DNA of 64,000 nt from an uncultured Synergistales bacterium (GTDB lineage Bacteria; Synergistota; Synergistia; Synergistales; Aminobacteriaceae): positions 62,001 through 126,000 of the forward strand of contig CAJOGI010000005.1 in NCBI GenBank assembly GCA_905234075.1, written 5' to 3'. The notes beneath the pieces were generated by a model, which saw only the letters and a list, made by a program, of their open reading frames with translations, was not told the DNA's origin and made no database searches. Positions 1-64,000 of the stretch are shown here, piece by piece (position 1 is the stretch's first letter; every line of letters begins with the position of its first letter). The translations under genes and the position numbers were made by a program.

Positions 1-408
1 TGCGGCAAAGGTCTTGGGATTTTCATCGGTGCCGTATTCAGTGCCGTGAATTTCGTTGCCGAGCATGTCATAATGACGCAGATATGTCAGAGCAAACTGC
101 GAGCCGTTTTCATTGTATTGATAGCCGTACTCTGTAAAGTACAGGCTTCCGGCAACTTCGGGAGAAATTCCAAACTTCGACATAAGAAGCTCGATAGTCT
201 CATTCTTAACTGTTGTGTTTGTATAATACTTTCTCGAAATTGCAAAGGGGACTCCGTCGCTGTCCTTGCCGTAGTCAAGTAAATACCACGTCATTTTATT
301 CTTGTCCTGGCCAAGATTTTTCTGCTTAGCAATGTCCCAAGCCATAACAGGAGAAGCAAACGCAACGATAACAGCAACAAGCAACGCGCACAAAATTAAT
401 TTTTTCAT
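1..408 (-). CDS. Secreted hypothetical protein, C-terminus beyond window
   Basis: An open frame of 136 codons runs from ATG at 408 to the left edge without a stop, so the gene is partial. The N-terminus (MKKLILCALLVAVIVAF..., ending SPVMA before Trp) is a clear type I signal peptide of about 23 residues. The visible mature part is acidic and Tyr-rich, with no family I recognise. An extended -10 box lies upstream at 432-440. The gene follows the FecCD-type permease on the same strand after a 65-bp gap with its own promoter, so it need not be cotranscribed. Function unknown. Confidence 0.75.
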   Translation of the reverse strand, partial: MKKLILCALLVAVIVAFASPVMAWDIAKQKNLGQDKNKMTWYLLDYGKDSDGVPFAISRKYYTNTTVKNETIELLMSKFGISPEVAGSLYFTEYGYQYNENGSQFALTYLRHYDMLGNEIHGTEYGTDENPKTFAA

Positions 409-431
409 TATTTATACACAGCCTTTCTTAA

Positions 432-440
432 ATTTTAGCA
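432..440 (-). promoter_or_regulatory. Extended -10 promoter for the secreted protein gene
   Basis: On the minus strand the bases read TGC-TAAAAT, an extended -10 element 24 bp before the ATG at 408. The -35 region (TCTGTG, about 455-460) is poor, as expected for extended -10 promoters. The same TGC-TAAAAT box recurs before the surface-protein gene at 61696-61704. Confidence 0.45.
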
Positions 441-473
441 TTGAGCTATTTTAACACAGAAAAATTTTTAGAG

Positions 474-1427
474 TTAGTAATGCCGTTTTGAAAGTATCCA
501 GCAGAAAAACGGCCCGCCAGTCAAAGCAGTCAATACACCGACAGGAAGCTCGCCTAAAAACTGAGCCGCACAGTCAGCTATTGAAAGAATACACGCGCCC
601 GTCAAGAACGAATGAAAAATTAATTTTCTGTGAGAAGCACCGATTAAATTTCTTGAAATGTGAGGCACTGCCAAGCCAACGAAGCCTATTATCCCGAATG
701 AACTGACAGCTAAAGCAACACCCGTCGAAGTGAAAATTAGTAAGATGATCCGCGTAAATTTTTCATTAATTCCTAAGATTGAGGCCCGGTCCCGGCCGAG
801 CGACATCGCGTCGAGAGCAGGAGCAAATATAAACGCAGGAATTAAAATTAAAACTGTTCCGGCATATGCCGCGTAAACGTCTTTAACGCCTGCGCCCGAA
901 AAACTTCCCATGAGCCATAAAACGACCGCGCCTATTTTATCTCCGGCGATTGATTTTATAAAAGTTACTCCGGCTGAAAGAATTGAATTTGAAATTACTC
1001 CGGCCAAAATTATTTTTTCAGTGCCGCCCATCGAAATTATGCCCGTCAAAAATAAAGCGAACAGTGCGCCCATAAAAGCCATAGGCATAATCATAAAAGA
1101 GCCAGACATTATTCCCAGTGCCGCCCCGAACGCCGCGCCCGATGCTATTCCGAGCGTATAAGGTTCCGCCAAAGGATTAGCAAGCAGGCCCTGAAGGACG
1201 GCTCCGGCTACGCTTAACAATCCGCCCGTACCGATTGAGCACAATAAACGCGGCAGCCTCACCGAACGAATGACGACCCCCTCAGGCGAAGCATCTGCAT
1301 GAAACAAAAAATAAATCACTTCGGTTAAAGGAATTTTCCATTCGCCGAAAGTGATTTTGAAAATCGAAATTAAAATTAAAATTACGAGCAAAAAAATTAT
1401 TTGCTTGTTATATTTTTTGCTCCTCAC
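474..1427 (-). CDS. FecCD/BtuC-family ABC transporter permease
   Basis: A 317-residue, highly hydrophobic protein with about nine to ten membrane segments. It carries FecCD-family signatures: PRLL near residue 58, then AGAVLQGLLANPLAEP around 78-93, and PHISRNLIGASHRK near 255-268. The family forms the inner-membrane channel of importers for iron-siderophore, haem or cobalamin. No ATPase or substrate-binding gene is visible here. It lies 24 bp downstream of the exported CbiK-like gene, suggesting a joint role in tetrapyrrole or metal uptake (inference). The first codons (GTG AGG AGC) come from a heptamer repeat array that also supplies an AGGAGG directly against the GTG, so the exact start is uncertain. 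Confidence 0.85.
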   Translation of the reverse strand: MRSKKYNKQIIFLLVILILISIFKITFGEWKIPLTEVIYFLFHADASPEGVVIRSVRLPRLLCSIGTGGLLSVAGAVLQGLLANPLAEPYTLGIASGAAFGAALGIMSGSFMIMPMAFMGALFALFLTGIISMGGTEKIILAGVISNSILSAGVTFIKSIAGDKIGAVVLWLMGSFSGAGVKDVYAAYAGTVLILIPAFIFAPALDAMSLGRDRASILGINEKFTRIILLIFTSTGVALAVSSFGIIGFVGLAVPHISRNLIGASHRKLIFHSFLTGACILSIADCAAQFLGELPVGVLTALTGGPFFCWILSKRHY

Positions 1428-1458
1428 CTCCTACTTCATACCTCCTAACTCCTACCTG
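1421..1458 (-). repeat. Heptamer (TTAGGAG-type) array between cbiK-like and permease genes
   Basis: On the minus strand the array reads as degenerate TAGGAGG/TAGGAGT units. It overlaps the last codons and stop region of the CbiK-like gene and the start of the permease gene, and provides the Shine-Dalgarno-like AGGAGG. Confidence 0.7.
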
Positions 1459-2348
1459 CTTATGAGCTCATGAATTTTTTTCACGAAATCTTTTGCTATG
1501 TTCTCGTCCTCGCCGAGCCCGACAAGATAACTTGAAATATTTTCGTAGCCGTCAGCTTTAAGAACATTCAGCCAGGACTCTTCGTCATCTTCGCCGGCTA
1601 AATCGTTATTAGCATGATCTCCTGCGACAATCATCAAAGGCGATAAAATTAATTTTTTAATTTCGGGGTGCCTTTTCAAATTTGCAATAACGTCATCAAT
1701 TTCCGGCGCAGCTTCGACTGTTCCCACAAAAAATTTTCCGTAAAGTTTTTTATCAAGTTCAACCTGCAATAAAGAATAAAGAGCGTTCGCAAAGTGATGA
1801 GGCGTTCCGTGTCCCATTAAAATTATCGCCGTGTCTTTATCAGCAAGCTGATTTTTGAAGCGTTCAATCAAAATTTCCGCCATTCTTGAGCAATCTTTCG
1901 AGCTGTTCATAAACGGCGTGCCGAGTTTTAACTCATCGAAGCCGTATTTTCCTTTTAAGATTTTGAACGCACTGTAGACGTTTTTAATCTCGTCATATTC
2001 TTCGCCGGGTATTATATGCGTCGGCATGACGTAAACTTTTTTGAAACCTTCGTCATTTAATTTTGCGAGAGCCTCAACAGGATTTGAAATATTTTCGCGA
2101 AATTCTCTTGCTAATTTTTTCCTTATTATGTTGGAAGTGAAAGCGAGCCTGACTTCACACTCAGGAAAATTTTTTTTCGCTGCGTTTACTAAATTGTCGA
2201 TTGCTTTTCTTGCTTCGGGCATTGACGTTCCGAACGAGACAATTAAAATTGCAGACCTGCCGTCAGTTTTATTTTTTTCTTCAGCCGATGAAATTGACGG
2301 AAAAAAAATCAGCGAAAATAAAATTAATACGCTAAAAAATTTTTGCAT
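1452..2348 (-). CDS. cbiK: Exported CbiK-type sirohydrochlorin cobaltochelatase
   Basis: A 298-residue protein of the anaerobic cobaltochelatase CbiK family, which inserts Co(II) (or Fe/Ni in vitro) into sirohydrochlorin. An N-terminal signal peptide (about residues 1-22, ending SSA) implies a periplasmic form, as known for the periplasmic CbiK variant of Desulfovibrio. The two metal/active-site histidines of the family are visible as MGHGTPHH (H180) and AGDHANND (H245). A good AGGAG Shine-Dalgarno precedes ATG 2348. No other cobalamin-synthesis gene is near. The next gene is a FecCD permease, so a role in chelating or escorting metal or tetrapyrrole during import is more likely than biosynthesis (inference). 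Confidence 0.85.
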   Translation of the reverse strand: MQKFFSVLILFSLIFFPSISSAEEKNKTDGRSAILIVSFGTSMPEARKAIDNLVNAAKKNFPECEVRLAFTSNIIRKKLAREFRENISNPVEALAKLNDEGFKKVYVMPTHIIPGEEYDEIKNVYSAFKILKGKYGFDELKLGTPFMNSSKDCSRMAEILIERFKNQLADKDTAIILMGHGTPHHFANALYSLLQVELDKKLYGKFFVGTVEAAPEIDDVIANLKRHPEIKKLILSPLMIVAGDHANNDLAGEDDEESWLNVLKADGYENISSYLVGLGEDENIAKDFVKKIHELISR

Positions 2349-2388
2349 AATAAAACTCTCCTCATAAAATTTTATAAATTATAGTCCA

Positions 2389-2397
2389 TGTTATAAT
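2389..2397 (+). promoter_or_regulatory. Extended -10 promoter of small-RNA candidate copy 1
   Basis: The bases TGT-TATAAT form a perfect extended -10 element pointing away from cbiK. The conserved ACTACATTT core of the repeat family begins 44 nt after it. Confidence 0.5.
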
Positions 2398-2403
2398 AAT
2401 TTT

Positions 2404-2533
2404 CATTAACTTCAAAAATTTCAAGAGATAAAAATTTTGCAACTACATTTACACCTACAAAAATTTCAAAAGTTTTTAATCCCCATAAAAATTTACGGAG
2501 AAAAATTTTTTTATAAGTTCTCAAATTTTTTTT
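2404..2533 (+). ncRNA. Putative ~130-nt small RNA, dispersed family copy 1
   Basis: Member of a four-copy intergenic family. The G-free core ACTACATTTACACCTACAAA starts at 2442. A second block (CCCC then ATAAAAATTTACGGAG) follows at 2480-2500, and a T8 run ends the element at 2526-2533 after a weak GAGAA/TTCTC stem. It lies divergent from cbiK and tail-to-tail with the Ppx gene. No convincing coding frame with a start codon is present. Transcription is predicted, not shown. Confidence 0.5.
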
Positions 2534-2550
2534 GACGCAAAAAAAAAAAT

Positions 2551-2583
2551 AACTCCTGCCTCCTAATTCCTAACTCCTAACTC
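2551..2583 (-). repeat. Heptamer array at the 3' end of the Ppx/GppA gene
   Basis: Degenerate TTAGGAG-type units (minus strand) directly follow and include the stop region of the Ppx/GppA gene. Confidence 0.7.
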
Positions 2584-3488
2584 AATAAAAGTCCGTGCCG
2601 CAAGCCGTTAATGCTGACGAAACAAGAATTTGCGTTCAACATTTGAAGAGCCGTAAGAATTATGCACGCGCTTCCTAAAATAACGTCAGCTCTTGAAGCA
2701 GGGAGGCCGATTACGTTCTGACGCTCGCTCAGGGTTAATGACGCATACATTTTAATCTGCCGGACTATGTCACGCACGGTCAATATGCTCCCGTGAAGTT
2801 TTGAGGGCATAAAATTTTCACAGGCAAACTTTACGCTCGCCATAGTTACGACTCCGCCGCCGACCCCGATAATATGAGAGGGGTTTGAGCTTGAGACAAA
2901 CTCATCAATTTTATATTCAGTGAAAAGTTTTTTGACATGCTCGACAGCTTCGTCGCAAAAAATTTTTTTTATGGGCATGTCGTAAATATTAAAGAAACGC
3001 TCTGAAAGATTTACCGCGCCGACGGGAACGCTGACGATTTTTTTTACGCTGCCGTTTGTGCCGGAGACAAATTCTGTACTTCCGCCCCCGCTGTCGAACA
3101 TTATCACATTTTCGCCCGTGCTGAAGCCGTCAACCGCGCCGCGCCATGAATATTTTGCCTCCTCCTCTCCTGAAAAAACATGAACGTCATGGCCGGTCGC
3201 GTCCTTTATCATTTTTATGAAAACGTCTGAATTTTTTGCAGTCCTCAAGGCCATTGTCCCGGCGATAAAAATTTTTGCGCCGAGCTTTTTTGCCCTTCGG
3301 GTCATTCTTGCGACGGTAACGCAGGAATTTTTCATGCTGCTGTCGCTCAAAACTCCAGTGTCCGACATTCCGCGCCCAAGCCTGACAACTTCAGTCTCAT
3401 CGCGAATTACATGAACTCTTCCGCACACAACACGGGCGACACGCATTTTTATAGAGTTGCTTCCTATGTCTATTACGGCTTTAATCAT
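2577..3488 (-). CDS. Ppx/GppA family phosphatase
   Basis: A 303-residue protein of the short exopolyphosphatase/guanosine pentaphosphatase family, which hydrolyses polyphosphate or pppGpp in the cytoplasm. The actin-like ATPase fold motifs are visible: DIGSNSIK at residues 7-14, the phosphate loop DSGGGSTEF near 131, GVGGG near 208, and the C-terminal INGLRHGLL. It lacks the extra C-terminal HD-like domain of long E. coli Ppx. It overlaps the upstream YibE/F gene by 8 bp, placing it last in a minus-strand operon. Whether it prefers polyphosphate or pppGpp cannot be told from sequence. Confidence 0.85.
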   Translation of the reverse strand: MIKAVIDIGSNSIKMRVARVVCGRVHVIRDETEVVRLGRGMSDTGVLSDSSMKNSCVTVARMTRRAKKLGAKIFIAGTMALRTAKNSDVFIKMIKDATGHDVHVFSGEEEAKYSWRGAVDGFSTGENVIMFDSGGGSTEFVSGTNGSVKKIVSVPVGAVNLSERFFNIYDMPIKKIFCDEAVEHVKKLFTEYKIDEFVSSSNPSHIIGVGGGVVTMASVKFACENFMPSKLHGSILTVRDIVRQIKMYASLTLSERQNVIGLPASRADVILGSACIILTALQMLNANSCFVSINGLRHGLLLS

Positions 3489-4608
3489 CGCGTCTCCTTA
3501 AAGACTCCTGCAATACGAAACAAAACGCCGTAACCGGAATAGTCAGCAAAAGACCGAGTGTCCCGGCCAAGCCCTGAACAATTTCCTGAGCTATATACGG
3601 GTCGTTCATGATGCCGGAAATTTCTACGCCTGCACTGCAAATTAAAATAGCCATCGGCAGAGAACTTCCCATGTAAGCAAGTATCAAGGTGTTAATCATG
3701 CTGCCCAAGACCTCGCCGCCGACATTCAAGCCTGCTAATAAAAGCCTGTCGAGCGGAATATCGTTATCATAGTCAACAAATTCCGACATTGAGGCAGTAA
3801 CTGAAACGGCAACGTCAAGCACGGCACCGATCGAGCCGATTAAAACGGACGCTAATAAAACTCCGCGCATATTTAAGCCCGGCAGTGTTGAAGCGAGCAG
3901 CGCGGCTCCTTCTCCTGCAAGTCCTGAAAGCTGCCATAAAAAGACCATTAAAGCACCGCATAAAAATCCGCAGAGCGCACCCCCTAAACTTCCAAGCAAA
4001 GCCACGAGCATATAACGGACGTGGTGAACGACGCATAAAATAGTTACGGTGGCGATTATTAAAACCGAAGCAAGGGCAAGGGCAACGGGGCTCCAGCCGT
4101 TTGAAACTAACGGGATCATAGTGAAAATTAATACTGCGATTGACGCGGCAAGGCCAAGAAGAGCGAACAGTCCCCGAAAACCCGTAAGCGCGATTAAAAT
4201 TGTACAGACTGCCATGACAATTCCGGCGACAGAAGAAACTCTAAAGGCATCGGCGATCGAATATTGAACGCGCCCGTCGCTGAACATGTCCCAGACTAAT
4301 AAATATCTTCGTCCGTTCACGATTTCAATTCCTGTTCCGGCGAGCCTGACTGTTTTCACGTTCATTAAATTTTCGCTGTCAGTGCCGGATAAAATCTGCA
4401 AAACCGTATCGCGCTCAAGCATTTCGTAGCTTTCTTCTCTTTCGTCCTCCGGCGGTATGGGAATTTCCGGGCCTGCTTCGATAACGCGGACTATTAAAGA
4501 CTCGTTATTGTTCCAGTTATGAACGGCGTAATAGTCAACGGCGCAGTAAAACGCCCACGAAATTACACACGCTAAAATTATTCGCGCAAAAAAATTTTTA
4601 GCTTTCAT
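3481..4608 (-). CDS. YibE/F-like polytopic membrane protein
   Basis: A 375-residue integral membrane protein: one N-terminal membrane segment (about 9-28), an extracytoplasmic region to about residue 125, then around seven hydrophobic segments to the C-terminus. The layout and the ASVLIGSIGAVLDVAVS motif with a downstream GGEVLGSMINTLILAYMGSSLP stretch fit the YibE/F family, whose biochemical role is unknown (a transport function has been suggested). It overlaps the Ppx gene at its end, and its start overlaps the last codons of the RluD-like gene by 11 bp. Confidence 0.75.
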   Translation of the reverse strand: MKAKNFFARIILACVISWAFYCAVDYYAVHNWNNNESLIVRVIEAGPEIPIPPEDEREESYEMLERDTVLQILSGTDSENLMNVKTVRLAGTGIEIVNGRRYLLVWDMFSDGRVQYSIADAFRVSSVAGIVMAVCTILIALTGFRGLFALLGLAASIAVLIFTMIPLVSNGWSPVALALASVLIIATVTILCVVHHVRYMLVALLGSLGGALCGFLCGALMVFLWQLSGLAGEGAALLASTLPGLNMRGVLLASVLIGSIGAVLDVAVSVTASMSEFVDYDNDIPLDRLLLAGLNVGGEVLGSMINTLILAYMGSSLPMAILICSAGVEISGIMNDPYIAQEIVQGLAGTLGLLLTIPVTAFCFVLQESLRRRDD

Positions 4609-5560
4609 GTCTAACTCCTAACTCCTCACTCCTAATTCCTAACTCATTCAAAAATTCTTTCATGTCATCGGGCAGCGGCGCGGAGAAAGTTTTGCCTTCA
4701 ATTTCACTCAATGCAGGGCGAAGGTTATCAGGAAATTCAAGCTCGTAAGCGTGCAATAAGGGCCGCGTTATTTTTTTCATCAGCCTGTTAATTCTAAAAT
4801 CGCCGTATTTCCTGTCGCCTAAGATAGGGTGCTTTATGTGCGCCATATGAACACGCGCCTGATGTGTCCGTCCCGTCAATAATTCGAGCTTAACGAGAGA
4901 AAATTTCCCGTCAGTCGCAATTCTTTCGCATTTTGTAACGGCGGTTAATCCTTCGTCCGAGACTTTCACTAAATTATTTTCAGAGTCTTTTAATAAAGGC
5001 GCGTCAATAATAATTTCTTCGGGGGCTTGGCCCGTAACGACAGCTAAATAAAATTTTCTGACGCTTCGATTTTTGAAAAGTTCTTCGAGAGCCCTGAGTG
5101 CTTCGCCGTGAAGAGCAACGGCAAGAACGCCCGTTGTGTTTCTGTCGAGTCTGTGGACTGCCGCAGGAGTTTTTGAGCCTGTCATAGCCCATACGCGGGA
5201 GATTACGCTGTCGCCTCCGGGCTCGTCAGGCTGAACTAAAATTCCGGCCGGCTTGTTGAGAATTAAAACGTTCTCGCCCTGAAATAAAATTTTTATTTTT
5301 CCCCAAGAATTATGAGCAAAAATTTTTTTCTCGTTTTCTTTTTCGTTATTTTCATTTTCAGGCGGCCATTTAACGACAAGCTCATCGCCTGCAAAAATTT
5401 TTGTGCCCGGTTCTTTTACTCTCTTTGAATTAACGCGGACTTCGCCTTTTCTGATTGATTTCATGATTTCGCCTAGCGTTATATGTTTGAACATGCCGCG
5501 CAAAATTCTGTCGAGCCGCCTGTCGTTGTCGTCCTGCGAAATTTTTATCATGTAGCTCAT
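4598..5560 (-). CDS. RluC/RluD-family pseudouridine synthase
   Basis: An S4 RNA-binding domain (about residues 5-65) precedes a pseudouridine synthase domain with the catalytic motif HRLDRNTTGVL (Asp is the nucleophile). The family isomerises uridines in 23S rRNA. I prefer ATG 5560, which forms an ATGA overlap with the upstream stop; ATG 5551 (MIKISQ...) is equally plausible, and the longest frame would begin at 5581. The last ~15 residues (ELGIRSEELGVRHES) are encoded by a heptamer array and are not part of the family fold. Exact target uridines cannot be assigned. Confidence 0.88.
   Translation of the reverse strand: MSYMIKISQDDNDRRLDRILRGMFKHITLGEIMKSIRKGEVRVNSKRVKEPGTKIFAGDELVVKWPPENENNEKENEKKIFAHNSWGKIKILFQGENVLILNKPAGILVQPDEPGGDSVISRVWAMTGSKTPAAVHRLDRNTTGVLAVALHGEALRALEELFKNRSVRKFYLAVVTGQAPEEIIIDAPLLKDSENNLVKVSDEGLTAVTKCERIATDGKFSLVKLELLTGRTHQARVHMAHIKHPILGDRKYGDFRINRLMKKITRPLLHAYELEFPDNLRPALSEIEGKTFSAPLPDDMKEFLNELGIRSEELGVRHES
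4610..4645 (-). repeat. Heptamer array encoding the C-terminal tail of the RluD-like protein
   Basis: Five degenerate TTAGGAG-type units on the minus strand are read as sense codons at the end of the pseudouridine synthase gene, giving the repeated peptide EELGVR. The array also lies just before the YibE/F start at 4608. Confidence 0.75.
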
Positions 5561-6576
5561 TTCGCTGAAATTCCCCGCCAAAGTCTGCGCTCAATCATCG
5601 GTAAATATTCGGTAACGTCATTTTGATAGCCTGACGCTTCCATTTGCATTTTCCAGTAGCTTAATTTGAAGTCAACGTCATCAGCAGAGCTGACTATAAA
5701 CGCTTCGGGAGTTTCGGGAAGGACGGGCGCACCGTACTCTCTTCTCCCGTGATGGCTCAAAATTATATGACCGAGTGCGAGTTCTAAATTTTTGTCGAGA
5801 TTTTCAAGCGCGGCAAATTTTACAAACATTCCGTAGCCTAATGCGACGTGCTCTATGACATTGCCTTGAGTCCGTACAATCGGGACGGGGTCGGCCTCAT
5901 AGGCTTCAATTTTGCCGATGTCGTGCAGCAACGCTCCGGCGACAATTAAATCAACGTCAACGGGAATTTTGAACTCTTCGTAGTGCTTTGCAATGTCCCT
6001 TGCGCCGATTGCGACCGAGACAGAATGCTCAAGAAGTCCGCCCGTATATGCGTGATGAAGCGCAAACGCTGCGGGCCAGATTTTATATTTTTCCCAAAGA
6101 CCGTGCTTAAAAAATACGGCGTTCAGAAAATTTTTTATCGGCTCGCTGGAAATTTCACCGATTAAATTTTTGAAAGTGTTTTCTAAAAAATCTTGGTTAA
6201 GCGGAGAACGCCTCTTGAAATCAATCGGCGGATATTTATTTTGATCGACAATATAAATTTCATTAAAATTATATTGAAGCTGGTCTCTGAAATCGGCAAC
6301 CCTGCCTACTAACCCGACCGTCAGCCCTTCGAGCCTGAAGCCGCAGTTATCCGGGTCAATCATGAAGCGATCGCCGCCCTGATGGTTCCACCATGAGGCA
6401 GTCCCCCACGCTTTGCCGTCGAGGTCGCCCGTCTGATCGCTGATTGTTAAGTCCCAGAATATATTATCGTTGCGGTCTCTTCGCGTCGAAACTTTTATGA
6501 CAATCCCCATCGTATTAAAATCAGAATTTTTTTGGAGCTGCTTAACTTCATTTATCTTTAGAATTTGTTGTTTCAT
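5557..6576 (-). CDS. yhaM: YhaM-like 3'-5' exoribonuclease (OB fold plus HD domain)
   Basis: A 339-residue protein with an N-terminal OB-type nucleic-acid-binding domain (about residues 15-110, including DLDGKAWG) and a C-terminal HD phosphohydrolase domain. The HD domain has HH near 173, LLEHSVSVA near 180, LLHDIGKI near 217 and SHHGRREYG near 274. This is the architecture of YhaM/CbF1, a metal-dependent 3'-5' exonuclease. The gene starts the minus-strand operon leading to rluD-like, yibE/F and ppx, and is divergent from dcd across 88 bp. Confidence 0.85.
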   Translation of the reverse strand: MKQQILKINEVKQLQKNSDFNTMGIVIKVSTRRDRNDNIFWDLTISDQTGDLDGKAWGTASWWNHQGGDRFMIDPDNCGFRLEGLTVGLVGRVADFRDQLQYNFNEIYIVDQNKYPPIDFKRRSPLNQDFLENTFKNLIGEISSEPIKNFLNAVFFKHGLWEKYKIWPAAFALHHAYTGGLLEHSVSVAIGARDIAKHYEEFKIPVDVDLIVAGALLHDIGKIEAYEADPVPIVRTQGNVIEHVALGYGMFVKFAALENLDKNLELALGHIILSHHGRREYGAPVLPETPEAFIVSSADDVDFKLSYWKMQMEASGYQNDVTEYLPMIERRLWRGISAK

Positions 6577-6664
6577 GGAAAGATTTTTTTCTGCCTCTCG
6601 TTTTTTGAAATTTGTAATATTATATCAGCGCAATTTTAAGCAATTAAAAGGAGAAAAAATTAAC

Positions 6665-7198
6665 TTGATATTATCAGGACTTGAAATTAAAAATCACATT
6701 GGCCGTGAGATTATAATAGAGCCTTTCTTGCCGGAAAGATTAAATCCGAACAGTTATAATCTTTCACTGCACAATGAATTATTAATTTACTCTGAAAAAG
6801 AATTAGACATGAAAAAAGCTAACGAGACTCAAAAAATTTTAATTCCTCCCGAAGGTTTGCTGCTAATGCCGGGAAAATTATATTTAGGCCGCACGGAAGA
6901 ATATACAAAGACAGAGGGCTATATCCCCATGCTTGAGGGACGGTCGTCAATCGGCAGGCTTGGAATTTGTATTCACGTTACGGCAGGTTTCGGAGATGTC
7001 GGCTTCGCAGGGTATTGGACGCTAGAATTATTTTGCGTTCAGCCCGTAAGAATTTACTCCGGAGTTCAAATCGCGCAGATTTATTATCACACGATTTCAG
7101 AGCCTTATGAAAATTACACAAAGGGCAAATATCAAAATAATCAAGGCATTCAGCCGAGCATGTTGTATAAAGAGTTAGGAGTTAGGAAGCAGCAATGA
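6665..7198 (+). CDS. dcd: dCTP deaminase
   Basis: A 177-residue protein matching the dCTP deaminase/dUTPase fold: PNSYNLSL, MLEGRSSIGRLGI, then HVTAGFGDVGFAGYWTLEL with the catalytic Glu. It converts dCTP to dUTP for dTMP synthesis. I take TTG 6665 as the start because ILSGLEIK immediately after it matches the family N-terminus (M-I/L-L-S-G) and AAAGGAG lies at 6647-6653. A longer ATG frame from 6470 would overlap yhaM antisense. The last residues (ELGVRKQQ) come from a heptamer array. First gene of dcd-nadK-recN. Confidence 0.88.
   Translation: MILSGLEIKNHIGREIIIEPFLPERLNPNSYNLSLHNELLIYSEKELDMKKANETQKILIPPEGLLLMPGKLYLGRTEEYTKTEGYIPMLEGRSSIGRLGICIHVTAGFGDVGFAGYWTLELFCVQPVRIYSGVQIAQIYYHTISEPYENYTKGKYQNNQGIQPSMLYKELGVRKQQ
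7169..7190 (+). repeat. Heptamer array encoding the dcd C-terminus
   Basis: Three TTAGGAG-type units are read as the final codons of dcd and contain AGGAG just before the nadK start at 7195. Confidence 0.65.
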
Positions 7199-8070
7199 AA
7201 GAACTTGGAATGATTGTAAATTTACGCAAGCCCGAAGCAGTGAGCATGGCGAAAAAATTATTGCAGTGGGGAAATGAAAACGGCTGTAAATTTCTTCTGC
7301 CTCATCAAGAAGCCAGTGCGCTGACAACGGCAGGACTTGACGATGAGCAATGGCTCAAGACCGTAAAACTTGCAATAGTAATCGGAGGCGACGGAACTTT
7401 TTTACGCGCAGCGCGTTACGTCATGGGAACGGAAATAATTTTGCACGGGGTCAATCTCGGACATCTGGGCTTTCTTGCTCTTAGCCGCCCCGAAGAAATT
7501 GAACAGGACTTAAAAAATATTCTCGATGATAATTTTGAAATTTTAGAGCGCAGAGTATTAAAGTGCTGTGTCTATCGTGATGATAAAAATTCGCCGCTCC
7601 ATAAAATTTACGCGCTAAACGACGTTGTTATAAGTTCAAATTCTATTGCCAGATTATTGCAGATTGAAATAGACTTCAACGAAAAAAAATTCTGCGTGCT
7701 TCCGGCAGACGGCGTTATAGTTTCATCGCCTACGGGTTCGACGGCTTATGCTCTTTCAGCAGGAGGGCCGATAATTCCGCCGCACATGGACGCGATTTTA
7801 TTGGCACCGCTCTGCGCTCACACTTTATATTCACGCCCGTTGATGGCATCTGAAAACGACACGATAAATTTAATTCCGCGTGGAGCGTCAAGAGATTTAA
7901 TGCTCACTCAGGACGGACAATTAGCATACGAAATTTTTCCGGGCGATAAAATAGACATAAGGCTCTCACGCTCAAAAAAAATCAGAACGTTAAATTTACA
8001 GGGGCGCGGTTTTCTTGACATCGTGAGAGAAAAATTAGGCTTTTGGTCGGGATTGGGCGTTAAGAATTGA
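7195..8070 (+). CDS. nadK: NAD kinase
   Basis: A 291-residue ATP-dependent NAD kinase, producing NADP+. Hallmarks are GGDGTFLRAAR near residue 64, NLGHLGFL near 91, and DGVIVSSPTGSTAYALSAGGP near 172-192. It overlaps dcd by 4 bp and recN by 4 bp, so the three are probably translationally coupled. Length is normal for the family. Confidence 0.95.
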   Translation: MKELGMIVNLRKPEAVSMAKKLLQWGNENGCKFLLPHQEASALTTAGLDDEQWLKTVKLAIVIGGDGTFLRAARYVMGTEIILHGVNLGHLGFLALSRPEEIEQDLKNILDDNFEILERRVLKCCVYRDDKNSPLHKIYALNDVVISSNSIARLLQIEIDFNEKKFCVLPADGVIVSSPTGSTAYALSAGGPIIPPHMDAILLAPLCAHTLYSRPLMASENDTINLIPRGASRDLMLTQDGQLAYEIFPGDKIDIRLSRSKKIRTLNLQGRGFLDIVREKLGFWSGLGVKN

Positions 8071-9653
8071 TTGAAAAACTTTTTATAAATAATATCGGCG
8101 GAATAAAGCAGGCAAGCCTCATTTTTTCGGGCGGCCTTAATGTCATTACGGGCGAGAGCGGCGCGGGCAAGAGCAGTGTCGTTCGTGCGCTGGAACTTCT
8201 CACGGGCGGACGCGGAGGAGTGAAATTTATCAGGGCCGGAGAAAATCGCGGAAGCGTCGAAGCGAAATTCACGGACACTTTAATTTCACGCGAGATTAAT
8301 AACAACGGACGCTCACGCGCAAAAATTCAGGGCGTTAATGCAGGCTTGAACGAGAGCGCAAATTTATTTAACTCTCTCGTAAAAATTCAAAGCCAGTTCG
8401 CGCAATTAGACTTGCTTGACAATGAAAAGCAGTTAGCAATGTTAGATTCATGCCTACCGGAAAAAATCAGGAACGAAATTTTTAACAGCTTCCGTGAAAT
8501 TTACGACAAGGCCAAGAGCAGTGCGGACGAGTTACGGGCAATTAAAAAACGCCGCACCGATATTGAAAGACAATACGCAAACGCAAAAGAAATTTTTGAG
8601 CTCGTTAAAATTGCCCGGCCGGAGCAGGGGCTTGAAATGAAACTCGAAAATTTATTGGCCGACATCACTCACAAAATATCAAGGCGCGAAAGAGCTAAGG
8701 AAAGCTATGACACTTTGACCGGCGGACTTTCTGAAAACGGCTTAATCGAAAAAACTGAAGCGCACTTTGAAGAACTTTATGAATTTATGAGCGATGAGGA
8801 CGTTGAAGAAATACGCAGGTCTTTTGAAAATTTATATGACGCTGTGAAAAATATTTCCGGCGCGTTCGGAGATGATGAAAGCGATTTGAACTTACGGGAA
8901 GAGACCGAAGCAAGGCTCGGAGCTTTGAGAAGATTAAAACGTCTTTGCAACATTCCCGACGAAAACGAATTATTAAATTACTGCGAGGAAATTTATAAAA
9001 ATCTCGAATGGCTCGAAAAAAGTTATAAAGAGCTGGAAATTTTGTCGGCGCGTTCGCTCGAAGAAAAGAAAAAAGCCAACGCCCTAGCTATGGAAATTAG
9101 AAAAGCCCGGCACGAAGCCGCAGAAAATTTAGAGAAAAGAGTTAATGAAATTTTGGGCGAGCTCGCAATGACGGGGATAACTTTCAAAATAAATTTTCTT
9201 GGCCTCCAAAAATTAAAGCGCGACGGAGCTGACGGAATAGAATTTATTTTTAGCGACGGCTCGCGTGAGGGACGGGTCGAAAAAATTGCGTCGGGCGGTG
9301 AATTAAGCCGCTTGCTTCTGGCGTTACAGCTCTCGCTTCCTGAAGAGTGGCTGCCTTCCACGATAGTTTTCGATGAAGTTGAAGCAGGGCTCGGAGGCCG
9401 GGCGGCTGTGCTGTCGGGTATGCAGTTGAAAAAATTATCGCGTAAGTGTCAGGTTATTCTCGTAACTCACGAGGCTTCTATAGCGGCACTCGGCGACACT
9501 CACATATTAATTCAAAGGACGGAGGGCGAAACTTTCATGAAAAATATTGAAGGCGATGAACGCGTGAAAGAGCTTGCGCGAATGTTATCGGGCTCGCCGG
9601 ACATGACAGAGGCATTAGAACACGCGAAGAAATTAATTAAGAATGAGGAATGA
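8067..9653 (+). CDS. recN: DNA repair protein RecN
   Basis: A 528-residue SMC-like ATPase for double-strand-break repair. The N-terminal head has Walker A GESGAGKSS near residue 30. A long central coiled coil follows, and the C-terminal head has the signature ASGGELSRLLLAL and Walker B STIVFDEVEAGLGG. The start is TTG 8067, overlapping the nadK stop, as expected for a coupled gene. Slightly short compared with the usual ~550 residues. Its last 17 bp overlap the convergent MerR gene. Confidence 0.93.
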   Translation: MIEKLFINNIGGIKQASLIFSGGLNVITGESGAGKSSVVRALELLTGGRGGVKFIRAGENRGSVEAKFTDTLISREINNNGRSRAKIQGVNAGLNESANLFNSLVKIQSQFAQLDLLDNEKQLAMLDSCLPEKIRNEIFNSFREIYDKAKSSADELRAIKKRRTDIERQYANAKEIFELVKIARPEQGLEMKLENLLADITHKISRRERAKESYDTLTGGLSENGLIEKTEAHFEELYEFMSDEDVEEIRRSFENLYDAVKNISGAFGDDESDLNLREETEARLGALRRLKRLCNIPDENELLNYCEEIYKNLEWLEKSYKELEILSARSLEEKKKANALAMEIRKARHEAAENLEKRVNEILGELAMTGITFKINFLGLQKLKRDGADGIEFIFSDGSREGRVEKIASGGELSRLLLALQLSLPEEWLPSTIVFDEVEAGLGGRAAVLSGMQLKKLSRKCQVILVTHEASIAALGDTHILIQRTEGETFMKNIEGDERVKELARMLSGSPDMTEALEHAKKLIKNEE

Positions 9654-10095
9654 GGCTCCAAATATGCTCGCGTGCTTTTCTAAATTTTTCGGGAATTTTT
9701 GCCTCGTCAAGATTTTTCACTGCGTCTTCAGTTCCGGCGGCGCAGGCTTGTTCGTAGTACCAGCATTTATATTCCATGACGCTTAAAATTTCCTGCATGT
9801 CTTTGAGTTCTTTTTTCAAAGTGTCCCGGCGTTTTCGGAAAATATTTAGTCTCTTATTTAATGCTTTGTCGCCCTGCGCGGTTATCTCCATAAAATTTTT
9901 AATATCTTTGATTGAAAGCCCGGATTTTTTCAGGCAAGAAATTAATTTTATTGTCCTGTAATCTTCGTCATCAAAAATTCTCACGTTATTAGCGTCGCGC
10001 TTGAGCGAGGGCAGCAGTCCCTGCTTATCGTAATATCTTAGTGTTGAGGCCGGAAGGTTTGTAATTTCCGACATTTCTTTTATAGAGTAAGGCAT
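9637..10095 (-). CDS. MerR-family transcriptional regulator
   Basis: A 152-residue regulator with the MerR winged HTH at residues 1-70 (YSIKEMSEITNLPASTLRYY then DKQGLLPS), a coiled-coil dimerisation helix, and a C-terminal part with a few cysteines (CWYYEQAC) but no recognised ligand motif. It is divergent from a class V aminotransferase gene whose promoter has the 19-bp spacer typical of MerR targets, so that gene is its likely target (inference). The effector is unknown. Confidence 0.88.
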   Translation of the reverse strand: MPYSIKEMSEITNLPASTLRYYDKQGLLPSLKRDANNVRIFDDEDYRTIKLISCLKKSGLSIKDIKNFMEITAQGDKALNKRLNIFRKRRDTLKKELKDMQEILSVMEYKCWYYEQACAAGTEDAVKNLDEAKIPEKFRKAREHIWSLIPHS

Positions 10096-10119
10096 AACAT
10101 ATTCAGCTCCGTTTATTTT

Positions 10120-10150
10120 TTGCCGTTGAAATATTCTTTAGCATTATAAT
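10120..10150 (+). promoter_or_regulatory. MerR-type promoter with 19-bp spacer
   Basis: TTGCCG (10120-10125) and TATAAT (10145-10150) are separated by 19 bp, the abnormal spacing that MerR-family activators correct by untwisting DNA. The spacer holds an imperfect dyad around ATATTC. It lies between the divergent MerR gene and the aminotransferase gene. Confidence 0.55.
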
Positions 10151-10199
10151 GATTATACTATTCTGGAGTTTTTGTCTAAGCGGAGGAAATATTATCATC

Positions 10200-11282
10200 A
10201 TGGAATTTTATAAAATCGGATTAGTTCCCGGTCCGGTAAGCGTCCCTGAAGAAATTCGCAGCATATGGAAAAATGATTTTGCAAGCCCGGACTTAGAGGA
10301 CGAATTTTTTAATTTATATCAAGAAAATCAAATATTAATCCAAAAAATTCTTCACACAAAAAACGACATCATCATAACTTCCGGCGAGGCTATGTCAATT
10401 TTATGGGCTTCGCTTAAATGCACGCTCAAGACCGGCGAAAAAATTTTAGCTGTCTCGTCAGGTTTATTCGGCGAAGGTTTTGCGGACATTGCACGGACGT
10501 TCGGAGCAGCCGCTGAAATTTGCAGCTTTGATTATGATGACGTGCCTGAACCTCAAAAAGTTTATGAACACGCAAAAAAATTTAAGCCAAAAGTTATAAC
10601 TGCTGTGCATTGCGAAACGCCTTCAGGGACAATTACGCCGTGCCTTGCTGAAATCGGGAAAATTGCTCATGAGGTCGGCGCGTTGTTTGTCGTTGATTTT
10701 GTTTCAAGCGCGGGAGGCGTTCCGCTTGACGTTGATAAATTTGAAATTGACATCGGCTTATGGGGGAGTCAAAAAGTTTTGTCGCTCACTCCGTCTCTTT
10801 CAATTTCGACAATATCTCAAAGGGCTTGGGACGTTATAGAGAGCGTTAATTACTCCGGCTATGAGGCTTACAAAGATTGGCGCAATGTTCCCGAAAAAAA
10901 ATTCACGCCTTATACTCACGACTGGCACGCAATGAAAGCTCTGAATATTTCGCTGTCAAAAATTATTAATGAGGGAATTGAAAATATTTTTGCGCGTCAT
11001 GAAAGAGCCGCGAAATTATGCCGTGATATGGGACGCAACATTGGCTTAAAACTTTTTCCAAAAGACGAAAAATTTTCTTCTCCTACTGTAACGGCGTTTT
11101 ATGTCCCGGAAAAATTCACGTGGAAAAATTTTAATGCTCTCCTGCGCGAAAAAGGCTTGGCGGTCGGCGGCAATTACGGCTTATTAGCTGAAAAAGTTTT
11201 CAGAATCGGACACATGGGCAGTCAGGCTGATAATGAACTTGTTGAAAGGGGCATGAATATAATTCGCTCGGTGTTGCTATAA
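10200..11282 (+). CDS. Class V aminotransferase (alanine-glyoxylate/serine-pyruvate type)
   Basis: A PLP-dependent small aminotransferase of about 360 residues: PGPVSVPEEI at the N-terminus, TSGEAMSILWASL, HCETPSGT, VDFVSSAGGVPLD and the PLP-lysine motif GSQKVLSL. Family members use alanine, serine, phosphonates or aspartate with glyoxylate or pyruvate; the substrate is not decided by sequence. I prefer ATG 10200 (MEFYKIGLVPGP) over the upstream in-frame start at 10149, because GGAGG at 10182-10186 and the family N-terminus fit it and 10149 lies inside the -10 box. Probably controlled by the divergent MerR protein. Confidence 0.85.
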   Translation: MEFYKIGLVPGPVSVPEEIRSIWKNDFASPDLEDEFFNLYQENQILIQKILHTKNDIIITSGEAMSILWASLKCTLKTGEKILAVSSGLFGEGFADIARTFGAAAEICSFDYDDVPEPQKVYEHAKKFKPKVITAVHCETPSGTITPCLAEIGKIAHEVGALFVVDFVSSAGGVPLDVDKFEIDIGLWGSQKVLSLTPSLSISTISQRAWDVIESVNYSGYEAYKDWRNVPEKKFTPYTHDWHAMKALNISLSKIINEGIENIFARHERAAKLCRDMGRNIGLKLFPKDEKFSSPTVTAFYVPEKFTWKNFNALLREKGLAVGGNYGLLAEKVFRIGHMGSQADNELVERGMNIIRSVLL

Positions 11283-11320
11283 TTAATAAAAATTACAGCA
11301 TTTCAAGAGGAGTGAAAAAA

Positions 11321-11395
11321 ATTAGGGATTAGGAATTATGGATTAGGGATTGAAAATTTTTTTAATTCCTGCCTCCTGCCTCCTAACTCCTAACT
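11321..11395. repeat. Inverted pair of heptamer arrays
   Basis: A forward block (11321-11350, TTAGGGA/TTAGGAA units) and a reverse block (11364-11395, TCCTAAC/CCTGCCT units) flank an AT-rich stretch and could fold as an imperfect hairpin. The element lies between the aminotransferase and the kinase. The kinase ATG at 11403 has no Shine-Dalgarno because the adjacent array is in the reverse orientation. Confidence 0.7.
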
Positions 11396-11402
11396 GAAAA
11401 AA

Positions 11403-14400
11403 ATGTCTCAGCAGCAGAATGAACAGCAACAATTTATTGAGACCATAAAGCAGTTAGGCAACAGCGCAATATTAATTCACGTACAAAAGGACGGAAAGCC
11501 CGAAGCGGTTTATATATCGCCTGAATATCTTTTAATGATGGAGGAAGATTCTCAGGAAAGTGCAACGCGCTTTAATGCTGACGGCGATTTCAGCAAAATT
11601 ATTCACCCTGACGACTGGCCGATCGTTCAATACGTTCTCGAACATCACGAAGCCCCCGATAAATCTCCGACTATTCAAATCAGAAAAATCACGGCGAAGA
11701 ATAATATTATATGGTGCAAAGTTCATTATGCTTTTATAACGATTGAGAACGAAAATTATATGTATTTAACTTTTTCAGATATAACGCTCTTCAAAAATTA
11801 CGAGGAAAAAATCAGAACGAGTTACGACTCGATAGGTCAAAATTTTTATCATCAGGATAAATTTACGCTCGGAATGTTCCGAGTAGATTTGACGCTTGAC
11901 TCTGTCGAAGAAATTCGCGGACGCGATCTCTTCAGCTCTGATAAAAGTTCTGTAATTTATTCCGAGATATTAAGCAAACGAGCCAAGAATTATATAAATT
12001 TTATAGAACGCAAAAAATTTATCGAGACCTTCAACGTTGATAACCTTCTCGATGCTTACATTAAAGGCAAAATTGCGACGAGGCAGGTCTTATTATCAAG
12101 GCGCGAGAATGGAAATATATGTTACGTTGAAATTTCCGCCGCAATGACCCGCAACCCTATAACAGGCCACGTTACGGCCTTCATAACTGAAAGAGAGTGC
12201 AATAACTCAAAAGTTTATCAGACTATAGTCGATAAAATTCTCGTCCGTCAATTTGAAATGATCGCTTATATGGCGATAGGGCGTTATCACGTTACGGCGA
12301 GTGAAGATTTACCCGAAGGAAGCATTCTGCCAAAATTTATGCACGAAACTTTTCACTCTTATATAAACGAAGAAATTATCCCGATTTTACACGGCACTGA
12401 AGAGCAGATTTATTCAATGGCTCACGCACTTGCGCCGGACTCGATAGCTTTTGGAACGCAGAAAAATTCCTTGTATGAAGTTAATATAGCCTGCGAAATT
12501 GAAGGGAAAATTTTTTACAAGCAATTTAATTTTTACGCGGTCAATCCGGGATTTTATATTATTCTTGTTGCCGATACGACACGGCTTCACAAAGAACAGC
12601 AGGAACGCAGCGAACAGTTAGAAGAGGCTCTCGAACTTGCAAGAGCGGCAATGCAGCAGGCACGCCGGGCAAATTCAGCGAAGAGTGAATTTTTAGCTAA
12701 CATGTCCCACGAAATCAGAACGCCCATTAACGCGGTCTTGGGCATGAATGAAATGATTATTCGCGAAAGCACGAGCGACAGAATTACAACTTACGCCCGA
12801 AATGTTGAGAGTGCAGGAAAAAATTTACTTTCAATTATCAATGACATTCTAGACTTCTCAAAAATTGAAGCCGGTAAAATGGAAATTGCCGAGAGTGATT
12901 ATAAATTAAGCTCCGTTTTGAACGACGTTACTAACATGATAGTTTTCAAAGCGCGTCAGAAAGATTTGAAATTTGATGTCAAAGTCGATGAAAATTTACC
13001 CGACGGATTATACGGCGATGAAGTCCGGGTGCGTCAGGTCGTTACGAACGTTTTGAACAACGCCGTAAAATATACTCATGAGGGCAGCGTTTCGCTTAAC
13101 GTTACCGGCGAAAAATTTACTGACGAAGACGGGCTTGCTCATATAAATCTCGTCTTCAAAATCAGCGACACAGGCATAGGCATAAAAGAAGAAGACCTGC
13201 CGAAATTATTTAAGAAATTTGAAAGAATTGATCTAGTTCAAAATAACACTGTCGAAGGCACCGGGCTTGGCCTTTCGATAACGCATAATTTATTAAATTT
13301 AATGAACGGTCAAATTGAAGTTGCGAGCGAGTACGGAAAAGGCTCAACGTTCATAATATATCTTCCGCAGAAAATTGTTTCAGCCGAACCAATCGGGAAC
13401 TTCCACGATAAATTTGACCGCTACGTCCACGCTATGAAGGCTTATCGGGAATCTTTCAAAGCTCCTGAAGCTCATGTTCTTGTCGTTGATGACACAGACA
13501 TGAATTTGACGGTCATCGAGGGACTTTTGAGCAAAACTGAAATTCAATTAGACACAGCCTCAAGCGGTGCTGAAGCTCTAAATCTGACAAAAGATAAAAA
13601 ATACGATTTAATTTTAATGGACCAGAGAATGCCTCAAATGGACGGCACACAGACGTTAAATCACATTCGTTCGCAGGAAGGCGGAGCAAATATTGACACG
13701 CCGGTTATATGTCTGACTGCTGACGCTGTGAGCGGAGCAAGAAATAAATATTTAGAAGAAGGCTTCACGGATTATCTTTCAAAGCCTGTTGAAAGTGCGA
13801 CACTCGAAGCAGCTCTAATAAAATATCTGCCGGGTGAAAAAATTATCGTGCAGTCGGCCTCAGAAATTGATAACGAGCCTGAAAATAAAAATAAATCCGA
13901 GCTTGAAGAATTTTATTCGCGCACAGAGGGCTTAAGTTTTTCTGAAGCGATTAAAAATTGCGCTAACGAAGAAATTTTAGCAAAAACTCTTCAGCAATTT
14001 TATAACTCAATCAATAATAATCTGCGCGATATTGAAAAATTCTTTAACGAAAGCGATATTCATAATTACACAATAAAAGTCCATGCTCTGAAAAGTTCAG
14101 CGCGTTTGATCGGAGCTTCGGAACTGTCCGCGCAGGCGGCATATCTTGAGGACTGCGGCAATAACAACGACGTTGACACGATAAAAGATTTAACGCCGGA
14201 GCTGCTGCAAAATTATCGGGCATATCTCGAAAAACTCGCGCCTTTATATAAACAGGACGAGGGAGCAGAATTAATTTCTCGTGAAAAATTATATGAAGCC
14301 TACGAAGCAATAAAAGAATTTGCTGCAATGTTCGACAGCGATTCAATAGACGGTATTATTTCAATGTTAAGAGAATATAAAATCCCGGACAACGAAGCTG

Positions 14401-14474
14401 AAAAATTTAATTTAATTGCCTCGTGTGCTGACAGCGCGGACTGGGCAGGACTTGAAGAAGCAGTTAGGAATTAG
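11403..14474 (+). CDS. Hybrid sensor histidine kinase with PAS-like, receiver and HPt domains
   Basis: A 1023-residue protein with no obvious membrane segment, probably cytoplasmic. Order: PAS-like sensing regions (about 1-400), a short coiled coil, HisKA with phospho-accepting H436 in NMSHEIRTP, HATPase with NVLNNAVKYTHEG, DTGIGIKEEDLPKLF and GTGLGLSI, a receiver with D740 in LILMDQRMPQMDG, and a C-terminal HPt with H894 in KVHALKSSARLIGA. It can therefore run a complete His-Asp-His phosphorelay internally. A receiver protein follows after 16 bp and is the likely partner. The signal is unknown. Confidence 0.93.
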   Translation: MSQQQNEQQQFIETIKQLGNSAILIHVQKDGKPEAVYISPEYLLMMEEDSQESATRFNADGDFSKIIHPDDWPIVQYVLEHHEAPDKSPTIQIRKITAKNNIIWCKVHYAFITIENENYMYLTFSDITLFKNYEEKIRTSYDSIGQNFYHQDKFTLGMFRVDLTLDSVEEIRGRDLFSSDKSSVIYSEILSKRAKNYINFIERKKFIETFNVDNLLDAYIKGKIATRQVLLSRRENGNICYVEISAAMTRNPITGHVTAFITERECNNSKVYQTIVDKILVRQFEMIAYMAIGRYHVTASEDLPEGSILPKFMHETFHSYINEEIIPILHGTEEQIYSMAHALAPDSIAFGTQKNSLYEVNIACEIEGKIFYKQFNFYAVNPGFYIILVADTTRLHKEQQERSEQLEEALELARAAMQQARRANSAKSEFLANMSHEIRTPINAVLGMNEMIIRESTSDRITTYARNVESAGKNLLSIINDILDFSKIEAGKMEIAESDYKLSSVLNDVTNMIVFKARQKDLKFDVKVDENLPDGLYGDEVRVRQVVTNVLNNAVKYTHEGSVSLNVTGEKFTDEDGLAHINLVFKISDTGIGIKEEDLPKLFKKFERIDLVQNNTVEGTGLGLSITHNLLNLMNGQIEVASEYGKGSTFIIYLPQKIVSAEPIGNFHDKFDRYVHAMKAYRESFKAPEAHVLVVDDTDMNLTVIEGLLSKTEIQLDTASSGAEALNLTKDKKYDLILMDQRMPQMDGTQTLNHIRSQEGGANIDTPVICLTADAVSGARNKYLEEGFTDYLSKPVESATLEAALIKYLPGEKIIVQSASEIDNEPENKNKSELEEFYSRTEGLSFSEAIKNCANEEILAKTLQQFYNSINNNLRDIEKFFNESDIHNYTIKVHALKSSARLIGASELSAQAAYLEDCGNNNDVDTIKDLTPELLQNYRAYLEKLAPLYKQDEGAELISREKLYEAYEAIKEFAAMFDSDSIDGIISMLREYKIPDNEAEKFNLIASCADSADWAGLEEAVRN

Positions 14475-14490
14475 GAGGTAGGAGGTAGGA
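14463..14490 (+). repeat. Heptamer array acting as ribosome-binding site
   Basis: Four TTAGGAA/TAGGAGG units fill the gap between the kinase and the receiver gene. Two copies of GGAGG lie 6-17 nt before ATG 14491, and no other Shine-Dalgarno is available. Confidence 0.7.
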
Positions 14491-15156
14491 ATGAAAGAAA
14501 AAATTTTATACATCAGCGACAGACCTTCAATGGGAGCGGACATGCTGATAAAAAATTTGAATGACACTTTTGAAATTATGCGTGTGCGCTCAAGCGATGA
14601 TGTTGATTATGAGCCTAAAATAATTCTTGTGAATATGGCAGGGCTTGAAAGTTCCGAAAAAGTCAAAAATTTCAAGGACGTTAAAATTTTTTTGCTAGGC
14701 ACTCAATTTGAAATCAATAATTCAGATATTAAGGGAGCGGAATTTTTCGTCAGGCCGTTCAACGCGAACGAGATACGCGAAAAGCTATCGGGGCTTTCAA
14801 AAAATGATGCTGAAGCTCAAAAAATTTTATTGCTCGTTGATGATGACGCTGTTATGTTAAAAACTTTGCGCGAGGGGTTAAGCACGTCTTATAAAGTTAT
14901 CCCGGCGAACGGAGGAGCAAACGCCCTAAAAATTCTTGAGAGAGCAACGCCGGATTTAATTTTGCTTGATTATGAGATGCCGGAGATGAACGGCCCGCAG
15001 GTTCTTGAAAAAATAAAAAGCAATCCGAATACTGCAAATATTCCAGTGATGTTCCTGACGGCAAAAACAGACGTGAAACTCGAAGAAAAACACATGCTGA
15101 AAACTTTGCCGCTTAAAGAAATAAAAACGATAATACAAAATTTTTTTGAGAAATAA
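14491..15156 (+). CDS. Double-receiver response regulator without output domain, second receiver shortened
   Basis: A 221-residue protein. Residues 1-105 resemble a degenerate receiver without the usual phospho-Asp context. Residues about 110-221 form a receiver with the acidic pocket VDDDA, phospho-acceptor LLDYEMPEMNG, and LTAK with the conserved Thr. The normal stretch after LTAK (the GADDYI.KP region) is shortened by about a dozen residues: the chain runs LEEKHMLKTLPLKEIK and ends, so the conserved Lys-Pro is altered to Lys-Thr. No DNA-binding domain. Probably a phosphorelay intermediate of the preceding kinase. Confidence 0.8.
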   Translation: MKEKILYISDRPSMGADMLIKNLNDTFEIMRVRSSDDVDYEPKIILVNMAGLESSEKVKNFKDVKIFLLGTQFEINNSDIKGAEFFVRPFNANEIREKLSGLSKNDAEAQKILLLVDDDAVMLKTLREGLSTSYKVIPANGGANALKILERATPDLILLDYEMPEMNGPQVLEKIKSNPNTANIPVMFLTAKTDVKLEEKHMLKTLPLKEIKTIIQNFFEK

Positions 15157-15167
15157 AAATACATGAG

Positions 15168-15203
15168 GCCGTCTGCAAGTGTTGGACGGCTTTTAATTTT
15201 TTA
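15168..15203 (+). terminator. Intrinsic terminator after the kinase-receiver operon
   Basis: GCCGTC (15168-15173) pairs with GACGGC (15185-15190) around an 11-nt loop, followed by TTTTAATTTTTT. It separates the convergent citC gene. Confidence 0.8.
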
Positions 15204-16253
15204 ATAGTGTTTTACGTTATCAGTGCTTCTAATTTTTTCTATGATGCTCTCAGCTTCCGGGCTGGTAAAAAAATTATATGTACTCTCGGGGACAAGATTT
15301 TTCATCGTTTCAAAATTTCCGTTTTTAATTGCCTGCCTTACATCTGACGCACTTATGACTTTGCCGTTTTCCTCGTCAGTTTTTCGCGGAACAATCACGC
15401 AATTTATACCGTACTCAGGAAGTTTTTCCTTCATTATTCTGTTATAAATTCCTGTAACTAAACTTTGAGGCTCTTCGCCGACATAGCGCAAATTAATTCC
15501 AAGAACTTCGGCAATTTTTACGAATACGCTTAAATCTAAATTTGCGTGGCTCTCGATAACTGCGCTGTCATCTTTTTGAAAATAACTCGGAAAAGTTGCG
15601 TTGCTTATTATATATTGACCCGTATCATGATAGATTAAATTTTTAAGGTGCGAAGTCCCATCAATGATAAGTTTTTTTCTGATTTCAAACGGCACAAGAG
15701 ACGCATCTTCGCTCACAATGAAAACATGAAGAAAATCATTTTCGCCTGCAGCCTTTTCTATCAAGTATTGATGTCCAAGCGTAAACGGATTTGCGTTGAG
15801 TACGAGCGCAGCAATTTTTTTGCCATTAGTCTTGGTTTTAGCAAGCTCCTCTAAATAATCGCTGAACCCCGTTCGGCTGTTTTCCATAAAAACTATTTGA
15901 TCTTCAATCCTGACAATTTCATAAAAACCAAGATCCCCGAAAAATTTTGCAGAATCGCATTTCGTGTACAAGAATAAGTGATAAATTTTTCTATCATATT
16001 CGTATTGGACTAAATGTGAAACGATTTCGTTCATTAGTCCTTCGCCTTGATGCTCACGACTGACGGCCATGCAGCGCAAAGTATTTCCGAAGCAGCTCCC
16101 CGTTGCAATTACATTGTAATCTTCGTCATAAACTGCGCATGTGTAGTCGAGATTTTTATCACGTCTTATTCCCTCTTTCAGCAGCAATCTTTCTACGGCG
16201 GTGTTTGCTTTTCTGTCGGACCTATAAACTTTAGAAACGGAGTATTCTGACAT
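15201..16253 (-). CDS. citC: [Citrate (pro-3S)-lyase] ligase
   Basis: A 350-residue protein with an N-terminal GNAT-like domain (about 1-125, including REHQGEGLMNEIV) and a C-terminal nucleotidyltransferase domain with LNANPFTLGHQYLIEKA (an HxGH-type motif) and ISASDVRQAI. This is the CitC architecture; the enzyme acetylates the prosthetic group of citrate lyase with ATP and acetate. No citDEF, citG or citX lies in the window, so the gene is an orphan here. Relatives of this family may activate other acyl-carrier lyases. It sits downstream of the CapD-like gene with a short gap. Confidence 0.85.
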   Translation of the reverse strand: MSEYSVSKVYRSDRKANTAVERLLLKEGIRRDKNLDYTCAVYDEDYNVIATGSCFGNTLRCMAVSREHQGEGLMNEIVSHLVQYEYDRKIYHLFLYTKCDSAKFFGDLGFYEIVRIEDQIVFMENSRTGFSDYLEELAKTKTNGKKIAALVLNANPFTLGHQYLIEKAAGENDFLHVFIVSEDASLVPFEIRKKLIIDGTSHLKNLIYHDTGQYIISNATFPSYFQKDDSAVIESHANLDLSVFVKIAEVLGINLRYVGEEPQSLVTGIYNRIMKEKLPEYGINCVIVPRKTDEENGKVISASDVRQAIKNGNFETMKNLVPESTYNFFTSPEAESIIEKIRSTDNVKHY

Positions 16254-16279
16254 TATGCTATCCTTAAAAAGATTGGATT

Positions 16280-18115
16280 TTAGTTATATTCGGGGACTAA
16301 TTTTCTTAATAAATTTAGTGCCTCATGAGGATTTTTCAGTGCGTATTCAAGAGTAGTGTCTAGTTCTGAATTAATATGGGTTTCTCCTGATTGTATATTG
16401 CTGACAAAAATTTTCGGATGCAGTGTTCCATGTACGGAGTTTTCGTCATAGAATAATTCTTCATAAAGCTTTTCGCCTTGTCTGATGCCGGTGAACACGA
16501 TATTAATTTCCTTATAAGGCTCGTAACCGCATAAATGTATTAAAAGCTCTGCCATTTCCTTTATAACTACGGGCTCGCCCATATCGAGGACAAAAATTTC
16601 CCCGCCGTGTCCTAAAGCTCCGGCCTGAATCACGAGGCTGACGGCCTCAGGAATAAGCATAAAATATCGTTTCATGTCCGGGTGTGTAACTGTAACCGGG
16701 CCGCCTGAAGCGATTTGCTCTTCAAATTTCGGAATTACGCTGCCACGACTGCCCAAAACATTTCCGAAACGGACAGCCATATATTTTGTCTCTGGATAAT
16801 TGCGCTGCTCATGCTCAAGAATTTTTTCAGCAAGTCTTTTTGTCGCGCCCATTACGCTCGAAGGATTAACAGCTTTATCAGTCGAAATCATGACCATTCT
16901 TTCGGCGTTATATTTTCCTGCAAAGCGAGCTATAGTCCGTGTGCCGAGATCATTGACACGCATAGCCTCACGCGGTGAAAGTTCCATTAAGGGCACGTGC
17001 TTATGAGCAGCAGCATGAAAGACAACCTGCGGTTTGAATTGCTCAAAAAGTTCTTGCATTGCTACTTCGTCGGCAACATCTGCGATTATCGGATAGATCG
17101 GAATATCCAAGTTTAATTTGTTGAGCGACTCAAGCAATAAATATATTGACTGTTCGCCATGACCGAGAACATAAATCTCTGAAGGAGTATTATAAATGAC
17201 CTGATGCACAATCTCGCTGCCGATCGAACCGCCGGCACCGGTGATTAAAATTCTTTTGCCGTGTATGTAATTCATTGAGTGCTCAAGATTTATTTTTACA
17301 GGTTCGCGGCCTAATAAGTCTTCAAGTTTAACTTTACGGATACGGGAGACAGAGACTTGGCCCCCTGCTAATTCTCTAAGGCTTGGCAAAATTCTGACCT
17401 GAACGTTCAGCGGAGCCAGAGTGTTATAAATGTCTTTAATTTTTTTGCCGTTGTAGGTTGAAAACGCAATTAAGACTACTTTGAAATTTTCGCGTTCAAC
17501 TATGCTTTTAAGTTCAGCAGTGCTTCCCAAGACCATAAGACCTGAGACGTGCATTCCGATTTTATTCGGGTCATCATCAACAAAACCGGCGGGATAAAGT
17601 TCGTTTTCATTGCGCATTAGGTCGCGTGCCAAAAATGCTCCGGCTTCACTTGCGCCTATTATTAAAGTTTTTAGACGCTTGCTTTTATTATTCGTGTGGA
17701 TAGATTTTGTTAGCAGCCACGAAAAACGCAGCCCTCCGCAGAAAAACAGCCCGGCCAAAAACGTAATAGCGAATGAAATTCGGGAGAATACGACAATCTT
17801 CAACAAGGCGTTCAATATCAGAAAGACGGCAAACGCAAAAATATAAACGCCCGTAAATTTTATAAAGTCTTCCGTCCCGGCATGAGGCCATATAGTCCCA
17901 TACTGAGCGAAGAGCGCGAATACAGCCACACAGACCGCCGGAAGGATAAGCATCATATAGGGCCATTTTTCAATTCCGGTCGGCATTAAAGTTCCCTCAC
18001 GCAGGGCATAGCCAACATAAACGGCAAAGGCAAGCAAAACAAAATCAATCAGTGCGACGAAAAAAACTTTTCCCGCTGTCCTTCGCCAATTTTCCTGAAT
18101 AGACGATATTTTCAT
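16280..18115 (-). CDS. CapD/FlaA1/WbpM-type UDP-sugar 4,6-dehydratase, membrane-anchored
   Basis: A 611-residue protein. Four N-terminal membrane segments (about 18-135) are followed by a CoA-binding-like Rossmann domain (LIIGASEAGAFLARDL near 150) and an extended SDR domain with ITGAGGSIGSEI near 292. The modified catalytic segment STDKAVNPSSVMGATKR lacks the classical YxxxK Tyr, as in inverting 4,6-dehydratases such as WbpM and PglF. It makes UDP-4-keto-6-deoxy sugars for surface polysaccharide or glycoprotein glycans. No other glycan gene is adjacent. An unknown small gene lies 8 bp upstream in the same operon. Confidence 0.9.
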   Translation of the reverse strand: MKISSIQENWRRTAGKVFFVALIDFVLLAFAVYVGYALREGTLMPTGIEKWPYMMLILPAVCVAVFALFAQYGTIWPHAGTEDFIKFTGVYIFAFAVFLILNALLKIVVFSRISFAITFLAGLFFCGGLRFSWLLTKSIHTNNKSKRLKTLIIGASEAGAFLARDLMRNENELYPAGFVDDDPNKIGMHVSGLMVLGSTAELKSIVERENFKVVLIAFSTYNGKKIKDIYNTLAPLNVQVRILPSLRELAGGQVSVSRIRKVKLEDLLGREPVKINLEHSMNYIHGKRILITGAGGSIGSEIVHQVIYNTPSEIYVLGHGEQSIYLLLESLNKLNLDIPIYPIIADVADEVAMQELFEQFKPQVVFHAAAHKHVPLMELSPREAMRVNDLGTRTIARFAGKYNAERMVMISTDKAVNPSSVMGATKRLAEKILEHEQRNYPETKYMAVRFGNVLGSRGSVIPKFEEQIASGGPVTVTHPDMKRYFMLIPEAVSLVIQAGALGHGGEIFVLDMGEPVVIKEMAELLIHLCGYEPYKEINIVFTGIRQGEKLYEELFYDENSVHGTLHPKIFVSNIQSGETHINSELDTTLEYALKNPHEALNLLRKLVPEYN

Positions 18116-18123
18116 GTCTTAAG

Positions 18124-18549
18124 TTATAAAATTATTTTTTTACTGTTATTCGCTCCGATTCGGTCAAGCTCGTTCAAAACTCCGGCAGGTGCCACGTCAA
18201 TTTTCGGTCTATTTTGCTTTTCCGCAGCTTCCTGTAAACGTTTTCGCATTTCTTCGAGAGAAGTTTTAATTTCTTTTGCGTCGCCCTTTATCCAGAGCAT
18301 TAAATTATCCGCAGCATCTTTTATAGTTTCGTCGTCCGGCATTTCTTTTATCATTCCAAGTTCGAGCAGGAGTCTATTTTCTTCTTTTATTGAGTTAAAG
18401 ACGTCTGCCTCGTTAAAAATTCCCTTACGATATAAAATTCGGAACATTATATTAAATTTGCTCTTCTGATTTTCCGTGTCAAGAGCCATTTCCTCGACAC
18501 GCGACATAAGCATTCCTAAAAGATCATCTAGGCCTATCTGCATCGGCAT
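18124..18549 (-). CDS. Conserved-looking hypothetical protein, helical
   Basis: About 141 residues, predicted almost wholly helical with a charged coiled-coil-like segment (EEMRKRLQEAAEKQ) and no membrane segment. I do not recognise the family. I prefer ATG 18549 (MPMQIGLDDLL) because AAAGGAG lies 13 nt before it; the longer TTG start at 18561 would sit directly on that Shine-Dalgarno. It is the first gene of the unit with the CapD-like enzyme and is divergent from dnaX across about 130 bp. Confidence 0.7.
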   Translation of the reverse strand: MPMQIGLDDLLGMLMSRVEEMALDTENQKSKFNIMFRILYRKGIFNEADVFNSIKEENRLLLELGMIKEMPDDETIKDAADNLMLWIKGDAKEIKTSLEEMRKRLQEAAEKQNRPKIDVAPAGVLNELDRIGANNSKKIIL

Positions 18550-18682
18550 ATTTGTTCGCAAACTCCTTTTGAATTAAAATAAAATTATATACGCTCTACG
18601 TAATTCTACCATACGTTTAATTTTTTCGTACGCACGCTGTAAAATTAAAGTAAAAAAATTTAACAGGAGAATTTATTTTCTT

Positions 18683-20374
18683 ATGAGTATATCACTATAC
18701 CGAAAGTATCGGCCACAAAATTTCGCCGGAGTAGCCGGTCAGAAGACCGCATTAGAAATTATAACGAATTCCATTGCAAAAAACAGAGTGGGCCATGCTT
18801 ATTTATTTTCAGGCTCGCGTGGCTGCGGAAAAACTTCGGTTGCCAGAATTTTTGCGAAGGCTTTGAACTGTCTGGACCGTCAAAATTTTGAGCCTTGCGG
18901 AAAATGTTCAAACTGTATGGCCATAACCGCAGGGGAGAGCCTCGACGTGATAGAAATTGACGGAGCTTCTAACAACGGTGTAGACAGCATAAGAGAATTA
19001 AAAGAGAACGTATCTCTTGCTCCTTTCACGTCTAAATATAAAATTTATATCATTGATGAAGTTCACATGTTATCGCAGGGAGCTTTTAACGCTTTATTAA
19101 AAACTCTTGAAGAACCGCCGGAGCATGTAATTTTTATTCTAGCTACGACAGAGCCGCACAAAGTTCCCGTTACAATACGCTCAAGATGTCAGCATATTCC
19201 TTTTCACGTCATAAGCCCTGAAGATATTTATAAACGGCTTGAGCAGGTCTGCAATTTTGAAAATATTAAGGCCGAGCCGGAAGCGTTGTGGGAAATTGCG
19301 CGACAGGCTGACGGTGCTTTAAGGGACGCTCTATCTTTGCTTGAACAGGTTACAGCCGCCGGAGATATAACTCTCTCAAACGTTGAGGCCGCTTTTGGAA
19401 CAGGGAGCCGGCCTTTTTTTGAACGCTGGATAAAAACTTTAAGAGCTAAGCCGGACGAGGCTTATGTAAATCTTAAAGCAATGTTTGACGGTGGTGCATC
19501 GGGTGCAAGAATTTTCGAGGAGATGTTCTCAATCGTGAAGGACTTGTGGCTTGCGTCGAAGTGGCAGAAAATTGCGGACACGCTCGGAAATTCGGAGCAG
19601 GAAAAAAATTTTCTAAGGGACGAAGCAAAAAACTGGAAGCCCGAAAAATTGCATTATCTTCTGAACGTCATAAATAAAATTCTCACGCAATCGAGGCAGG
19701 GAATTAAAAATGATATTCTTTTGGGAATGTTTTTTATGATGCTTGAAGCTCCTGCGCCAATGCCCGAAGAAATTTCAATGCCCGTGCGCAGTGCTCCGCC
19801 TCAGCAGTTAATGCCGCAGCCCGTCCGAATGCCGGAAAAAATTAAAGCAAATAAAGCAAATTTAATTGAAGCTGACGAAAATTTGAAAGAAAATTTGCTG
19901 AACAAAGCTCATGAAAAAAATTTTTTGATTTACTGCGCACTTTTTGACGCTAGGCCGTATGAACAGGACGGGAAATTAATTCTTGACATGGAGCATATAT
20001 ATAGTTATGAAGTTTTGAGGCAGGACAGAAACTCTGCGGCAGTATCAAAAATTTTTGATAGTTATCCGAGCGTAGCAGTGAAGTTCGGAGCGGCTGAATA
20101 CGTCTGCGCAAAATTTGAAAGCACAGAGAAAAAACAACCCCTAAAATCATCTGCTGATGAGGCAGTAAGCAGTGAAGTCCCGGAAATTTCAGAAACACCG
20201 GCAGAAATTCCTCGCTCGGAAATTCCAGCGTTTGAAAAATTCAGACAGGAATTAATAAAACTTCACGCAAGACCGGAAATAATTTTAATTAAGCACAACG
20301 AACAGGAAGAAAATACGGCGGAAAGCGACGCAGCAGCGGAACTCGACAAAGAAGAAGAAAAAGAAGAGGAGTAA
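18683..20374 (+). CDS. dnaX: DNA polymerase III subunit gamma/tau
   Basis: A 563-residue clamp-loader ATPase. Walker A GSRGCGKTSVARIFAKALNC is followed by the zinc module (cysteines in EPCGKCSNCMAI), Walker B IYIIDEVHMLS and sensor residues near TIRSRCQHIPF. The C-terminal third is low complexity and acidic, ending EEEKEEE, and is less conserved as usual for tau. dnaE follows on the same strand after 77 bp containing a heptamer array. An AGGAGA lies before ATG 18683. Confidence 0.95.
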   Translation: MSISLYRKYRPQNFAGVAGQKTALEIITNSIAKNRVGHAYLFSGSRGCGKTSVARIFAKALNCLDRQNFEPCGKCSNCMAITAGESLDVIEIDGASNNGVDSIRELKENVSLAPFTSKYKIYIIDEVHMLSQGAFNALLKTLEEPPEHVIFILATTEPHKVPVTIRSRCQHIPFHVISPEDIYKRLEQVCNFENIKAEPEALWEIARQADGALRDALSLLEQVTAAGDITLSNVEAAFGTGSRPFFERWIKTLRAKPDEAYVNLKAMFDGGASGARIFEEMFSIVKDLWLASKWQKIADTLGNSEQEKNFLRDEAKNWKPEKLHYLLNVINKILTQSRQGIKNDILLGMFFMMLEAPAPMPEEISMPVRSAPPQQLMPQPVRMPEKIKANKANLIEADENLKENLLNKAHEKNFLIYCALFDARPYEQDGKLILDMEHIYSYEVLRQDRNSAAVSKIFDSYPSVAVKFGAAEYVCAKFESTEKKQPLKSSADEAVSSEVPEISETPAEIPRSEIPAFEKFRQELIKLHARPEIILIKHNEQEENTAESDAAAELDKEEEKEEE

Positions 20375-20377
20375 TAC

Positions 20378-20410
20378 AGGTAGGAGTTAGGAATTAGGAG
20401 TTAGGAATTA
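20378..20410 (+). repeat. Heptamer array between dnaX and dnaE
   Basis: Four TTAGGAG/TTAGGAA-type units immediately follow the dnaX stop. dnaE uses a separate GGAGG at about 20432-20437, so here the array is not the ribosome-binding site. Confidence 0.75.
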
Positions 20411-20451
20411 AACTTCCTAAATTAACAACAACGGAGGAAAATAAATTTACA

Positions 20452-23400
20452 ATGTCAAAAGAATTTGTGCATTTACACGTTCACACGGAATATAGTTTAT
20501 TAGACGGAGCAATAAGAACAAAAAAGCTAGCGCAAAAAGTTTCAGGCTGGGAGAAAAAAGCTGTAGCTATGACGGATCACGGAGTTATGTACGGCACGGT
20601 TGAGTTCTACGAAAATTGCAAGGCTAACGGTGTAAAACCTATATTGGGCTGTGAAACTTACGTGTCGCCGCAGGGAATTTCGTCGCGTGAAAATAAACGC
20701 AACAATCATTTAATATTGCTCGCTGAAAATTCAGACGGCTGGCACAATTTAATAAAATTAATTTCGATTGCGAATACCGAAGGATTTTATTACAAGCCCC
20801 GAATAGATCATGAGCTTCTAACACAATATCACGAAGGCATCATAGCATCGTCAGCGTGCCTAGCCGGAGAAATCCCCCAATTAATTTTATCGGGCAATCT
20901 CGAAGAAGCCGAGCGTCTTGCGGTAAATTATCAGACGATAATGGGCGAAAGAAATTTTTTTCTTGAAGTAATGCCAAATTCTTTGCCTGAACAAAAAAAA
21001 GTTAATACTGCAATTTTAGAAATCTCAAAGAAAACCGGCATACCGATAATCGCAACGGGCGACGCTCATTATTTAGAGAAGAGCGACTATGACTGGCACA
21101 AGACTTTATTAAAAATTAACACTCACGCGGACCCTAACGATGACGCTTTCGGATTTTCAAAGAATGAATTTTATTTAATGTCTCCTGAAGAAATGTATTC
21201 AGTATTTGAAAACGAAATCCCCGAAGCTCTCACGAACACGCTGGAAATTGCTGAACGCTGTAATGTTGAACTGCCGTTAAAAACCGGGCATTATATCTTG
21301 CCGGATTTGGACTTGAAAGAAGGACAGACCGCCGAAGATGATTTAAGAGAGAAGGCTCACGAGGGACTTAAAAACAGATTTTTGCAGGCCGGGAAGGGCG
21401 AAGTGCCTCAAAAATATTTAGAGCGTCTTGAATACGAGTTGGGCGTTATAACTCAAATGGGTTTCTCTGCATATTTTTTAATCGTCTCTGGAATTATCCA
21501 GGCTGCGAAAAGCAAAAATATTCCTATCGGGCCTGGACGAGGCTCGGCCGCAGGCTCTGTCGTCGCGTGGAGCTTAAAGATCACAGAGCTTGACCCGTTA
21601 AAATATAATTTGCTCTTTGAAAGATTTTTGAACCCCGAAAGAATTTCAATGCCCGATATCGACACGGACGTTTCGGACAAGGGGCGCGATGAACTTTTGC
21701 GTTATATTTCTCAAAAATACGGAAGCGACCATGTAGCGCAGATTATCACGTTCGGACGAATGAAGGGCCGTCAATCCGTCAAAGACGTAGGCAGAGCGTT
21801 GGGCGTTAATTATTCCGTAATGGACAAGACAGCAAAATTAATTCCTGCAACAGCGAAAAGCCTCAAAGAAGCGTTAGAGACAACGCCGGATTTTAAGGCT
21901 CAATATGAAAATGATTTAAGCGTTCATGGAATTGTTGACACTGCCATGAATATCGAAGGACTTGCGCGTCATACTTCACAGCACGCCGCCGGAGTTGTCA
22001 TTACGCCCAAGCCGATTACTGACGTTGTGCCGGTGAAGCGTATCAGCACAGATCAAAGTATTGAGGGAGTCAGCCAAATAGTTACTCAATTTACAATGGA
22101 GCCCGTAGAAAAATTAGGGCTTGTGAAAATGGATTTTCTTGGCCTGAGCACGCTCTCAATAATTCAAGAGGCTCTCGAAAATATTAAGAACAACGGCAAA
22201 GAAGTACCCGACCTCAATAAAGTTAATGAAGACATGAACGACCCTGCGACTTTCAAAATTTTGCAGGAGGCTGACACGATGGGAGTGTTTCAGCTTGAAT
22301 CTGACGGCATACGCGCAATGCTTAGGAAATTAAAAATCGACCGCTTTGAAGATTTAGTTGCGGCGTTGGCTATGTACCGTCCCGGACCTCTTGACAGCGG
22401 AATGGTCGATACATATATCGAATGTAAGCACGGACGCAAAAAAGTAACATATCCTCACCCATTGCTTGAAAAAGTTTTGAAAGAAACTTACGGAGTAATT
22501 TTATATCAGGAGCAGGTCATGCAGTGCGCTTCTGTCTTGGCCGGATATACGCTGGGCGAGGCTGATATGCTGCGGAAGGCTATGGGAAAAAAGAAAGTCG
22601 ATGTAATGCAGGAACAGAAAGCAAAATTTTTGGCAGGCGCGGAAAAAAATAACATCGACTCGAAAACTGCCGCAGATATTTTTGACAACATCGAAAAATT
22701 TGCAGGCTACGGCTTCAATAAATCACACAGCGCGGCTTACGCTTTAATCTCTTATGACACGGCATGGCTCAAAGCAAATTACAAGGCTGAATTTTTAGCT
22801 TCGTATCTCTCAAGCCAAATGAAGGCCAAGAAAGAAATTCTAGGTCGTTATGTTCTTGAGGTCAGGCGCAGCGGAATTAAAGTCCTTCCGCCGGATATTA
22901 ATACTTCAATGGAAAGTTTCACGGCTGTCGGAGAAGTCATACGCTTCGGGCTTGGAGCTGTCTCGCGTGTCGGACACAATACAATCGACATGATTGTGAA
23001 TGAGCGCAGAGAAAACGGACGCTTCAAATCTTTGTGGGATTTTATCCAGCGCGTGGACATGAGCATGATTAATAAAAGCGTATTTGAAAATTTAATCAAG
23101 GCCGGAGCGTTTGATGAGCTTCATAAAAATCGGGCGCAGCTTATTGCTTCATTGCCGTTATATCTTGAGGGAGCGCAGAACTTGAAAAAAACGGATCAGC
23201 TTACGATGTTCGACATGTTCAACGCAGAAGATGAAGCCTCAGCAGAGCCGGAAATGCCTGACGTAAAAGAATATGATGAGCATGAAAAATTAAATTACGA
23301 GAAAGAAGTTACGGGCTTGTATATTTCCGGACATCCTTACGAAAGTTATATTGAAAAAATTTATCAATGCACTAATTGCACAATCGGCGAGCTCTCACAA

Positions 23401-23868
23401 TGGCGCAGCGAGAATATGAAGCCGTGCGTCGGAGGAATTATTACCGCGCTCACTGAAAAAACTACGAAGAAGGGCGACGCGATGTGCGTCATAAATTTTG
23501 AGGACGATGAAAACAGCGTCGGGCTTGTAGTTTTTCCAAAGTTGTGGCAGGAGTTAAAAGGCTATGTCAATAAAGGCTTGGCTTGTGTGGCTGAAGGAAA
23601 AATGGACGACAGGGGGCAGATGATTTTAGACAGGCTCGCAAAAGTTGATGAGCTTGAAAAGTCTCAGCGTTATGTGAACATTGCCATTGATGTAAATCAG
23701 GAAAAATTAGACATGGAAGAATTTATTGCAAAATTGAAAAGCCACAAGGGAAACGCGAAAGTAATTTTAGAACTCAAGGACGAAGACGAGATCTGCCGGA
23801 TATGTTTGAACGGCGTTAGCGTGGACCCGGAATTAGTTAGGAATAAGGAATTAATTTTTCATTCCTAA
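20452..23868 (+). CDS. dnaE: DNA polymerase III subunit alpha
   Basis: A 1138-residue replicative polymerase of the DnaE1 type. The PHP domain comes first (FVHLHVHTEYSLLDGAI, MTDHGVMYG). The polymerase palm carries PDIDTD near 400 and the fingers include YRPGPLDSGM and GKKKVDVM. A helix-hairpin-helix (GFNKSHSAAYALI) and an OB domain lie towards the end. The last residues (VRNKELIFHS) are encoded by a heptamer array, so the C-terminus is probably repeat-modified. Probably cotranscribed with dnaX. Confidence 0.96.
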   Translation: MSKEFVHLHVHTEYSLLDGAIRTKKLAQKVSGWEKKAVAMTDHGVMYGTVEFYENCKANGVKPILGCETYVSPQGISSRENKRNNHLILLAENSDGWHNLIKLISIANTEGFYYKPRIDHELLTQYHEGIIASSACLAGEIPQLILSGNLEEAERLAVNYQTIMGERNFFLEVMPNSLPEQKKVNTAILEISKKTGIPIIATGDAHYLEKSDYDWHKTLLKINTHADPNDDAFGFSKNEFYLMSPEEMYSVFENEIPEALTNTLEIAERCNVELPLKTGHYILPDLDLKEGQTAEDDLREKAHEGLKNRFLQAGKGEVPQKYLERLEYELGVITQMGFSAYFLIVSGIIQAAKSKNIPIGPGRGSAAGSVVAWSLKITELDPLKYNLLFERFLNPERISMPDIDTDVSDKGRDELLRYISQKYGSDHVAQIITFGRMKGRQSVKDVGRALGVNYSVMDKTAKLIPATAKSLKEALETTPDFKAQYENDLSVHGIVDTAMNIEGLARHTSQHAAGVVITPKPITDVVPVKRISTDQSIEGVSQIVTQFTMEPVEKLGLVKMDFLGLSTLSIIQEALENIKNNGKEVPDLNKVNEDMNDPATFKILQEADTMGVFQLESDGIRAMLRKLKIDRFEDLVAALAMYRPGPLDSGMVDTYIECKHGRKKVTYPHPLLEKVLKETYGVILYQEQVMQCASVLAGYTLGEADMLRKAMGKKKVDVMQEQKAKFLAGAEKNNIDSKTAADIFDNIEKFAGYGFNKSHSAAYALISYDTAWLKANYKAEFLASYLSSQMKAKKEILGRYVLEVRRSGIKVLPPDINTSMESFTAVGEVIRFGLGAVSRVGHNTIDMIVNERRENGRFKSLWDFIQRVDMSMINKSVFENLIKAGAFDELHKNRAQLIASLPLYLEGAQNLKKTDQLTMFDMFNAEDEASAEPEMPDVKEYDEHEKLNYEKEVTGLYISGHPYESYIEKIYQCTNCTIGELSQWRSENMKPCVGGIITALTEKTTKKGDAMCVINFEDDENSVGLVVFPKLWQELKGYVNKGLACVAEGKMDDRGQMILDRLAKVDELEKSQRYVNIAIDVNQEKLDMEEFIAKLKSHKGNAKVILELKDEDEICRICLNGVSVDPELVRNKELIFHS

Positions 23869-23892
23869 CTCCTCACTCCTAATTCCTAACTG
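23836..23892. repeat. Inverted heptamer arrays at the dnaE/kdgK convergent junction
   Basis: GTTAGGAAT (23836-23844) is followed by ATTCCTAAC at 23861-23869 and again at 23882-23890, giving a perfect 9-bp stem spanning the dnaE stop codon. No U-tract follows on the plus strand, so it is not a classical intrinsic terminator, but its position between convergent genes suggests a 3'-end role. Confidence 0.7.
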
Positions 23893-23894
23893 AA

Positions 23895-24974
23895 TTATCT
23901 TTTCACTCTTGCGCCTGCTCCGCCCATGATAGCTTCAACTTCTTTGACGCTTGCCATTGAAGTAGCTAAAGCTCCATGCGCTGCACCGTAATTAACGGCC
24001 TTTTCAGGGTCGCCCGTCGTCATTAAGCCATAAACAAGTCCGGAAGCAAAAGAATCTCCGCCGCCTACTCTGTCCATGATTTCAAGTTTGTCGTAAGCCT
24101 TCGACATGTAAATTTCTCCGTCAGCCCAGCAAATTGCTTTCCAGTCGTTGACCGTAGCAGTCCTGACCGTGCGCAAAGTCGTAGCTACTGCTTTGAAGTT
24201 CGGATATGCTTTCGCGGCCTCACCGATCATTTTTTTGTAGCCGTCAAGATTTAATTCCTTCAAATTCTCATCGTTGCCTTCAATCTGGAAGCCCAAGCAC
24301 GCCGTAAAATCTTCCTCGTTGCCGATCATAACGTCAACATATTTCGCAACTTCTTTGTTGACTTCCTGAGCCTTTGCCTGTCCGCCGATCGCGCTCCACA
24401 TTGACGGCCTGTAATTTAAGTCGTATGAAATTAAAGTGCCGTACTTCTTCGCAACTTTGCAGGCCTCGATTACCGTCTTGCAGGCCTGTTCTGAAAGTGC
24501 CGCGTAAATTCCGCCCGTGTGAAGCCAGCGCACTCCAAGCTCGCCGAAAATATATTCAAAGTTAAAATCTTCGGGGGTTGCCTGTGAAATTGCAGTGTTA
24601 GCTCTGTCGGAGCAGCCGACCGCGCCCCTGATGCCGAAGCCGCGCTCGGTGAAGTTAATTCCGTTGCGGCAGATGCGGCCGATTCCGTCGGTCTTTTTCC
24701 AGTAAATTAAGCTCGTGTTGACTCCGCCCTGCTCGATAAAATCTTTCATGAGCTTTCCGACTTCGTTGTCTGCGAACGCCGTAATAACAGCCGTGTCCAT
24801 GCCGAAGCATTTATGAAGTCCGCGAATGACGTTATATTCTCCGCCGCCTTCCCACGCTCTGAACGAACGCGCCGTTCTAATTCTGCCCTCGCCCGGATCG
24901 AGCCTGAGCATAACTTCGCCGAGACTTACCGCGTCAAATCTGCAATCTTTTTTTTCCTTCAAGTTCAACTGCAT
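23895..24974 (-). CDS. kdgK: PfkB-family sugar kinase, probable 2-keto-3-deoxygluconate kinase
   Basis: A 359-residue ribokinase-fold protein: N-terminal SLGEVMLRLDPGEG, the substrate region GGGEYNVI, and the C-terminal catalytic signature DRVGGGDSFASGL with the catalytic Asp. The GEVMLRL start and long insert match KDG kinases, which phosphorylate 2-keto-3-deoxygluconate for sugar-acid catabolism. No KDPG aldolase or uronate gene is nearby, so the substrate is inferred. Single gene convergent with dnaE. Its upstream region holds small-RNA candidate copy 2, divergently oriented. Confidence 0.75.
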   Translation of the reverse strand: MQLNLKEKKDCRFDAVSLGEVMLRLDPGEGRIRTARSFRAWEGGGEYNVIRGLHKCFGMDTAVITAFADNEVGKLMKDFIEQGGVNTSLIYWKKTDGIGRICRNGINFTERGFGIRGAVGCSDRANTAISQATPEDFNFEYIFGELGVRWLHTGGIYAALSEQACKTVIEACKVAKKYGTLISYDLNYRPSMWSAIGGQAKAQEVNKEVAKYVDVMIGNEEDFTACLGFQIEGNDENLKELNLDGYKKMIGEAAKAYPNFKAVATTLRTVRTATVNDWKAICWADGEIYMSKAYDKLEIMDRVGGGDSFASGLVYGLMTTGDPEKAVNYGAAHGALATSMASVKEVEAIMGGAGARVKR

Positions 24975-25074
24975 ATCTGATTGATCTTCCTTTCATTAAT
25001 TAATTAAAGTTTTCGTGAAATGTTTTTAATTATAGAGCATTTTCGTTATATTGCTCCAGCCGGAAAAAATTTTG

Positions 25075-25083
25075 TGCTAAAAT
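25075..25083 (+). promoter_or_regulatory. Extended -10 promoter of small-RNA candidate copy 2
   Basis: TGC-TAAAAT, 46 nt before the conserved ACTACATTT core, pointing away from kdgK. Confidence 0.45.
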
Positions 25084-25089
25084 ATTTTC

Positions 25090-25221
25090 ATTCAAGATTA
25101 CAAAATTTTATGAAAGAGAAATTTTTACCACTACATTTGCCACTACAAAAGTCTCAAAAATTTTTTGTCCCCGCAAAATTTTACAGAGCCGATTAAAAAA
25201 TTAGAATCACAAATTTTTTTT
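25090..25221 (+). ncRNA. Putative ~130-nt small RNA, dispersed family copy 2
   Basis: The most diverged family member: core ACTACATTTGCCACTACAAA at 25130-25149, second block CCCCGCAAAATTTTACAGAG at 25169-25188, and a T8 run at 25214-25221. Its 3' end lies antisense to the last codons of uvrA (stop at 25207-25209). The promoter faces away from kdgK. Transcription is predicted only. Confidence 0.45.
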
Positions 25222-28014
25222 CAAGAACTTCGCTGTGTAGCCTTTATTTTTTTTCATGACCTCTTCGGGAGTTCCAGACGCAATTAAATTTCCTCCGGCC
25301 TCGCCGCCTTCAGGCCCTAAGTCAACGATATAATCAGCCGACATCAAAACATCAAGATTATGCTCAATAAAAACTACTGTGCTTTTATTGCTGTCTATAA
25401 TTCTGTGAACGATCTCAAGCAGTTTTTTAACGTCCGTGTAAAATAATCCTGTCGTCGGTTCGTCAAGCAGATATAAAGTTCTTCCGCCGAATTTTTTTGA
25501 AAGCTCCTTAGCAAGCTTCACGCGCTGAGCCTCTCCGCCGGATAAAGTCAAAGCCGACTGTCCGAGCCTTATATAGCCGAGCCCGGCATCTTGAATAACT
25601 TTTAATTTATTTGCGATTTTAGGAATGTCTTTGAAAAATTCCATTGCTTCATCAACTGTCATAGCGAGAACATCAGCAATATTTTTATCTTTGAATTTTA
25701 CTTCGAGCGTCTCATGATTGTAGCGCGTCCCCTTGCAAATTTCGCAGTCGGAATAAATATCTGGCAAAAATAACATTGAAGTTTTGACACTACCGGCACC
25801 TCCGCAAGCCTCGCAGCGGCCCCCCTTAACGTTAAAGCTGAAGCGTCCGGCTGAATAGCCCCTGATTTTAGCTTCGGGAAGAGCCGCGTAAAAATCCCGT
25901 ATCAAAGAAAAAACGCCCGTGTAAGTCGCAGGGTTTGAGCGCGGAGTTCTTCCGATCGGGCTTTGATCGACTAAGACAATATTGTCAAATTGTTCAGTGC
26001 CTTCGATTTTATCAAAATTTCCCGGACGCTCGCGGAAATCGCGGTCTAAAATTCTTCTCATACCTTTATACAAAACATCATAAAGAAAACTGCTCTTGCC
26101 TGAGCCCGACACGCCGCTTATGCAAGTAAAAACGCCGACGGGAATTTTTACGTCAATATTTTTCAAGTTGTGATGTGCCGCGCCAATGACTTTAATCCAG
26201 CCGGAGGGCTTGCGGCGTTCTGATTTTTTCACAATGCCCGTAGCTTCTCCGCGTAAATATTTTCCGGTCTTGCCGTCAGTTTTTATAACTTCCTCGTAAC
26301 TTCCGAAGTGTAAAATTTCTCCGCCCTTCTCGCCTGCTTCCGGGCCAAGCTCTATTAATTCGTCAGCGGCCTGCATTGTTTCTTTATCATGTTCGACAAC
26401 TACGACGGTGTTGCCGAGATTTTTTATAGATTGCAGGGACTTTATTAATTTTTCCGTGTCTCTTGAGTGAAGTCCGATAGTCGGCTCATCGAGAACATAA
26501 AGAACGCCGCTTAAATTTGAGCCGATTTGTGTAGCGAGTCTAATTCTTTGGCTCTCACCGCCGGAAAGAGTGTCAGCCCGTCTCAATAATGAGAGATAGC
26601 CCACGCCGACATCGACAAGAAATTTAAGGCGCGTTATGATTTCGTTGATGACTTGAGAAATTATTGCGCGTTCGGATTTTGTTAAATCAAAATTTTTTAC
26701 AACGCTCACGAGCTTTTCAACGGGCATTGAAATTAATTCGCCGATCCCGTAGCCCGAAACCTTGACGTTCAAAGCCTCCTGACGAAGCCTCAAGCCTCCG
26801 CAGGTCTTGCAAATATCTTCCTCGCGGTACTGGGCAACCTCTTCAGCTACGTTTTCATTGTCGGCAAACCACTGCAATTTATTTTCGAGCCAGCCAACAA
26901 CGCCCTCGTAACGTCCCATGTAAGGACGAGCAACGCCTTTTTCGTCGAAAATCATCGGTATTTTTTCTTCGCCGCTTCCGTTCCAAATAAAATCCTGAAC
27001 TTCTTTGCTTAATTTTTTATACGGCTTCGTCAAATCCCAGCCGTGCTTGTCCGCAAATAATTTTAATTTCTCGATTGCGTGGGGTTTATTCTTGAATGGA
27101 ATTATCGCACCGTCAAGCACAGAACGATCAGAATCAATGGCCAGTTCTCTTGAAAAATGTTCGTGGCTTCCCAAGCCTCCGCAGTCGGGACACGCTCCCA
27201 AAGGATTGTTAAACGAAAATAAGCGCGGCTCGATTTCCGGCATACCGATTTCGCAGTCGGGACACGAATAATTTTCCGTCATCGTATATTCTTCGCGTCC
27301 TTCAGGCTTTATTAAGACATAGCCGCTTGAAAGTTTTAATGCTGCTTCGATGCTTTCAGCCAGGCGGCTGCGCTTATCGAGGGAAATTTTCAGACGGTCA
27401 ACTAAAATTTCTATGTTGTGCTTTTTATTTTTATCTATCGAAATTTCTTCTTCAAGGTAATAAATATTACCGTCAACCCGTGCGCGTGTGTAGCCTTTTT
27501 CGCGTGTCTGGTTAAATAAATTTTTGAACTCGCCCTTTTTATTTTTCACAAGCGGCGAAAAAATTTCAGCCTTCAAATTTTTTTCATGCTCAAGAATATA
27601 ATCTAAAATTTCATCGATAGAATGACGCTGAACAGGCTTGCCGCACTTGGGACAATGAGGAATGCCGATACGCCCATACAATAATCTTAAATAATCATAA
27701 ATTTCTGTAACAGTTCCGACCGTCGAGCGCGGATTATGCCCCGTCCCTTTTTGCTCAATCGAAATTGCAGGAGACAGTCCGGAAATTTCATCAACGTCAG
27801 GTTTTTTCTGAACTCCCAAAAATTGACGCGCATAAGCCGAGAGACTTTCAACGTAACGCCGCTGGCCTTCAGCGTAGAGAGTATCAAATGCAAGCGAAGA
27901 TTTCCCCGACCCTGACGGCCCTGTTACGACGATTAATTTTCCACGCGGAATATCAACGCTGACATTTTTCAGATTATGTTCGCGTGCGCCTTTAATAGAA
28001 ATTGTTTCGTGCAT
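25207..28014 (-). CDS. uvrA: Excinuclease ABC subunit UvrA
   Basis: A 935-residue nucleotide-excision-repair damage sensor of normal length. The first ATPase half has [20 protein letters not shown]. Zinc-finger cysteine pairs lie near CPKCGKPVQ and CPDCEIGMP. The signature [12 protein letters not shown] is followed by [11 protein letters not shown]. The second half has [18 protein letters not shown], the CEACGGAG zinc module, [15 protein letters not shown] and [13 protein letters not shown]. Single gene. A 20-bp perfect palindrome lies 77 bp upstream at 28091-28110. Confidence 0.97.
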
Positions 28015-28090
28015 AATTTTTTGCTCCTTAATTTTTTAAGATAAGATTTTTTTTCGTGCTGTCATTAAAAATTTTAATCGTGAAAGGAAA

Positions 28091-28110
28091 TTTTATCATT
28101 AATGATAAAA
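28091..28110. promoter_or_regulatory. 20-bp perfect palindrome upstream of uvrA
   Basis: TTTTATCATTAATGATAAAA is fully self-complementary. On the minus strand its right half merges with a -10-like GATAAAAT, so a repressor bound here could block uvrA transcription. It resembles Fur/PerR-type AT-rich operators more than any SOS box, but the assignment is open. Confidence 0.4.
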
Positions 28111-28117
28111 ACAAGAG

Positions 28118-28159
28118 TATAAAAAATAATAACCCCTCTGAAGAATAACTCCAGAGGGC
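28118..28159 (-). terminator. Intrinsic terminator downstream of tRNA-Leu
   Basis: A 9-bp stem, CCCTCTGGA (28134-28142) with TCCAGAGGG (28151-28159), has an 8-nt loop and is followed on the minus strand by TTATTATTTTTTA. Confidence 0.85.
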
Positions 28160-28180
28160 GATAATTTTCTTAGTTAATTT

Positions 28181-28271
28181 GGTGCGGAGGGGGAGAATCG
28201 AACTCCCACAGCCATTTAGTTAGCCACAAGATCCTTAGTCTTGCGCGTCTACCAATTCCGCCACCCCCGCA
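28181..28271 (-). tRNA. tRNA-Leu with anticodon AAG
   Basis: A 91-nt class II tRNA on the minus strand with encoded CCA (28181-28183). Acceptor GCGGGGG pairs with CCTCCGC (one G-U). The D-arm is leucine-like (GGCGGAATTGGTAGACGC). The anticodon stem CAAGA/TCTTG encloses the loop CTAAGGA, so positions 34-36 are AAG. A variable arm is present, and the T-arm is GGGAG-TTCGATT-CTCCC. AAG at this place needs A34-to-inosine editing to read CUC. Confidence 0.92.
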
Positions 28272-28328
28272 CTTTCATAGTGAGGCATGACGGAAAAGTA
28301 TTATACTCTTGAAATTTTTTGCGTCAAG

Positions 28329-29357
28329 TTAAAAATTTTTTGCCGTTGCTAATTGTCCGCAGGCCGCCATAATATCCCGTCCGCGTTCCTTGCGGAGTTC
28401 AAACTCAATTTTTAATTCGCTCAGTGCTCTGCAAAATTCTTTTATTCTAGTTTCTTGCGAGCGTTTTAATTCCGGCTTTGACGGTATCGGATTGAACGGG
28501 ATTAAATTTATGTACGGGTTAAGACCGTCAAGCAATGCTGCCATTTCGTAAGCGTATTGAACGTCATCATTAACACGGTCGATTAAAGCGTATTCAATCG
28601 TAATTCTTTCGCCCGTCCGTTCTCTATAATGCTTCAATGCGGCGGTTAATTTAGCCAGCGGATATTTATTATTAACGGGCATTAATTTTGAGCGCAGAGC
28701 GTCATTCGCTGCGTGAAGAGAAACTGAAAGCCTCAACGGAATTTCAAAGTCCGCTAAATCTTCGATGCCCGGCACGATGCCCGACGTTGATATAGTTATG
28801 TGCCGCGCTCCTAAATTTCTCATGTTCTTGTCATTTAATGCGCGTATCGCTGAAAAAATATTATCTTCGTTCAAAAGCGGCTCGCCCATTCCCATAAAGA
28901 CAATATTATTTATGTCAGCTCCGTTAATTTTTTCCATCATTAAAAATTGTCCGAGAATTTCTCCGCGTGATAAATTCCTCTGAAAACCGTTCGCGCCCGT
29001 CTCGCAGAAGACACAGCCTAAAGGACAGCCGGCCTGACTCGATATACAAGCCGTCATGTGTCCGCCGTGATTTAATAAAACACTCTCAATTTTATTTCCG
29101 TCGGCTAAGAGCCATAAAAATTTTTTTGTTCCGTCCTTTGATGTCTGCTGTTTAATTAATACCGGCAGTGTCATCAAGACGCTCTCCGTTAATTTTGCGC
29201 GAATGTCTTTTGAAAGATTCGTCATGTCGTGATAATTAAAAATTTTTTTTGCGTATATCCATTGACAAACCTGAGCAGCCCGGAATTTTTGCTCGTTCCA
29301 TTTTGAAAATAATATCTGCCAGTCATTTAATGAAAGTTCTAATGCGTCGCAAGTCAT
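28329..29357 (-). CDS. rlmN: Dual-specificity RNA methyltransferase RlmN
   Basis: A 342-residue radical-SAM enzyme forming m2A2503 in 23S rRNA and m2A37 in some tRNAs. The radical-SAM cluster motif is CPLGCVFCETG near residue 110. MGMGEPLLN near 160 and LSVSLHAA near 210 are typical, and the C-terminal cysteine that forms the covalent intermediate fits MAACGQLA. Start ATG 29357 follows AGGAGG. Divergent from ftsH across 66 bp. Confidence 0.95.
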   Translation of the reverse strand: MTCDALELSLNDWQILFSKWNEQKFRAAQVCQWIYAKKIFNYHDMTNLSKDIRAKLTESVLMTLPVLIKQQTSKDGTKKFLWLLADGNKIESVLLNHGGHMTACISSQAGCPLGCVFCETGANGFQRNLSRGEILGQFLMMEKINGADINNIVFMGMGEPLLNEDNIFSAIRALNDKNMRNLGARHITISTSGIVPGIEDLADFEIPLRLSVSLHAANDALRSKLMPVNNKYPLAKLTAALKHYRERTGERITIEYALIDRVNDDVQYAYEMAALLDGLNPYINLIPFNPIPSKPELKRSQETRIKEFCRALSELKIEFELRKERGRDIMAACGQLATAKNF

Positions 29358-29423
29358 TTTAATTTTCCTCCTCTGTTATACTAAAGTCATTATATATCAC
29401 TGAAAACGGAGGAATTTTTCATC

Positions 29424-31334
29424 TTGAACAAAGTCGTAAAAAATCTAGGGCTTTATCTTGTGCTTGTACTCGTCGTTGTGTCGATGGTGAACTCATTTTT
29501 AACGCCCGAAGAAGTTCAGAAGCAATATGATGAAATAAGTTACAGCGAATTTCTAAAAGAACTTGACGCAGGAAAAATAAAAATTTTACAGATAAGAAAC
29601 AACACTGTTCCGGGCGAGTCGAGTTCTGCGGTCATTCAGGGCGAGCTTGCGGACGGTCAGAGATTTTTGACATACGGCCTCGACGTTTCCGGGCTTGCTG
29701 ACAAAGCAGCGGCTAAGGGCGTTACGGTAACGATCGAAGCTCCGCAGCGAAACAGCTGGGTAATGACTTTATTAACGTCCCTCTTCCCGACGCTTTTATT
29801 AATCGGCGTGTGGGTCTATTTTATGAACAGTATGCAGGGCGGAGGCGGGCCAAGCCGTTTAATGTCGTTCGGACGGAGCAAAGCAAAATTATTTTTAGAC
29901 AACAAGCCTAAAATAAAATTTGACGCTGTTGCCGGCTGCGATGAAGCTAAAGAAGAATTGCAAGAGGTCATTCATTTTCTCAAAGACCCCGAAAAATTTA
30001 AGAAACTCGGCGCAAAAGTTCCTAAGGGCGTGTTGCTTGTCGGCCCTCCCGGCACAGGTAAAACTCTTTTAGCAAGAGCCGCCGCCGGTGAGGCTGATGT
30101 TCCATTCTTCTGCACAAGCGGTTCAGAATTTGTTGAGATGTTGGTCGGAGTCGGAGCAGCTAGAGTTAGAGATCTATTTGCCCAAGCGAAAAAATATCAG
30201 CCGTGCATAATTTTTATTGACGAGATTGACGCGGTAGGACGGCACAGGGGCGCAGGGCTAGGCGGAGGACATGACGAACGAGAACAGACTCTTAATCAAA
30301 TTCTTGTTGAGCTTGACGGTTTTGATGACAACAGCAACACCGTATTAATCGCCGCGACTAACAGACCTGATATTCTCGACCCTGCTTTGTTGAGGCCGGG
30401 ACGCTTTGACAGGCATATTGTAGTTGACCGTCCTGACGTTAAAGGCCGCGAAGAAATTTTGAAAGTTCACATGAAAGAAAAACAATTTGCTGATGATGTT
30501 GATGTCAGCGTCCTCGCACGCAGTACTCCTGGACTTGTCGGAGCAGATATTGAAAATCTCGTGAATGAAGGAGCCTTGCTTGCGGCCCGAAAAGATAAAG
30601 AAAAAATCACAATGGAAGATTTAGAAGAGGGCATTGAGCGCGTCATGGCAGGCCCTGAAAGAAAGAGCCGCATAATCAACGACCATGAGAAAAAAATTAT
30701 TGCCTACCATGAGACAGGACACGCGATTGTCGCAAAAATTCTGCCCGGTGCCGACCCCGTTCACAAGATTTCAATCATTCCGAGAGGACACGCGGCACTC
30801 GGCTACACTCTTCAGCTCCCGGAGGAGGACAGATTTTTAATCTCGAAGTCCGAGTTAATGAACAGGATTTCAATTTTATTGAGCGGACGGGTGAGCGAGG
30901 AAATTGTTTTCAATGACGTTACGAGCGGAGCAGCCAACGATCTCGAAAAAGCTACGGAGACTGCACGCCAAATGGTTACTCAGTTGGGAATGAGCGACGC
31001 TCTTGGCCTTGTGAAGCTTGGCAAAAAACGCGAAGAAATTTTCTTGGGCCGGGATATTTCCGAAGACAGAAATTACAGCGAAGAAGTTGCCTATGCGATT
31101 GACAAGGAAGTCAAGAAAATTATCGACGATTGTTACGAACGTTCAAAAGAAATTTTGACGGAGCATCGCTCAATGCTTGATAAAATCGCCGAAGTTTTAC
31201 TTGAGCGCGAAGTTCTTGACGCTGAAGAATTTAATAAACTCGTTGAGAGTGAAAAGGAAAAGGAAAATCCGCCGGAGCTTCCAGAAAACAGAATTGATAA
31301 TATTCCAAACGCAACACACGATTTTTTAGCTTAG
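29424..31334 (+). CDS. ftsH: ATP-dependent zinc metalloprotease FtsH
   Basis: A 636-residue inner-membrane AAA+ protease. Two N-terminal membrane segments (about 7-23 and 112-132) flank a periplasmic region. Walker [14 protein letters not shown], Walker [34 protein letters not shown], and the zinc site HETGHAIV with a downstream Asp in [12 protein letters not shown] follow. Start TTG 29424 has CGGAGG at 29407-29412. It degrades membrane and regulatory proteins. Confidence 0.97.
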
Positions 31335-31404
31335 GTAGGAGTTAGGAATTAGGAGGTAGGAGTTAGGAGGCTAACCTCTCATCCCTTACTCCTAACCCCT
31401 AACT
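31333..31404. repeat. Long inverted heptamer array between ftsH and the site-2 protease gene
   Basis: A forward block of about five TTAGGAG-type units (31336-31370) faces a reverse block (31371-31404, ending CCTAACCCCTAACTC). The two halves can form a roughly 30-bp imperfect hairpin, exactly between convergent stops. Confidence 0.75.
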
Positions 31405-31413
31405 CTTTATTCT

Positions 31414-32031
31414 TTAATACGGCAGCAGAGCCCAGAGAATATTTATGATAGGGTCGAAAATAAAATTAATTATTCCCGTCATTAATAACACAAGCAGAAT
31501 AATCATTCCGTAGCGTTCGAGCCACCAATAATACTGTATATATTTATACGGCAGGAACGCTTCGAGGACTCTTGAACCGTCAAGCGGCGGTATCGGAATT
31601 AAATTGAACGCCGCCAAGCCCATATTAATATTCACCATTTGAATTAAAAATATAAGTCCAGCGCGTCCCGCAATTTTGAACCAGTAGTCGCCAAAAAATC
31701 TGAAAAATAAAACCGTAAGCACCGCCGTCAAAATATTTCCTGCTACCCCTGCAAGCGATACGATTATTAAATCGCGTCGAGGGTGCTTGAAATATCTTAC
31801 GTTAATCGGCACCGGCTTGGCCCACCCGAAGCCGACAAACAAGAGCATTAAAGTTCCGATTAAATCAAAATGAGCAAAAGGGTTTAATGAAAGTCTGCCG
31901 GAGCGTTCAGCAGTCGGATCGCCTGCCATTTTTGCCGCAAAACCGTGACAAAATTCATGGAACGATAACGCCCACAAGAGAGCCGGAATTGTTAATAAAA
32001 GTCTTACCGGGTCTTGAAGTATTCTCATCAT
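31414..32031 (-). CDS. M50-family site-2 protease, rhomboid-like short form
   Basis: A 205-residue polytopic membrane metalloprotease: zinc motif HEFCH (HExxH) near residue 25 in the first membrane helix, GWAKPVPIN near 69, and the second metal-ligand motif NLIPIPPLDGSRVLEA near 142-157. It has about five membrane segments. It belongs to the short M50 group of unknown substrates, related to SpoIVFB/S2P intramembrane proteases. The start overlaps the stop of the AsmA-like gene (ATGA), so the two are coupled. Confidence 0.88.
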   Translation of the reverse strand: MMRILQDPVRLLLTIPALLWALSFHEFCHGFAAKMAGDPTAERSGRLSLNPFAHFDLIGTLMLLFVGFGWAKPVPINVRYFKHPRRDLIIVSLAGVAGNILTAVLTVLFFRFFGDYWFKIAGRAGLIFLIQMVNINMGLAAFNLIPIPPLDGSRVLEAFLPYKYIQYYWWLERYGMIILLVLLMTGIINFIFDPIINILWALLPY

Positions 32032-35000
32032 CTAAAGAGCCCTCCTAATCCCTTTTGCAGTTCCTGCTTGAGACGCTCCTGATTTTTCGGATCCTTCAGA
32101 GCATTTTGAACGCCCTCTTTAATTGCATCTTTAACGTTCTTTTTTTGCGTTGAAGTTGACGGCTGAGCCGTTGTCCCTGAAGGCTGCGCTTGTGTTTTCG
32201 GTGCGACGCTTGGAATATTTTTCTTGATTGCCTCCTCAAGTTTCTTTTTAGCGTCGTTATTATTAGTCGGCAAAATTACATCGACAGCGCGGTTAATAAT
32301 TTTCTCTTGGAAATTTTCTTTTTGCGTGTCTTTTTTGTCAGCCGTCTGAACCTGCTCTTCTTTCTTCAAAGTTGACGGGCCGATCTTTAATCCTGAAAAT
32401 GAAGGCGACGCGGCTTTACCTGAAATTTTCAGATTGACAATTCTAAAATCTCCCGTCGAAGCAACTTTTTCAGCTTCTGCCATTCCGCCCGTTAAGAAGG
32501 CTTTTAATCCGTCCTGCAAAGTTGAAACTCCGCCCTTGAATAAAGCGTCAAGTCCGCCCTTGCTTCCGCCCTGTATAGCGTTGATGAGCTGATAATTTAT
32601 ATTGCTCTCGGTCATGAAATTTATCGTCGGTTCTTTTCCGCTGAAGTTTACAACTCCGTCCTGAATTAATTTTGCGTAAGTATAAATCGGATCGTTATTA
32701 AATGCCTTTGCGATCGAGCCGGATTTTATTAATAGCTTCCCAGTCTGCAAAGCCAACGGCGCATTAACAGAGGCGTATTTTATTCCGTTTGTGCCGTGAA
32801 TTTTTGTGATTAAGTCGAGCCACTTGAAGCCGCTGATAGCTCCCTCGCCCATTGAGAAATTCCCGGTGCCTGAATAGCTTACAGCGTCCTTCACAGCTCC
32901 GTTAATCTTCATTGAAAATTTCCCTGCGCCCGTGATTTTGCCTTCAAGCCCTCCGGCCGCGTCCTGAATGAGTGCGTTCACGTCAATTCCTGATGCTTCG
33001 ACATTGTCAGTAAATTTCATGTTCTTAATATCAAAGTTGAGAGTGTTCTTTGCCGAGCCGCCGTAAAAATTCGCAGTCGCATTATTTGACGCAAAAGAAT
33101 TTCCCGTGTACGAGAGAGGCACGTTAATTTTTGTCAAGTTCAGCCCGAAGGCCCTTATAGCCGGTGAGGCGAGAGTGCCTTTGCCCGTCGCGCCCTTTTC
33201 ATTTCCCGTCAAGTTGAAAGTTAATCCTGCGGTGCCTGATAATTTATCTTTCATGTCAGGCATTTCGCGCAAAAGATTTTCGAGCTTTATATTATTTCCG
33301 CTGAGAGCTACATTATATTTTAACGGCGAGAATTGAATGTTGCCGAGCGCAACTACTTCAGCACCTTCAACTTCGGCGGTAACTTTATTAAATTTCAAGT
33401 TCTTAGAATTTCCCGACAAGTCCGCGACAATATTATTTAACAAAAATCCCATAGCGTTTAACGAAGGTATGCCGGCATTAAAAAATATTTCGGGATTGTC
33501 ATTCGCTCCTGAAATTTTCAAAGAGCCTGATAATTCGCCTTTAACATCGACTCCCGATGCAGCAGCAAGCGAAGCCAAAGCCAATTTATTAAAATTAAAA
33601 TTGAAGTTCAAAGGTTCTTTGCCTGACGCTGAAGCAGTCCCGGAGCCAGTGATAGTTCCTGCACCGCTCGAGGCTTTGAGGCTGTCCAGAGAAATTTTAT
33701 CGCCGTTCTTATTTATTGCCGCGTTCACGCCGTTAAAAGTTACTCCGCTGGCTATTATGCTTTTTGCGGAAGCGTTGACGTTAATTTTTTCGAGCTTCGT
33801 TAAATCTCCGCCGGCTGTCGTAGTGAGTTCAATATCCCTCGCAGTAATCATGTCCAGAGCCTGCAAATTTTGAGACGAGGCCAAAAGTTTTATAGAAGGA
33901 TTATTGACGCTGCCCTGAATTTTTATTCCTGCATTGACCGTTCCTTTTAATGAATAATTATTAATATCAGGCACGTAAGTTTTGAGATTAGCCGGAGACA
34001 TTGCGATCGTCGCGTTGATATTCAAATTTGGATTTGACGACGGCAGCGGCCCTACAGTTCCGCTCAAATTAATCGGCATTCCGTTTAACGTTCCTTCAGT
34101 TTTGTTTAACGTCAAAGTTTTGTTAGCGAACTCGAAATTTATAACGGGCTTCGTAATTTTTTGATCGAAGCCGGAAAATGCCGGGCTCGTCAGCGAACCT
34201 TTAACGGCAGGATTTGCGATATTTCCTTTTAGAGTTGCCTCCGCCGTAATAATTCCCGACAATTTATAATCACGGGCATCGGGTATCATGTACTCGATTT
34301 TTTTTACGTCGAGGTTTGCAAGTTTCGCAGTCAAATTAAAATTCGGCTTGATTAACATTGAAGCTATCGTTCCCTGCAAAAATCCGTTCGCACCCTCAAA
34401 ATTAAATTTTCCGTCAACGTGAGCCGTGTCGCTGTTCGCAAGTTTTAATTGAGCCTTGATGTTAGTTACTGCTTTGCCCTCGTACGAAATTTTAGGAGCG
34501 TTGAAATTTACAAAACCGTTAAGAGCATTAACAGGGCCGCTGATATTTGCGTTGAAAGTCTCAACTTTTCCTGAAAGCGTTTTAAGTTCCGGGATTTTCA
34601 AAATTTTATCAAGCCCGTCTAAATTTGCTTCCGTGCCGTCAAGTTTTATCATGACCGAAGTAATTTCGTTCGGACGGTTGGCAACTGCCAGCTCTCCCTG
34701 TATCGGAATGTTGAGCGCGTTTGCCTGAATGTTATTTACAGCGAATCGGTTGTCTGAATATGAAAGATTCGCGCTTGCATGTTCGACAGGGAAGCCGTAA
34801 ATTTTTGAGCCTTTATAATCAAAATTTCCTGAAATTTTCGGAGCTTCCAGCGTTCCTAAAACATCAGCATTAAAATTCGCTTTGCCCGAAAAATCATTCG
34901 CGTTCAAAAGTTCAGGATATAGGGCTGTAATTTCGCTTAAGTCAAGATTTTCAAGCGAGGCATGTAAATCTAATTTATTATTAATCAGTCCGCCGGTCGC

Positions 35001-35801
35001 TAAAATTTTTCCGGAGCCTAAATTAAATTCAGACCTGTTTACTGCAGTAAAGCCTGCCTCTTCGCCCATGTCGATATCGCCTGTAACAGGGAGGCCGTTA
35101 ATATTTCCGTCAACGTCTATATTAAAATTCACGAGGTCCGCGCCGATTTCGTTCACTTCGACAACTCCGTACTTAGAAGAAAATTTGCTGTCCTTCAGGC
35201 TGAATCTGTCTAACGGGATTTCGGGCATTGCGTTTTTATTTTCGTCCTCTGCATATGCGGCTGTAATCAAGCAGGAGACAGGAGGCAGGCGGTAGGAGTT
35301 AAAAGAGACTGAAGAAAATTTCCCCTTCAATTTTTCGACGGTCTTTAATAAATTATCAACGTCCATATTCATTCCGCCTAAAGAAATTTCAGCGAGCCTA
35401 ATTTTTCCCGTGAAGAGTGCAGGAAAATTTACACGTCCCGATAAAAATCCTGCGGACAAAATTTTTTGATTGTTATTATTTCCGTCAGCGATTTCAAAAT
35501 TATGAAGCGTGTAGCCCTTTATCGGGTTGCCCGTCATTTTTTCGGCGTTGAGGGAAATTTTATAATTCTCGTCTAAATATTTTTGAGCCATTGATAAAAT
35601 TGCATTGCCTCCGATGTCAGCAAGTGAAAGAACGACAACAAGGACAGCAAGAATTAAAAATACTCCAGCCATAAATTTTATAAATCCCCCTGACCCTTTT
35701 GATTTTTGCTTGGGAGGCGTTGGAGGTACTGCACGCCGCCTTCTCGTTGTGTGCTGCGGTCTGGGTATCAAAATATCATCAACTTCAAGTTCGTGAGCCA
35801 A
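32028..35801 (-). CDS. AsmA/TamB-like envelope protein
   Basis: A 1257-residue protein with a proline-rich cytoplasmic start, one membrane anchor (about residues 40-65) and a very long periplasmic part of repeating beta-strands (recurring GxLxxPxxxG and LSGT/LxGNxxNP segments), typical of AsmA/TamB bridge proteins that move phospholipids or help build the outer membrane. A C-terminal AsmA-like block (near 1030-1110) and a charged, Ala/Gln-rich tail follow. A heptamer array at 35270-35302 is read in frame near residue 170 (NSYRLPPVSC). Coupled to the site-2 protease gene. The subfamily assignment is tentative. Confidence 0.8.
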   Translation of the reverse strand: MAHELEVDDILIPRPQHTTRRRRAVPPTPPKQKSKGSGGFIKFMAGVFLILAVLVVVLSLADIGGNAILSMAQKYLDENYKISLNAEKMTGNPIKGYTLHNFEIADGNNNNQKILSAGFLSGRVNFPALFTGKIRLAEISLGGMNMDVDNLLKTVEKLKGKFSSVSFNSYRLPPVSCLITAAYAEDENKNAMPEIPLDRFSLKDSKFSSKYGVVEVNEIGADLVNFNIDVDGNINGLPVTGDIDMGEEAGFTAVNRSEFNLGSGKILATGGLINNKLDLHASLENLDLSEITALYPELLNANDFSGKANFNADVLGTLEAPKISGNFDYKGSKIYGFPVEHASANLSYSDNRFAVNNIQANALNIPIQGELAVANRPNEITSVMIKLDGTEANLDGLDKILKIPELKTLSGKVETFNANISGPVNALNGFVNFNAPKISYEGKAVTNIKAQLKLANSDTAHVDGKFNFEGANGFLQGTIASMLIKPNFNLTAKLANLDVKKIEYMIPDARDYKLSGIITAEATLKGNIANPAVKGSLTSPAFSGFDQKITKPVINFEFANKTLTLNKTEGTLNGMPINLSGTVGPLPSSNPNLNINATIAMSPANLKTYVPDINNYSLKGTVNAGIKIQGSVNNPSIKLLASSQNLQALDMITARDIELTTTAGGDLTKLEKINVNASAKSIIASGVTFNGVNAAINKNGDKISLDSLKASSGAGTITGSGTASASGKEPLNFNFNFNKLALASLAAASGVDVKGELSGSLKISGANDNPEIFFNAGIPSLNAMGFLLNNIVADLSGNSKNLKFNKVTAEVEGAEVVALGNIQFSPLKYNVALSGNNIKLENLLREMPDMKDKLSGTAGLTFNLTGNEKGATGKGTLASPAIRAFGLNLTKINVPLSYTGNSFASNNATANFYGGSAKNTLNFDIKNMKFTDNVEASGIDVNALIQDAAGGLEGKITGAGKFSMKINGAVKDAVSYSGTGNFSMGEGAISGFKWLDLITKIHGTNGIKYASVNAPLALQTGKLLIKSGSIAKAFNNDPIYTYAKLIQDGVVNFSGKEPTINFMTESNINYQLINAIQGGSKGGLDALFKGGVSTLQDGLKAFLTGGMAEAEKVASTGDFRIVNLKISGKAASPSFSGLKIGPSTLKKEEQVQTADKKDTQKENFQEKIINRAVDVILPTNNNDAKKKLEEAIKKNIPSVAPKTQAQPSGTTAQPSTSTQKKNVKDAIKEGVQNALKDPKNQERLKQELQKGLGGLFR
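35270..35302 (-). repeat. Heptamer array inside the AsmA-like reading frame
   Basis: Degenerate TAGGAGT/CAGGAGG units (plus-strand sense) lie within the AsmA-like gene and are translated as an insert just before a segment ending LITAAYAED. The length is a multiple of three, so the frame is kept. Confidence 0.6.
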
Positions 35802-35825
35802 AATATTTCACACTCCTATAATTTT

Positions 35826-35857
35826 TAGGTAGGAGTTAGGAGTTAGGAGTTAGGAAT
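35826..35857 (+). repeat. Heptamer array upstream of the AsmA-like gene
   Basis: Four almost perfect TTAGGAG units (GTAGGAGTTAGGAGTTAGGA and onward) lie in the divergent gap between the AsmA-like and C69 peptidase genes. This is the cleanest array in the window. Confidence 0.8.
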
Positions 35858-35939
35858 TTTTATTTTTCATTCTTACTCCGTAATTTATAATTAGCTTTAA
35901 TATTATAAAGAATATTATAAAGGAGAGAAAAAAATTTTA

Positions 35940-37352
35940 ATGGCAATTATATTTTTCGTGAGCCTGATAATTTTTTTAATAATGCCCAGAACTTCTTGGG
36001 CGTGCATGACGATTCTTGTCGGTAAAAAAGCATCGGCAACGGGCGAAGTTTTAGTCGGACATAACGAGGACGCTCCGGGACGCTTCACAATGCAGACTCA
36101 TCTTGTCAAAAAAAAGCGCAGGCCGCACGGAACAAAGATAAAATTTGAACCTAATCTCGCAGAGATTGAACTCTTCGACACGAGGACGAATCTTTTTTGG
36201 GCGGAGGCAAAAACTCTCAGCGAAAATTATTCCGACTCGGCGTTCTGTGATTTTTACGTCAACGGCTACGGCGTTGTAATCTGCTCGAATAATTGCGCGG
36301 ACTCAAAAGAAGATAACCCTGAATTATTGAACGGCGGAATAGGCTATGGACTTCGGCGGCTCGTTGCGGAGAAGGCACGCTCTGCAAAGGACGCTCTCGA
36401 AATTGCCTGTAATTTAGTTGAAAAATACGGCTATGCTTCGAGCGGAAGGTCTTACGCATTTTCAGACAAGGAAGAAATTTACGTAATGCAGATTGTTCAC
36501 GGAAAACATTACGCTATTGCGCGAGTGCCTGATGACGAAGCCGCCGTAATTCCCAATCACTACACGATAAGAGAACCCGAAAAAAAATCACGCGGCTATG
36601 AGAATTTAATTTCTTATGCAAAAGAGCGCGGCTGGTACAAAGAAAGCGACGGAGCTTTTGATTTCGCGAGAGTGTATCAGGCTGAAAGTTCATTCGGACT
36701 TGAAAAAAATACTTACAGACACGTAAAAGCCTTTGAAATTTTATTGGACATGGATTTATCGGGATTGTTAAAAACTGAATGGCAGCCGCTCCCGTTTTCA
36801 ATAAAGCCCGCGAAAAAAGTTGACATCGACATGCTGAAAAAAATTTTGCGCGCCCACAACGAAAATTTATACCACTTCGACAAGCCCATAGGCATTTGCA
36901 ACTTTGAAACGCTCGAAAGCACAATCGCACAGATAAGGCACAACCCCGACAGAATAATTTTGCGCAAGGCTCTCGGCCGTCCGTGCTGCTCGCCGTATAT
37001 AGCGTGGTACTTCGGCATAAATTCAGTCCCTAAAGATTACGAGGACAAGGACGCGGAGACTTCTCTGCACGAACATTTTTTGACAACGCCCGAAGACATG
37101 GAAGAAAAAGACAACGCTTGGGATAGGGCACTAAAAATTTGTGCGGAGTGCGAAGCTCATCATGACGATGAAAATTTTGAACTCAAGAAAAAAATTTACG
37201 CGCTCGAAGAAAAAATCGAAAACAAATTAAAAACTCTCGACCCTCAAATTGAATTAAGACTACGCAGCGAACCGCGAATAGCCCGTGCAATGATGGACGC
37301 GGCTCTGCTTCAATGGACGAAAGAATTTGAACAGTTAGGAGTTAGGAATTAG
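35940..37352 (+). CDS. Secreted C69-family dipeptidase
   Basis: A 470-residue Ntn-hydrolase of peptidase family C69 (PepD/dipeptidase A). A signal peptide (residues 1-21, ending TSWA) is followed at once by C22, the N-terminal nucleophile, in CMTILVGKKAS and GHNEDAPGRF. Cleavage by signal peptidase would thus also expose the catalytic Cys. NGYGVVICSNN and HYTIREP fit the family. It likely hydrolyses dipeptides in the periplasm or outside. The C-terminal ELGVRN comes from a heptamer array. AGGAGAG lies before ATG 35940. Confidence 0.85.
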   Translation: MAIIFFVSLIIFLIMPRTSWACMTILVGKKASATGEVLVGHNEDAPGRFTMQTHLVKKKRRPHGTKIKFEPNLAEIELFDTRTNLFWAEAKTLSENYSDSAFCDFYVNGYGVVICSNNCADSKEDNPELLNGGIGYGLRRLVAEKARSAKDALEIACNLVEKYGYASSGRSYAFSDKEEIYVMQIVHGKHYAIARVPDDEAAVIPNHYTIREPEKKSRGYENLISYAKERGWYKESDGAFDFARVYQAESSFGLEKNTYRHVKAFEILLDMDLSGLLKTEWQPLPFSIKPAKKVDIDMLKKILRAHNENLYHFDKPIGICNFETLESTIAQIRHNPDRIILRKALGRPCCSPYIAWYFGINSVPKDYEDKDAETSLHEHFLTTPEDMEEKDNAWDRALKICAECEAHHDDENFELKKKIYALEEKIENKLKTLDPQIELRLRSEPRIARAMMDAALLQWTKEFEQLGVRN

Positions 37353-37357
37353 GAATT
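37335..37357 (+). repeat. Heptamer array encoding the C69 peptidase C-terminus
   Basis: Three TTAGGAG/TTAGGAA units supply the last six codons (ELGVRN) and the stop codon. Confidence 0.75.
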
Positions 37358-37362
37358 TTTTT

Positions 37363-38307
37363 CTATACTGTTCTCTGCGAAATTCCTTTCATTGAGCAGA
37401 TAGCCCAGTCTGTATTAACGGCCGTTATGATGCTTCCGCAGTATTCGCATTTAGCGGAGGCATTTAATTTTATCGGCGCACCGCAATGAGGACATGTATC
37501 AGATTTCACGCCTTCAGTTTCGGGCCGTGTCAAAGAGCCTTTCTTGCGCGACAATTCTATTTCGTATTCTAAAAATTTTTCTTTGTCCCTGTCGCCGGAA
37601 ATTAATTTGCCTGTAAAATCATCGAGAACATAAGAAACAAAGCGCGAATTTAATCCAACTGTGAGATAATCGCGTCCGCCGGACTGCCGCCAGCCTTTAA
37701 TATTTACATCAAGCACGGCTATTCTTTCAGTGTAATCAGTTCTGTGATTTTTGCGGAACTCATCGAGCTGTCTGTCCATTTGATTATAAAATGCGTCGGT
37801 CATGTACGGACGAAGCGGGCTGATGTCTTTTGCGTGCCAAGCGTCCTGCATTTGAACGAAAAGATTTGCCATTAATGTTTTAATATCTTCTTCGTCAAAA
37901 TTCGGATCAAGTGCCAAGTATTTTTCAATCTGTTTTAATTTTTTCACCGGCGCAGTTTTTTGAATTACTACCGGCTCTTTTTGCGTTGTCTCAGGCCATT
38001 TCCCCGTGAAGATAAAATAAATTCCTCCGAATATCCAGCCTGTTGCAGTTTTTATAATATCCCATGCTAATTTGAACACGTAATAAATAAAAGCTAAAAC
38101 TCCGAGTGCTACTATTCCGGCAGCAGTATCTCCGCAGTCAGTGTCAGCATCGTCATAATCGCTTGAATATGAACTTGAGCTTGAACTTGAATATGAGCCG
38201 CCGTAATCTGAAGTGCTTGAAAAATTTCCGAAGTCAGGCCAAGCACTGCCGACAAAAATTATTAATGAAAAAATTATTAACGCAATGAAAAAACTTTTTC
38301 TTTTCAT
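37363..38307 (-). CDS. Tim44-like domain protein with C-terminal zinc ribbon (copy 2 of tandem pair)
   Basis: A 314-residue protein: signal-like hydrophobic start (1-23), a Ser/Tyr/Asp-rich linker, a membrane helix (about 65-95), a Tim44-like domain (about 125-265, LMANLFVQMQDAWHAKD, LRPYMTDAFYNQMDRQL) and a zinc ribbon with CPHC and CEYC pairs at 273-295. If the start is a cleaved signal, the Ser-rich part is outside and the Tim44/zinc part cytoplasmic. It is very similar in its C-terminal two thirds to the gene immediately upstream. Function unknown. Confidence 0.8.
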   Translation of the reverse strand: MKRKSFFIALIIFSLIIFVGSAWPDFGNFSSTSDYGGSYSSSSSSSYSSDYDDADTDCGDTAAGIVALGVLAFIYYVFKLAWDIIKTATGWIFGGIYFIFTGKWPETTQKEPVVIQKTAPVKKLKQIEKYLALDPNFDEEDIKTLMANLFVQMQDAWHAKDISPLRPYMTDAFYNQMDRQLDEFRKNHRTDYTERIAVLDVNIKGWRQSGGRDYLTVGLNSRFVSYVLDDFTGKLISGDRDKEKFLEYEIELSRKKGSLTRPETEGVKSDTCPHCGAPIKLNASAKCEYCGSIITAVNTDWAICSMKGISQRTV

Positions 38308-38323
38308 TCCTAATTTTTAACTC

Positions 38324-39274
38324 CTACGCTGTTCTCTGTGAAATTCCTTTCATTGAGCAGATTGCCCAGTCTGTATTAACAGCTGTGATAATACTTCCGC
38401 AGTATTCGCATTTAGCTGAAGCGTTTAATTTTATCGGCGCACCGCAATGAGGACACACGTCAGATTTTACGCCTTCTGTTTCAGGAGTTGTAAACTCGCC
38501 GGATTTTCGCGTCAATTCAATTTCGTATTCTAAAAATTTTTCGCGTTCTCTGTCGCCTGAAATTAATTTGCCCGTAAAATCATCAAGAACATATGAAACA
38601 ATCCGCGAATTTAATCTCACAGTAATATAATCGCGCCCCGTTGACTGTCTCCAGCCTTTTAAGCCGACGTTAAGCACGGCAATTCTTTCAGTGTAATCAG
38701 TTCTGTGATTTTTGCGGAAGGCTTCGAGCTGTCTGTCCATTTGATTATAAAAAGCATCGGTCATGTACGGACGAAGAGAGCTAATATCTTTGTCGCGCCA
38801 TGTGTCCTGCATCTGAACATAAAGATTTGACATCAACGTTTTAATTTTTTCTTCATCAAAATTCGGGTCAAGCTCTAAATATTCATTCATCGGCCTTAAA
38901 TTTTGCGCGGGTGCGTCAGTGTTAAGCATTATGGGCGCGTTGCGTTTGCCCTTCTTCATTTTTATGAGCAGGAAGAAAATAATAACGAGAACGAAAACAA
39001 GAATAACTCCCTCAATGTCGTCCGATGTGCTTCCGCCGAGTGTCCCTGCTGTGAGCGGCAAGATATTAAAATTATTTGTGTCGCCTAAACTGACGCTCCG
39101 GCGCGTGGAACCTCCTGAGCCGTAGCTTCTCGATGATGACGAAGACGAAGAACTCGACGAACTATCGTAATCAGAGTTTCCGGAAAAGCTCCCGAAATCC
39201 GAATAAGCGTCCCGGTTAAATACGAATACAGCAAGAATAAAAATTAAAACACAGAGAAAAATTTTATGCCTCAT
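38324..39274 (-). CDS. Tim44-like domain protein with C-terminal zinc ribbon (copy 1 of tandem pair)
   Basis: A 316-residue paralogue of the following gene with the same order of parts: signal-like start, a very Ser-rich stretch near residues 38-55 (ten Ser in a row), a membrane helix (about 88-106), a Tim44-like domain and a CPHC/CEYC zinc ribbon. From LDPNFDEE to the C-terminus (ending CSMKGISQRTA) the pair is nearly identical, while the linkers differ, indicating a fairly recent tandem duplication or ongoing gene conversion. The two genes are 16 bp apart. Function unknown. Confidence 0.8.
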   Translation of the reverse strand: MRHKIFLCVLIFILAVFVFNRDAYSDFGSFSGNSDYDSSSSSSSSSSSRSYGSGGSTRRSVSLGDTNNFNILPLTAGTLGGSTSDDIEGVILVFVLVIIFFLLIKMKKGKRNAPIMLNTDAPAQNLRPMNEYLELDPNFDEEKIKTLMSNLYVQMQDTWRDKDISSLRPYMTDAFYNQMDRQLEAFRKNHRTDYTERIAVLNVGLKGWRQSTGRDYITVRLNSRIVSYVLDDFTGKLISGDREREKFLEYEIELTRKSGEFTTPETEGVKSDVCPHCGAPIKLNASAKCEYCGSIITAVNTDWAICSMKGISQRTA

Positions 39275-39316
39275 AAAAAATCCTCCCTAAAAATCTTGAG
39301 ATTAATTTTTAATTAT

Positions 39317-39354
39317 TATAAAAAAGAGCTATCGAAACAATAATCCGACAGCTC
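39317..39354 (-). terminator. Intrinsic terminator after the flavoprotein reductase pair
   Basis: On the minus strand GAGCT(G)TCG pairs with CGA(T)AGCTC (39326-39354) and is followed by TTTTTTAT. It ends the flavoprotein transcript before the Tim44-like pair. Confidence 0.8.
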
Positions 39355-39383
39355 TCTTAATTTTTAGAGTTTATCAGGAGATA

Positions 39384-41264
39384 TTAGAACTCCGCCGCGC
39401 TCTTTCCTGCAATTCGTCCATAAACAACGAAGTCAGCTACAGCAGTCCCGCCGAGCCTGTTGCCTCCGTGAACGCCGCCGGTAACTTCGCCAGCTGCGAA
39501 TAATCCCGGAATTATTTTGCCGTTGCCCCTGAGAACATGCCCGGCACCGTCAATTTTTAATCCGCCCATCGTATGATGAATGCCCGGTGTAACTTTAATC
39601 GCATAGAACGGTGCTGTATCTAACGGGTTAATAAAACTTGTGCGTCCGAAGTCAGGATCGTTGCGTTCTTTTACGTAGCCGTTCCAAGTTTTGACAGTGT
39701 TCGCGAAAACGTCAGCAGGAAGGTTGACCGCCGCCGCTAAATCTTCGTAAGTGTCGCCTTTGAACGTGTAGCCCTTTGCGATATAGCCTTTAATAACGGA
39801 GCTTTCATCGACCATTTTTTGATCAATTATGAGCCACGCAAAAGAATGAGGCTGCTCGATTTCTGCCTTTGAAACTACATCGCGTGTCAAAACTTCGTCA
39901 ATAAATCTCTTGCCTTCGGTATTAACGAGAATAGCTCCGTCGCCGCGAAGTCCCTCAGTGATTAAATTTGAAGAATCAAATTGCACGGTCGGGTGAATTT
40001 GTATCTGCTTCATATCGACAACAGCCGCTCCGACTTCCTGAGCCATAATAATTCCTTCTCCCGTTGCTCCGGGTGCGTTCGTTGTCATGAAACCTTCAAG
40101 CGCAGGGTTAAGCATTGCAACCATCTTCAAATTTGCTCCGAAGCCTCCCGTTGCAAGAATTACGGCCTTTGATTTTATTGTTATCTTGTTGCCTTTGCTA
40201 TCTGCCGCAACTCCGCAGACGCTGCCTTTGTCGTCCGTAAGAATTGATTTCGCCATTGTCTCTGTCATCAGGGTTATATTTTTTCTGGCTTTGCAGGCTG
40301 CTTCGAGTTTCGGTATCATAGTCGCTCCGACGGATAAGACTTTTTTATTTTCGTCAACGGGTCTGTGTATTCTCTTTACTGACGCGCCGCCGGCCGCTCC
40401 TACGGAACTTAAATCAATATCGACTGTCTTGAGCCACGCTATAGCGTCTGCAGTATTGTCGCAAAGAGCCTTTAATAACACGGGGTCGTTAATTCCATGT
40501 CCGCCGATTAAAGTATCAAGCTGCATTAACTCGCTTGAGTCAAAGTAGCCTTTTTCGCCGTCAGCTTTCCATGCGTCATACTGCTCTTTAACTTTTGCGG
40601 CCAAGTCGCTGATAACTTTATGACTGCTCCATTTATCTGCGGCAGTCTTGAGAGTCTTTTCAACCCCTGCGGCCTCGTTGAATTTATTGCCTGACTGTTC
40701 AGGAGTGTGAGCGGCATTCATTCCGCCTGTAGCTCTGACTGAATTTCCGCCGACCATCGCCTGTTTCTCGATCAAGATAACTTTTTTTCCGGCATCTGCG
40801 GCTGTGATAGCGGCGATCATTCCTGCACCGCCCGCGCCGATTATGGCAACGTCAGTCTCGAAAATTTTTTCTTCAGCTTCTTTAACGTCTGTGGCTTTAA
40901 TTTTATAGTCGTCAGGGTTGACTCCTGCGGCTTTCAACGCGGCCTCAGCGGCTTTCAAAATTCCCGTTGAGCTTATCGTCGCGCCGGTCATAACGTCAAC
41001 GTTAATAGCATTTTTCTCGACCATTTCCGCCGGAAGTTTCTCAATAGCTACCGAGCCTATGCCTTGAGTTTCTTTCGGGCCTTCCGCCGTTACATTTTTA
41101 ATCTTGCCCTCGTCAAGAGTAACCGTTACGGTGATCGCGTCAGCTCCTCCGAAGCCGTCCGCCGTCGCTTTGCCCGTTATCGAAGTGTCTTTGGCCTGCG
41201 AAGTGTTGAGCATGATAACCGCCATTAATAATAATGATACGATTAGAAATACGCGCCTTTTCAT
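39384..41264 (-). CDS. Periplasmic FMN-binding, FAD-dependent reductase (fumarate/urocanate reductase type), copy 2
   Basis: A 626-residue exported flavoprotein: signal peptide (1-24), an FMN-binding domain (about 30-115) with the flavinylation motif DVMTGATIS (D-x-x-T-G-A-T, FMN linked to Thr by ApbE), then a flavocytochrome-c-type FAD domain with AIIGAGGAGMIAAITAADAG, HHTMGGLKID and GLFAAGEVTGGVHGGNRLGG. No CxxCH haem motif, so electrons must arrive through FMN. The family uses fumarate, urocanate or methacrylate-like acceptors; the substrate is not decided here. Tandem with a close paralogue. Confidence 0.88.
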   Translation of the reverse strand: MKRRVFLIVSLLLMAVIMLNTSQAKDTSITGKATADGFGGADAITVTVTLDEGKIKNVTAEGPKETQGIGSVAIEKLPAEMVEKNAINVDVMTGATISSTGILKAAEAALKAAGVNPDDYKIKATDVKEAEEKIFETDVAIIGAGGAGMIAAITAADAGKKVILIEKQAMVGGNSVRATGGMNAAHTPEQSGNKFNEAAGVEKTLKTAADKWSSHKVISDLAAKVKEQYDAWKADGEKGYFDSSELMQLDTLIGGHGINDPVLLKALCDNTADAIAWLKTVDIDLSSVGAAGGASVKRIHRPVDENKKVLSVGATMIPKLEAACKARKNITLMTETMAKSILTDDKGSVCGVAADSKGNKITIKSKAVILATGGFGANLKMVAMLNPALEGFMTTNAPGATGEGIIMAQEVGAAVVDMKQIQIHPTVQFDSSNLITEGLRGDGAILVNTEGKRFIDEVLTRDVVSKAEIEQPHSFAWLIIDQKMVDESSVIKGYIAKGYTFKGDTYEDLAAAVNLPADVFANTVKTWNGYVKERNDPDFGRTSFINPLDTAPFYAIKVTPGIHHTMGGLKIDGAGHVLRGNGKIIPGLFAAGEVTGGVHGGNRLGGTAVADFVVYGRIAGKSAAEF

Positions 41265-41310
41265 TATAAAAATATTCCTCCTTAAAATATATGAGTCAGG
41301 GATAAGAATT

Positions 41311-41344
41311 TTACCTCCTACCTCCTAACTCCTAATTCCTACCT
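41311..41344 (-). repeat. Heptamer array between the two flavoprotein genes
   Basis: On the minus strand five TTAGGAG/TAGGAGG units follow and overlap the stop region of the upstream flavoprotein gene. Confidence 0.75.
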
Positions 41345-41346
41345 GA

Positions 41347-43218
41347 TTAAAACTCTGAAGCCGATTTTCCTGCGATTCTTCCGAAAACAACGAAGTCCGC
41401 TACAGCATTTCCGCCGAGCCTGTTGCCGCCGTGAACTCCTCCGACAACTTCACCGGCTGCAAATAATCCCGGAATTTTTTCGCCGTTGGCTTTGAGAACG
41501 TGTGCGCCCGCGTCAATTTTTAATCCGCCCATCGTGTGATGAATGCCCGGAGTAACTTTTATCGCGTAGAACGGGGCCGTGTCTAACGGATTAGCAAAAC
41601 TCGTGCGACCGAAGTCAGCGTCCTTTTTATTTTTTACATAGCCGTTCCATGTCTGCATGGTCTTTGCAAAAACATCAGCAGGGATATTAATTGCCTTAGC
41701 TAATTCTTCGTAAGTGTCGCCCTTGAACGTGTAGCCTTTTGTTATATAGCCTTTGATGACTGAAGAAGCGTCCGCCATTTTGTTATCAATCACGAGCCAG
41801 GCGAATGAGTTAGGCTGATCGATTTCGGCCTTTGAGACTACGTCGCGGGCAAGAACTTCATCAATAAATCTTTTGCCCTCTGTGTTGACAAGAATAGCTC
41901 CATCGCCGCGAAGTCCTTCGGTGATTAATGCTGAAGTATCAAACTGTACTGTCGGGTGAATTTGAATTTCTTTCATGTCAACGACAGCCGCGCCGATTTT
42001 TTGAGCCATTGTAATTCCTTCGCCGGTCGCGCCGGGTGCGTTCGTCGTCATGAAACCGTTGAGAGAAGGTTCGAGTTCCGCAACCATTTTCAAATTTGCT
42101 CCGAAGCCTCCTGTAGCAAGAATAACGGCCTTTGCTTTAAGTATTACTTTGCTGCCCTTGCTCTCAGCTTCAACTCCGCAGACGTTTCCTTTATCGTCCG
42201 TAAGGATTGCTTTTGCCATTGTCTCTGTCATTATCGTGATGTTTTTTCTTGCTTTGCAGGCCGCTTCAAGTCTGGGGACCATGTAAGCACCGACGGAAAC
42301 AACTTTTTTCTCTTCATTAAGGGGTCTGTGAATACGCTTGACTGACGCGCCGCCGAACGCTCCTACAGAGCTTAAATCAATATTAACGGTCTTGAGCCAT
42401 TCGATAGCGTCCGCAGTATTTTCGCAGAGTGCTTTGACAAGTTCAGGATCGTTAATTCCATGTCCGCCGATGATTGTATCAAGCTCCATTAACTCGACTG
42501 AATCAAAATAGCCTTTCGGGTCAGCCTTCCATGCGTCATACTGTGCTTTGACTTTCGCGGCCAAGTCCGCAATAAATTTGTTGTCCGAAAATTTTTCAGC
42601 GGCCTTGAGAGTTTTTTCGATGCCTGCGTTCTCACCGAATTTATTTTTATCCTGTTCGGGAGTGTGTGCGGCATTCATTCCGCCGGTAGACCTCACGGAG
42701 TTTCCGCCGGACATTGCCTGTTTTTCAATTAAGATAACTTTTTTCCCTGCGTCTGCGGCTGTGATAGCAGCGACCATTCCTGCACCGCCCGCGCCGATTA
42801 TCGCAACGTCGGTCTCAAAAATTTTTTCTTCAGCGGCTTTTGCACTGTCTGAACTTTTCTTATAATCTTCGGGATTTACTCCTGCGGCCTTCAACGCGGC
42901 TTCAGCGGCTTTCAAAATTCCCGTTGAGCTGAAGGTTGCGCCGGTCATGCCGTCAACGTTGATTGAATTTTTCTCGACCATCTCTGCCGGAAGTTTCTGA
43001 ATAGCGACCGAGCCGATGCCCTCCGTTTCTTTCGGGCCCTCTGCTTTTACGCTCTTGATCTTTCCGTCCTCAACGGTGATCGTTACGGTGATCGCGTCAG
43101 GGCCTCCGAAGCCGTCCGCCTTAGCTGTGCCTGTTACCTCTGCGGCTTGTGAAACAGGACTGAACGCTATAACCGCCATCGTTATCACTGATAGAATTAA
43201 AAATACGCGCCTTTTCAT
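41347..43218 (-). CDS. Periplasmic FMN-binding, FAD-dependent reductase (fumarate/urocanate reductase type), copy 1
   Basis: About 623 residues from ATG 43218 (MKRRVFLILSV), chosen because AGGAGG lies just before it and the signal peptide then starts normally; a longer frame from 43284 adds 22 residues with no Shine-Dalgarno. Same order as the next gene: signal, FMN domain with DGMTGATFS, FAD domain with AIIGAGGAGMVAAITAADAG, HHTMGGLKID and GGVHGGNRLGG. It differs from its paralogue mainly in the linker (KKSSDSAKAA). The pair could be alternative reductases for different electron acceptors. Confidence 0.88.
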   Translation of the reverse strand: MKRRVFLILSVITMAVIAFSPVSQAAEVTGTAKADGFGGPDAITVTITVEDGKIKSVKAEGPKETEGIGSVAIQKLPAEMVEKNSINVDGMTGATFSSTGILKAAEAALKAAGVNPEDYKKSSDSAKAAEEKIFETDVAIIGAGGAGMVAAITAADAGKKVILIEKQAMSGGNSVRSTGGMNAAHTPEQDKNKFGENAGIEKTLKAAEKFSDNKFIADLAAKVKAQYDAWKADPKGYFDSVELMELDTIIGGHGINDPELVKALCENTADAIEWLKTVNIDLSSVGAFGGASVKRIHRPLNEEKKVVSVGAYMVPRLEAACKARKNITIMTETMAKAILTDDKGNVCGVEAESKGSKVILKAKAVILATGGFGANLKMVAELEPSLNGFMTTNAPGATGEGITMAQKIGAAVVDMKEIQIHPTVQFDTSALITEGLRGDGAILVNTEGKRFIDEVLARDVVSKAEIDQPNSFAWLVIDNKMADASSVIKGYITKGYTFKGDTYEELAKAINIPADVFAKTMQTWNGYVKNKKDADFGRTSFANPLDTAPFYAIKVTPGIHHTMGGLKIDAGAHVLKANGEKIPGLFAAGEVVGGVHGGNRLGGNAVADFVVFGRIAGKSASEF

Positions 43219-43317
43219 TACACGTTCCTCCTCATAAAAAATCTTGAATATCATTACGGTGAGTATATTATATAATCTAATCACATTAAAAATTTATTTT
43301 TACAGGAGGATTTTTGC

Positions 43318-45615
43318 GTGGCAAAAAAATTTTCGTTCACGTTTTTTATTTTTATTCTTTCAATTTTTACATTAACAATAATTCCTTCGGCAGGTTTCGG
43401 AGCTGACGCTAACAATAAAGAAATTGCTATCGATTACGTAACTAAAATTCAAAACGAAATCAGCGCGGACCTCTCAAAATTAAGAACTGCAATAGAAACT
43501 GAACTTGCCGACATAAAACTTTTAAGCTCGGATATTCAACAAAGACTCGCGGAGCTTAATATACTAACCGAAAAATCTTCGGACGATATGGCAGCATGGG
43601 GCTACACTGACGAGCAAAGAGAACTCCGCACTCAGGTTTTGTCGCAATTAACCGTCGCTTATGCTGCGTATGACTCGCTCTATCAGACTTCTCTGAGCAA
43701 TAGCAAAGAGACTCAAGAAATTGACGCGGCCTCGCTTAAAAATGTAGAGTCGCCGGATATTAATTACAGCGACGAATTAAGAAAAGAGATTAATAAAACT
43801 TCAAGCAATCTTGACGTTCAAGTTTTTTATCTGCAAACTAAGACAAATAAATTAAGATTAGAATTAGCAGAAGCTATTGAGATGCAAAAAAAATTAAAGG
43901 CTGCTCAAGAAGGCGGAGAAGCTCTCGAACTTCCACGAACTTATATTTTAAGAGTGGAGCTTGCTAAATTAAACGTAGCTTTGACTCGCTTGCAGGTACA
44001 GGCTCAGAGAAAAAACTTTGACACTAACGTAGCCACAATTCAACGATTAAGACGGAGGCTCGCGGATATTCAGGGGAAGTTAATTTTTCCTCAAGAGCTG
44101 TTAGATAAAAACCTCGAAAAAATTCAAACGCGCTTGAATGATTTAACAAAAGAATTGAACGATGCAAGGAAGGCTCTTGACTTGGCTCATGCTTCGTTAG
44201 TTCGCTCACGGGCTGCGCTTGGCTCGGCTGATGTAAATGTATTGACTAACGCTTCATCTGCTCATTACATGGCACGAAACGCAAGAGTTAATTACTGGGA
44301 ATACATGATAGCTTTGCTTGATGATGAAATAGAGATTAACCTCGAATTTCAGCGGACATGGCGCGAAAGATTCAAGCTCTTCAATGACAAAGCAAGCGGC
44401 GAAGAAATTTGGAAGATCCGAGAAAGTTCGCAGGCAAGAATCAACGAACTTCAGACACAGCTTGAGGGCGTTAGAACTCTCGAAAACACATTGCTGCTTC
44501 AGGCCGACAGCATACAGGCCCATGCAGAGACTGAAGGAATTGCAAGCACCGTTCAACAAAGCATTATACAGGCCGCAAATAATTACAGAAAAATAGTTTC
44601 GGATATCTGCAACAGATACGAGGCACTGATCCCTGACGCGATTTTTTTACAGCAGCGGCTCTACAACGAAGCGAATGACAACATAAGCGCGTTGAGGCTT
44701 GCTGAAAAAGTCAGCTCTTTCAGCAAAGATACAATTATGGGATTTTTGGACACTGAATTATGGCAGGGCGAGGGCTATTCCGTAACAGTCAGCAAATTAA
44801 TCATCGCTATATTTGTATTTTTATCGAGTTTCTTTTTAAGTTCATGGGGCAGCAACTGGATCAAGCGCAGAATGTTGAGACGCGAAAAAGTCAGCATAAC
44901 TGCCGCTAACGGTGTTCAAAGAATTGTATTTTATATCTTATGGGTGGCATTCGCTTTAATCGCCTTAAACATTGTAAAAATTCCTTTGACGGCGTTTGCG
45001 TTTATGGGCGGTGCCTTTGCGGTCGGCATAGGTTTCGGAATGCAGAACATCTTTAATAATTTAATCAGCGGCTTCATTGTAATTTTCTCGCGTCCTTTCA
45101 AAGTCAATGACATTGTTGACGTAATGGGAATACAGGGAACAGTTGATGACATCGGCTCGCGCTCAACGACGATAAAAACTTGGGACGGCTTTGACGTTGT
45201 CATGCCCAACAGATATTTTCTTGAGAACAGCGTTACGAATTGGACAAAATCTGACTTAAAGAAGCGCGAAATATTAAAAGTCGGCGTAGCTTACGGCTCC
45301 GACACGCGGCGGGTCGAAAAAATTTTGCTGGAAGTTGCAAGAGATCATTCGCAAGTCCTAAAAAATCCTGCGCCTTTTGTAATATTCAAAGACTTTGGCG
45401 ACAGTTCTCTTGATTTTGAAGTTTATTACTGGATAGAGCTGCGGACATCGTCGGGAATGAAAGTATCAAGCGATATGCGTCATCACATTGCGGCGGTGTT
45501 TGAGCGCGAAGGAATTAATATCCCGTTCCCTCAAAGAGATATTCACATCATCAATGACGAGCCGAAGCCCGTAGAGATTAAAGAAGATACTCAGGAAGAT
45601 ACAAAAAATGCCTGA
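43318..45615 (+). CDS. MscS-family mechanosensitive channel with long periplasmic coiled coil
   Basis: A 765-residue protein starting at GTG 43318 after AGGAGG. A signal peptide (1-27) is followed by about 450 residues of periplasmic coiled coil (MscK/YbdG-like extended members have such parts), membrane helices near 500-600, then the MscS pore and beta domain: AFAVGIGFGMQNIFNNLISGF, RPFKVNDIVDV, TTIKTWDGFDVVMPNRYFLEN. It opens under membrane tension to relieve hypo-osmotic shock. It overlaps the YerC-like gene by 8 bp. Confidence 0.9.
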   Translation: MAKKFSFTFFIFILSIFTLTIIPSAGFGADANNKEIAIDYVTKIQNEISADLSKLRTAIETELADIKLLSSDIQQRLAELNILTEKSSDDMAAWGYTDEQRELRTQVLSQLTVAYAAYDSLYQTSLSNSKETQEIDAASLKNVESPDINYSDELRKEINKTSSNLDVQVFYLQTKTNKLRLELAEAIEMQKKLKAAQEGGEALELPRTYILRVELAKLNVALTRLQVQAQRKNFDTNVATIQRLRRRLADIQGKLIFPQELLDKNLEKIQTRLNDLTKELNDARKALDLAHASLVRSRAALGSADVNVLTNASSAHYMARNARVNYWEYMIALLDDEIEINLEFQRTWRERFKLFNDKASGEEIWKIRESSQARINELQTQLEGVRTLENTLLLQADSIQAHAETEGIASTVQQSIIQAANNYRKIVSDICNRYEALIPDAIFLQQRLYNEANDNISALRLAEKVSSFSKDTIMGFLDTELWQGEGYSVTVSKLIIAIFVFLSSFFLSSWGSNWIKRRMLRREKVSITAANGVQRIVFYILWVAFALIALNIVKIPLTAFAFMGGAFAVGIGFGMQNIFNNLISGFIVIFSRPFKVNDIVDVMGIQGTVDDIGSRSTTIKTWDGFDVVMPNRYFLENSVTNWTKSDLKKREILKVGVAYGSDTRRVEKILLEVARDHSQVLKNPAPFVIFKDFGDSSLDFEVYYWIELRTSSGMKVSSDMRHHIAAVFEREGINIPFPQRDIHIINDEPKPVEIKEDTQEDTKNA

Positions 45616-45892
45616 AAAAAATTCATGGCGCGATTTGCAGACGGATAATCTGTGCCGCGCCTTTTTGAAATTAAAAGATATTGATGAAGTCTATGCTTTT
45701 CTTGAAGATCTTGCGACGATCGGCGAAATTAAATCGATGGCACAGCGTCTCGAAGTCGCAAGATTGTTGAGCATGTCAAAAAAATATCCCGAAGTTGTGA
45801 GCGAAACAGGCGCGAGTACTGCAACAATAAGCCGCGTGAAAAAATGTCTCGACTATGGAACGGGGGGTTATAAATCTGTCTTGAGCGGCTGA
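45608..45892 (+). CDS. YerC/TrpR-like DNA-binding protein
   Basis: A 94-residue protein with the Trp-repressor-type HTH of the YerC/YecD family: FLEDLATIGEIKSMAQRLEV, then the HTH VVSETGASTATISRVKKCL. Its target and effector are unknown; unlike TrpR, the context has no tryptophan genes. It is translationally coupled to the MscS gene (8-bp overlap). Small-RNA candidate copy 3 runs antisense and ends right at its stop codon. Confidence 0.87.
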   Translation: MPEKNSWRDLQTDNLCRAFLKLKDIDEVYAFLEDLATIGEIKSMAQRLEVARLLSMSKKYPEVVSETGASTATISRVKKCLDYGTGGYKSVLSG

Positions 45893-46020
45893 AAAAATTT
45901 TGCGACTCTATTTTTTTTGATTGCCTCGTAAATTTTTATAATCGCTAAAATTTTTTGAAATTTTTGTAGGTGTAAATGTAGTGGTAAAAAAATAGCTCTC
46001 GGTTTTTTTCCGAAAGCTGC
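45893..46020 (-). ncRNA. Putative ~130-nt small RNA, dispersed family copy 3
   Basis: On the minus strand: hairpin AGCTTTCGG/CCGAGAGCT (one mismatch, A7 loop) just after the predicted start, the core ACTACATTTACACCTACAAA (45982 downwards), the second block ATAAAAATTTACGAGG, and a T6 run ending at 45893, one base beyond the yerC stop. Family evidence as for the other copies. Transcription is not shown. Confidence 0.5.
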
Positions 46021-46026
46021 TAAAAT

Positions 46027-46035
46027 ATTATAACA
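46027..46035 (-). promoter_or_regulatory. Extended -10 promoter of small-RNA candidate copy 3
   Basis: On the minus strand TGT-TATAAT, 44 nt before the core. The region is near-palindromic and also offers a plus-strand -10-like sequence for the gene at 46087. Confidence 0.5.
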
Positions 46036-46086
46036 TTATCCAAAAATAATTCAATCTAAATTTTATTTGGAATGGAGAGATTTTTT

Positions 46087-46710
46087 ATGAGAAAGTTTTT
46101 AACAGTTATTGCAATGGTTTTGTTGCTCACAGCTCCGTCTTATGCGGCGGCAAAATTTGTTACTTTTCCCGGACTTGGTACATGCACCGGAACTTACGTG
46201 CGCTACCGTGCAGAAGCTGACACTAACGCCGAAATTCTCGGACGGCTCAACACTCCCGAACAGGTTATTATTTTGAGTCAGACATCAATCGACGGCGACA
46301 TATGGTACGAAATCGAAGACCCTCACGGCGAGGACGTTGCTTGGATTTTTGGCAAGTATATCGTGCCTGTATTCAGCGAAAAAAATCAAAGAACAAAGAC
46401 ATATTCCCTCATGGTTGATATTTTGCAAAATTACGGAATAACACGCGACAAAGGGAAATTTTATGACGGCCCGAAAGCAAAAGTCCGCTATAGCGACGGC
46501 GGATATTTGAAATATCTTGAAATATCGCGCAAAGGCTCCGCGTTCGGCGAGATTCAAATCGGCGATGGAAGAGAAAAAATCGCGGAAGTTTTGGGCGATA
46601 ACTCCGCAAATGATGATGAATTTCTAGTTGAATACCGCCTCGATGAAGATACATGTATAAGATTTATTCTTGAAGACGATGTAATTCAAAGAATGGTTTT
46701 TGAACGTTAA
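46087..46710 (+). CDS. Secreted SH3-domain-like protein
   Basis: About 207 residues from ATG 46087 (MRKFLTVIAMVLLL), preferred over 46072 because GGAGAG then lies at the right distance. Signal peptide to about residue 20 (SYAAA). Residues ~35-95 fit a bacterial SH3 domain (TYVRYRAEADTNAEILGRL, WYEI, VAWIFGKYI), usually a cell-wall-binding fold. The C-terminal part (REKIAEVLGD, CIRFILEDDVIQRMVFER) resembles small periplasmic lipoprotein-like folds but has no named family. Single gene. Confidence 0.72.
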   Translation: MRKFLTVIAMVLLLTAPSYAAAKFVTFPGLGTCTGTYVRYRAEADTNAEILGRLNTPEQVIILSQTSIDGDIWYEIEDPHGEDVAWIFGKYIVPVFSEKNQRTKTYSLMVDILQNYGITRDKGKFYDGPKAKVRYSDGGYLKYLEISRKGSAFGEIQIGDGREKIAEVLGDNSANDDEFLVEYRLDEDTCIRFILEDDVIQRMVFER

Positions 46711-46745
46711 ACACAAAAAATTTTAAGGAGAAATGAAAATTTTTC

Positions 46746-48374
46746 ATGAATGATTTTTATTCTTACGGGTTACGAAAAGAATTATTAAATGCCATTGAGC
46801 AGCACGGCTTTGAGGCTCCTATGGAAGTTCAGGACAGAGTGCTCTCAGAGGAATGGAACAACGATTTAATCGTCAGAGCTAAGACGGGCTCAGGAAAAAC
46901 TCTCGCGTTTCTTCTGCCGCTGCTGCAGGAGATGAAAATCGGCGAACGCTCGCCAAAAGTTTTGGTGCTTGCTCCGACTCGCGAACTTGCCCAGCAGACT
47001 GCCGACGAAGCAGAATTTTTGGGAAAGTTTTTAAGAATTTCGGTTGCGTCTTTAGTCGGAGGCATGGATATTTATCCGCAGCTTAGGACACTCAAGCACG
47101 GAGCCGCAATAATCGCAGGGACTCCCGGCCGCGTCCGCGATCACATTCAGCGCGGTTCTTTGATAACTGATGAGATTGAAAGCGTTGTGCTTGATGAGGG
47201 CGATTTAATGCTCGACATGGGATTTCGTGAAGAGCTCGAGGACATTTTGAACGCTATACCTAAGGGCAGGCGGTGGCTTTTTTCCGCGACAATGCCGCAT
47301 GAAGTTAAAGAGCTTGCAAGCCGTTACCTCAATGAACCTATAGTTCTTTCAGTCGATGAAGAGGGCGAACAGCATGAGGACATCTTGCACAGAGTTTACA
47401 GGATACCATCGCACAAAAGATTTGAGGGCCTTGTCGATATTCTGCTGTGGGAACATCCTTCGCGCAGTTTAGTTTTCTGCCACACAAAAATGGAATCAAT
47501 CGAAATCGCTCAAAGACTCCAAGACCACAGTTTTAACGCGGCGGCTTTGCAGGGCGATATGACGCAGGGCGAGCGCAATGCCGTTTTGGCTTCGTTCAAG
47601 TCCGGGTCTATGCCGTGTCTCGTTGCTACAAACGTAGCTGCTCGCGGTCTTGATATCGAAGGCGTGAGCCACGTTATACAGCTCGGACTTCCAGACGACA
47701 GAGAAACTTTTATTCACAGAAGCGGAAGGACAGGCCGTGCCGGTCATGAAGGAGTTAATATCGTGTTGTTATCGCCGACCGAAATCGGAAGATTTAGAGA
47801 AATGCTGCGCGGCACTCAAATAAAAACAGAATGGCGCGACATTCCCAACATCGAAAAAATCCGAGACGCTTGGAGAGAACAGGCCGAACAGGATATTTTT
47901 GCAGCTCCTGTCGATTCTGACTACGGAGAGTGTGTGAAGTGGGCAAACGATCTAATGCTGCGTGCCGAACCTAAGGTCATAATCGCAAAATTATTGGCCG
48001 TGCTGAGCGCAAGAAATAAAGGCTACAGCTTAGACAGAGAATTAGCTCACGAGACGGAAAAGCGCAACAAGAAACCCGGCTTTAAGAGAGTGCGGAGCGA
48101 AGAGTTAGGGGTTAGGAATGAAAAGTCAAGAAGTAAAAAAATTTCCAAGCCTAAAGGCTCTTTCAAAAAATTCACGAGCAGCCAGAATAATAAAAACGTC
48201 GGGCAGGTCCTCAACGCTCTGTGCAAGTCGTTGAAAGTTGAACGCAGCGAAGTCGGAGCGATTAGGCTTCACGATAATTATATTCTCGTGGAATTGATGC
48301 CGCTTGCTCTCTCAAGGCTCGAACAGGGACGCGCAGGGCTCTCAAAATTTGGACTTTACCCCGAAAAAAATTAA
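46746..48374 (+). CDS. DEAD-box RNA helicase with DbpA-type RNA-binding tail; motif II is DEGD
   Basis: A 542-residue helicase. Q motif region (PMEVQDRVL), motif I AKTGSGKT, Ia APTRELAQQ, motif II VVLDEGDLMLDMGF (Asp-Glu-Gly-Asp in place of DEAD), III FSATMP, V ATNVAARGLDIEG and VI HRSGRTGRAG. The basic linker is interrupted by a heptamer-array insert (EELGVRNEKSRSKK), then a C-terminal domain NVGQVLNALCKSLK...LVELMPLA like the DbpA RNA-recognition domain that targets 23S rRNA. A ribosome-assembly role is likely, supported by the adjoining rlmB. Confidence 0.88.
   Translation: MNDFYSYGLRKELLNAIEQHGFEAPMEVQDRVLSEEWNNDLIVRAKTGSGKTLAFLLPLLQEMKIGERSPKVLVLAPTRELAQQTADEAEFLGKFLRISVASLVGGMDIYPQLRTLKHGAAIIAGTPGRVRDHIQRGSLITDEIESVVLDEGDLMLDMGFREELEDILNAIPKGRRWLFSATMPHEVKELASRYLNEPIVLSVDEEGEQHEDILHRVYRIPSHKRFEGLVDILLWEHPSRSLVFCHTKMESIEIAQRLQDHSFNAAALQGDMTQGERNAVLASFKSGSMPCLVATNVAARGLDIEGVSHVIQLGLPDDRETFIHRSGRTGRAGHEGVNIVLLSPTEIGRFREMLRGTQIKTEWRDIPNIEKIRDAWREQAEQDIFAAPVDSDYGECVKWANDLMLRAEPKVIIAKLLAVLSARNKGYSLDRELAHETEKRNKKPGFKRVRSEELGVRNEKSRSKKISKPKGSFKKFTSSQNNKNVGQVLNALCKSLKVERSEVGAIRLHDNYILVELMPLALSRLEQGRAGLSKFGLYPEKN
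48100..48122 (+). repeat. Heptamer array inside the helicase reading frame
   Basis: About three TTAGGGG/TTAGGAA units are translated as EELGVRNE between the helicase core and the RNA-binding tail. Confidence 0.7.
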
Positions 48375-49142
48375 ATGATGAAGAAAAATTTAACTCCGGA
48401 CTCCTCGCTGTGCAGGGGACGCAGGTCCGTTTTAGATCTGCTTGAGAAAACACCGCGCCTCTGCGGAAAATTATTAATCGCGAATAACGTCAGGCCGCCT
48501 TTTCTTGATGAAGTTTTAACGGCTGCCCGTGCCGCAGGAGTCGTCTATCAGGTTGTCGCGCCTGAAGCACTCGATAAAATTTCAGGGGGCGAAAAACATC
48601 AGGGCGTTATCTGCAAACTTATTCAATCAAAACCGACAGAGCTCGAAGAATTTTTGAAAACTCTCGATAAAAATATCCCAGCCCTGCTGGTGATTCTTGA
48701 TCACATTGAGGACCCTCATAACTTGGGCGCGGTCATTCGTTCAGCCGAAGCAGGCGGAGCGTCAGGCGTGATTTATGCAAAAAGGCGGTCGGCAGTCCCT
48801 AATGACACAGTAATCAAAACAAGCGCGGGGGCATCGCTCAGGCTTCCTTTAATTCAAGTCGCAAATATAACACGAGCTATCGAGCGTCTGAAAGAATTTA
48901 ATTTTTGGATCGTGGGCTTGAGCGAAAAATCAGAGACTTCAATATGGTCAGAAAAACTGCCGGAAAGAACTGCCCTCGTTATCGGTGCTGAAGGCTTCGG
49001 AATTTCACGGCTCGTCATGGAAAACTGCGACATGGCCGTTAAAATTCCGATTAAAGAAAACAGCGCAGGGTCATTAAATGCGAGCGTCGCCGCCGCGCTT
49101 GGAATTTTTGAATGGGCAAGAAGCCAAGAAAAAAATAAGTAA
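48375..49142 (+). CDS. rlmB: TrmH/SpoU-family 23S rRNA 2'-O-methyltransferase
   Basis: A 255-residue SPOUT methyltransferase: an N-terminal substrate-binding domain (GRRSVLDLLEKTPR, SGGEKHQGVICKL) and the knotted catalytic domain with LDHIEDPHNLGAVIRSAEAGG, VIGAEGFGISRLV and IPIKENSAGSLNASVAAALGIFEW. These match RlmB, which methylates G2251 of 23S rRNA. It starts directly after the helicase stop codon, so the two genes form a ribosome-maturation pair. A terminator follows. Confidence 0.92.
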   Translation: MMKKNLTPDSSLCRGRRSVLDLLEKTPRLCGKLLIANNVRPPFLDEVLTAARAAGVVYQVVAPEALDKISGGEKHQGVICKLIQSKPTELEEFLKTLDKNIPALLVILDHIEDPHNLGAVIRSAEAGGASGVIYAKRRSAVPNDTVIKTSAGASLRLPLIQVANITRAIERLKEFNFWIVGLSEKSETSIWSEKLPERTALVIGAEGFGISRLVMENCDMAVKIPIKENSAGSLNASVAAALGIFEWARSQEKNK

Positions 49143-49205
49143 TATTCTGAATGTAATTACAGCGTAAAATGATAAAATAATTCTTTAATATTAAATCCTA
49201 CTGCC

Positions 49206-49238
49206 CCCCTTTTCACAAAGGGGAATTTTTATTTTTTT
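49206..49238 (+). terminator. Intrinsic terminator after rlmB
   Basis: CCCCTTT (49206-49212) pairs with AAAGGGG (49217-49223) around TCAC, followed by AATTTTTATTTTTTT. Confidence 0.88.
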
Positions 49239-49285
49239 CGCTTTGATGAGATGTGCAAACAAAATAAAGAAAGGAGAGAATAAAA

Positions 49286-50719
49286 TTGTTTGCTCGGTTT
49301 GTTGATTTTCTTCATGCCGGTGCGTCCGCCAGCGGAGGGGTCTTGACGGTTGCTTTGATGCTTTTTTTCGGCTTTGCTCTTACAAGAATAACAAAGTTAT
49401 TAAAACTTCCTAACGTTACCGCCTACATAGTAACAGGAATTTTAATCGGGCCTTACTGTTTGAATCTCGTGCCTAGTTTTGTTGCTGACAGCACAGCCTT
49501 TCTTCCGAACATCGCGCTTGCGTTCATAGCGTTCAGCACGGGACAGTTTTTCAGATTAAATGCACTCAAGGGCAACGGAGCGAAAGTGTTAATTATTACG
49601 GTTCTGGAGTCCTGCGTGGCTTCGGTCTTCGTATTCATAGCGGCGTATTACGTTTTGAAAATGGACTTGGCCTTCGCGACGGTCTTGGCGGCTCTTGCTT
49701 CTGCGACTGCTCCGGCTTCTACAATGATGACTATCAGACAGACCGGGGCGCACGGCGATTTTGTAAACACTCTGCTTCAGGTCGTCGCTCTTGATGACGT
49801 TGTCGGGCTCATTGCCTACAGCATAGCGATCTCAATCGCTCTTGCGAGTTCAGCGTCGGGCATGAACTTCGATATAAAAAATATCGCTGCGCCTGTTTTA
49901 ATTAATCTCGTGAGCGTAATAATAGGTGCGTTGTCGGGCGTTCTGTTAAAAATGCTTCTGCCGCCGGAACGTTCGACGGACAACAGATTAATAATTTCAG
50001 TCGCCGTTTTATTCGGCTTCTGCGGTATCTGCGAGATGCTCGGAGTTTCGCCGCTGCTCGGCTGTATGTTTATGGCTACGGTTTACATAAACATCACTGA
50101 CGACGATAAATTATTCAAGCAGTTAAATAATTTCAGTCCTCCGATTTTGCTTTTATTCTTTGTTCGTTCGGGAGTCTGCTTTGAGCTTGGCGCACTGATG
50201 GGCGGACATAATCAAGGCGGAACGTCTTTATTAACTTTAGGGGTCGTGTATTTTCTTGTAAGGATTGCCGGAAAATATGCAGGAGCTTTTCTCGGCTGCT
50301 TAATGACGCAGAAAAATAAACTTGTCCGCAATTATCTCGGCCTTGCTTTAATTCCTCAGGCCGGCGTTGCTATCGGACTGGCTGAACTTGGAGCGCGGAC
50401 TCTCGGCGGAGAGACGGGCAGTGCTTTGCGCACGGTTATACTTGCTTCGAGCGTCTTGTATGAACTTATCGGCCCGGCCTGCGCTAAATTGTCGCTCGCT
50501 CTGTCTCATTCTTACGATAAAAATTTAGTCGAAGAGAAGCCGCTGACAACTAAAGAAGAAGATAAAATCATCGTTAATCTTTTGATTGAACGCATAAGGG
50601 AAATTCAAAGAGAGCTGCCGGAACATTCGCAGGCCGTTCCCGTTGAAGTTAATAACACCCGGAGCAAGGGCCTCATCAGCCGTCAGCACATACACACGAA
50701 CAATTCTAATTTTCACTAA
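49286..50719 (+). CDS. CPA2-family cation/proton antiporter
   Basis: A 477-residue membrane protein with about 12-13 segments and a short cytoplasmic tail rich in charged residues. Family traits are LKLPNVTAYIVTGILIGP near 37-54, ALASATAPASTMMTIRQT near 132-149 and the paired acids in VVALDDVVGLIAYS near 163-176. It exchanges Na+ or K+ for protons, as in the KefB/NapA group, and lacks the TrkA-N/KTN nucleotide-binding domain of Kef proteins. Start TTG 49286 follows AGGAGAG. Single gene with a terminator on each side. Confidence 0.88.
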   Translation: MFARFVDFLHAGASASGGVLTVALMLFFGFALTRITKLLKLPNVTAYIVTGILIGPYCLNLVPSFVADSTAFLPNIALAFIAFSTGQFFRLNALKGNGAKVLIITVLESCVASVFVFIAAYYVLKMDLAFATVLAALASATAPASTMMTIRQTGAHGDFVNTLLQVVALDDVVGLIAYSIAISIALASSASGMNFDIKNIAAPVLINLVSVIIGALSGVLLKMLLPPERSTDNRLIISVAVLFGFCGICEMLGVSPLLGCMFMATVYINITDDDKLFKQLNNFSPPILLLFFVRSGVCFELGALMGGHNQGGTSLLTLGVVYFLVRIAGKYAGAFLGCLMTQKNKLVRNYLGLALIPQAGVAIGLAELGARTLGGETGSALRTVILASSVLYELIGPACAKLSLALSHSYDKNLVEEKPLTTKEEDKIIVNLLIERIREIQRELPEHSQAVPVEVNNTRSKGLISRQHIHTNNSNFH

Positions 50720-50737
50720 AAATTTTTTGCACAACAA

Positions 50738-50776
50738 AAAAGCGGTCTCCCACACTCGGAAGAACCGCTTTTAATT
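50738..50776. terminator. Bidirectional terminator between antiporter and porin genes
   Basis: AAAAGCGGT (50738-50746) pairs with ACCGCTTTT (50764-50772); T-runs follow on both strands (minus-strand TTTTTT, plus-strand TTTTAATTTT). A second imperfect hairpin, GAAGG-TCGGA/TCCGA-CCTTC, lies at 50804-50837 without a clear U-tract. Confidence 0.85.
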
Positions 50777-50886
50777 TTCTCGATTAATTATAAATTTTTT
50801 TATGAAGGCTCGGATTTTTATTTCACTCCGAACCTTCGGTTTAATTGCGCTTTGTTAATTTGTTTCTATTGTAACTTTTCTACAGA

Positions 50887-52467
50887 CTAGAAGCTGATTG
50901 ATGTTCTCATTCTGACTACGTCGTCGTCTTTCCAGCCGTTACCATCAGCGCGGCCGTCTTTGACACGCATGTAGTTCAAGCCCATTGTCGTGTAGTCGTT
51001 GAGTTTGTACTGAACACCGAGACCGTACTCTGCAGGTTTCCAGTCGCCAGCGGCGTTGAAGTTATCAACCTTGTAACCATAGTAGAAGATGTGTGTTGAC
51101 CACTTGTCATTCCACTGCTGACCGAGAGCAACTCTCCAGTAATTCGTTTTGCCAGGAGCCTGATAACGGTTAATAGTCGGGCTGTAGAATATTCCAGTAT
51201 CCGTGCGCACGGTGAAGCCCGCGTCATACTGGCCGTATTCGAGCCATAAGCTGGTGTACTTAAGAGCTTCCTGCTTCACGTCAGCCATGACTGCCCAGTG
51301 GTTTGCGCCGTCTTCTACTTTGCCGTTAAAAATACCATAGCCGTATTTGTTCCAAGTGGTTGCGCCTGCCTGCTTCATATCCATATTCTGATGATAGAAG
51401 ATACCCTTCAAAGCAACGTTGTCGTTGAAGTTGAAGCGTAAACCGCCCCATACTGTCCAGAGCTTATCAAACGCTAAATCGCCAGCTGTTGCGAAACCTG
51501 TTGCAGGCTCTGACTTATCGCCGACGAAGATCTGACCGCCAAGATCAAGTCCTAACTGCTCTGTGAACTGCATGTCAAATCCAAGCATGAGCATCCAAGC
51601 GTTAAGAGCTCTAAGGTTGCCAAGAGCAGCAGTTCTGCCAGTATAAAGGCTATTAACTGAGCCGTTAAGAAGTCTTCCTGCTGTCGGATGAGCAAGAACA
51701 GCCTTGAAGTTTCCAAGCGCGAAGTTCTTTGTAAATCCGAAGCCGTCCCAACGCCAGTCGGTCATGATATGAGCTCCGTCCCAGCCGCCGGTCTCGACGT
51801 TGCCGATGTTCGATTTTACACGATAAGCACCTTCCCATGCCCATGCAAAACGTCCAACTGTAAGTCTGCTGTCAAAGAAGAACGGCATTTCAACAAAGAA
51901 ACGGTCTGCTGTAGTATTTCCAGCTAGAGGATCGTTGTTAAATCTTGCCTGGAAGAAGTACTCGTCATTTTCGCCCCATGTGCGCTCAATGAACAGCTTT
52001 GCATCATCGTAAGTGAAGCTGGTCTGTGAGGTCGGTGCATCGTTCTTGCGGTACGTAACATCAAGAGCTAAAACTCCGTGAATGTGCCAGCCGCCGAGTC
52101 TGTCCTCAAGAACAGCTACTCTCTCGTCAAGCTCGTCAACGCGAACGCCGAGTGCTTCAAGCTCGTCCTTGAACTCGACAACGAGTCTCTTGAGCATTTC
52201 GACATCCTGCTTGCTTGCCTTTGTCATGTCAACAACTGCTAACGCTCTGGCTAAAGCTGAAGCCATCTCGTAACGTGTTGTCGGCTGCTGTCCCTTATAG
52301 AGACCGTCAGGATAACCTGAAAGAATACCGTGTGCTGCTAACTGTCCGATTGCGTCATATGACCAGTGATTCATGGGAACATCCATGAAAGGGTTTGTGG
52401 CCGAAAACGCCGGTGCCGCGAGTGCTGCAATAGAAACTACTGCTACTAAAACTGCTAGTTTTTTCAT
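50887..52467 (-). CDS. SLH-domain outer-membrane porin (OmpM-like)
   Basis: A 526-residue outer-membrane protein. A signal peptide (1-22, ending AFSA) is followed by an SLH domain (about 25-80, NPFMDVPMNHWSYDAIGQLA and TTRYEMASALARAL) that binds peptidoglycan-linked polymer, a coiled coil (about 85-125, LGVRVDELDERVAVLEDRL) and a C-terminal beta-barrel with alternating aromatic strands ending in Phe (MRTSISF). This is the OmpM layout that tethers the outer membrane in Negativicutes, Synergistota and related diderms and forms general pores. It uses more C-ending codons than its neighbours, consistent with high expression. It has a ~300-nt leader. Confidence 0.93.
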   Translation of the reverse strand: MKKLAVLVAVVSIAALAAPAFSATNPFMDVPMNHWSYDAIGQLAAHGILSGYPDGLYKGQQPTTRYEMASALARALAVVDMTKASKQDVEMLKRLVVEFKDELEALGVRVDELDERVAVLEDRLGGWHIHGVLALDVTYRKNDAPTSQTSFTYDDAKLFIERTWGENDEYFFQARFNNDPLAGNTTADRFFVEMPFFFDSRLTVGRFAWAWEGAYRVKSNIGNVETGGWDGAHIMTDWRWDGFGFTKNFALGNFKAVLAHPTAGRLLNGSVNSLYTGRTAALGNLRALNAWMLMLGFDMQFTEQLGLDLGGQIFVGDKSEPATGFATAGDLAFDKLWTVWGGLRFNFNDNVALKGIFYHQNMDMKQAGATTWNKYGYGIFNGKVEDGANHWAVMADVKQEALKYTSLWLEYGQYDAGFTVRTDTGIFYSPTINRYQAPGKTNYWRVALGQQWNDKWSTHIFYYGYKVDNFNAAGDWKPAEYGLGVQYKLNDYTTMGLNYMRVKDGRADGNGWKDDDVVRMRTSISF

Positions 52468-52774
52468 AACGAAAAACCCCCTTATAAAATTTTCAAAAAA
52501 CTTGCCGTAACTGCGCTGTCAGCCTAATGCGTAAAAGCCTTTAGCTGTGGGGGTTCAAAGTTGCCTTGTTTCCTTTAATCCCTTTTTAACAGATCAGGCT
52601 TTTCTTTGATCCGACCTCCTGCGCTTGACGCTCAACTTTTTTCACCTTCTCGGCGACGTGGCTTGCTCGCCCCGTATATGCCGTCTTGTTACTTCGTTCT
52701 GCGTCAGTTTTACGACTTCTCGCTACGTATTTCCCGTAGCACGGTGCATATATTACAACCCCCCTCAAAAAAAA
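52468..52774 (-). promoter_or_regulatory. Long, probably structured 5' leader of the porin gene
   Basis: About 300 nt separate the predicted start site from the porin ATG. The minus strand contains perfect hairpins: GCTACG/CGTAGC (52722-52740), GGCGA/TCGCC (52652-52671) and GATCA/TGATC (52592-52611). It is markedly richer in GC than other intergenic DNA here. A 60-codon TTG-started frame (52586-52768) crosses it but lacks a ribosome-binding site. It matches no riboswitch class I recognise. Confidence 0.45.
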
Positions 52775-52804
52775 TCTATACGTAATTTTACGGATATTTA
52801 AGAA
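52775..52804 (-). promoter_or_regulatory. Predicted porin promoter
   Basis: On the minus strand TTCTTA (52804-52799) and TATAGA (52780-52775) are separated by 18 bp, about 310 bp before the porin ATG. Confidence 0.4.
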
Positions 52805-52833
52805 CGGTGATTTTACTCTAGGAAGCGAAAACA

Positions 52834-52866
52834 GGCAGGAGTTAGGAGTTAGGAGGTAGGAGGTAA
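52834..52866 (+). repeat. Heptamer array upstream of the porin promoter
   Basis: Four to five units (CAGGAGT, TAGGAGT, TAGGAGG, TAGGAGG) in plus orientation, not near any start codon. Confidence 0.75.
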
Positions 52867-52949
52867 AAAGCGAGAGCTAAAAATTTTTATGGAGGGCTGA
52901 AAAAATTTTTTTCGTTCTGAAATTTTTAGCGCGGCAATAAAAAAACTTT

Positions 52950-52958
52950 TGATATAAT
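52950..52958 (+). promoter_or_regulatory. Extended -10 promoter of small-RNA candidate copy 4
   Basis: TGA-TATAAT, 44 nt before the core at 53003. Confidence 0.5.
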
Positions 52959-52964
52959 ATTTCG

Positions 52965-53092
52965 TGAAAGTCTATAAAAAATCAGAGAGCAATTTTTTTA
53001 CCACTACATTTACACCTACAAAAATTTCAAAAATTTTCAGAGAGCATAAAAATTTTCAGAGCATTAGAAAAAAATAAGATTTAAAATTTTTT
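52965..53092 (+). ncRNA. Putative ~130-nt small RNA, dispersed family copy 4
   Basis: Core ACTACATTTACACCTACAAA at 53003-53022, second block ATAAAAATTTTCAGAG at 53047-53062, T6 run at 53087-53092. A frame opened by GTG 52964 runs through the core, but that codon sits at the predicted start of transcription and is not kept in the other copies. Confidence 0.5.
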
Positions 53093-53141
53093 ATCGGCCT
53101 CTTAAATTTTTTCTGCAATATTTTTTTAAGTGCATTTAGTT

Positions 53142-53147
53142 TATAAT
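53142..53147 (+). promoter_or_regulatory. -10 box of a possibly leaderless transcript
   Basis: A perfect TATAAT ends 8 bp before ATG 53156, so the predicted start of transcription nearly coincides with the start codon. No Shine-Dalgarno is present, and no good -35 is seen at 17 bp. Confidence 0.45.
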
Positions 53148-53155
53148 ATCCCATT

Positions 53156-53518
53156 ATGAGTTACGATGAAAAATACAGATTAAGAACGCTTGAATTTCGG
53201 CGCGAGGGTCATACGCTTGAGGAGACGAGCAGAATTTTTAAGGTGTCGATAACATCGATTCAGAAATGGGAAAAAAGACTTGAGGAGGAAGGCAGCTTAA
53301 AAGATCATAAAGCAAAACGCCCGTTCAAAAAAATCGATCCTGAAAAATTGCGAGCATACGTCAAAAAAAATCCTGATGCTTATCTAAGGGAGATTGCCGC
53401 CGATTTTAATTGCTGTCAGACAGCAATAAGAAAGGCACTGGCTAGATTAAAAATAAAACGCAAAAAACATAGGCCGCACGAGAGCAGATTAAGGGAAAAA
53501 AACGCTGGGAGTGATTAA
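53156..53518 (+). CDS. IS630 OrfA-like HTH protein, stand-alone
   Basis: A 120-residue basic protein resembling the N-terminal DNA-binding half of IS630-family transposases: YDEKYRLRTLEFRREGHTLE, HTH EETSRIFKVSITSIQKWEKR, linker EEEGSLKDHKAKRP, and a second helical part YLREIAADFNCCQTAIRKAL. The catalytic DDE half (OrfB) is missing; fumC begins 4 bp after its stop. Either a remnant of an insertion sequence or a captured DNA-binding protein now in operon with fumC. The frame is intact, which favours the latter (inference). Confidence 0.75.
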   Translation: MSYDEKYRLRTLEFRREGHTLEETSRIFKVSITSIQKWEKRLEEEGSLKDHKAKRPFKKIDPEKLRAYVKKNPDAYLREIAADFNCCQTAIRKALARLKIKRKKHRPHESRLREKNAGSD

Positions 53519-53521
53519 TAT

Positions 53522-54901
53522 ATGAAGGAATACCGCATTGAGCGCGACACTATGGGAGAAATAAAAGTCCCTGCCGAAAAATACTGGGGAGCGCAGACCG
53601 AACGGAGCCGCGAAAATTTTTGTATCGGCGTGGGAATTGAGACAATGCCGCGAGAAATTATTAACGCCTTCGGAATTTTGAAGAAAGCCGCTGCACGGGC
53701 GAATAATATTTTGAAGCCGGAGAAAATGACTTCAGAAAAGTTATCTTTAATAGAAAAGGCATCGGACGAAATAATTTCGGGCGAACTAATAGATCATTTT
53801 CCTTTAGTCGTGTGGCAGACGGGGAGCGGCACTCAATCGAACATGAACGCGAACGAAGTTATAGCTAATCGCGGAAACGAAATCGCCGGCAAAAAAATTT
53901 TGCACCCTAACGACGACGTAAACATGTCGCAGTCATCTAACGACACTTTCCCGACAGCTATGCACATCGCGGCGGTTATGGCACTCACGGAAAAATTAAT
54001 TCCGGCAGTTAATGAACTTGTCGAAACTTTCAAAGAACTTGAAGAAAAAAATAAATCAATCGTGAAGAGCGGACGAACTCATTTACAGGACGCAGTGCCT
54101 ATAAGTTTTTCGCAGGAGATTAGCGGCTGGCGGAGTTCTCTTGAACGCGGAACAGAATTAATAAATCTTTCAGTTAAATATTTACAGGAACTTGCGCTCG
54201 GCGGGACTGCTGTCGGGACGGGGTTAAATGCTCCGGCCGGCTTTGCTGAAAAAGCTGCTGAAGAAATTTCAAAGTTGACGGGCAAAAATTTTGTCAGCGC
54301 GAAAAATAAATTTCATGCCCTTACATCAAAAGATGAAATAACTTTTGCACACGGCGCGGTGAAATCTTTAGCTGCCGACATGATGAAAATAGCTAACGAC
54401 ATTCGCTGGCTTGCTTCGGGGCCTCGTTGCGGACTTGGAGAAATTTTTATCCCTGAGAACGAGCCGGGAAGTTCAATAATGCCGGGCAAAGTTAATCCCA
54501 CGCAGTGCGAACAGGTAACAATGGTAGCAGTTCAAATTATGGGAAATGACGCGGCTATAGGTTTTGCAGCATCGCAGGGAAATTTTGAATTAAATGTTTT
54601 CATGCCGGTGATTGCGTATAACTTTCTTCAGTCAGTGAGGCTTTTATCGGAGTCAATAATTTCTTTCAATAATAATTGCGTGAAGGGCATTGAAGCAAAT
54701 AAAGAGAGAATGAAAAAAAATCTTCATAACTCTTTAATGCTTGTAACGGCGTTAAATCCTTACATAGGCTACGAGAACGCAGCAAAGACGGCGAAACTTG
54801 CCTTCAAAGAAAATTTGAGCCTCAAAGAAGCCTGCGTTAAGTTAGGATTTTTAACGGCAGAACGTTTTGACGAAGTTTTCCACCCCGAAGAAATGATCTA
54901 A
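53522..54901 (+). CDS. fumC: Class II fumarate hydratase
   Basis: A 459-residue iron-independent fumarase interconverting fumarate and malate. Family motifs: [20 protein letters not shown] near 100-119, [13 protein letters not shown] near 138, [14 protein letters not shown] near 186 and the signature [15 protein letters not shown] near 319. Length is normal. It lies 4 bp after the IS630-OrfA-like gene and is probably cotranscribed with it. Fumarate could feed the periplasmic reductases at 39384-43218. Confidence 0.95.
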
Positions 54902-54904
54902 TTC

Positions 54905-54930
54905 AGGTAGGAGGTAGGAGGTAGGAGTTA
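54905..54930 (+). repeat. Heptamer array between fumC and nikO
   Basis: Three TAGGAGG units plus TAGGAGT follow the fumC stop at a convergent junction. Confidence 0.75.
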
Positions 54931-55626
54931 AAAGAGTAATTTATTTTCTCTTAAAATTTTTTCGTCATTAAAAAGTTCGGGCAAAGCTCCACGCGCTGTT
55001 ATAAGTCCGTGCGACATTATAAGAGCGTAATTGCAGATTTCGAGAGCCATTTCTAAATCGTGAGTGGCTAGCAGAAAAGCCGTTTGAGTTTCCTTGAGAA
55101 AATTTATGACGCGCCGGCGTGCTGAAGGGTCAAGATTTGCGGTAGGTTCGTCGAGCAGTAATAACTCAGGGTCGGCCGCTAAAATTCCTGCGAAGGTTGC
55201 CATTCGTTTTTCGCCGCCCGATAATTTATGCGGAACTCTGAAAGCTAAATGCTCAATGCCCAGTGATTTTAATATCTTCATGGCCAGCGCGTGGGCTTCG
55301 TTATTTTTCATTCCGTAAGCAACGGGACTGAAGGCAACATCTTCAATAACACTCGGCATTAAAATTTGATCGTCAGCATCTTGAAAAATCAGTCCGGTTT
55401 TTTTTCGCCGTGTCTCAATATCTTCAGAGCCGTTGAAAAAAATTTTTCCGTCCGACTGCTCCATAGCTCCTGCGATTAATAATAAGAGCGTTGACTTTCC
55501 AGAGCCGTTTGCACCGACGAGAGCAATTTTTTCACTCTGATTAATTTCAAAACTAACGCCCTTTAATGCCTCATGCCCGTCAGGATATTTGTAGCGCAGT
55601 TCTTCTATATTTAGAAGTGTTTTCAT
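54928..55626 (-). CDS. nikO: Nickel ECF-type transporter ATPase NikO
   Basis: A 232-residue ABC ATPase of the CbiO/NikO group: Walker A GANGSGKSTLLLL near 38-50, Q-loop LIFQDADDQILMPSV, signature KLSGGEKRMATFAG and Walker B LLLLDEPTANLDPSARR. Last gene of the nikK-L-M-Q-O cluster on the minus strand. Energises metal import together with NikQ and the S-component NikM. Confidence 0.92.
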   Translation of the reverse strand: MKTLLNIEELRYKYPDGHEALKGVSFEINQSEKIALVGANGSGKSTLLLLIAGAMEQSDGKIFFNGSEDIETRRKKTGLIFQDADDQILMPSVIEDVAFSPVAYGMKNNEAHALAMKILKSLGIEHLAFRVPHKLSGGEKRMATFAGILAADPELLLLDEPTANLDPSARRRVINFLKETQTAFLLATHDLEMALEICNYALIMSHGLITARGALPELFNDEKILRENKLLF

Positions 55627-55628
55627 TC

Positions 55629-55663
55629 TTACTTCCTACCTCCTCCCTCCTAACTCCTAACTG
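55629..55663 (-). repeat. Heptamer array between nikQ and nikO
   Basis: On the minus strand five TTAGGAG/GAGGAGG/TAGGAAG units overlap the end of nikQ and lead up to the nikO ATG at 55626, supplying GGAGG-type sequences. Confidence 0.75.
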
Positions 55664-56210
55664 AATTAAATCCCTCAAAGCCTCCGCGACATTTTATGGC
55701 ACGTTCAATTTTTTCGCTCCTGTCCGCAGCCTGCATTAAGACCGAGCCTGTTACATAAGTAAATGATTTAATTTTCATTTTCGGAGCGCGGAGTTTTAAG
55801 GAAATCAAAGCCGAGTCAAATCTTTCTTTCAAGATAAAAATTCCCCGAAACGTCAATAAAATTAAAATTCTTAATTTTTCAGGAACTTTCAAAAATAAAA
55901 GAACTTCGTAAACTCCCGAAAATCCCATCGGAAAAACGAGAGCCGCAAAAATTATATAAATCATGTTCACTCTCAGGGCGATTAAAATTCCCGTGAAAAT
56001 TCCTTCGCGCATGTCGGGCCAAGTCAGAGCGAGAGAAATTATCACGATTAAATTTATAATGTTGAGGCGCAGAAGAAATTTTATGAAATCTTTTTTGAAA
56101 AATACCGCCGCTATTAAAAATTCAACGGCAAGCAAAAAAATATTTTCGCTCATCGAAACAATTAACGCATAAAAAAACGCAGATAAAAATTTTTTCTTGT
56201 TATCTCCCAT
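55650..56210 (-). CDS. nikQ: Nickel ECF-type transporter T-component NikQ
   Basis: A 186-residue membrane protein of the CbiQ/EcfT family with about five membrane segments and the cytoplasmic coupling motif region LRAPKMKIKSFTYVTGSVLMQAADRSEKIERAIKCRGG; the end matches the EcfT Ala-Arg-Gly-type coupling helix. It is short compared with the usual 220-260 residues, with a brief N-terminus. Links NikM to the NikO ATPase. Confidence 0.85.
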   Translation of the reverse strand: MGDNKKKFLSAFFYALIVSMSENIFLLAVEFLIAAVFFKKDFIKFLLRLNIINLIVIISLALTWPDMREGIFTGILIALRVNMIYIIFAALVFPMGFSGVYEVLLFLKVPEKLRILILLTFRGIFILKERFDSALISLKLRAPKMKIKSFTYVTGSVLMQAADRSEKIERAIKCRGGFEGFNSVRS

Positions 56211-56241
56211 AACTCCTACCTCCTACCTCCTAACTCCTACT
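56211..56241 (-). repeat. Heptamer array between nikM and nikQ
   Basis: Four TAGGAGT/TAGGAGG units on the minus strand fill the whole gap between nikM and nikQ and supply the Shine-Dalgarno for nikQ. Confidence 0.75.
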
Positions 56242-56840
56242 TAAATTAAAAACTCCGGCGCGGCTTTTTTCAGCCACGTAATTAAAAACGCGGTCGCGGC
56301 ACCTTCAATCAATGCTAAAGGAACGTGAGCGGCTAATAAAATTTTTACGGCACCTAAAAAATTTTTGTCAGTCAGTCCTAAAAAAATTCCTGCGATTGAC
56401 GCGGCCATGATGACGGCGATAAATCCTGCAATGAATGAAAAAATTATTACGCGGGATTTTTTTTCGGTGTCCTTTATCAATTTTCCGAACGCTAAATAAA
56501 CGAACAGAGCCGGGAAAGCCATTGCAAAGCAGTTCGCGCCTAACACGACAAGCCCCCCGAAATGAAATAAAACCGCCTGCAATAAAAGAGCCGTGAAAAT
56601 TGCCGGAAAAGCTCCGTAACCTAAAATAATTCCCATAGGGGCAATGAAAGATAAATGCGTTGAGCTTGGCCCTATGCGAATATTCACGAGGGACGCAAGA
56701 AAAAACGCCGACGATAACAACGCCGTCCGCACGATTTTATAATCCGAAGTTTTTTTCAGACCTAAAGAAATTCCTGCGCATGTTCCGATCCAGCCGGCCG
56801 CTAAAATACTTCCTGATAAAACGCCTTCACTTATGTGCAT
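56241..56840 (-). CDS. nikM: Nickel-specific S-component NikM
   Basis: A 199-residue CbiM/NikM protein. The Met-His N-terminus (MHISEGVL) supplies the buried metal-binding amine and His2. GPSSTHLSFIAPMGIILGYGAF near 57-78 and a following LLLQAVLFHFGG carry the other conserved His ligands. It has about six to seven membrane segments. Nickel rather than cobalt is inferred from the nikK/nikL partners. It overlaps nikL by 14 bp. Confidence 0.92.
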   Translation of the reverse strand: MHISEGVLSGSILAAGWIGTCAGISLGLKKTSDYKIVRTALLSSAFFLASLVNIRIGPSSTHLSFIAPMGIILGYGAFPAIFTALLLQAVLFHFGGLVVLGANCFAMAFPALFVYLAFGKLIKDTEKKSRVIIFSFIAGFIAVIMAASIAGIFLGLTDKNFLGAVKILLAAHVPLALIEGAATAFLITWLKKAAPEFLI

Positions 56841-57339
56841 GATTTTTCAGGTAGGAGTTAGGAGTTAGGAGGTAGGAGTTTTTTTTAATTCTCACTAGCA
56901 TCGCTAAATTAAAAATTAAACTCACGCCCAGCAAAGCTCTTATAAAAAGTTCAAAGCCCTGCGGAGAATTATTTTCGTAATTTTCTTTTATATCTATCAT
57001 TTTATTTTCGCCCGTCAAAAATTCCTGAGTGATTTCAATTTTTGCCTCGCACCTGTGGCCTTCCTCGTCCTGAACGACAACGCGCCACTCTCCTGAAACA
57101 TCAGGAATAAAAGCAAAACGCCCCTGCTCGTCCGTCCGTCCTGATTGAACTGCAAATTTTTTGTCATTCGGTGAAAAAACTTTTGCTTCTCGATAGCTCA
57201 TCTTTTCGCCGGTCGAATAAAAAAATTCTAACGGGACGGCCCTTAATGAAATTTCCCGGTAGCCCACGCCGTGAGCATAACCGGGATTTTCATTAAAGCA
57301 AAGAAAAATTGAAAAGGTAATGAAAAAAATTTTTTTCAT
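56827..57339 (-). CDS. nikL: Nickel transporter accessory protein NikL
   Basis: A 170-residue exported, membrane-anchored protein: signal peptide (1-22, ending GYAHG), a beta-sandwich domain of carboxypeptidase-regulatory type (about 45-105, SGRTDEQGRFAFIPDVSGEWRV) and one C-terminal membrane helix (about 130-150). This is the NikL layout of NikKLMQO systems, where it replaces NikN. The C-terminal 20 residues (SYLLTPNSYLKN...) come from a heptamer array read on the strand opposite to the usual coding sense. Confidence 0.82.
   Translation of the reverse strand: MKKIFFITFSIFLCFNENPGYAHGVGYREISLRAVPLEFFYSTGEKMSYREAKVFSPNDKKFAVQSGRTDEQGRFAFIPDVSGEWRVVVQDEEGHRCEAKIEITQEFLTGENKMIDIKENYENNSPQGFELFIRALLGVSLIFNLAMLVRIKKNSYLLTPNSYLKNHAHK
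56850..56880 (-). repeat. Heptamer array encoding the NikL C-terminus
   Basis: TTAGGAG units (plus orientation) are translated on the minus strand as LLTPNSYL within nikL, just before nikM. The nikM start lies only 10 bp further on. Confidence 0.7.
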
Positions 57340-57345
57340 GAAAAA

Positions 57346-58131
57346 TTACTTGACTTCAAATAATAAAAACGCTCTCAAAGTTAAATGGTCGTAATCGCCC
57401 TCAACTCCGGGCAGTCCGCCCTGATACGCTCTTATGCCCCACAAGCCGGGAGCTGTGATTTTCACGTGAGCTTCTCCGTTCTCTGCTTCGGTGTAATAAG
57501 CGTAGGTGTTCTCATATTCAGTTACGAAGCCGTCATAAGTTGCCCAGACCGGGCCGGTGTAAGGCTGTCCGTTCAATAAAATTTTCACGTCGAAATATTC
57601 TCCGGCTTTCGCGTCCGCAGGGTTAGTAACGGGAATAATCTCAAGCGGGTGTCCGAGAACTTGAGCAAAATTTTTATCTTCTTTGGAAGTGTTGAAAATT
57701 GCCTTAGCGTACTTATCATTTTTTGTCGCTGAAAGAACTTTCAAGCCTTGAGCTTCTAAATCTTTTCTCGCTCCTGTCTTTCCGCCCTCGTTCGTTACGC
57801 ACCACGACTCGCCGTCCTTAACCGCAGCGACAATAAACGAGCCCGATAAATCTTTCGGCGTTACTGAAAAATCGATCCATAATTTTTCGTCATTGCCTGT
57901 AATTTTTGACTCGATGAATTTTCCGTCCTCAATGATCCCTGCTTTGACTCGTGAAAGAGTTTCGACTTCTTCAGGCACGATGAATTTGTGAGCCGATTGA
58001 ACGGTGAGCGCAAACGGCTTTCCGGCTTCGAGTTCTGAGTTTGCGACGTTCTTTATCGTAAGTTCATGAGCAAACGCCGGAAGTGCGAATAGTGAAAAAA
58101 TAAGTGCCGCTGTTATAATACGTTTTAACAT
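57346..58131 (-). CDS. nikK: DUF4198-type periplasmic nickel-transport protein NikK
   Basis: A 261-residue exported protein with signal peptide (1-22, ending PAFAH); His23 directly follows the cleavage site, a feature of metal-handling DUF4198 proteins. Two beta-rich domains follow, with KAGEYFDVKILLNGQPYTGPVW near 175-196 and a C-terminal DYDHLTLRAFLLFEVK. It is the first gene of nikKLMQO and probably delivers Ni to NikM. Its Shine-Dalgarno lies inside a hairpin (58141-58184). Confidence 0.85.
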   Translation of the reverse strand: MLKRIITAALIFSLFALPAFAHELTIKNVANSELEAGKPFALTVQSAHKFIVPEEVETLSRVKAGIIEDGKFIESKITGNDEKLWIDFSVTPKDLSGSFIVAAVKDGESWCVTNEGGKTGARKDLEAQGLKVLSATKNDKYAKAIFNTSKEDKNFAQVLGHPLEIIPVTNPADAKAGEYFDVKILLNGQPYTGPVWATYDGFVTEYENTYAYYTEAENGEAHVKITAPGLWGIRAYQGGLPGVEGDYDHLTLRAFLLFEVK

Positions 58132-58184
58132 GAAAAAAAACCTCCGTATGAAAAATTTTTTGAGAATAATTTTTTCAACGGAGG
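58132..58184 (-). terminator. Hairpin with U-tract that encloses the nikK Shine-Dalgarno
   Basis: On the minus strand CCTCCGT (58184-58178) pairs with ACGGAGG (58147-58141), extended by GAAAAA/TTTTTC pairs, and is followed by eight T and then the nikK ATG. It is at once an intrinsic terminator after mazG and a structure sequestering the nikK ribosome-binding site. Confidence 0.7.
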
Positions 58185-58235
58185 AATAATAACACGATTA
58201 ATAAAAAAAATATTACGCTATTTTTGCTGATTGCT

Positions 58236-59042
58236 TTAATTTAATTTTTCAGCGGCCTTTGCTTCGTTCCAAAACTTATCTAATTCTTCGAGGGTGTAGT
58301 CAGAAATATTTTTGCCCTCATTACGTGCTGAGTCTTCCATAAATTCAAAACGCCTCTTGAATTTATTGCACACGCCGTTTAATGCTGCGTCCGGGTCAAC
58401 GCCCAGCCTTCTAGCTAAATTCACCGTCATGAATAAAACGTCGCCTAACTCGTCAGCAACATGAGCAGGATTATTTTCTTTTGCGGCTTCTTTCAGTTCG
58501 TTTATTTCCTCGTCGAGTTTTGCAAATAACGGCTCCGGGCTCCCCTTAGGCCAGTCAAAACCTACGTGAGCGGCCTTGCCCTGTATCCTGTTAGCCTTTA
58601 ACAGCGGCGGAAGACCGTCGGGAACTCCGGCTAATATTGAAAGATTTTCGTGCTTTTCTTTACGCTCTTGAGATTTAATTTTCTCCCAGTTCTTTAATAC
58701 CTCGTCGCTGTCTTTTGCTTCGACATCTCCGAAAACGTGAGGGTGTCTGCGGATTAATTTATCGCAGATTGCCCGTACTACGTCGCTCATGTCAAAGTCG
58801 CCGCGTTCTTTCGCAAGCTGTGCAACAAAAACGACCTGCAATAATAAATCTCCGGCTTCTTCTTTAATATTTTGAATGTCGCCTTTTGTGATAGCGTCGG
58901 CAAGTTCGTAGGCTTCTTCGGTTATAGGCGTGCGGAGTGTTTCGAGAGTCTGCTTTCTGTCCCAAGGGCAGCCGTCAGGAGCACGCAGACGTTCGATAAT
59001 ATTTACGATTTCGTCAAAATAATGCGGAGTGTTTATCTTAAT
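58236..59042 (-). CDS. mazG: Nucleoside triphosphate pyrophosphohydrolase MazG, non-AUG start
   Basis: A two-domain MazG of about 268 residues. N-terminal domain: RLRAPDGCPWDRKQTL, then ITEEAYELADAI and EEAGDLLLQVVF (EExxE and ExxD metal sites). C-terminal domain: KLDEEINELKEA and ADELGDVLFMTVNLARRLG. It hydrolyses NTPs and ppGpp-like alarmones. The frame is open back to a TGA at 59045-59043, but the only possible starts before conserved residues are ATT 59042 or ATA 59036. A TTG at 58841 would delete the first catalytic half. Start uncertain. Confidence 0.85.
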   Translation of the reverse strand: MKINTPHYFDEIVNIIERLRAPDGCPWDRKQTLETLRTPITEEAYELADAITKGDIQNIKEEAGDLLLQVVFVAQLAKERGDFDMSDVVRAICDKLIRRHPHVFGDVEAKDSDEVLKNWEKIKSQERKEKHENLSILAGVPDGLPPLLKANRIQGKAAHVGFDWPKGSPEPLFAKLDEEINELKEAAKENNPAHVADELGDVLFMTVNLARRLGVDPDAALNGVCNKFKRRFEFMEDSARNEGKNISDYTLEELDKFWNEAKAAEKLN

Positions 59043-59065
59043 TCACTTCTTTTCTTGATTTTAAT

Positions 59066-59141
59066 TAAGAATTAGGAAGTGGAAAACAAAAAAACTCCTA
59101 CTTCCTAACTCCTAATTCCTACCTGTTCCTAACTCCTACTT
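59066..59141. repeat. Inverted heptamer arrays between leuS and mazG
   Basis: GAATTAGGAAGT (59070-59081) faces a reverse block of TCCTAAC/TCCTACT units (59095-59141). The leuS stop codon (TAG) is itself part of a unit. Confidence 0.75.
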
Positions 59142-61625
59142 CACGACAATATTAACAAGTTTATTAGGAACGGAAATGACTTTTACAATTTCTTTGTCTG
59201 CTATTTTTTCAATCATGAAGGGCTCGGACAAAATACTCTTCTCGAGTTCTTCTTTTGACATTCCGGCAGGACGCTCGAATTTTCCGCGAACTTTGCCGTT
59301 AATCTGTCCGACTACCGTAACGCTGTCGAGCGTCATTGCTTTTTTATCGGCGGCAGGCCAAGCCTCAAGGCAGAGCATTTTTTCATTGCCTAACATTTCC
59401 CAGAGTTCCTCAGTAATATGAGGGCAGAAAGGCGACAGGCAGTTTAATAACGTGTTGACGGCCTCGCGCTTTAATTCCCACGCCTCCGGGCTTGCGTCAT
59501 TGAGCGAATAAATCGCGTTCGTTAGCTCCATTAAACGGGCTATCGCGGTGTTAAATTGCTTCTCGTCAAAAATATCATGCGTAACGCTGTCAACAGTCGT
59601 GTGAATTTTTCGCTTGAAATCACGTAAAGCCGGAGCTTTTATTTCGTCCATTGAAATAATTTTATTTCCGTAGGCTTTCAGATTTTCGCAGTTCTCTTCA
59701 ACATAACGCCAGACTCTGTTCAAAAATCTGTGCGCACCCTCGACGTTTCTGTCAGACCACTCTAAATCATTATTAGGCGGAGCGGCGAACAAAATAAATA
59801 ACCTCACCGTGTCCGCGCCGTACTTCTTTACGATTTCAGTCGGATCTACGGTGTTGCCGAGCGACTTTGACATTTTCGCGCCGTCCTTGATTACCATTCC
59901 TTGAGTTAATAATCTCGTGAAAGGCTCGCGGTATTCAGTGAGGCCGATGTCAGTTAAGAACTTCGCAAAAAATCTCGCGTAAATTAAATGCAGGCAGGCA
60001 TGTTCAATTCCGCCTATATATTGATCGACCGGCATCCAGTAATCTACGTCGGACTTCTCAAACGGTCTCTTATCATCGCCGGGCGAGCAGTATCTGTCGA
60101 AATACCATGACGAGCAGAAGAACGTGTCCATAGTGTCAGCCTCGCGCACGGCCGGGCCTCCGCAGTGAGGGCATGTCGTGTTCAAAAAGTCCGGGCGGTC
60201 TAATAACGGCGAGTGCCCGACCTCTTTAACCTCAACGTCTTCAGGAAGCCTCACGGGCAAATCTTCTTCAGGGACGGGGACGACTCCGCACTTGTCGCAA
60301 TAAACGAACGGGATAGGCGTTCCCCAGTATCTTTGACGCGAGATTAACCAGTCTCGTAATTTGAAATTAACTTCGCGCTTGCAGATGCCTTTTGCTTCTC
60401 CCCAGTCGATCATTTTTTTGATTGCTTCGGAGGTTTTCATGCCGTCAAATTCGCCGGAGTTGCAGGCTATGCCGTCCTCAGTGAAGGCTTCTTTCATTGT
60501 CGCGCCGTCAAGTTTTTCGCCGTTCTCTGGATTTATAACGGGGATAATCGGAATATTATATTTTCTGCAAAAATCAAAGTCGCGTGTGTCGTGAGCAGGG
60601 ACTCCCATAATCGCTCCCGTGCCGTAGTCAATTAAAATGTAATTCGCTATCCAGATAGGAATTTTTTTGCCGTTCACGGGGTTAATTCCATAGAAGGGAG
60701 TTTTGAAACCTAACTTTTCCGCTTTTGCGTCGGAGCGTTCAATCGAACTTTGAGAGCTGACTTTTTTAATAAACTCGTCTAATTTTTCCGCGTCTTCTCT
60801 GCTCATTGCCGTATGCATTTTTTTAACGAGTTCATGCTCAGGAGCAAGCGCGATGAAAGTTACGCCGTAAATCGTATCAAAGCGCGTTGTGAATGCTTCA
60901 AGCTCGTAATCAAGTTCGGGAAGTTTGAAAGAAAGTTTTGCGCCCTCGCTGCGTCCGATCCAGTTCGTCTGCATTATCCTGACTCTTTCGGGCCAGCCGC
61001 CTAAATCTTTTTCAATGTCGTCTAATAATTCCTGCGCGTAGTCCGTGATTTTTATAAACCACTGCTTGAGATTTTTTTTCGTTACGGGATTCTTGCAACG
61101 CCAGCAGCAGCCCTCTTCTACCTGCTCATTAGCCAAGACCGTTCCGCAGTGTTCGCACCAGTTGACGGGGGCTTCCTTCTGAAAGACTATTCCCCTCTTA
61201 TACATCTGAAGGAATATCCACTGATTCCATTTATAATATTCGGGAAGGCAAGTTATAGCTTCGCGCTTCCAGTCGTAACTGTAGCCCATGCGCTTTAACT
61301 GCTCTGTCATGTAAGCAATATTCGAGAGCGTCCAGTCGTGAGGCTTCGTCTTATATTTAATTGCGGCGTTCTCCGCCGGCATACCGAACGAGTCGAAGCC
61401 GATAGTGTATAAAACATTTTTCCCGTTCTTTCTCAAAAAACGCGCAAGCACATCGCCTATCGAGTAGTTTCTGATATGGCCCATGTGTAAGGCTCCGCTT
61501 GGGTACGGGAACATTTCGAGGCAGAAAAATTTTTCTTTTGAAGGGTCGGTTTCAGCTTCAAAGCAATGAGACGCGCTCCAGCGTTCCTGCCATTTTTTTT
61601 CTATGCTGTCAAAATCATAAGGCAT
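59136..61625 (-). CDS. leuS: Leucyl-tRNA synthetase
   Basis: An 829-residue class I synthetase: [16 protein letters not shown] (HIGH motif) near 38-53, the CP1 editing domain with TRFDTIYG and the conserved Asp in [16 protein letters not shown], zinc cysteines near CPHCGGPA, and KMSKS ([10 protein letters not shown]) near 575. Of normal length. No T-box leader: a TATAAT on the minus strand at 61671-61666 leaves only ~35 nt of leader. Confidence 0.97.
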
Positions 61626-61665
61626 TAAAAAATTCAGACCTCCGTTTATAAATATTTTTCTCGAA

Positions 61666-61671
61666 ATTATA
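61666..61671 (-). promoter_or_regulatory. leuS promoter -10 box
   Basis: TATAAT on the minus strand 41 bp before the leuS ATG, with AACGGAGG just upstream of the start codon. The -35 is weak. Confidence 0.5.
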
Positions 61672-61695
61672 CCTTGTTTTTTAAGTTAAAAATTG

Positions 61696-61728
61696 TGCTA
61701 AAATTTTTCCGCTGAAAAAACTTTCAGC
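61696..61728 (+). promoter_or_regulatory. Promoter and 5' hairpin of the surface-protein gene
   Basis: TGC-TAAAAT (61696-61704) is an extended -10 element. A 7-bp hairpin GCTGAAA/TTTCAGC (61711-61728) would form at the very 5' end of the mRNA, followed by AAAGGAGG before ATG 61762. Confidence 0.5.
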
Positions 61729-61761
61729 AAGTTAAAAATTTTGATTAAAGGAGGTTTTTTC

Positions 61762-64000
61762 ATGACACATAAAAATCTTCTCAAACTTTCATTATTTTTC
61801 ATGTGCATGAGTTTTTTTTTAATCTTGAGGGGGGTACAGCCCTAGCCGCAAATTGGTACGTTGTATCTGACGGCGATGCTGCTCCGACTACAGTCAAATA
61901 TTCTTCAACAAGTTGGACTGCGGCGGATACCGGCACCACAGCAACCGACCTCAATACATTTTTGAACAGCAGTACTGTTGCAAGCGGCGACACTGTTTAC
62001 ATCAAAGCAGGCGAATACAAATTATCAGCGCAAATCGATTTAACTTCTAAAGTTCTTCACCTTTACGGCGGATTTGCAGGCACTGAAACAACTTCATCAG
62101 ACCGCGATTTGGACACGAACAGAACAACACTTAACGCTAATGCAGATGCAACCAATAAACGCAGTGTTCTCTACATAAGAACCAACTCAACGATTGACGG
62201 CTTCACGATAAAGGGCGGCTCCAACGACTACGGCGGCGGCATTTACATTAGCGGCAACCCGACAATTACAAACTGCACCATTGCGGGCAATACTGCTAAC
62301 GGCTACAATGACGGCAGCGGCAACGGCGGGGGCATTCACATTAACGGCGGCAAACCGACAATTACCAACTGCGCCATTGTGGGCAATACTCTTAGAGGCA
62401 GCGGCGGCGGCGGCGGCGGCATTTCTATTAGGAATGGCGGCACCGCGACAATCGCGACAATTACAAACTGCACCATTACAGGCAATACTGCTAACGGCTA
62501 CTATGGCGGCGGCGGCATTTGTATTAGGGATAGGGGCACCACCGCGACAATCATCAACTGCACTATTACAGGCAATACTGCTGACGGCAACAATGGCGGC
62601 GGCGGCGGCATTTGTATTAAGGATAGCGGCACCGCGACAATCATCAACTGCACCATTGTGAATAATACAATAAATAGTGTTGGACACGAAATTTATTTTG
62701 ATAACAATACAATAACCCTCTACAATACGCTGATATGGAATGCGGAAACAGAGAAAGCTATTAAGTTGCCTGACAATTCCACTATAACCCATTATTGTGC
62801 GTATCCCGGTGCGACAGGCGATAATAATATTGTCTTCGATACGTGGGAAAATCCCGTCTCGTCCGATGTAACAGTCAAGGGCGTTACACATAATGTGTAT
62901 AAAATTTCTGATAATTCCAGTGCGTTACAAGGCATTATCGGTAATGGCAGTCATGATGTAGCACCATCGTTTGACCAAGTCGGCAACGCTTTCGCAAATC
63001 CCCCGATAATCGGCGCGGTTGAGTATGTTCTTCCTGTTTTGAGCGTTGACATATCGGGCGACATTGAAATTAGCGCAACATACGGCACAGCAAAGACATC
63101 AACATTTGCCACGACTGTAAGCCTAAGCCCTGATAACAAGGCTTTAACAACGGGCTACACAGTTTCGTGGGACGTTACGGTCAGTACTGATGTTTCAGGA
63201 ATTTCAATCGACCAAAGCGGAGATTTAACTGTCGGAAGCGCGACACCCATCGGAACTTATGAAGCTACAGTGAAAGCTCAGGCGACATATGGCGCAGCAA
63301 AATCAAACGTTGCAGAGAAAACTGTTACTATAACCGTTGAAAGCGGCGATATTACTTTAACTTTGACATCAAAAGATTTGCCCGGCGGAAAAGTCGGCAC
63401 GGTATATTCTGAAGATCAATATTTCACGGCAACGGTTGAGCCCTCGTCAGCAGATATTTCTTGGGATGTCAGCGGACTGCCCGAAGGCTTGAGTTTTGAC
63501 AAAGGCAAGATTTCAGGAACGCCGACAGCGAGCGGAGATTTCAGCGTTAAAGTTACGGTAACGGCGACGCTTGCAAATTACAACACTGTATCAAAAGACA
63601 TCACGGCTTCAATAACGATTGCGGCGGCTGATGGCGGTAGCGGCGATAGTGATGGCGGATCAGGCGGCAGCGGCGGTAGTACTGATGACGGCAAAACGAT
63701 AACGGTTCCCTCAAGCGGAATTAGCGGTCTCACTGATACGCAAAAGAAGACAGTAGAAACTTTAATCTTGAACAGCGTTAATGATCTATCGCAAATCACA
63801 GCAACGGACTTCCCGAACTTAACGAGCGTGAAAATTTCTTCAGATGTTGACGTCGGCAACGGCGGCGTGCTTGATTTAAGCTCATTGCCTGCAACCATTA
63901 CGACCTTCTCAATTTCGGGCAACAGCACTGTGAAAAGTTTGAACTTGAAAGCAAGCAAGGTCGCCAACATTGACGCAAGCGGCTGCTTTGAATTAAAGAG
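61762..64000 (+). CDS. Beta-helix/LRR surface protein, out of frame at T9/G6 (probably phase-variable), 3' end beyond window
   Basis: ATG 61762 after AAAGGAGG opens a signal peptide (MTHKNLLKLSLFFMCMSFF), but the frame stops at TAG 61843. From 61845 to the window end another frame stays open for 718 codons without any Met. One extra base in T9 (61812-61820) or G6 (61829-61834) joins the two and gives a signal peptide ending GGTALA before ANWYV. The mature part has five ~30-residue Pmp-like beta-helix repeats (GGGI.I...TITNCTI.GN, about 62230-62660), Ig/He_PIG-like domains (LPEGLSFDKGKISGTP), a Gly/Ser linker, and BspA-like leucine-rich repeats to the edge. A large adhesin or autotransporter-like protein. 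Confidence 0.8.
61812..61834 (+). repeat. Homopolymer runs T9 and G6 in signal-peptide codons
   Basis: T9 (61812-61820) and G6 (61829-61834) lie 14 bp apart in the only stretch where the start and the mature-protein frames disagree. Gain of one base, or loss of two, restores the frame. Confidence 0.75.
62230..62660 (+). repeat. Five in-frame beta-helix repeats with GGC microsatellites
   Basis: Units of about 85-100 bp encode GGGI-x-I ... TITNCTI-x-GNTA. Their junctions are GGC runs (up to six GGC codons at 62404-62421), which are prone to in-frame expansion and contraction. Confidence 0.8.

Follow-up and report, generated by a model that had tools for sequence, protein, structure and literature searches.

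The locus described here raises the question of why a gene with an intact promoter element, a ribosome-binding site and a signal sequence cannot be read into its own mature part, which is completely open. Is such a gene broken, has it been read incorrectly, or is it a switchable gene caught in its OFF state? The gene is located at the end of the window, by which we mean the whole stretch of DNA analysed (64,000 nucleotides, bases 62001-126000 of contig 5). The window was taken from the draft genome (G000; 1.84 Mb, 18 contigs) of an uncultured Synergistales bacterium. The following features are relevant:

59136 to 61625, minus strand: leuS, divergent neighbour of the gene (ORF list); the same arrangement is present in the congener G007
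61696 to 61704, plus strand: extended -10 promoter element TGCTAAAAT, which does not vary among the seven copies compared (leader alignment)
61747 to 61754, plus strand: Shine-Dalgarno sequence AAAGGAGG (sequence), with an AAGGAGG equivalent in all copies (leader alignment)
61762 to 61845, plus strand: signal-peptide leader frame of 27 codons, beginning with ATG and ending in TAG, not in frame with the mature protein (sequence and alignment)
61812 to 61820, plus strand: T9 run (sequence), T7-T9 in the other copies
61827 to 61834, plus strand: G-A-G6 run, shorter and interrupted, where the relatives have their pure G8-G13 tract
61836 to 64000, plus strand: mature frame with ALA/AN cleavage motif, beta helix and He_PIG domain, leaving the contig 31 bases beyond the window

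Reading starts on the plus strand with the ATG at 61762-61764, gives the leader MTHKNLLKLSLFFMCMSFFLILRGVQP and terminates at the TAG at 61843-61845. The mature frame (...TALA/ANWYVV, from about 61836) differs from this start frame and contains no stop over 2.15 kb. It is open to the end of the window and for a further 31 bases to the end of the contig, and since it is still open there, the gene must have its 3' end outside the contig. Both the T9 run and the G6 run (61829-61834, directly preceded by G-A at 61827-61828) are located between the leader frame and the mature frame. The window copy is OFF in the assembled consensus. Thus, what the initial annotation had described (a ribosome-binding site, an ATG and a leader cut by a TAG, followed by an offset open frame of 2.1 kb, with homopolymer runs in the switch region) is present in the sequence, and its statement that the gene is switched off holds as the consensus state. 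On the minus strand, two open frames (62187-62891 and 63578-64000) overlie the repetitive Gly/Asn/Thr-rich part of the gene, and these are most likely a by-product of the coding strand.

By themselves the two runs are unremarkable, since in the 64-kb window both are below expectation (6 observed vs 7.9 expected for G6; 4 matches, some of them overlapping, vs 20.7 expected for T9). What is remarkable on comparison is where these runs sit, together with the long poly-G of the relatives at the same site.

The product of the window gene matched the right-handed beta helix PF13229 (47.5 bits) and the Ig-like He_PIG domain PF05345 (30.9 bits), both above the Pfam gathering score. Complete relatives also carry leucine-rich repeats, their C-terminal part being LRR-like, and they end in a hydrophobic and basic tail that contains Cys. 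This tail resembles Synerg-CTERM without passing the model. The sole match to TIGR04564 was obtained for L040 (14.0 bits, cut-off 22.5 bits), and the C-terminus of the window gene is missing. No Pfam match to a C-terminal autotransporter beta barrel was detected in the complete relatives L036, L040 and L041, and a match by sequence to a solved structure was not obtained. The window gene probably belongs to a small family of paralogs in this ruminant Synergistaceae genus that encode beta-helix/Ig/LRR proteins, and these proteins are presumably expressed, exported and located at the surface.

When we searched 43 genomes of the genus, we found close copies of the window gene in two other genomes, Synergistaceae RGIG3568 from goat rumen (G007) and RGIG3217 from goat reticulum (G017). 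Seven copies have a readable leader: the window gene, L036 and L038 of G007, and L039-L042 of G017. L036 is divergent to leuS like the window gene and is therefore its positional ortholog. From the promoter element through Shine-Dalgarno sequence and leader to the beginning of the mature part, all seven can be aligned. At the exact site of the window G6, each of the six relatives carries a pure poly-G tract (G8-G13), which is uninterrupted in contrast to the G-A-G6 of the window copy; the T/G runs of these relatives are T8/G12, T7/G9, T7/G11, T7/G13, T9/G8 and T7/G11. Start frame and mature frame differ in every copy; four copies have an offset of 2 from ATG to mature frame, and three have an offset of 1. 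None of the seven copies is in frame (ON). With random drift of tract length one third of them should be ON, and the chance of this outcome would then be about 0.06, so that the excess of OFF copies is no more than suggestive. All seven copies are MAG consensus sequences from different species with one genome per species, and as each copy is a single consensus, the differences in tract length are differences between species and paralogs.

A search with the leader DNA across the genus yielded only already known copies above noise, and a second family copy in G000, sought as the cause of the contig break, was not found. The motif of a T run plus G8 was present in only two of the 43 genomes (G007, G017), where it occurs solely at homologs of the window gene. 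A viral-contig match to the T-G motif (L281) was rejected as a chance match in an unrelated phage. The 3' part of the window gene (L006, 3333-4032) is closer to an incomplete G007 copy (L037, 768-1797; 82-85%) than to the ortholog L036 (81-82%), and this hints at recombination between family members.

None of the copies carries a stop in its mature frame. A dN/dS ratio of about 0.43 was calculated for the window gene and L036, and values of 0.35-0.69 were obtained for other pairs, which indicates that the mature frames are under purifying selection. Of 201 columns in which the other copies are unanimous, the window copy differs in 11, and this rate is among the lowest of the seven. The lack of stops, the dN/dS below 1 and the small number of unusual residues argue that the window gene is not an old pseudogene, a view that the initial annotation had already taken.

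The pure G8-G13 tracts, the mixed offsets and the intact mature frames fit slipped-strand phase variation, and the same comparative evidence speaks against an isolated assembly error, against an old pseudogene and against programmed frameshifting of fixed direction. We therefore assign a probability of roughly 80% to the reading that the window gene belongs to a surface-protein family switched by poly-G slippage and is OFF in the consensus; that the family as such is phase-variable is very probable. Mechanistically, every family gene would have a poly-G tract within its signal-peptide codons, and replication slippage would alter the length of this tract by single bases. Each length change would join or split the mature frame and the start codon with its signal sequence. 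Each paralog would thereby be made or unmade per cell line, and selection would favour variable display. Reversible slippage within a species, the surface location and selection for variable display are what we infer from the sequence comparison.

As to the criteria for SSR phase variation, the window gene and its six homologs all have the tract placed where a length change shifts the frame. Tract length varies among paralogs and orthologs (G8, G9, G11, G11, G12, G13), and the frame beyond the tract is maintained by selection, with no stops and the dN/dS to the ortholog given above. A hypermutable length (G/C of at least 7 or A/T of at least 10) is reached by the six relatives with G8-G13, whereas G6 and T9 of the window copy fall below it. 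The same cut-offs, G≥7 for G/C and T≥10 for A/T, have been used for Campylobacter (PMC6321876). In C. jejuni, poly-G tracts have switching rates of about 1e-3 per division or higher (PMC4965091; PMC8437040), with 2-3e-2 for one reporter, and engineered interruption of such a tract abolishes detectable switching (PMC8437040). Since the window tract is both short and interrupted, this copy probably switches slowly at present and may even be locked OFF; that it still switches at a useful rate, via G6 or T9, is somewhat doubtful. Thus, for the family as a whole the phase variation proposed initially has strong support (six of seven copies with pure G8-G13, mixed offsets, intact frames, poly-G throughout the genus), but the tract of the window copy itself is below the cut-offs. 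Likewise, of the two runs suggested as the switch, the poly-G site can be retained as the switch of the family; the T run cannot, and the window run is reduced to G-A-G6.

An alternative that deserves serious attention, although the odds are against it, is that the window gene is a recent pseudogene. According to this explanation the copy is a permanently locked-OFF relic, in which the G tract was shortened and acquired a G-to-A change while OFF, so that switching was lost. The interrupted tract, which is shorter than in every relative, is in line with this, and so is the failure to find a second family copy in G000. Moreover, this genome has the fewest long G runs in the genus (two vs up to 59), as if the system had been reduced in the lineage. 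However, the mature frame is stop-free over its 2.15 kb, with few unusual residues and a dN/dS clearly below 1, and promoter, Shine-Dalgarno sequence and leader are intact. Any locking of the window copy must therefore be recent.

It is unlikely that programmed ribosomal frameshifting or RNA polymerase slippage on the T/G run allows expression of the OFF copies at a set fraction. That seven of seven copies are out of frame would be compatible with such a mechanism, and T7-T9 and G8-G13 may be slippery for RNA polymerase, too; polymerase slippage on poly-A/T has been discussed (PMC3711429). However, the required shift varies among the copies and tract length is not conserved. Since offsets of both kinds occur, no fixed programmed shift serves all copies, and this variant was rejected. 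RNA polymerase slippage could leak in addition to phase switching.

An error of homopolymer assembly or sequencing, the real gene being in frame, is more improbable still. It is true that there is one consensus only and that a one-base length error in either run would suffice. However, long uninterrupted ORFs, leuS included, cover 91% of the 64-kb window, which is thus without general sign of indel errors, and six homologs from two other assemblies have the frame break at the same place with differing lengths. Finally, the GTG at 61803 shares its frame with the mature region and as an internal start would make the upstream leader irrelevant, but this reading is hardly credible and was rejected, since the codon lacks a ribosome-binding site and would remove the signal sequence, other copies (e.g. 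L039, L041, L042) have a stop between the equivalent place and the mature region, and the upstream Shine-Dalgarno sequence, ATG and leader are conserved in all seven copies.

Poly-G slippage as the switch of the family, the reading we prefer, can be viewed against the tracts elsewhere in the genus. G000 contains only two runs of at least eight G, both of them G9. Runs of at least nine G were counted in all 43 genomes and ranged from 2 (G000, the fewest) to 59 (G021), and first- or second-order Markov composition gave an expectation of about 1-7 per genome, the higher values coming from stretches picked for containing tracts. Runs of exactly G10 amounted to about 4.9 per genome in the genus vs about 1.9 in the other genera of the family, as raw counts uncorrected for base composition. 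A promoter-spacer pattern (TTGAC-N-G7+-N-TAWWWT) gave 29 matches in the 43 genomes vs 0 for the reversed control. When 95 tracts were assigned automatically to the classes ON, OFF and promoter, the result was rough (33 of 95 without class) and was used as background only. From these data it seems reasonably likely that poly-G switching is genus-wide and reaches a Campylobacter-like scale, a genome having up to dozens of tracts in signal-peptide codons, in the interior of genes and in promoter spacers, and that the G000 lineage has almost entirely lost or frozen it.

Several individual tracts are of note. Nine of the 29 spacer matches fall into G042 (L248, L252, L254-L260), and their spacers of about 15-21 bases are as expected for length-switched promoters. 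One G9 of G000 (G000:C2:233189-233216, minus strand; L072, L244) is located inside a TTGACG-16-TAATAT spacer upstream of an exported-protein gene. Genes with signal peptides similar to that of the L072 gene are present in G007 (L098) and G017 (L115), also with G9 at 16-base spacing, the -10 element of L115 being weaker. The G9 at L072 is likely to be a promoter-spacer switch. The second G9 (G000:C2:100332-100340; L070) is located in the 3' end of a histidine-kinase/receiver gene, immediately ahead of another kinase gene, and G017 has a G8 at the same position (G017:C76:25680; L111). In both genomes the run may affect the C-terminus, or else how the two kinase genes are coupled. In G007, a G10 (G007:C61:34191; L108) breaks a gene that by eye resembles an N6-adenine DNA methylase, and if this gene is phase-variable, methylation of many sites could be switched. 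Upstream of a beta-helix homolog (L048/L013; G009:C91), about six CAGG repeats abut the start codon, with G11 further upstream; here a repeat of a second type lies close to the gene of a related surface protein. In G017, genes for a putative lipoprotein, a beta-helix protein and other products (L097, L112, L119, L122) are broken by G8-G10 with the remaining frame open, which makes them further candidates for switching.

Simple-repeat phase variation has mainly been studied in pathogens. In the open-access literature we found no title or abstract reporting homopolymer phase variation in Synergistetes or Synergistaceae, or simple-repeat phase variation in rumen genomes for this group. Poly-G switching across a gut-commensal genus of Synergistetes would point to variable surface display as a strategy of general use in crowded gut communities, perhaps directed against phages or host antibodies. 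For metagenome assemblies it would mean that gene callers misread poly-G switched genes as broken.

Among the known systems, Neisseria opa and Helicobacter hop genes use CTCTT or CT as the repeat, and their products are outer-membrane beta barrels. These genes share with the window family the repeat in signal-peptide codons and a multi-copy surface-protein family with individually switching copies, but here the repeat is poly-G and the beta-helix/Ig/LRR proteins have an unrelated architecture. Chlamydia pmp genes combine homopolymer switching with beta-helix-rich surface proteins and resemble the window family in both respects; unlike pmp, the complete relatives gave no match to an autotransporter barrel. 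Promoter-spacer switches of poly-G or poly-C are known for Neisseria porA and opc and for Bordetella fim, and the putative second tract class of the genus, between -35 and -10, with one representative in G000 and separate from the window gene, is of this kind. Another close counterpart are the poly-G contingency genes of Campylobacter jejuni and its relatives. Their pure G tracts, mostly of 8-12, occur in many genes per genome, mostly in reading frames, and one-base slippage turns surface-related products ON or OFF; tract lengths and numbers per genome are similar to those found here (PMC6321876; PMC4965091). The genus described here differs from Campylobacter in that it belongs to another phylum and to an uncultured rumen group, that many of its tracts lie in promoter spacers, too, and that its switching is putative. 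The mechanism is a known one, and the setting appears to be new.
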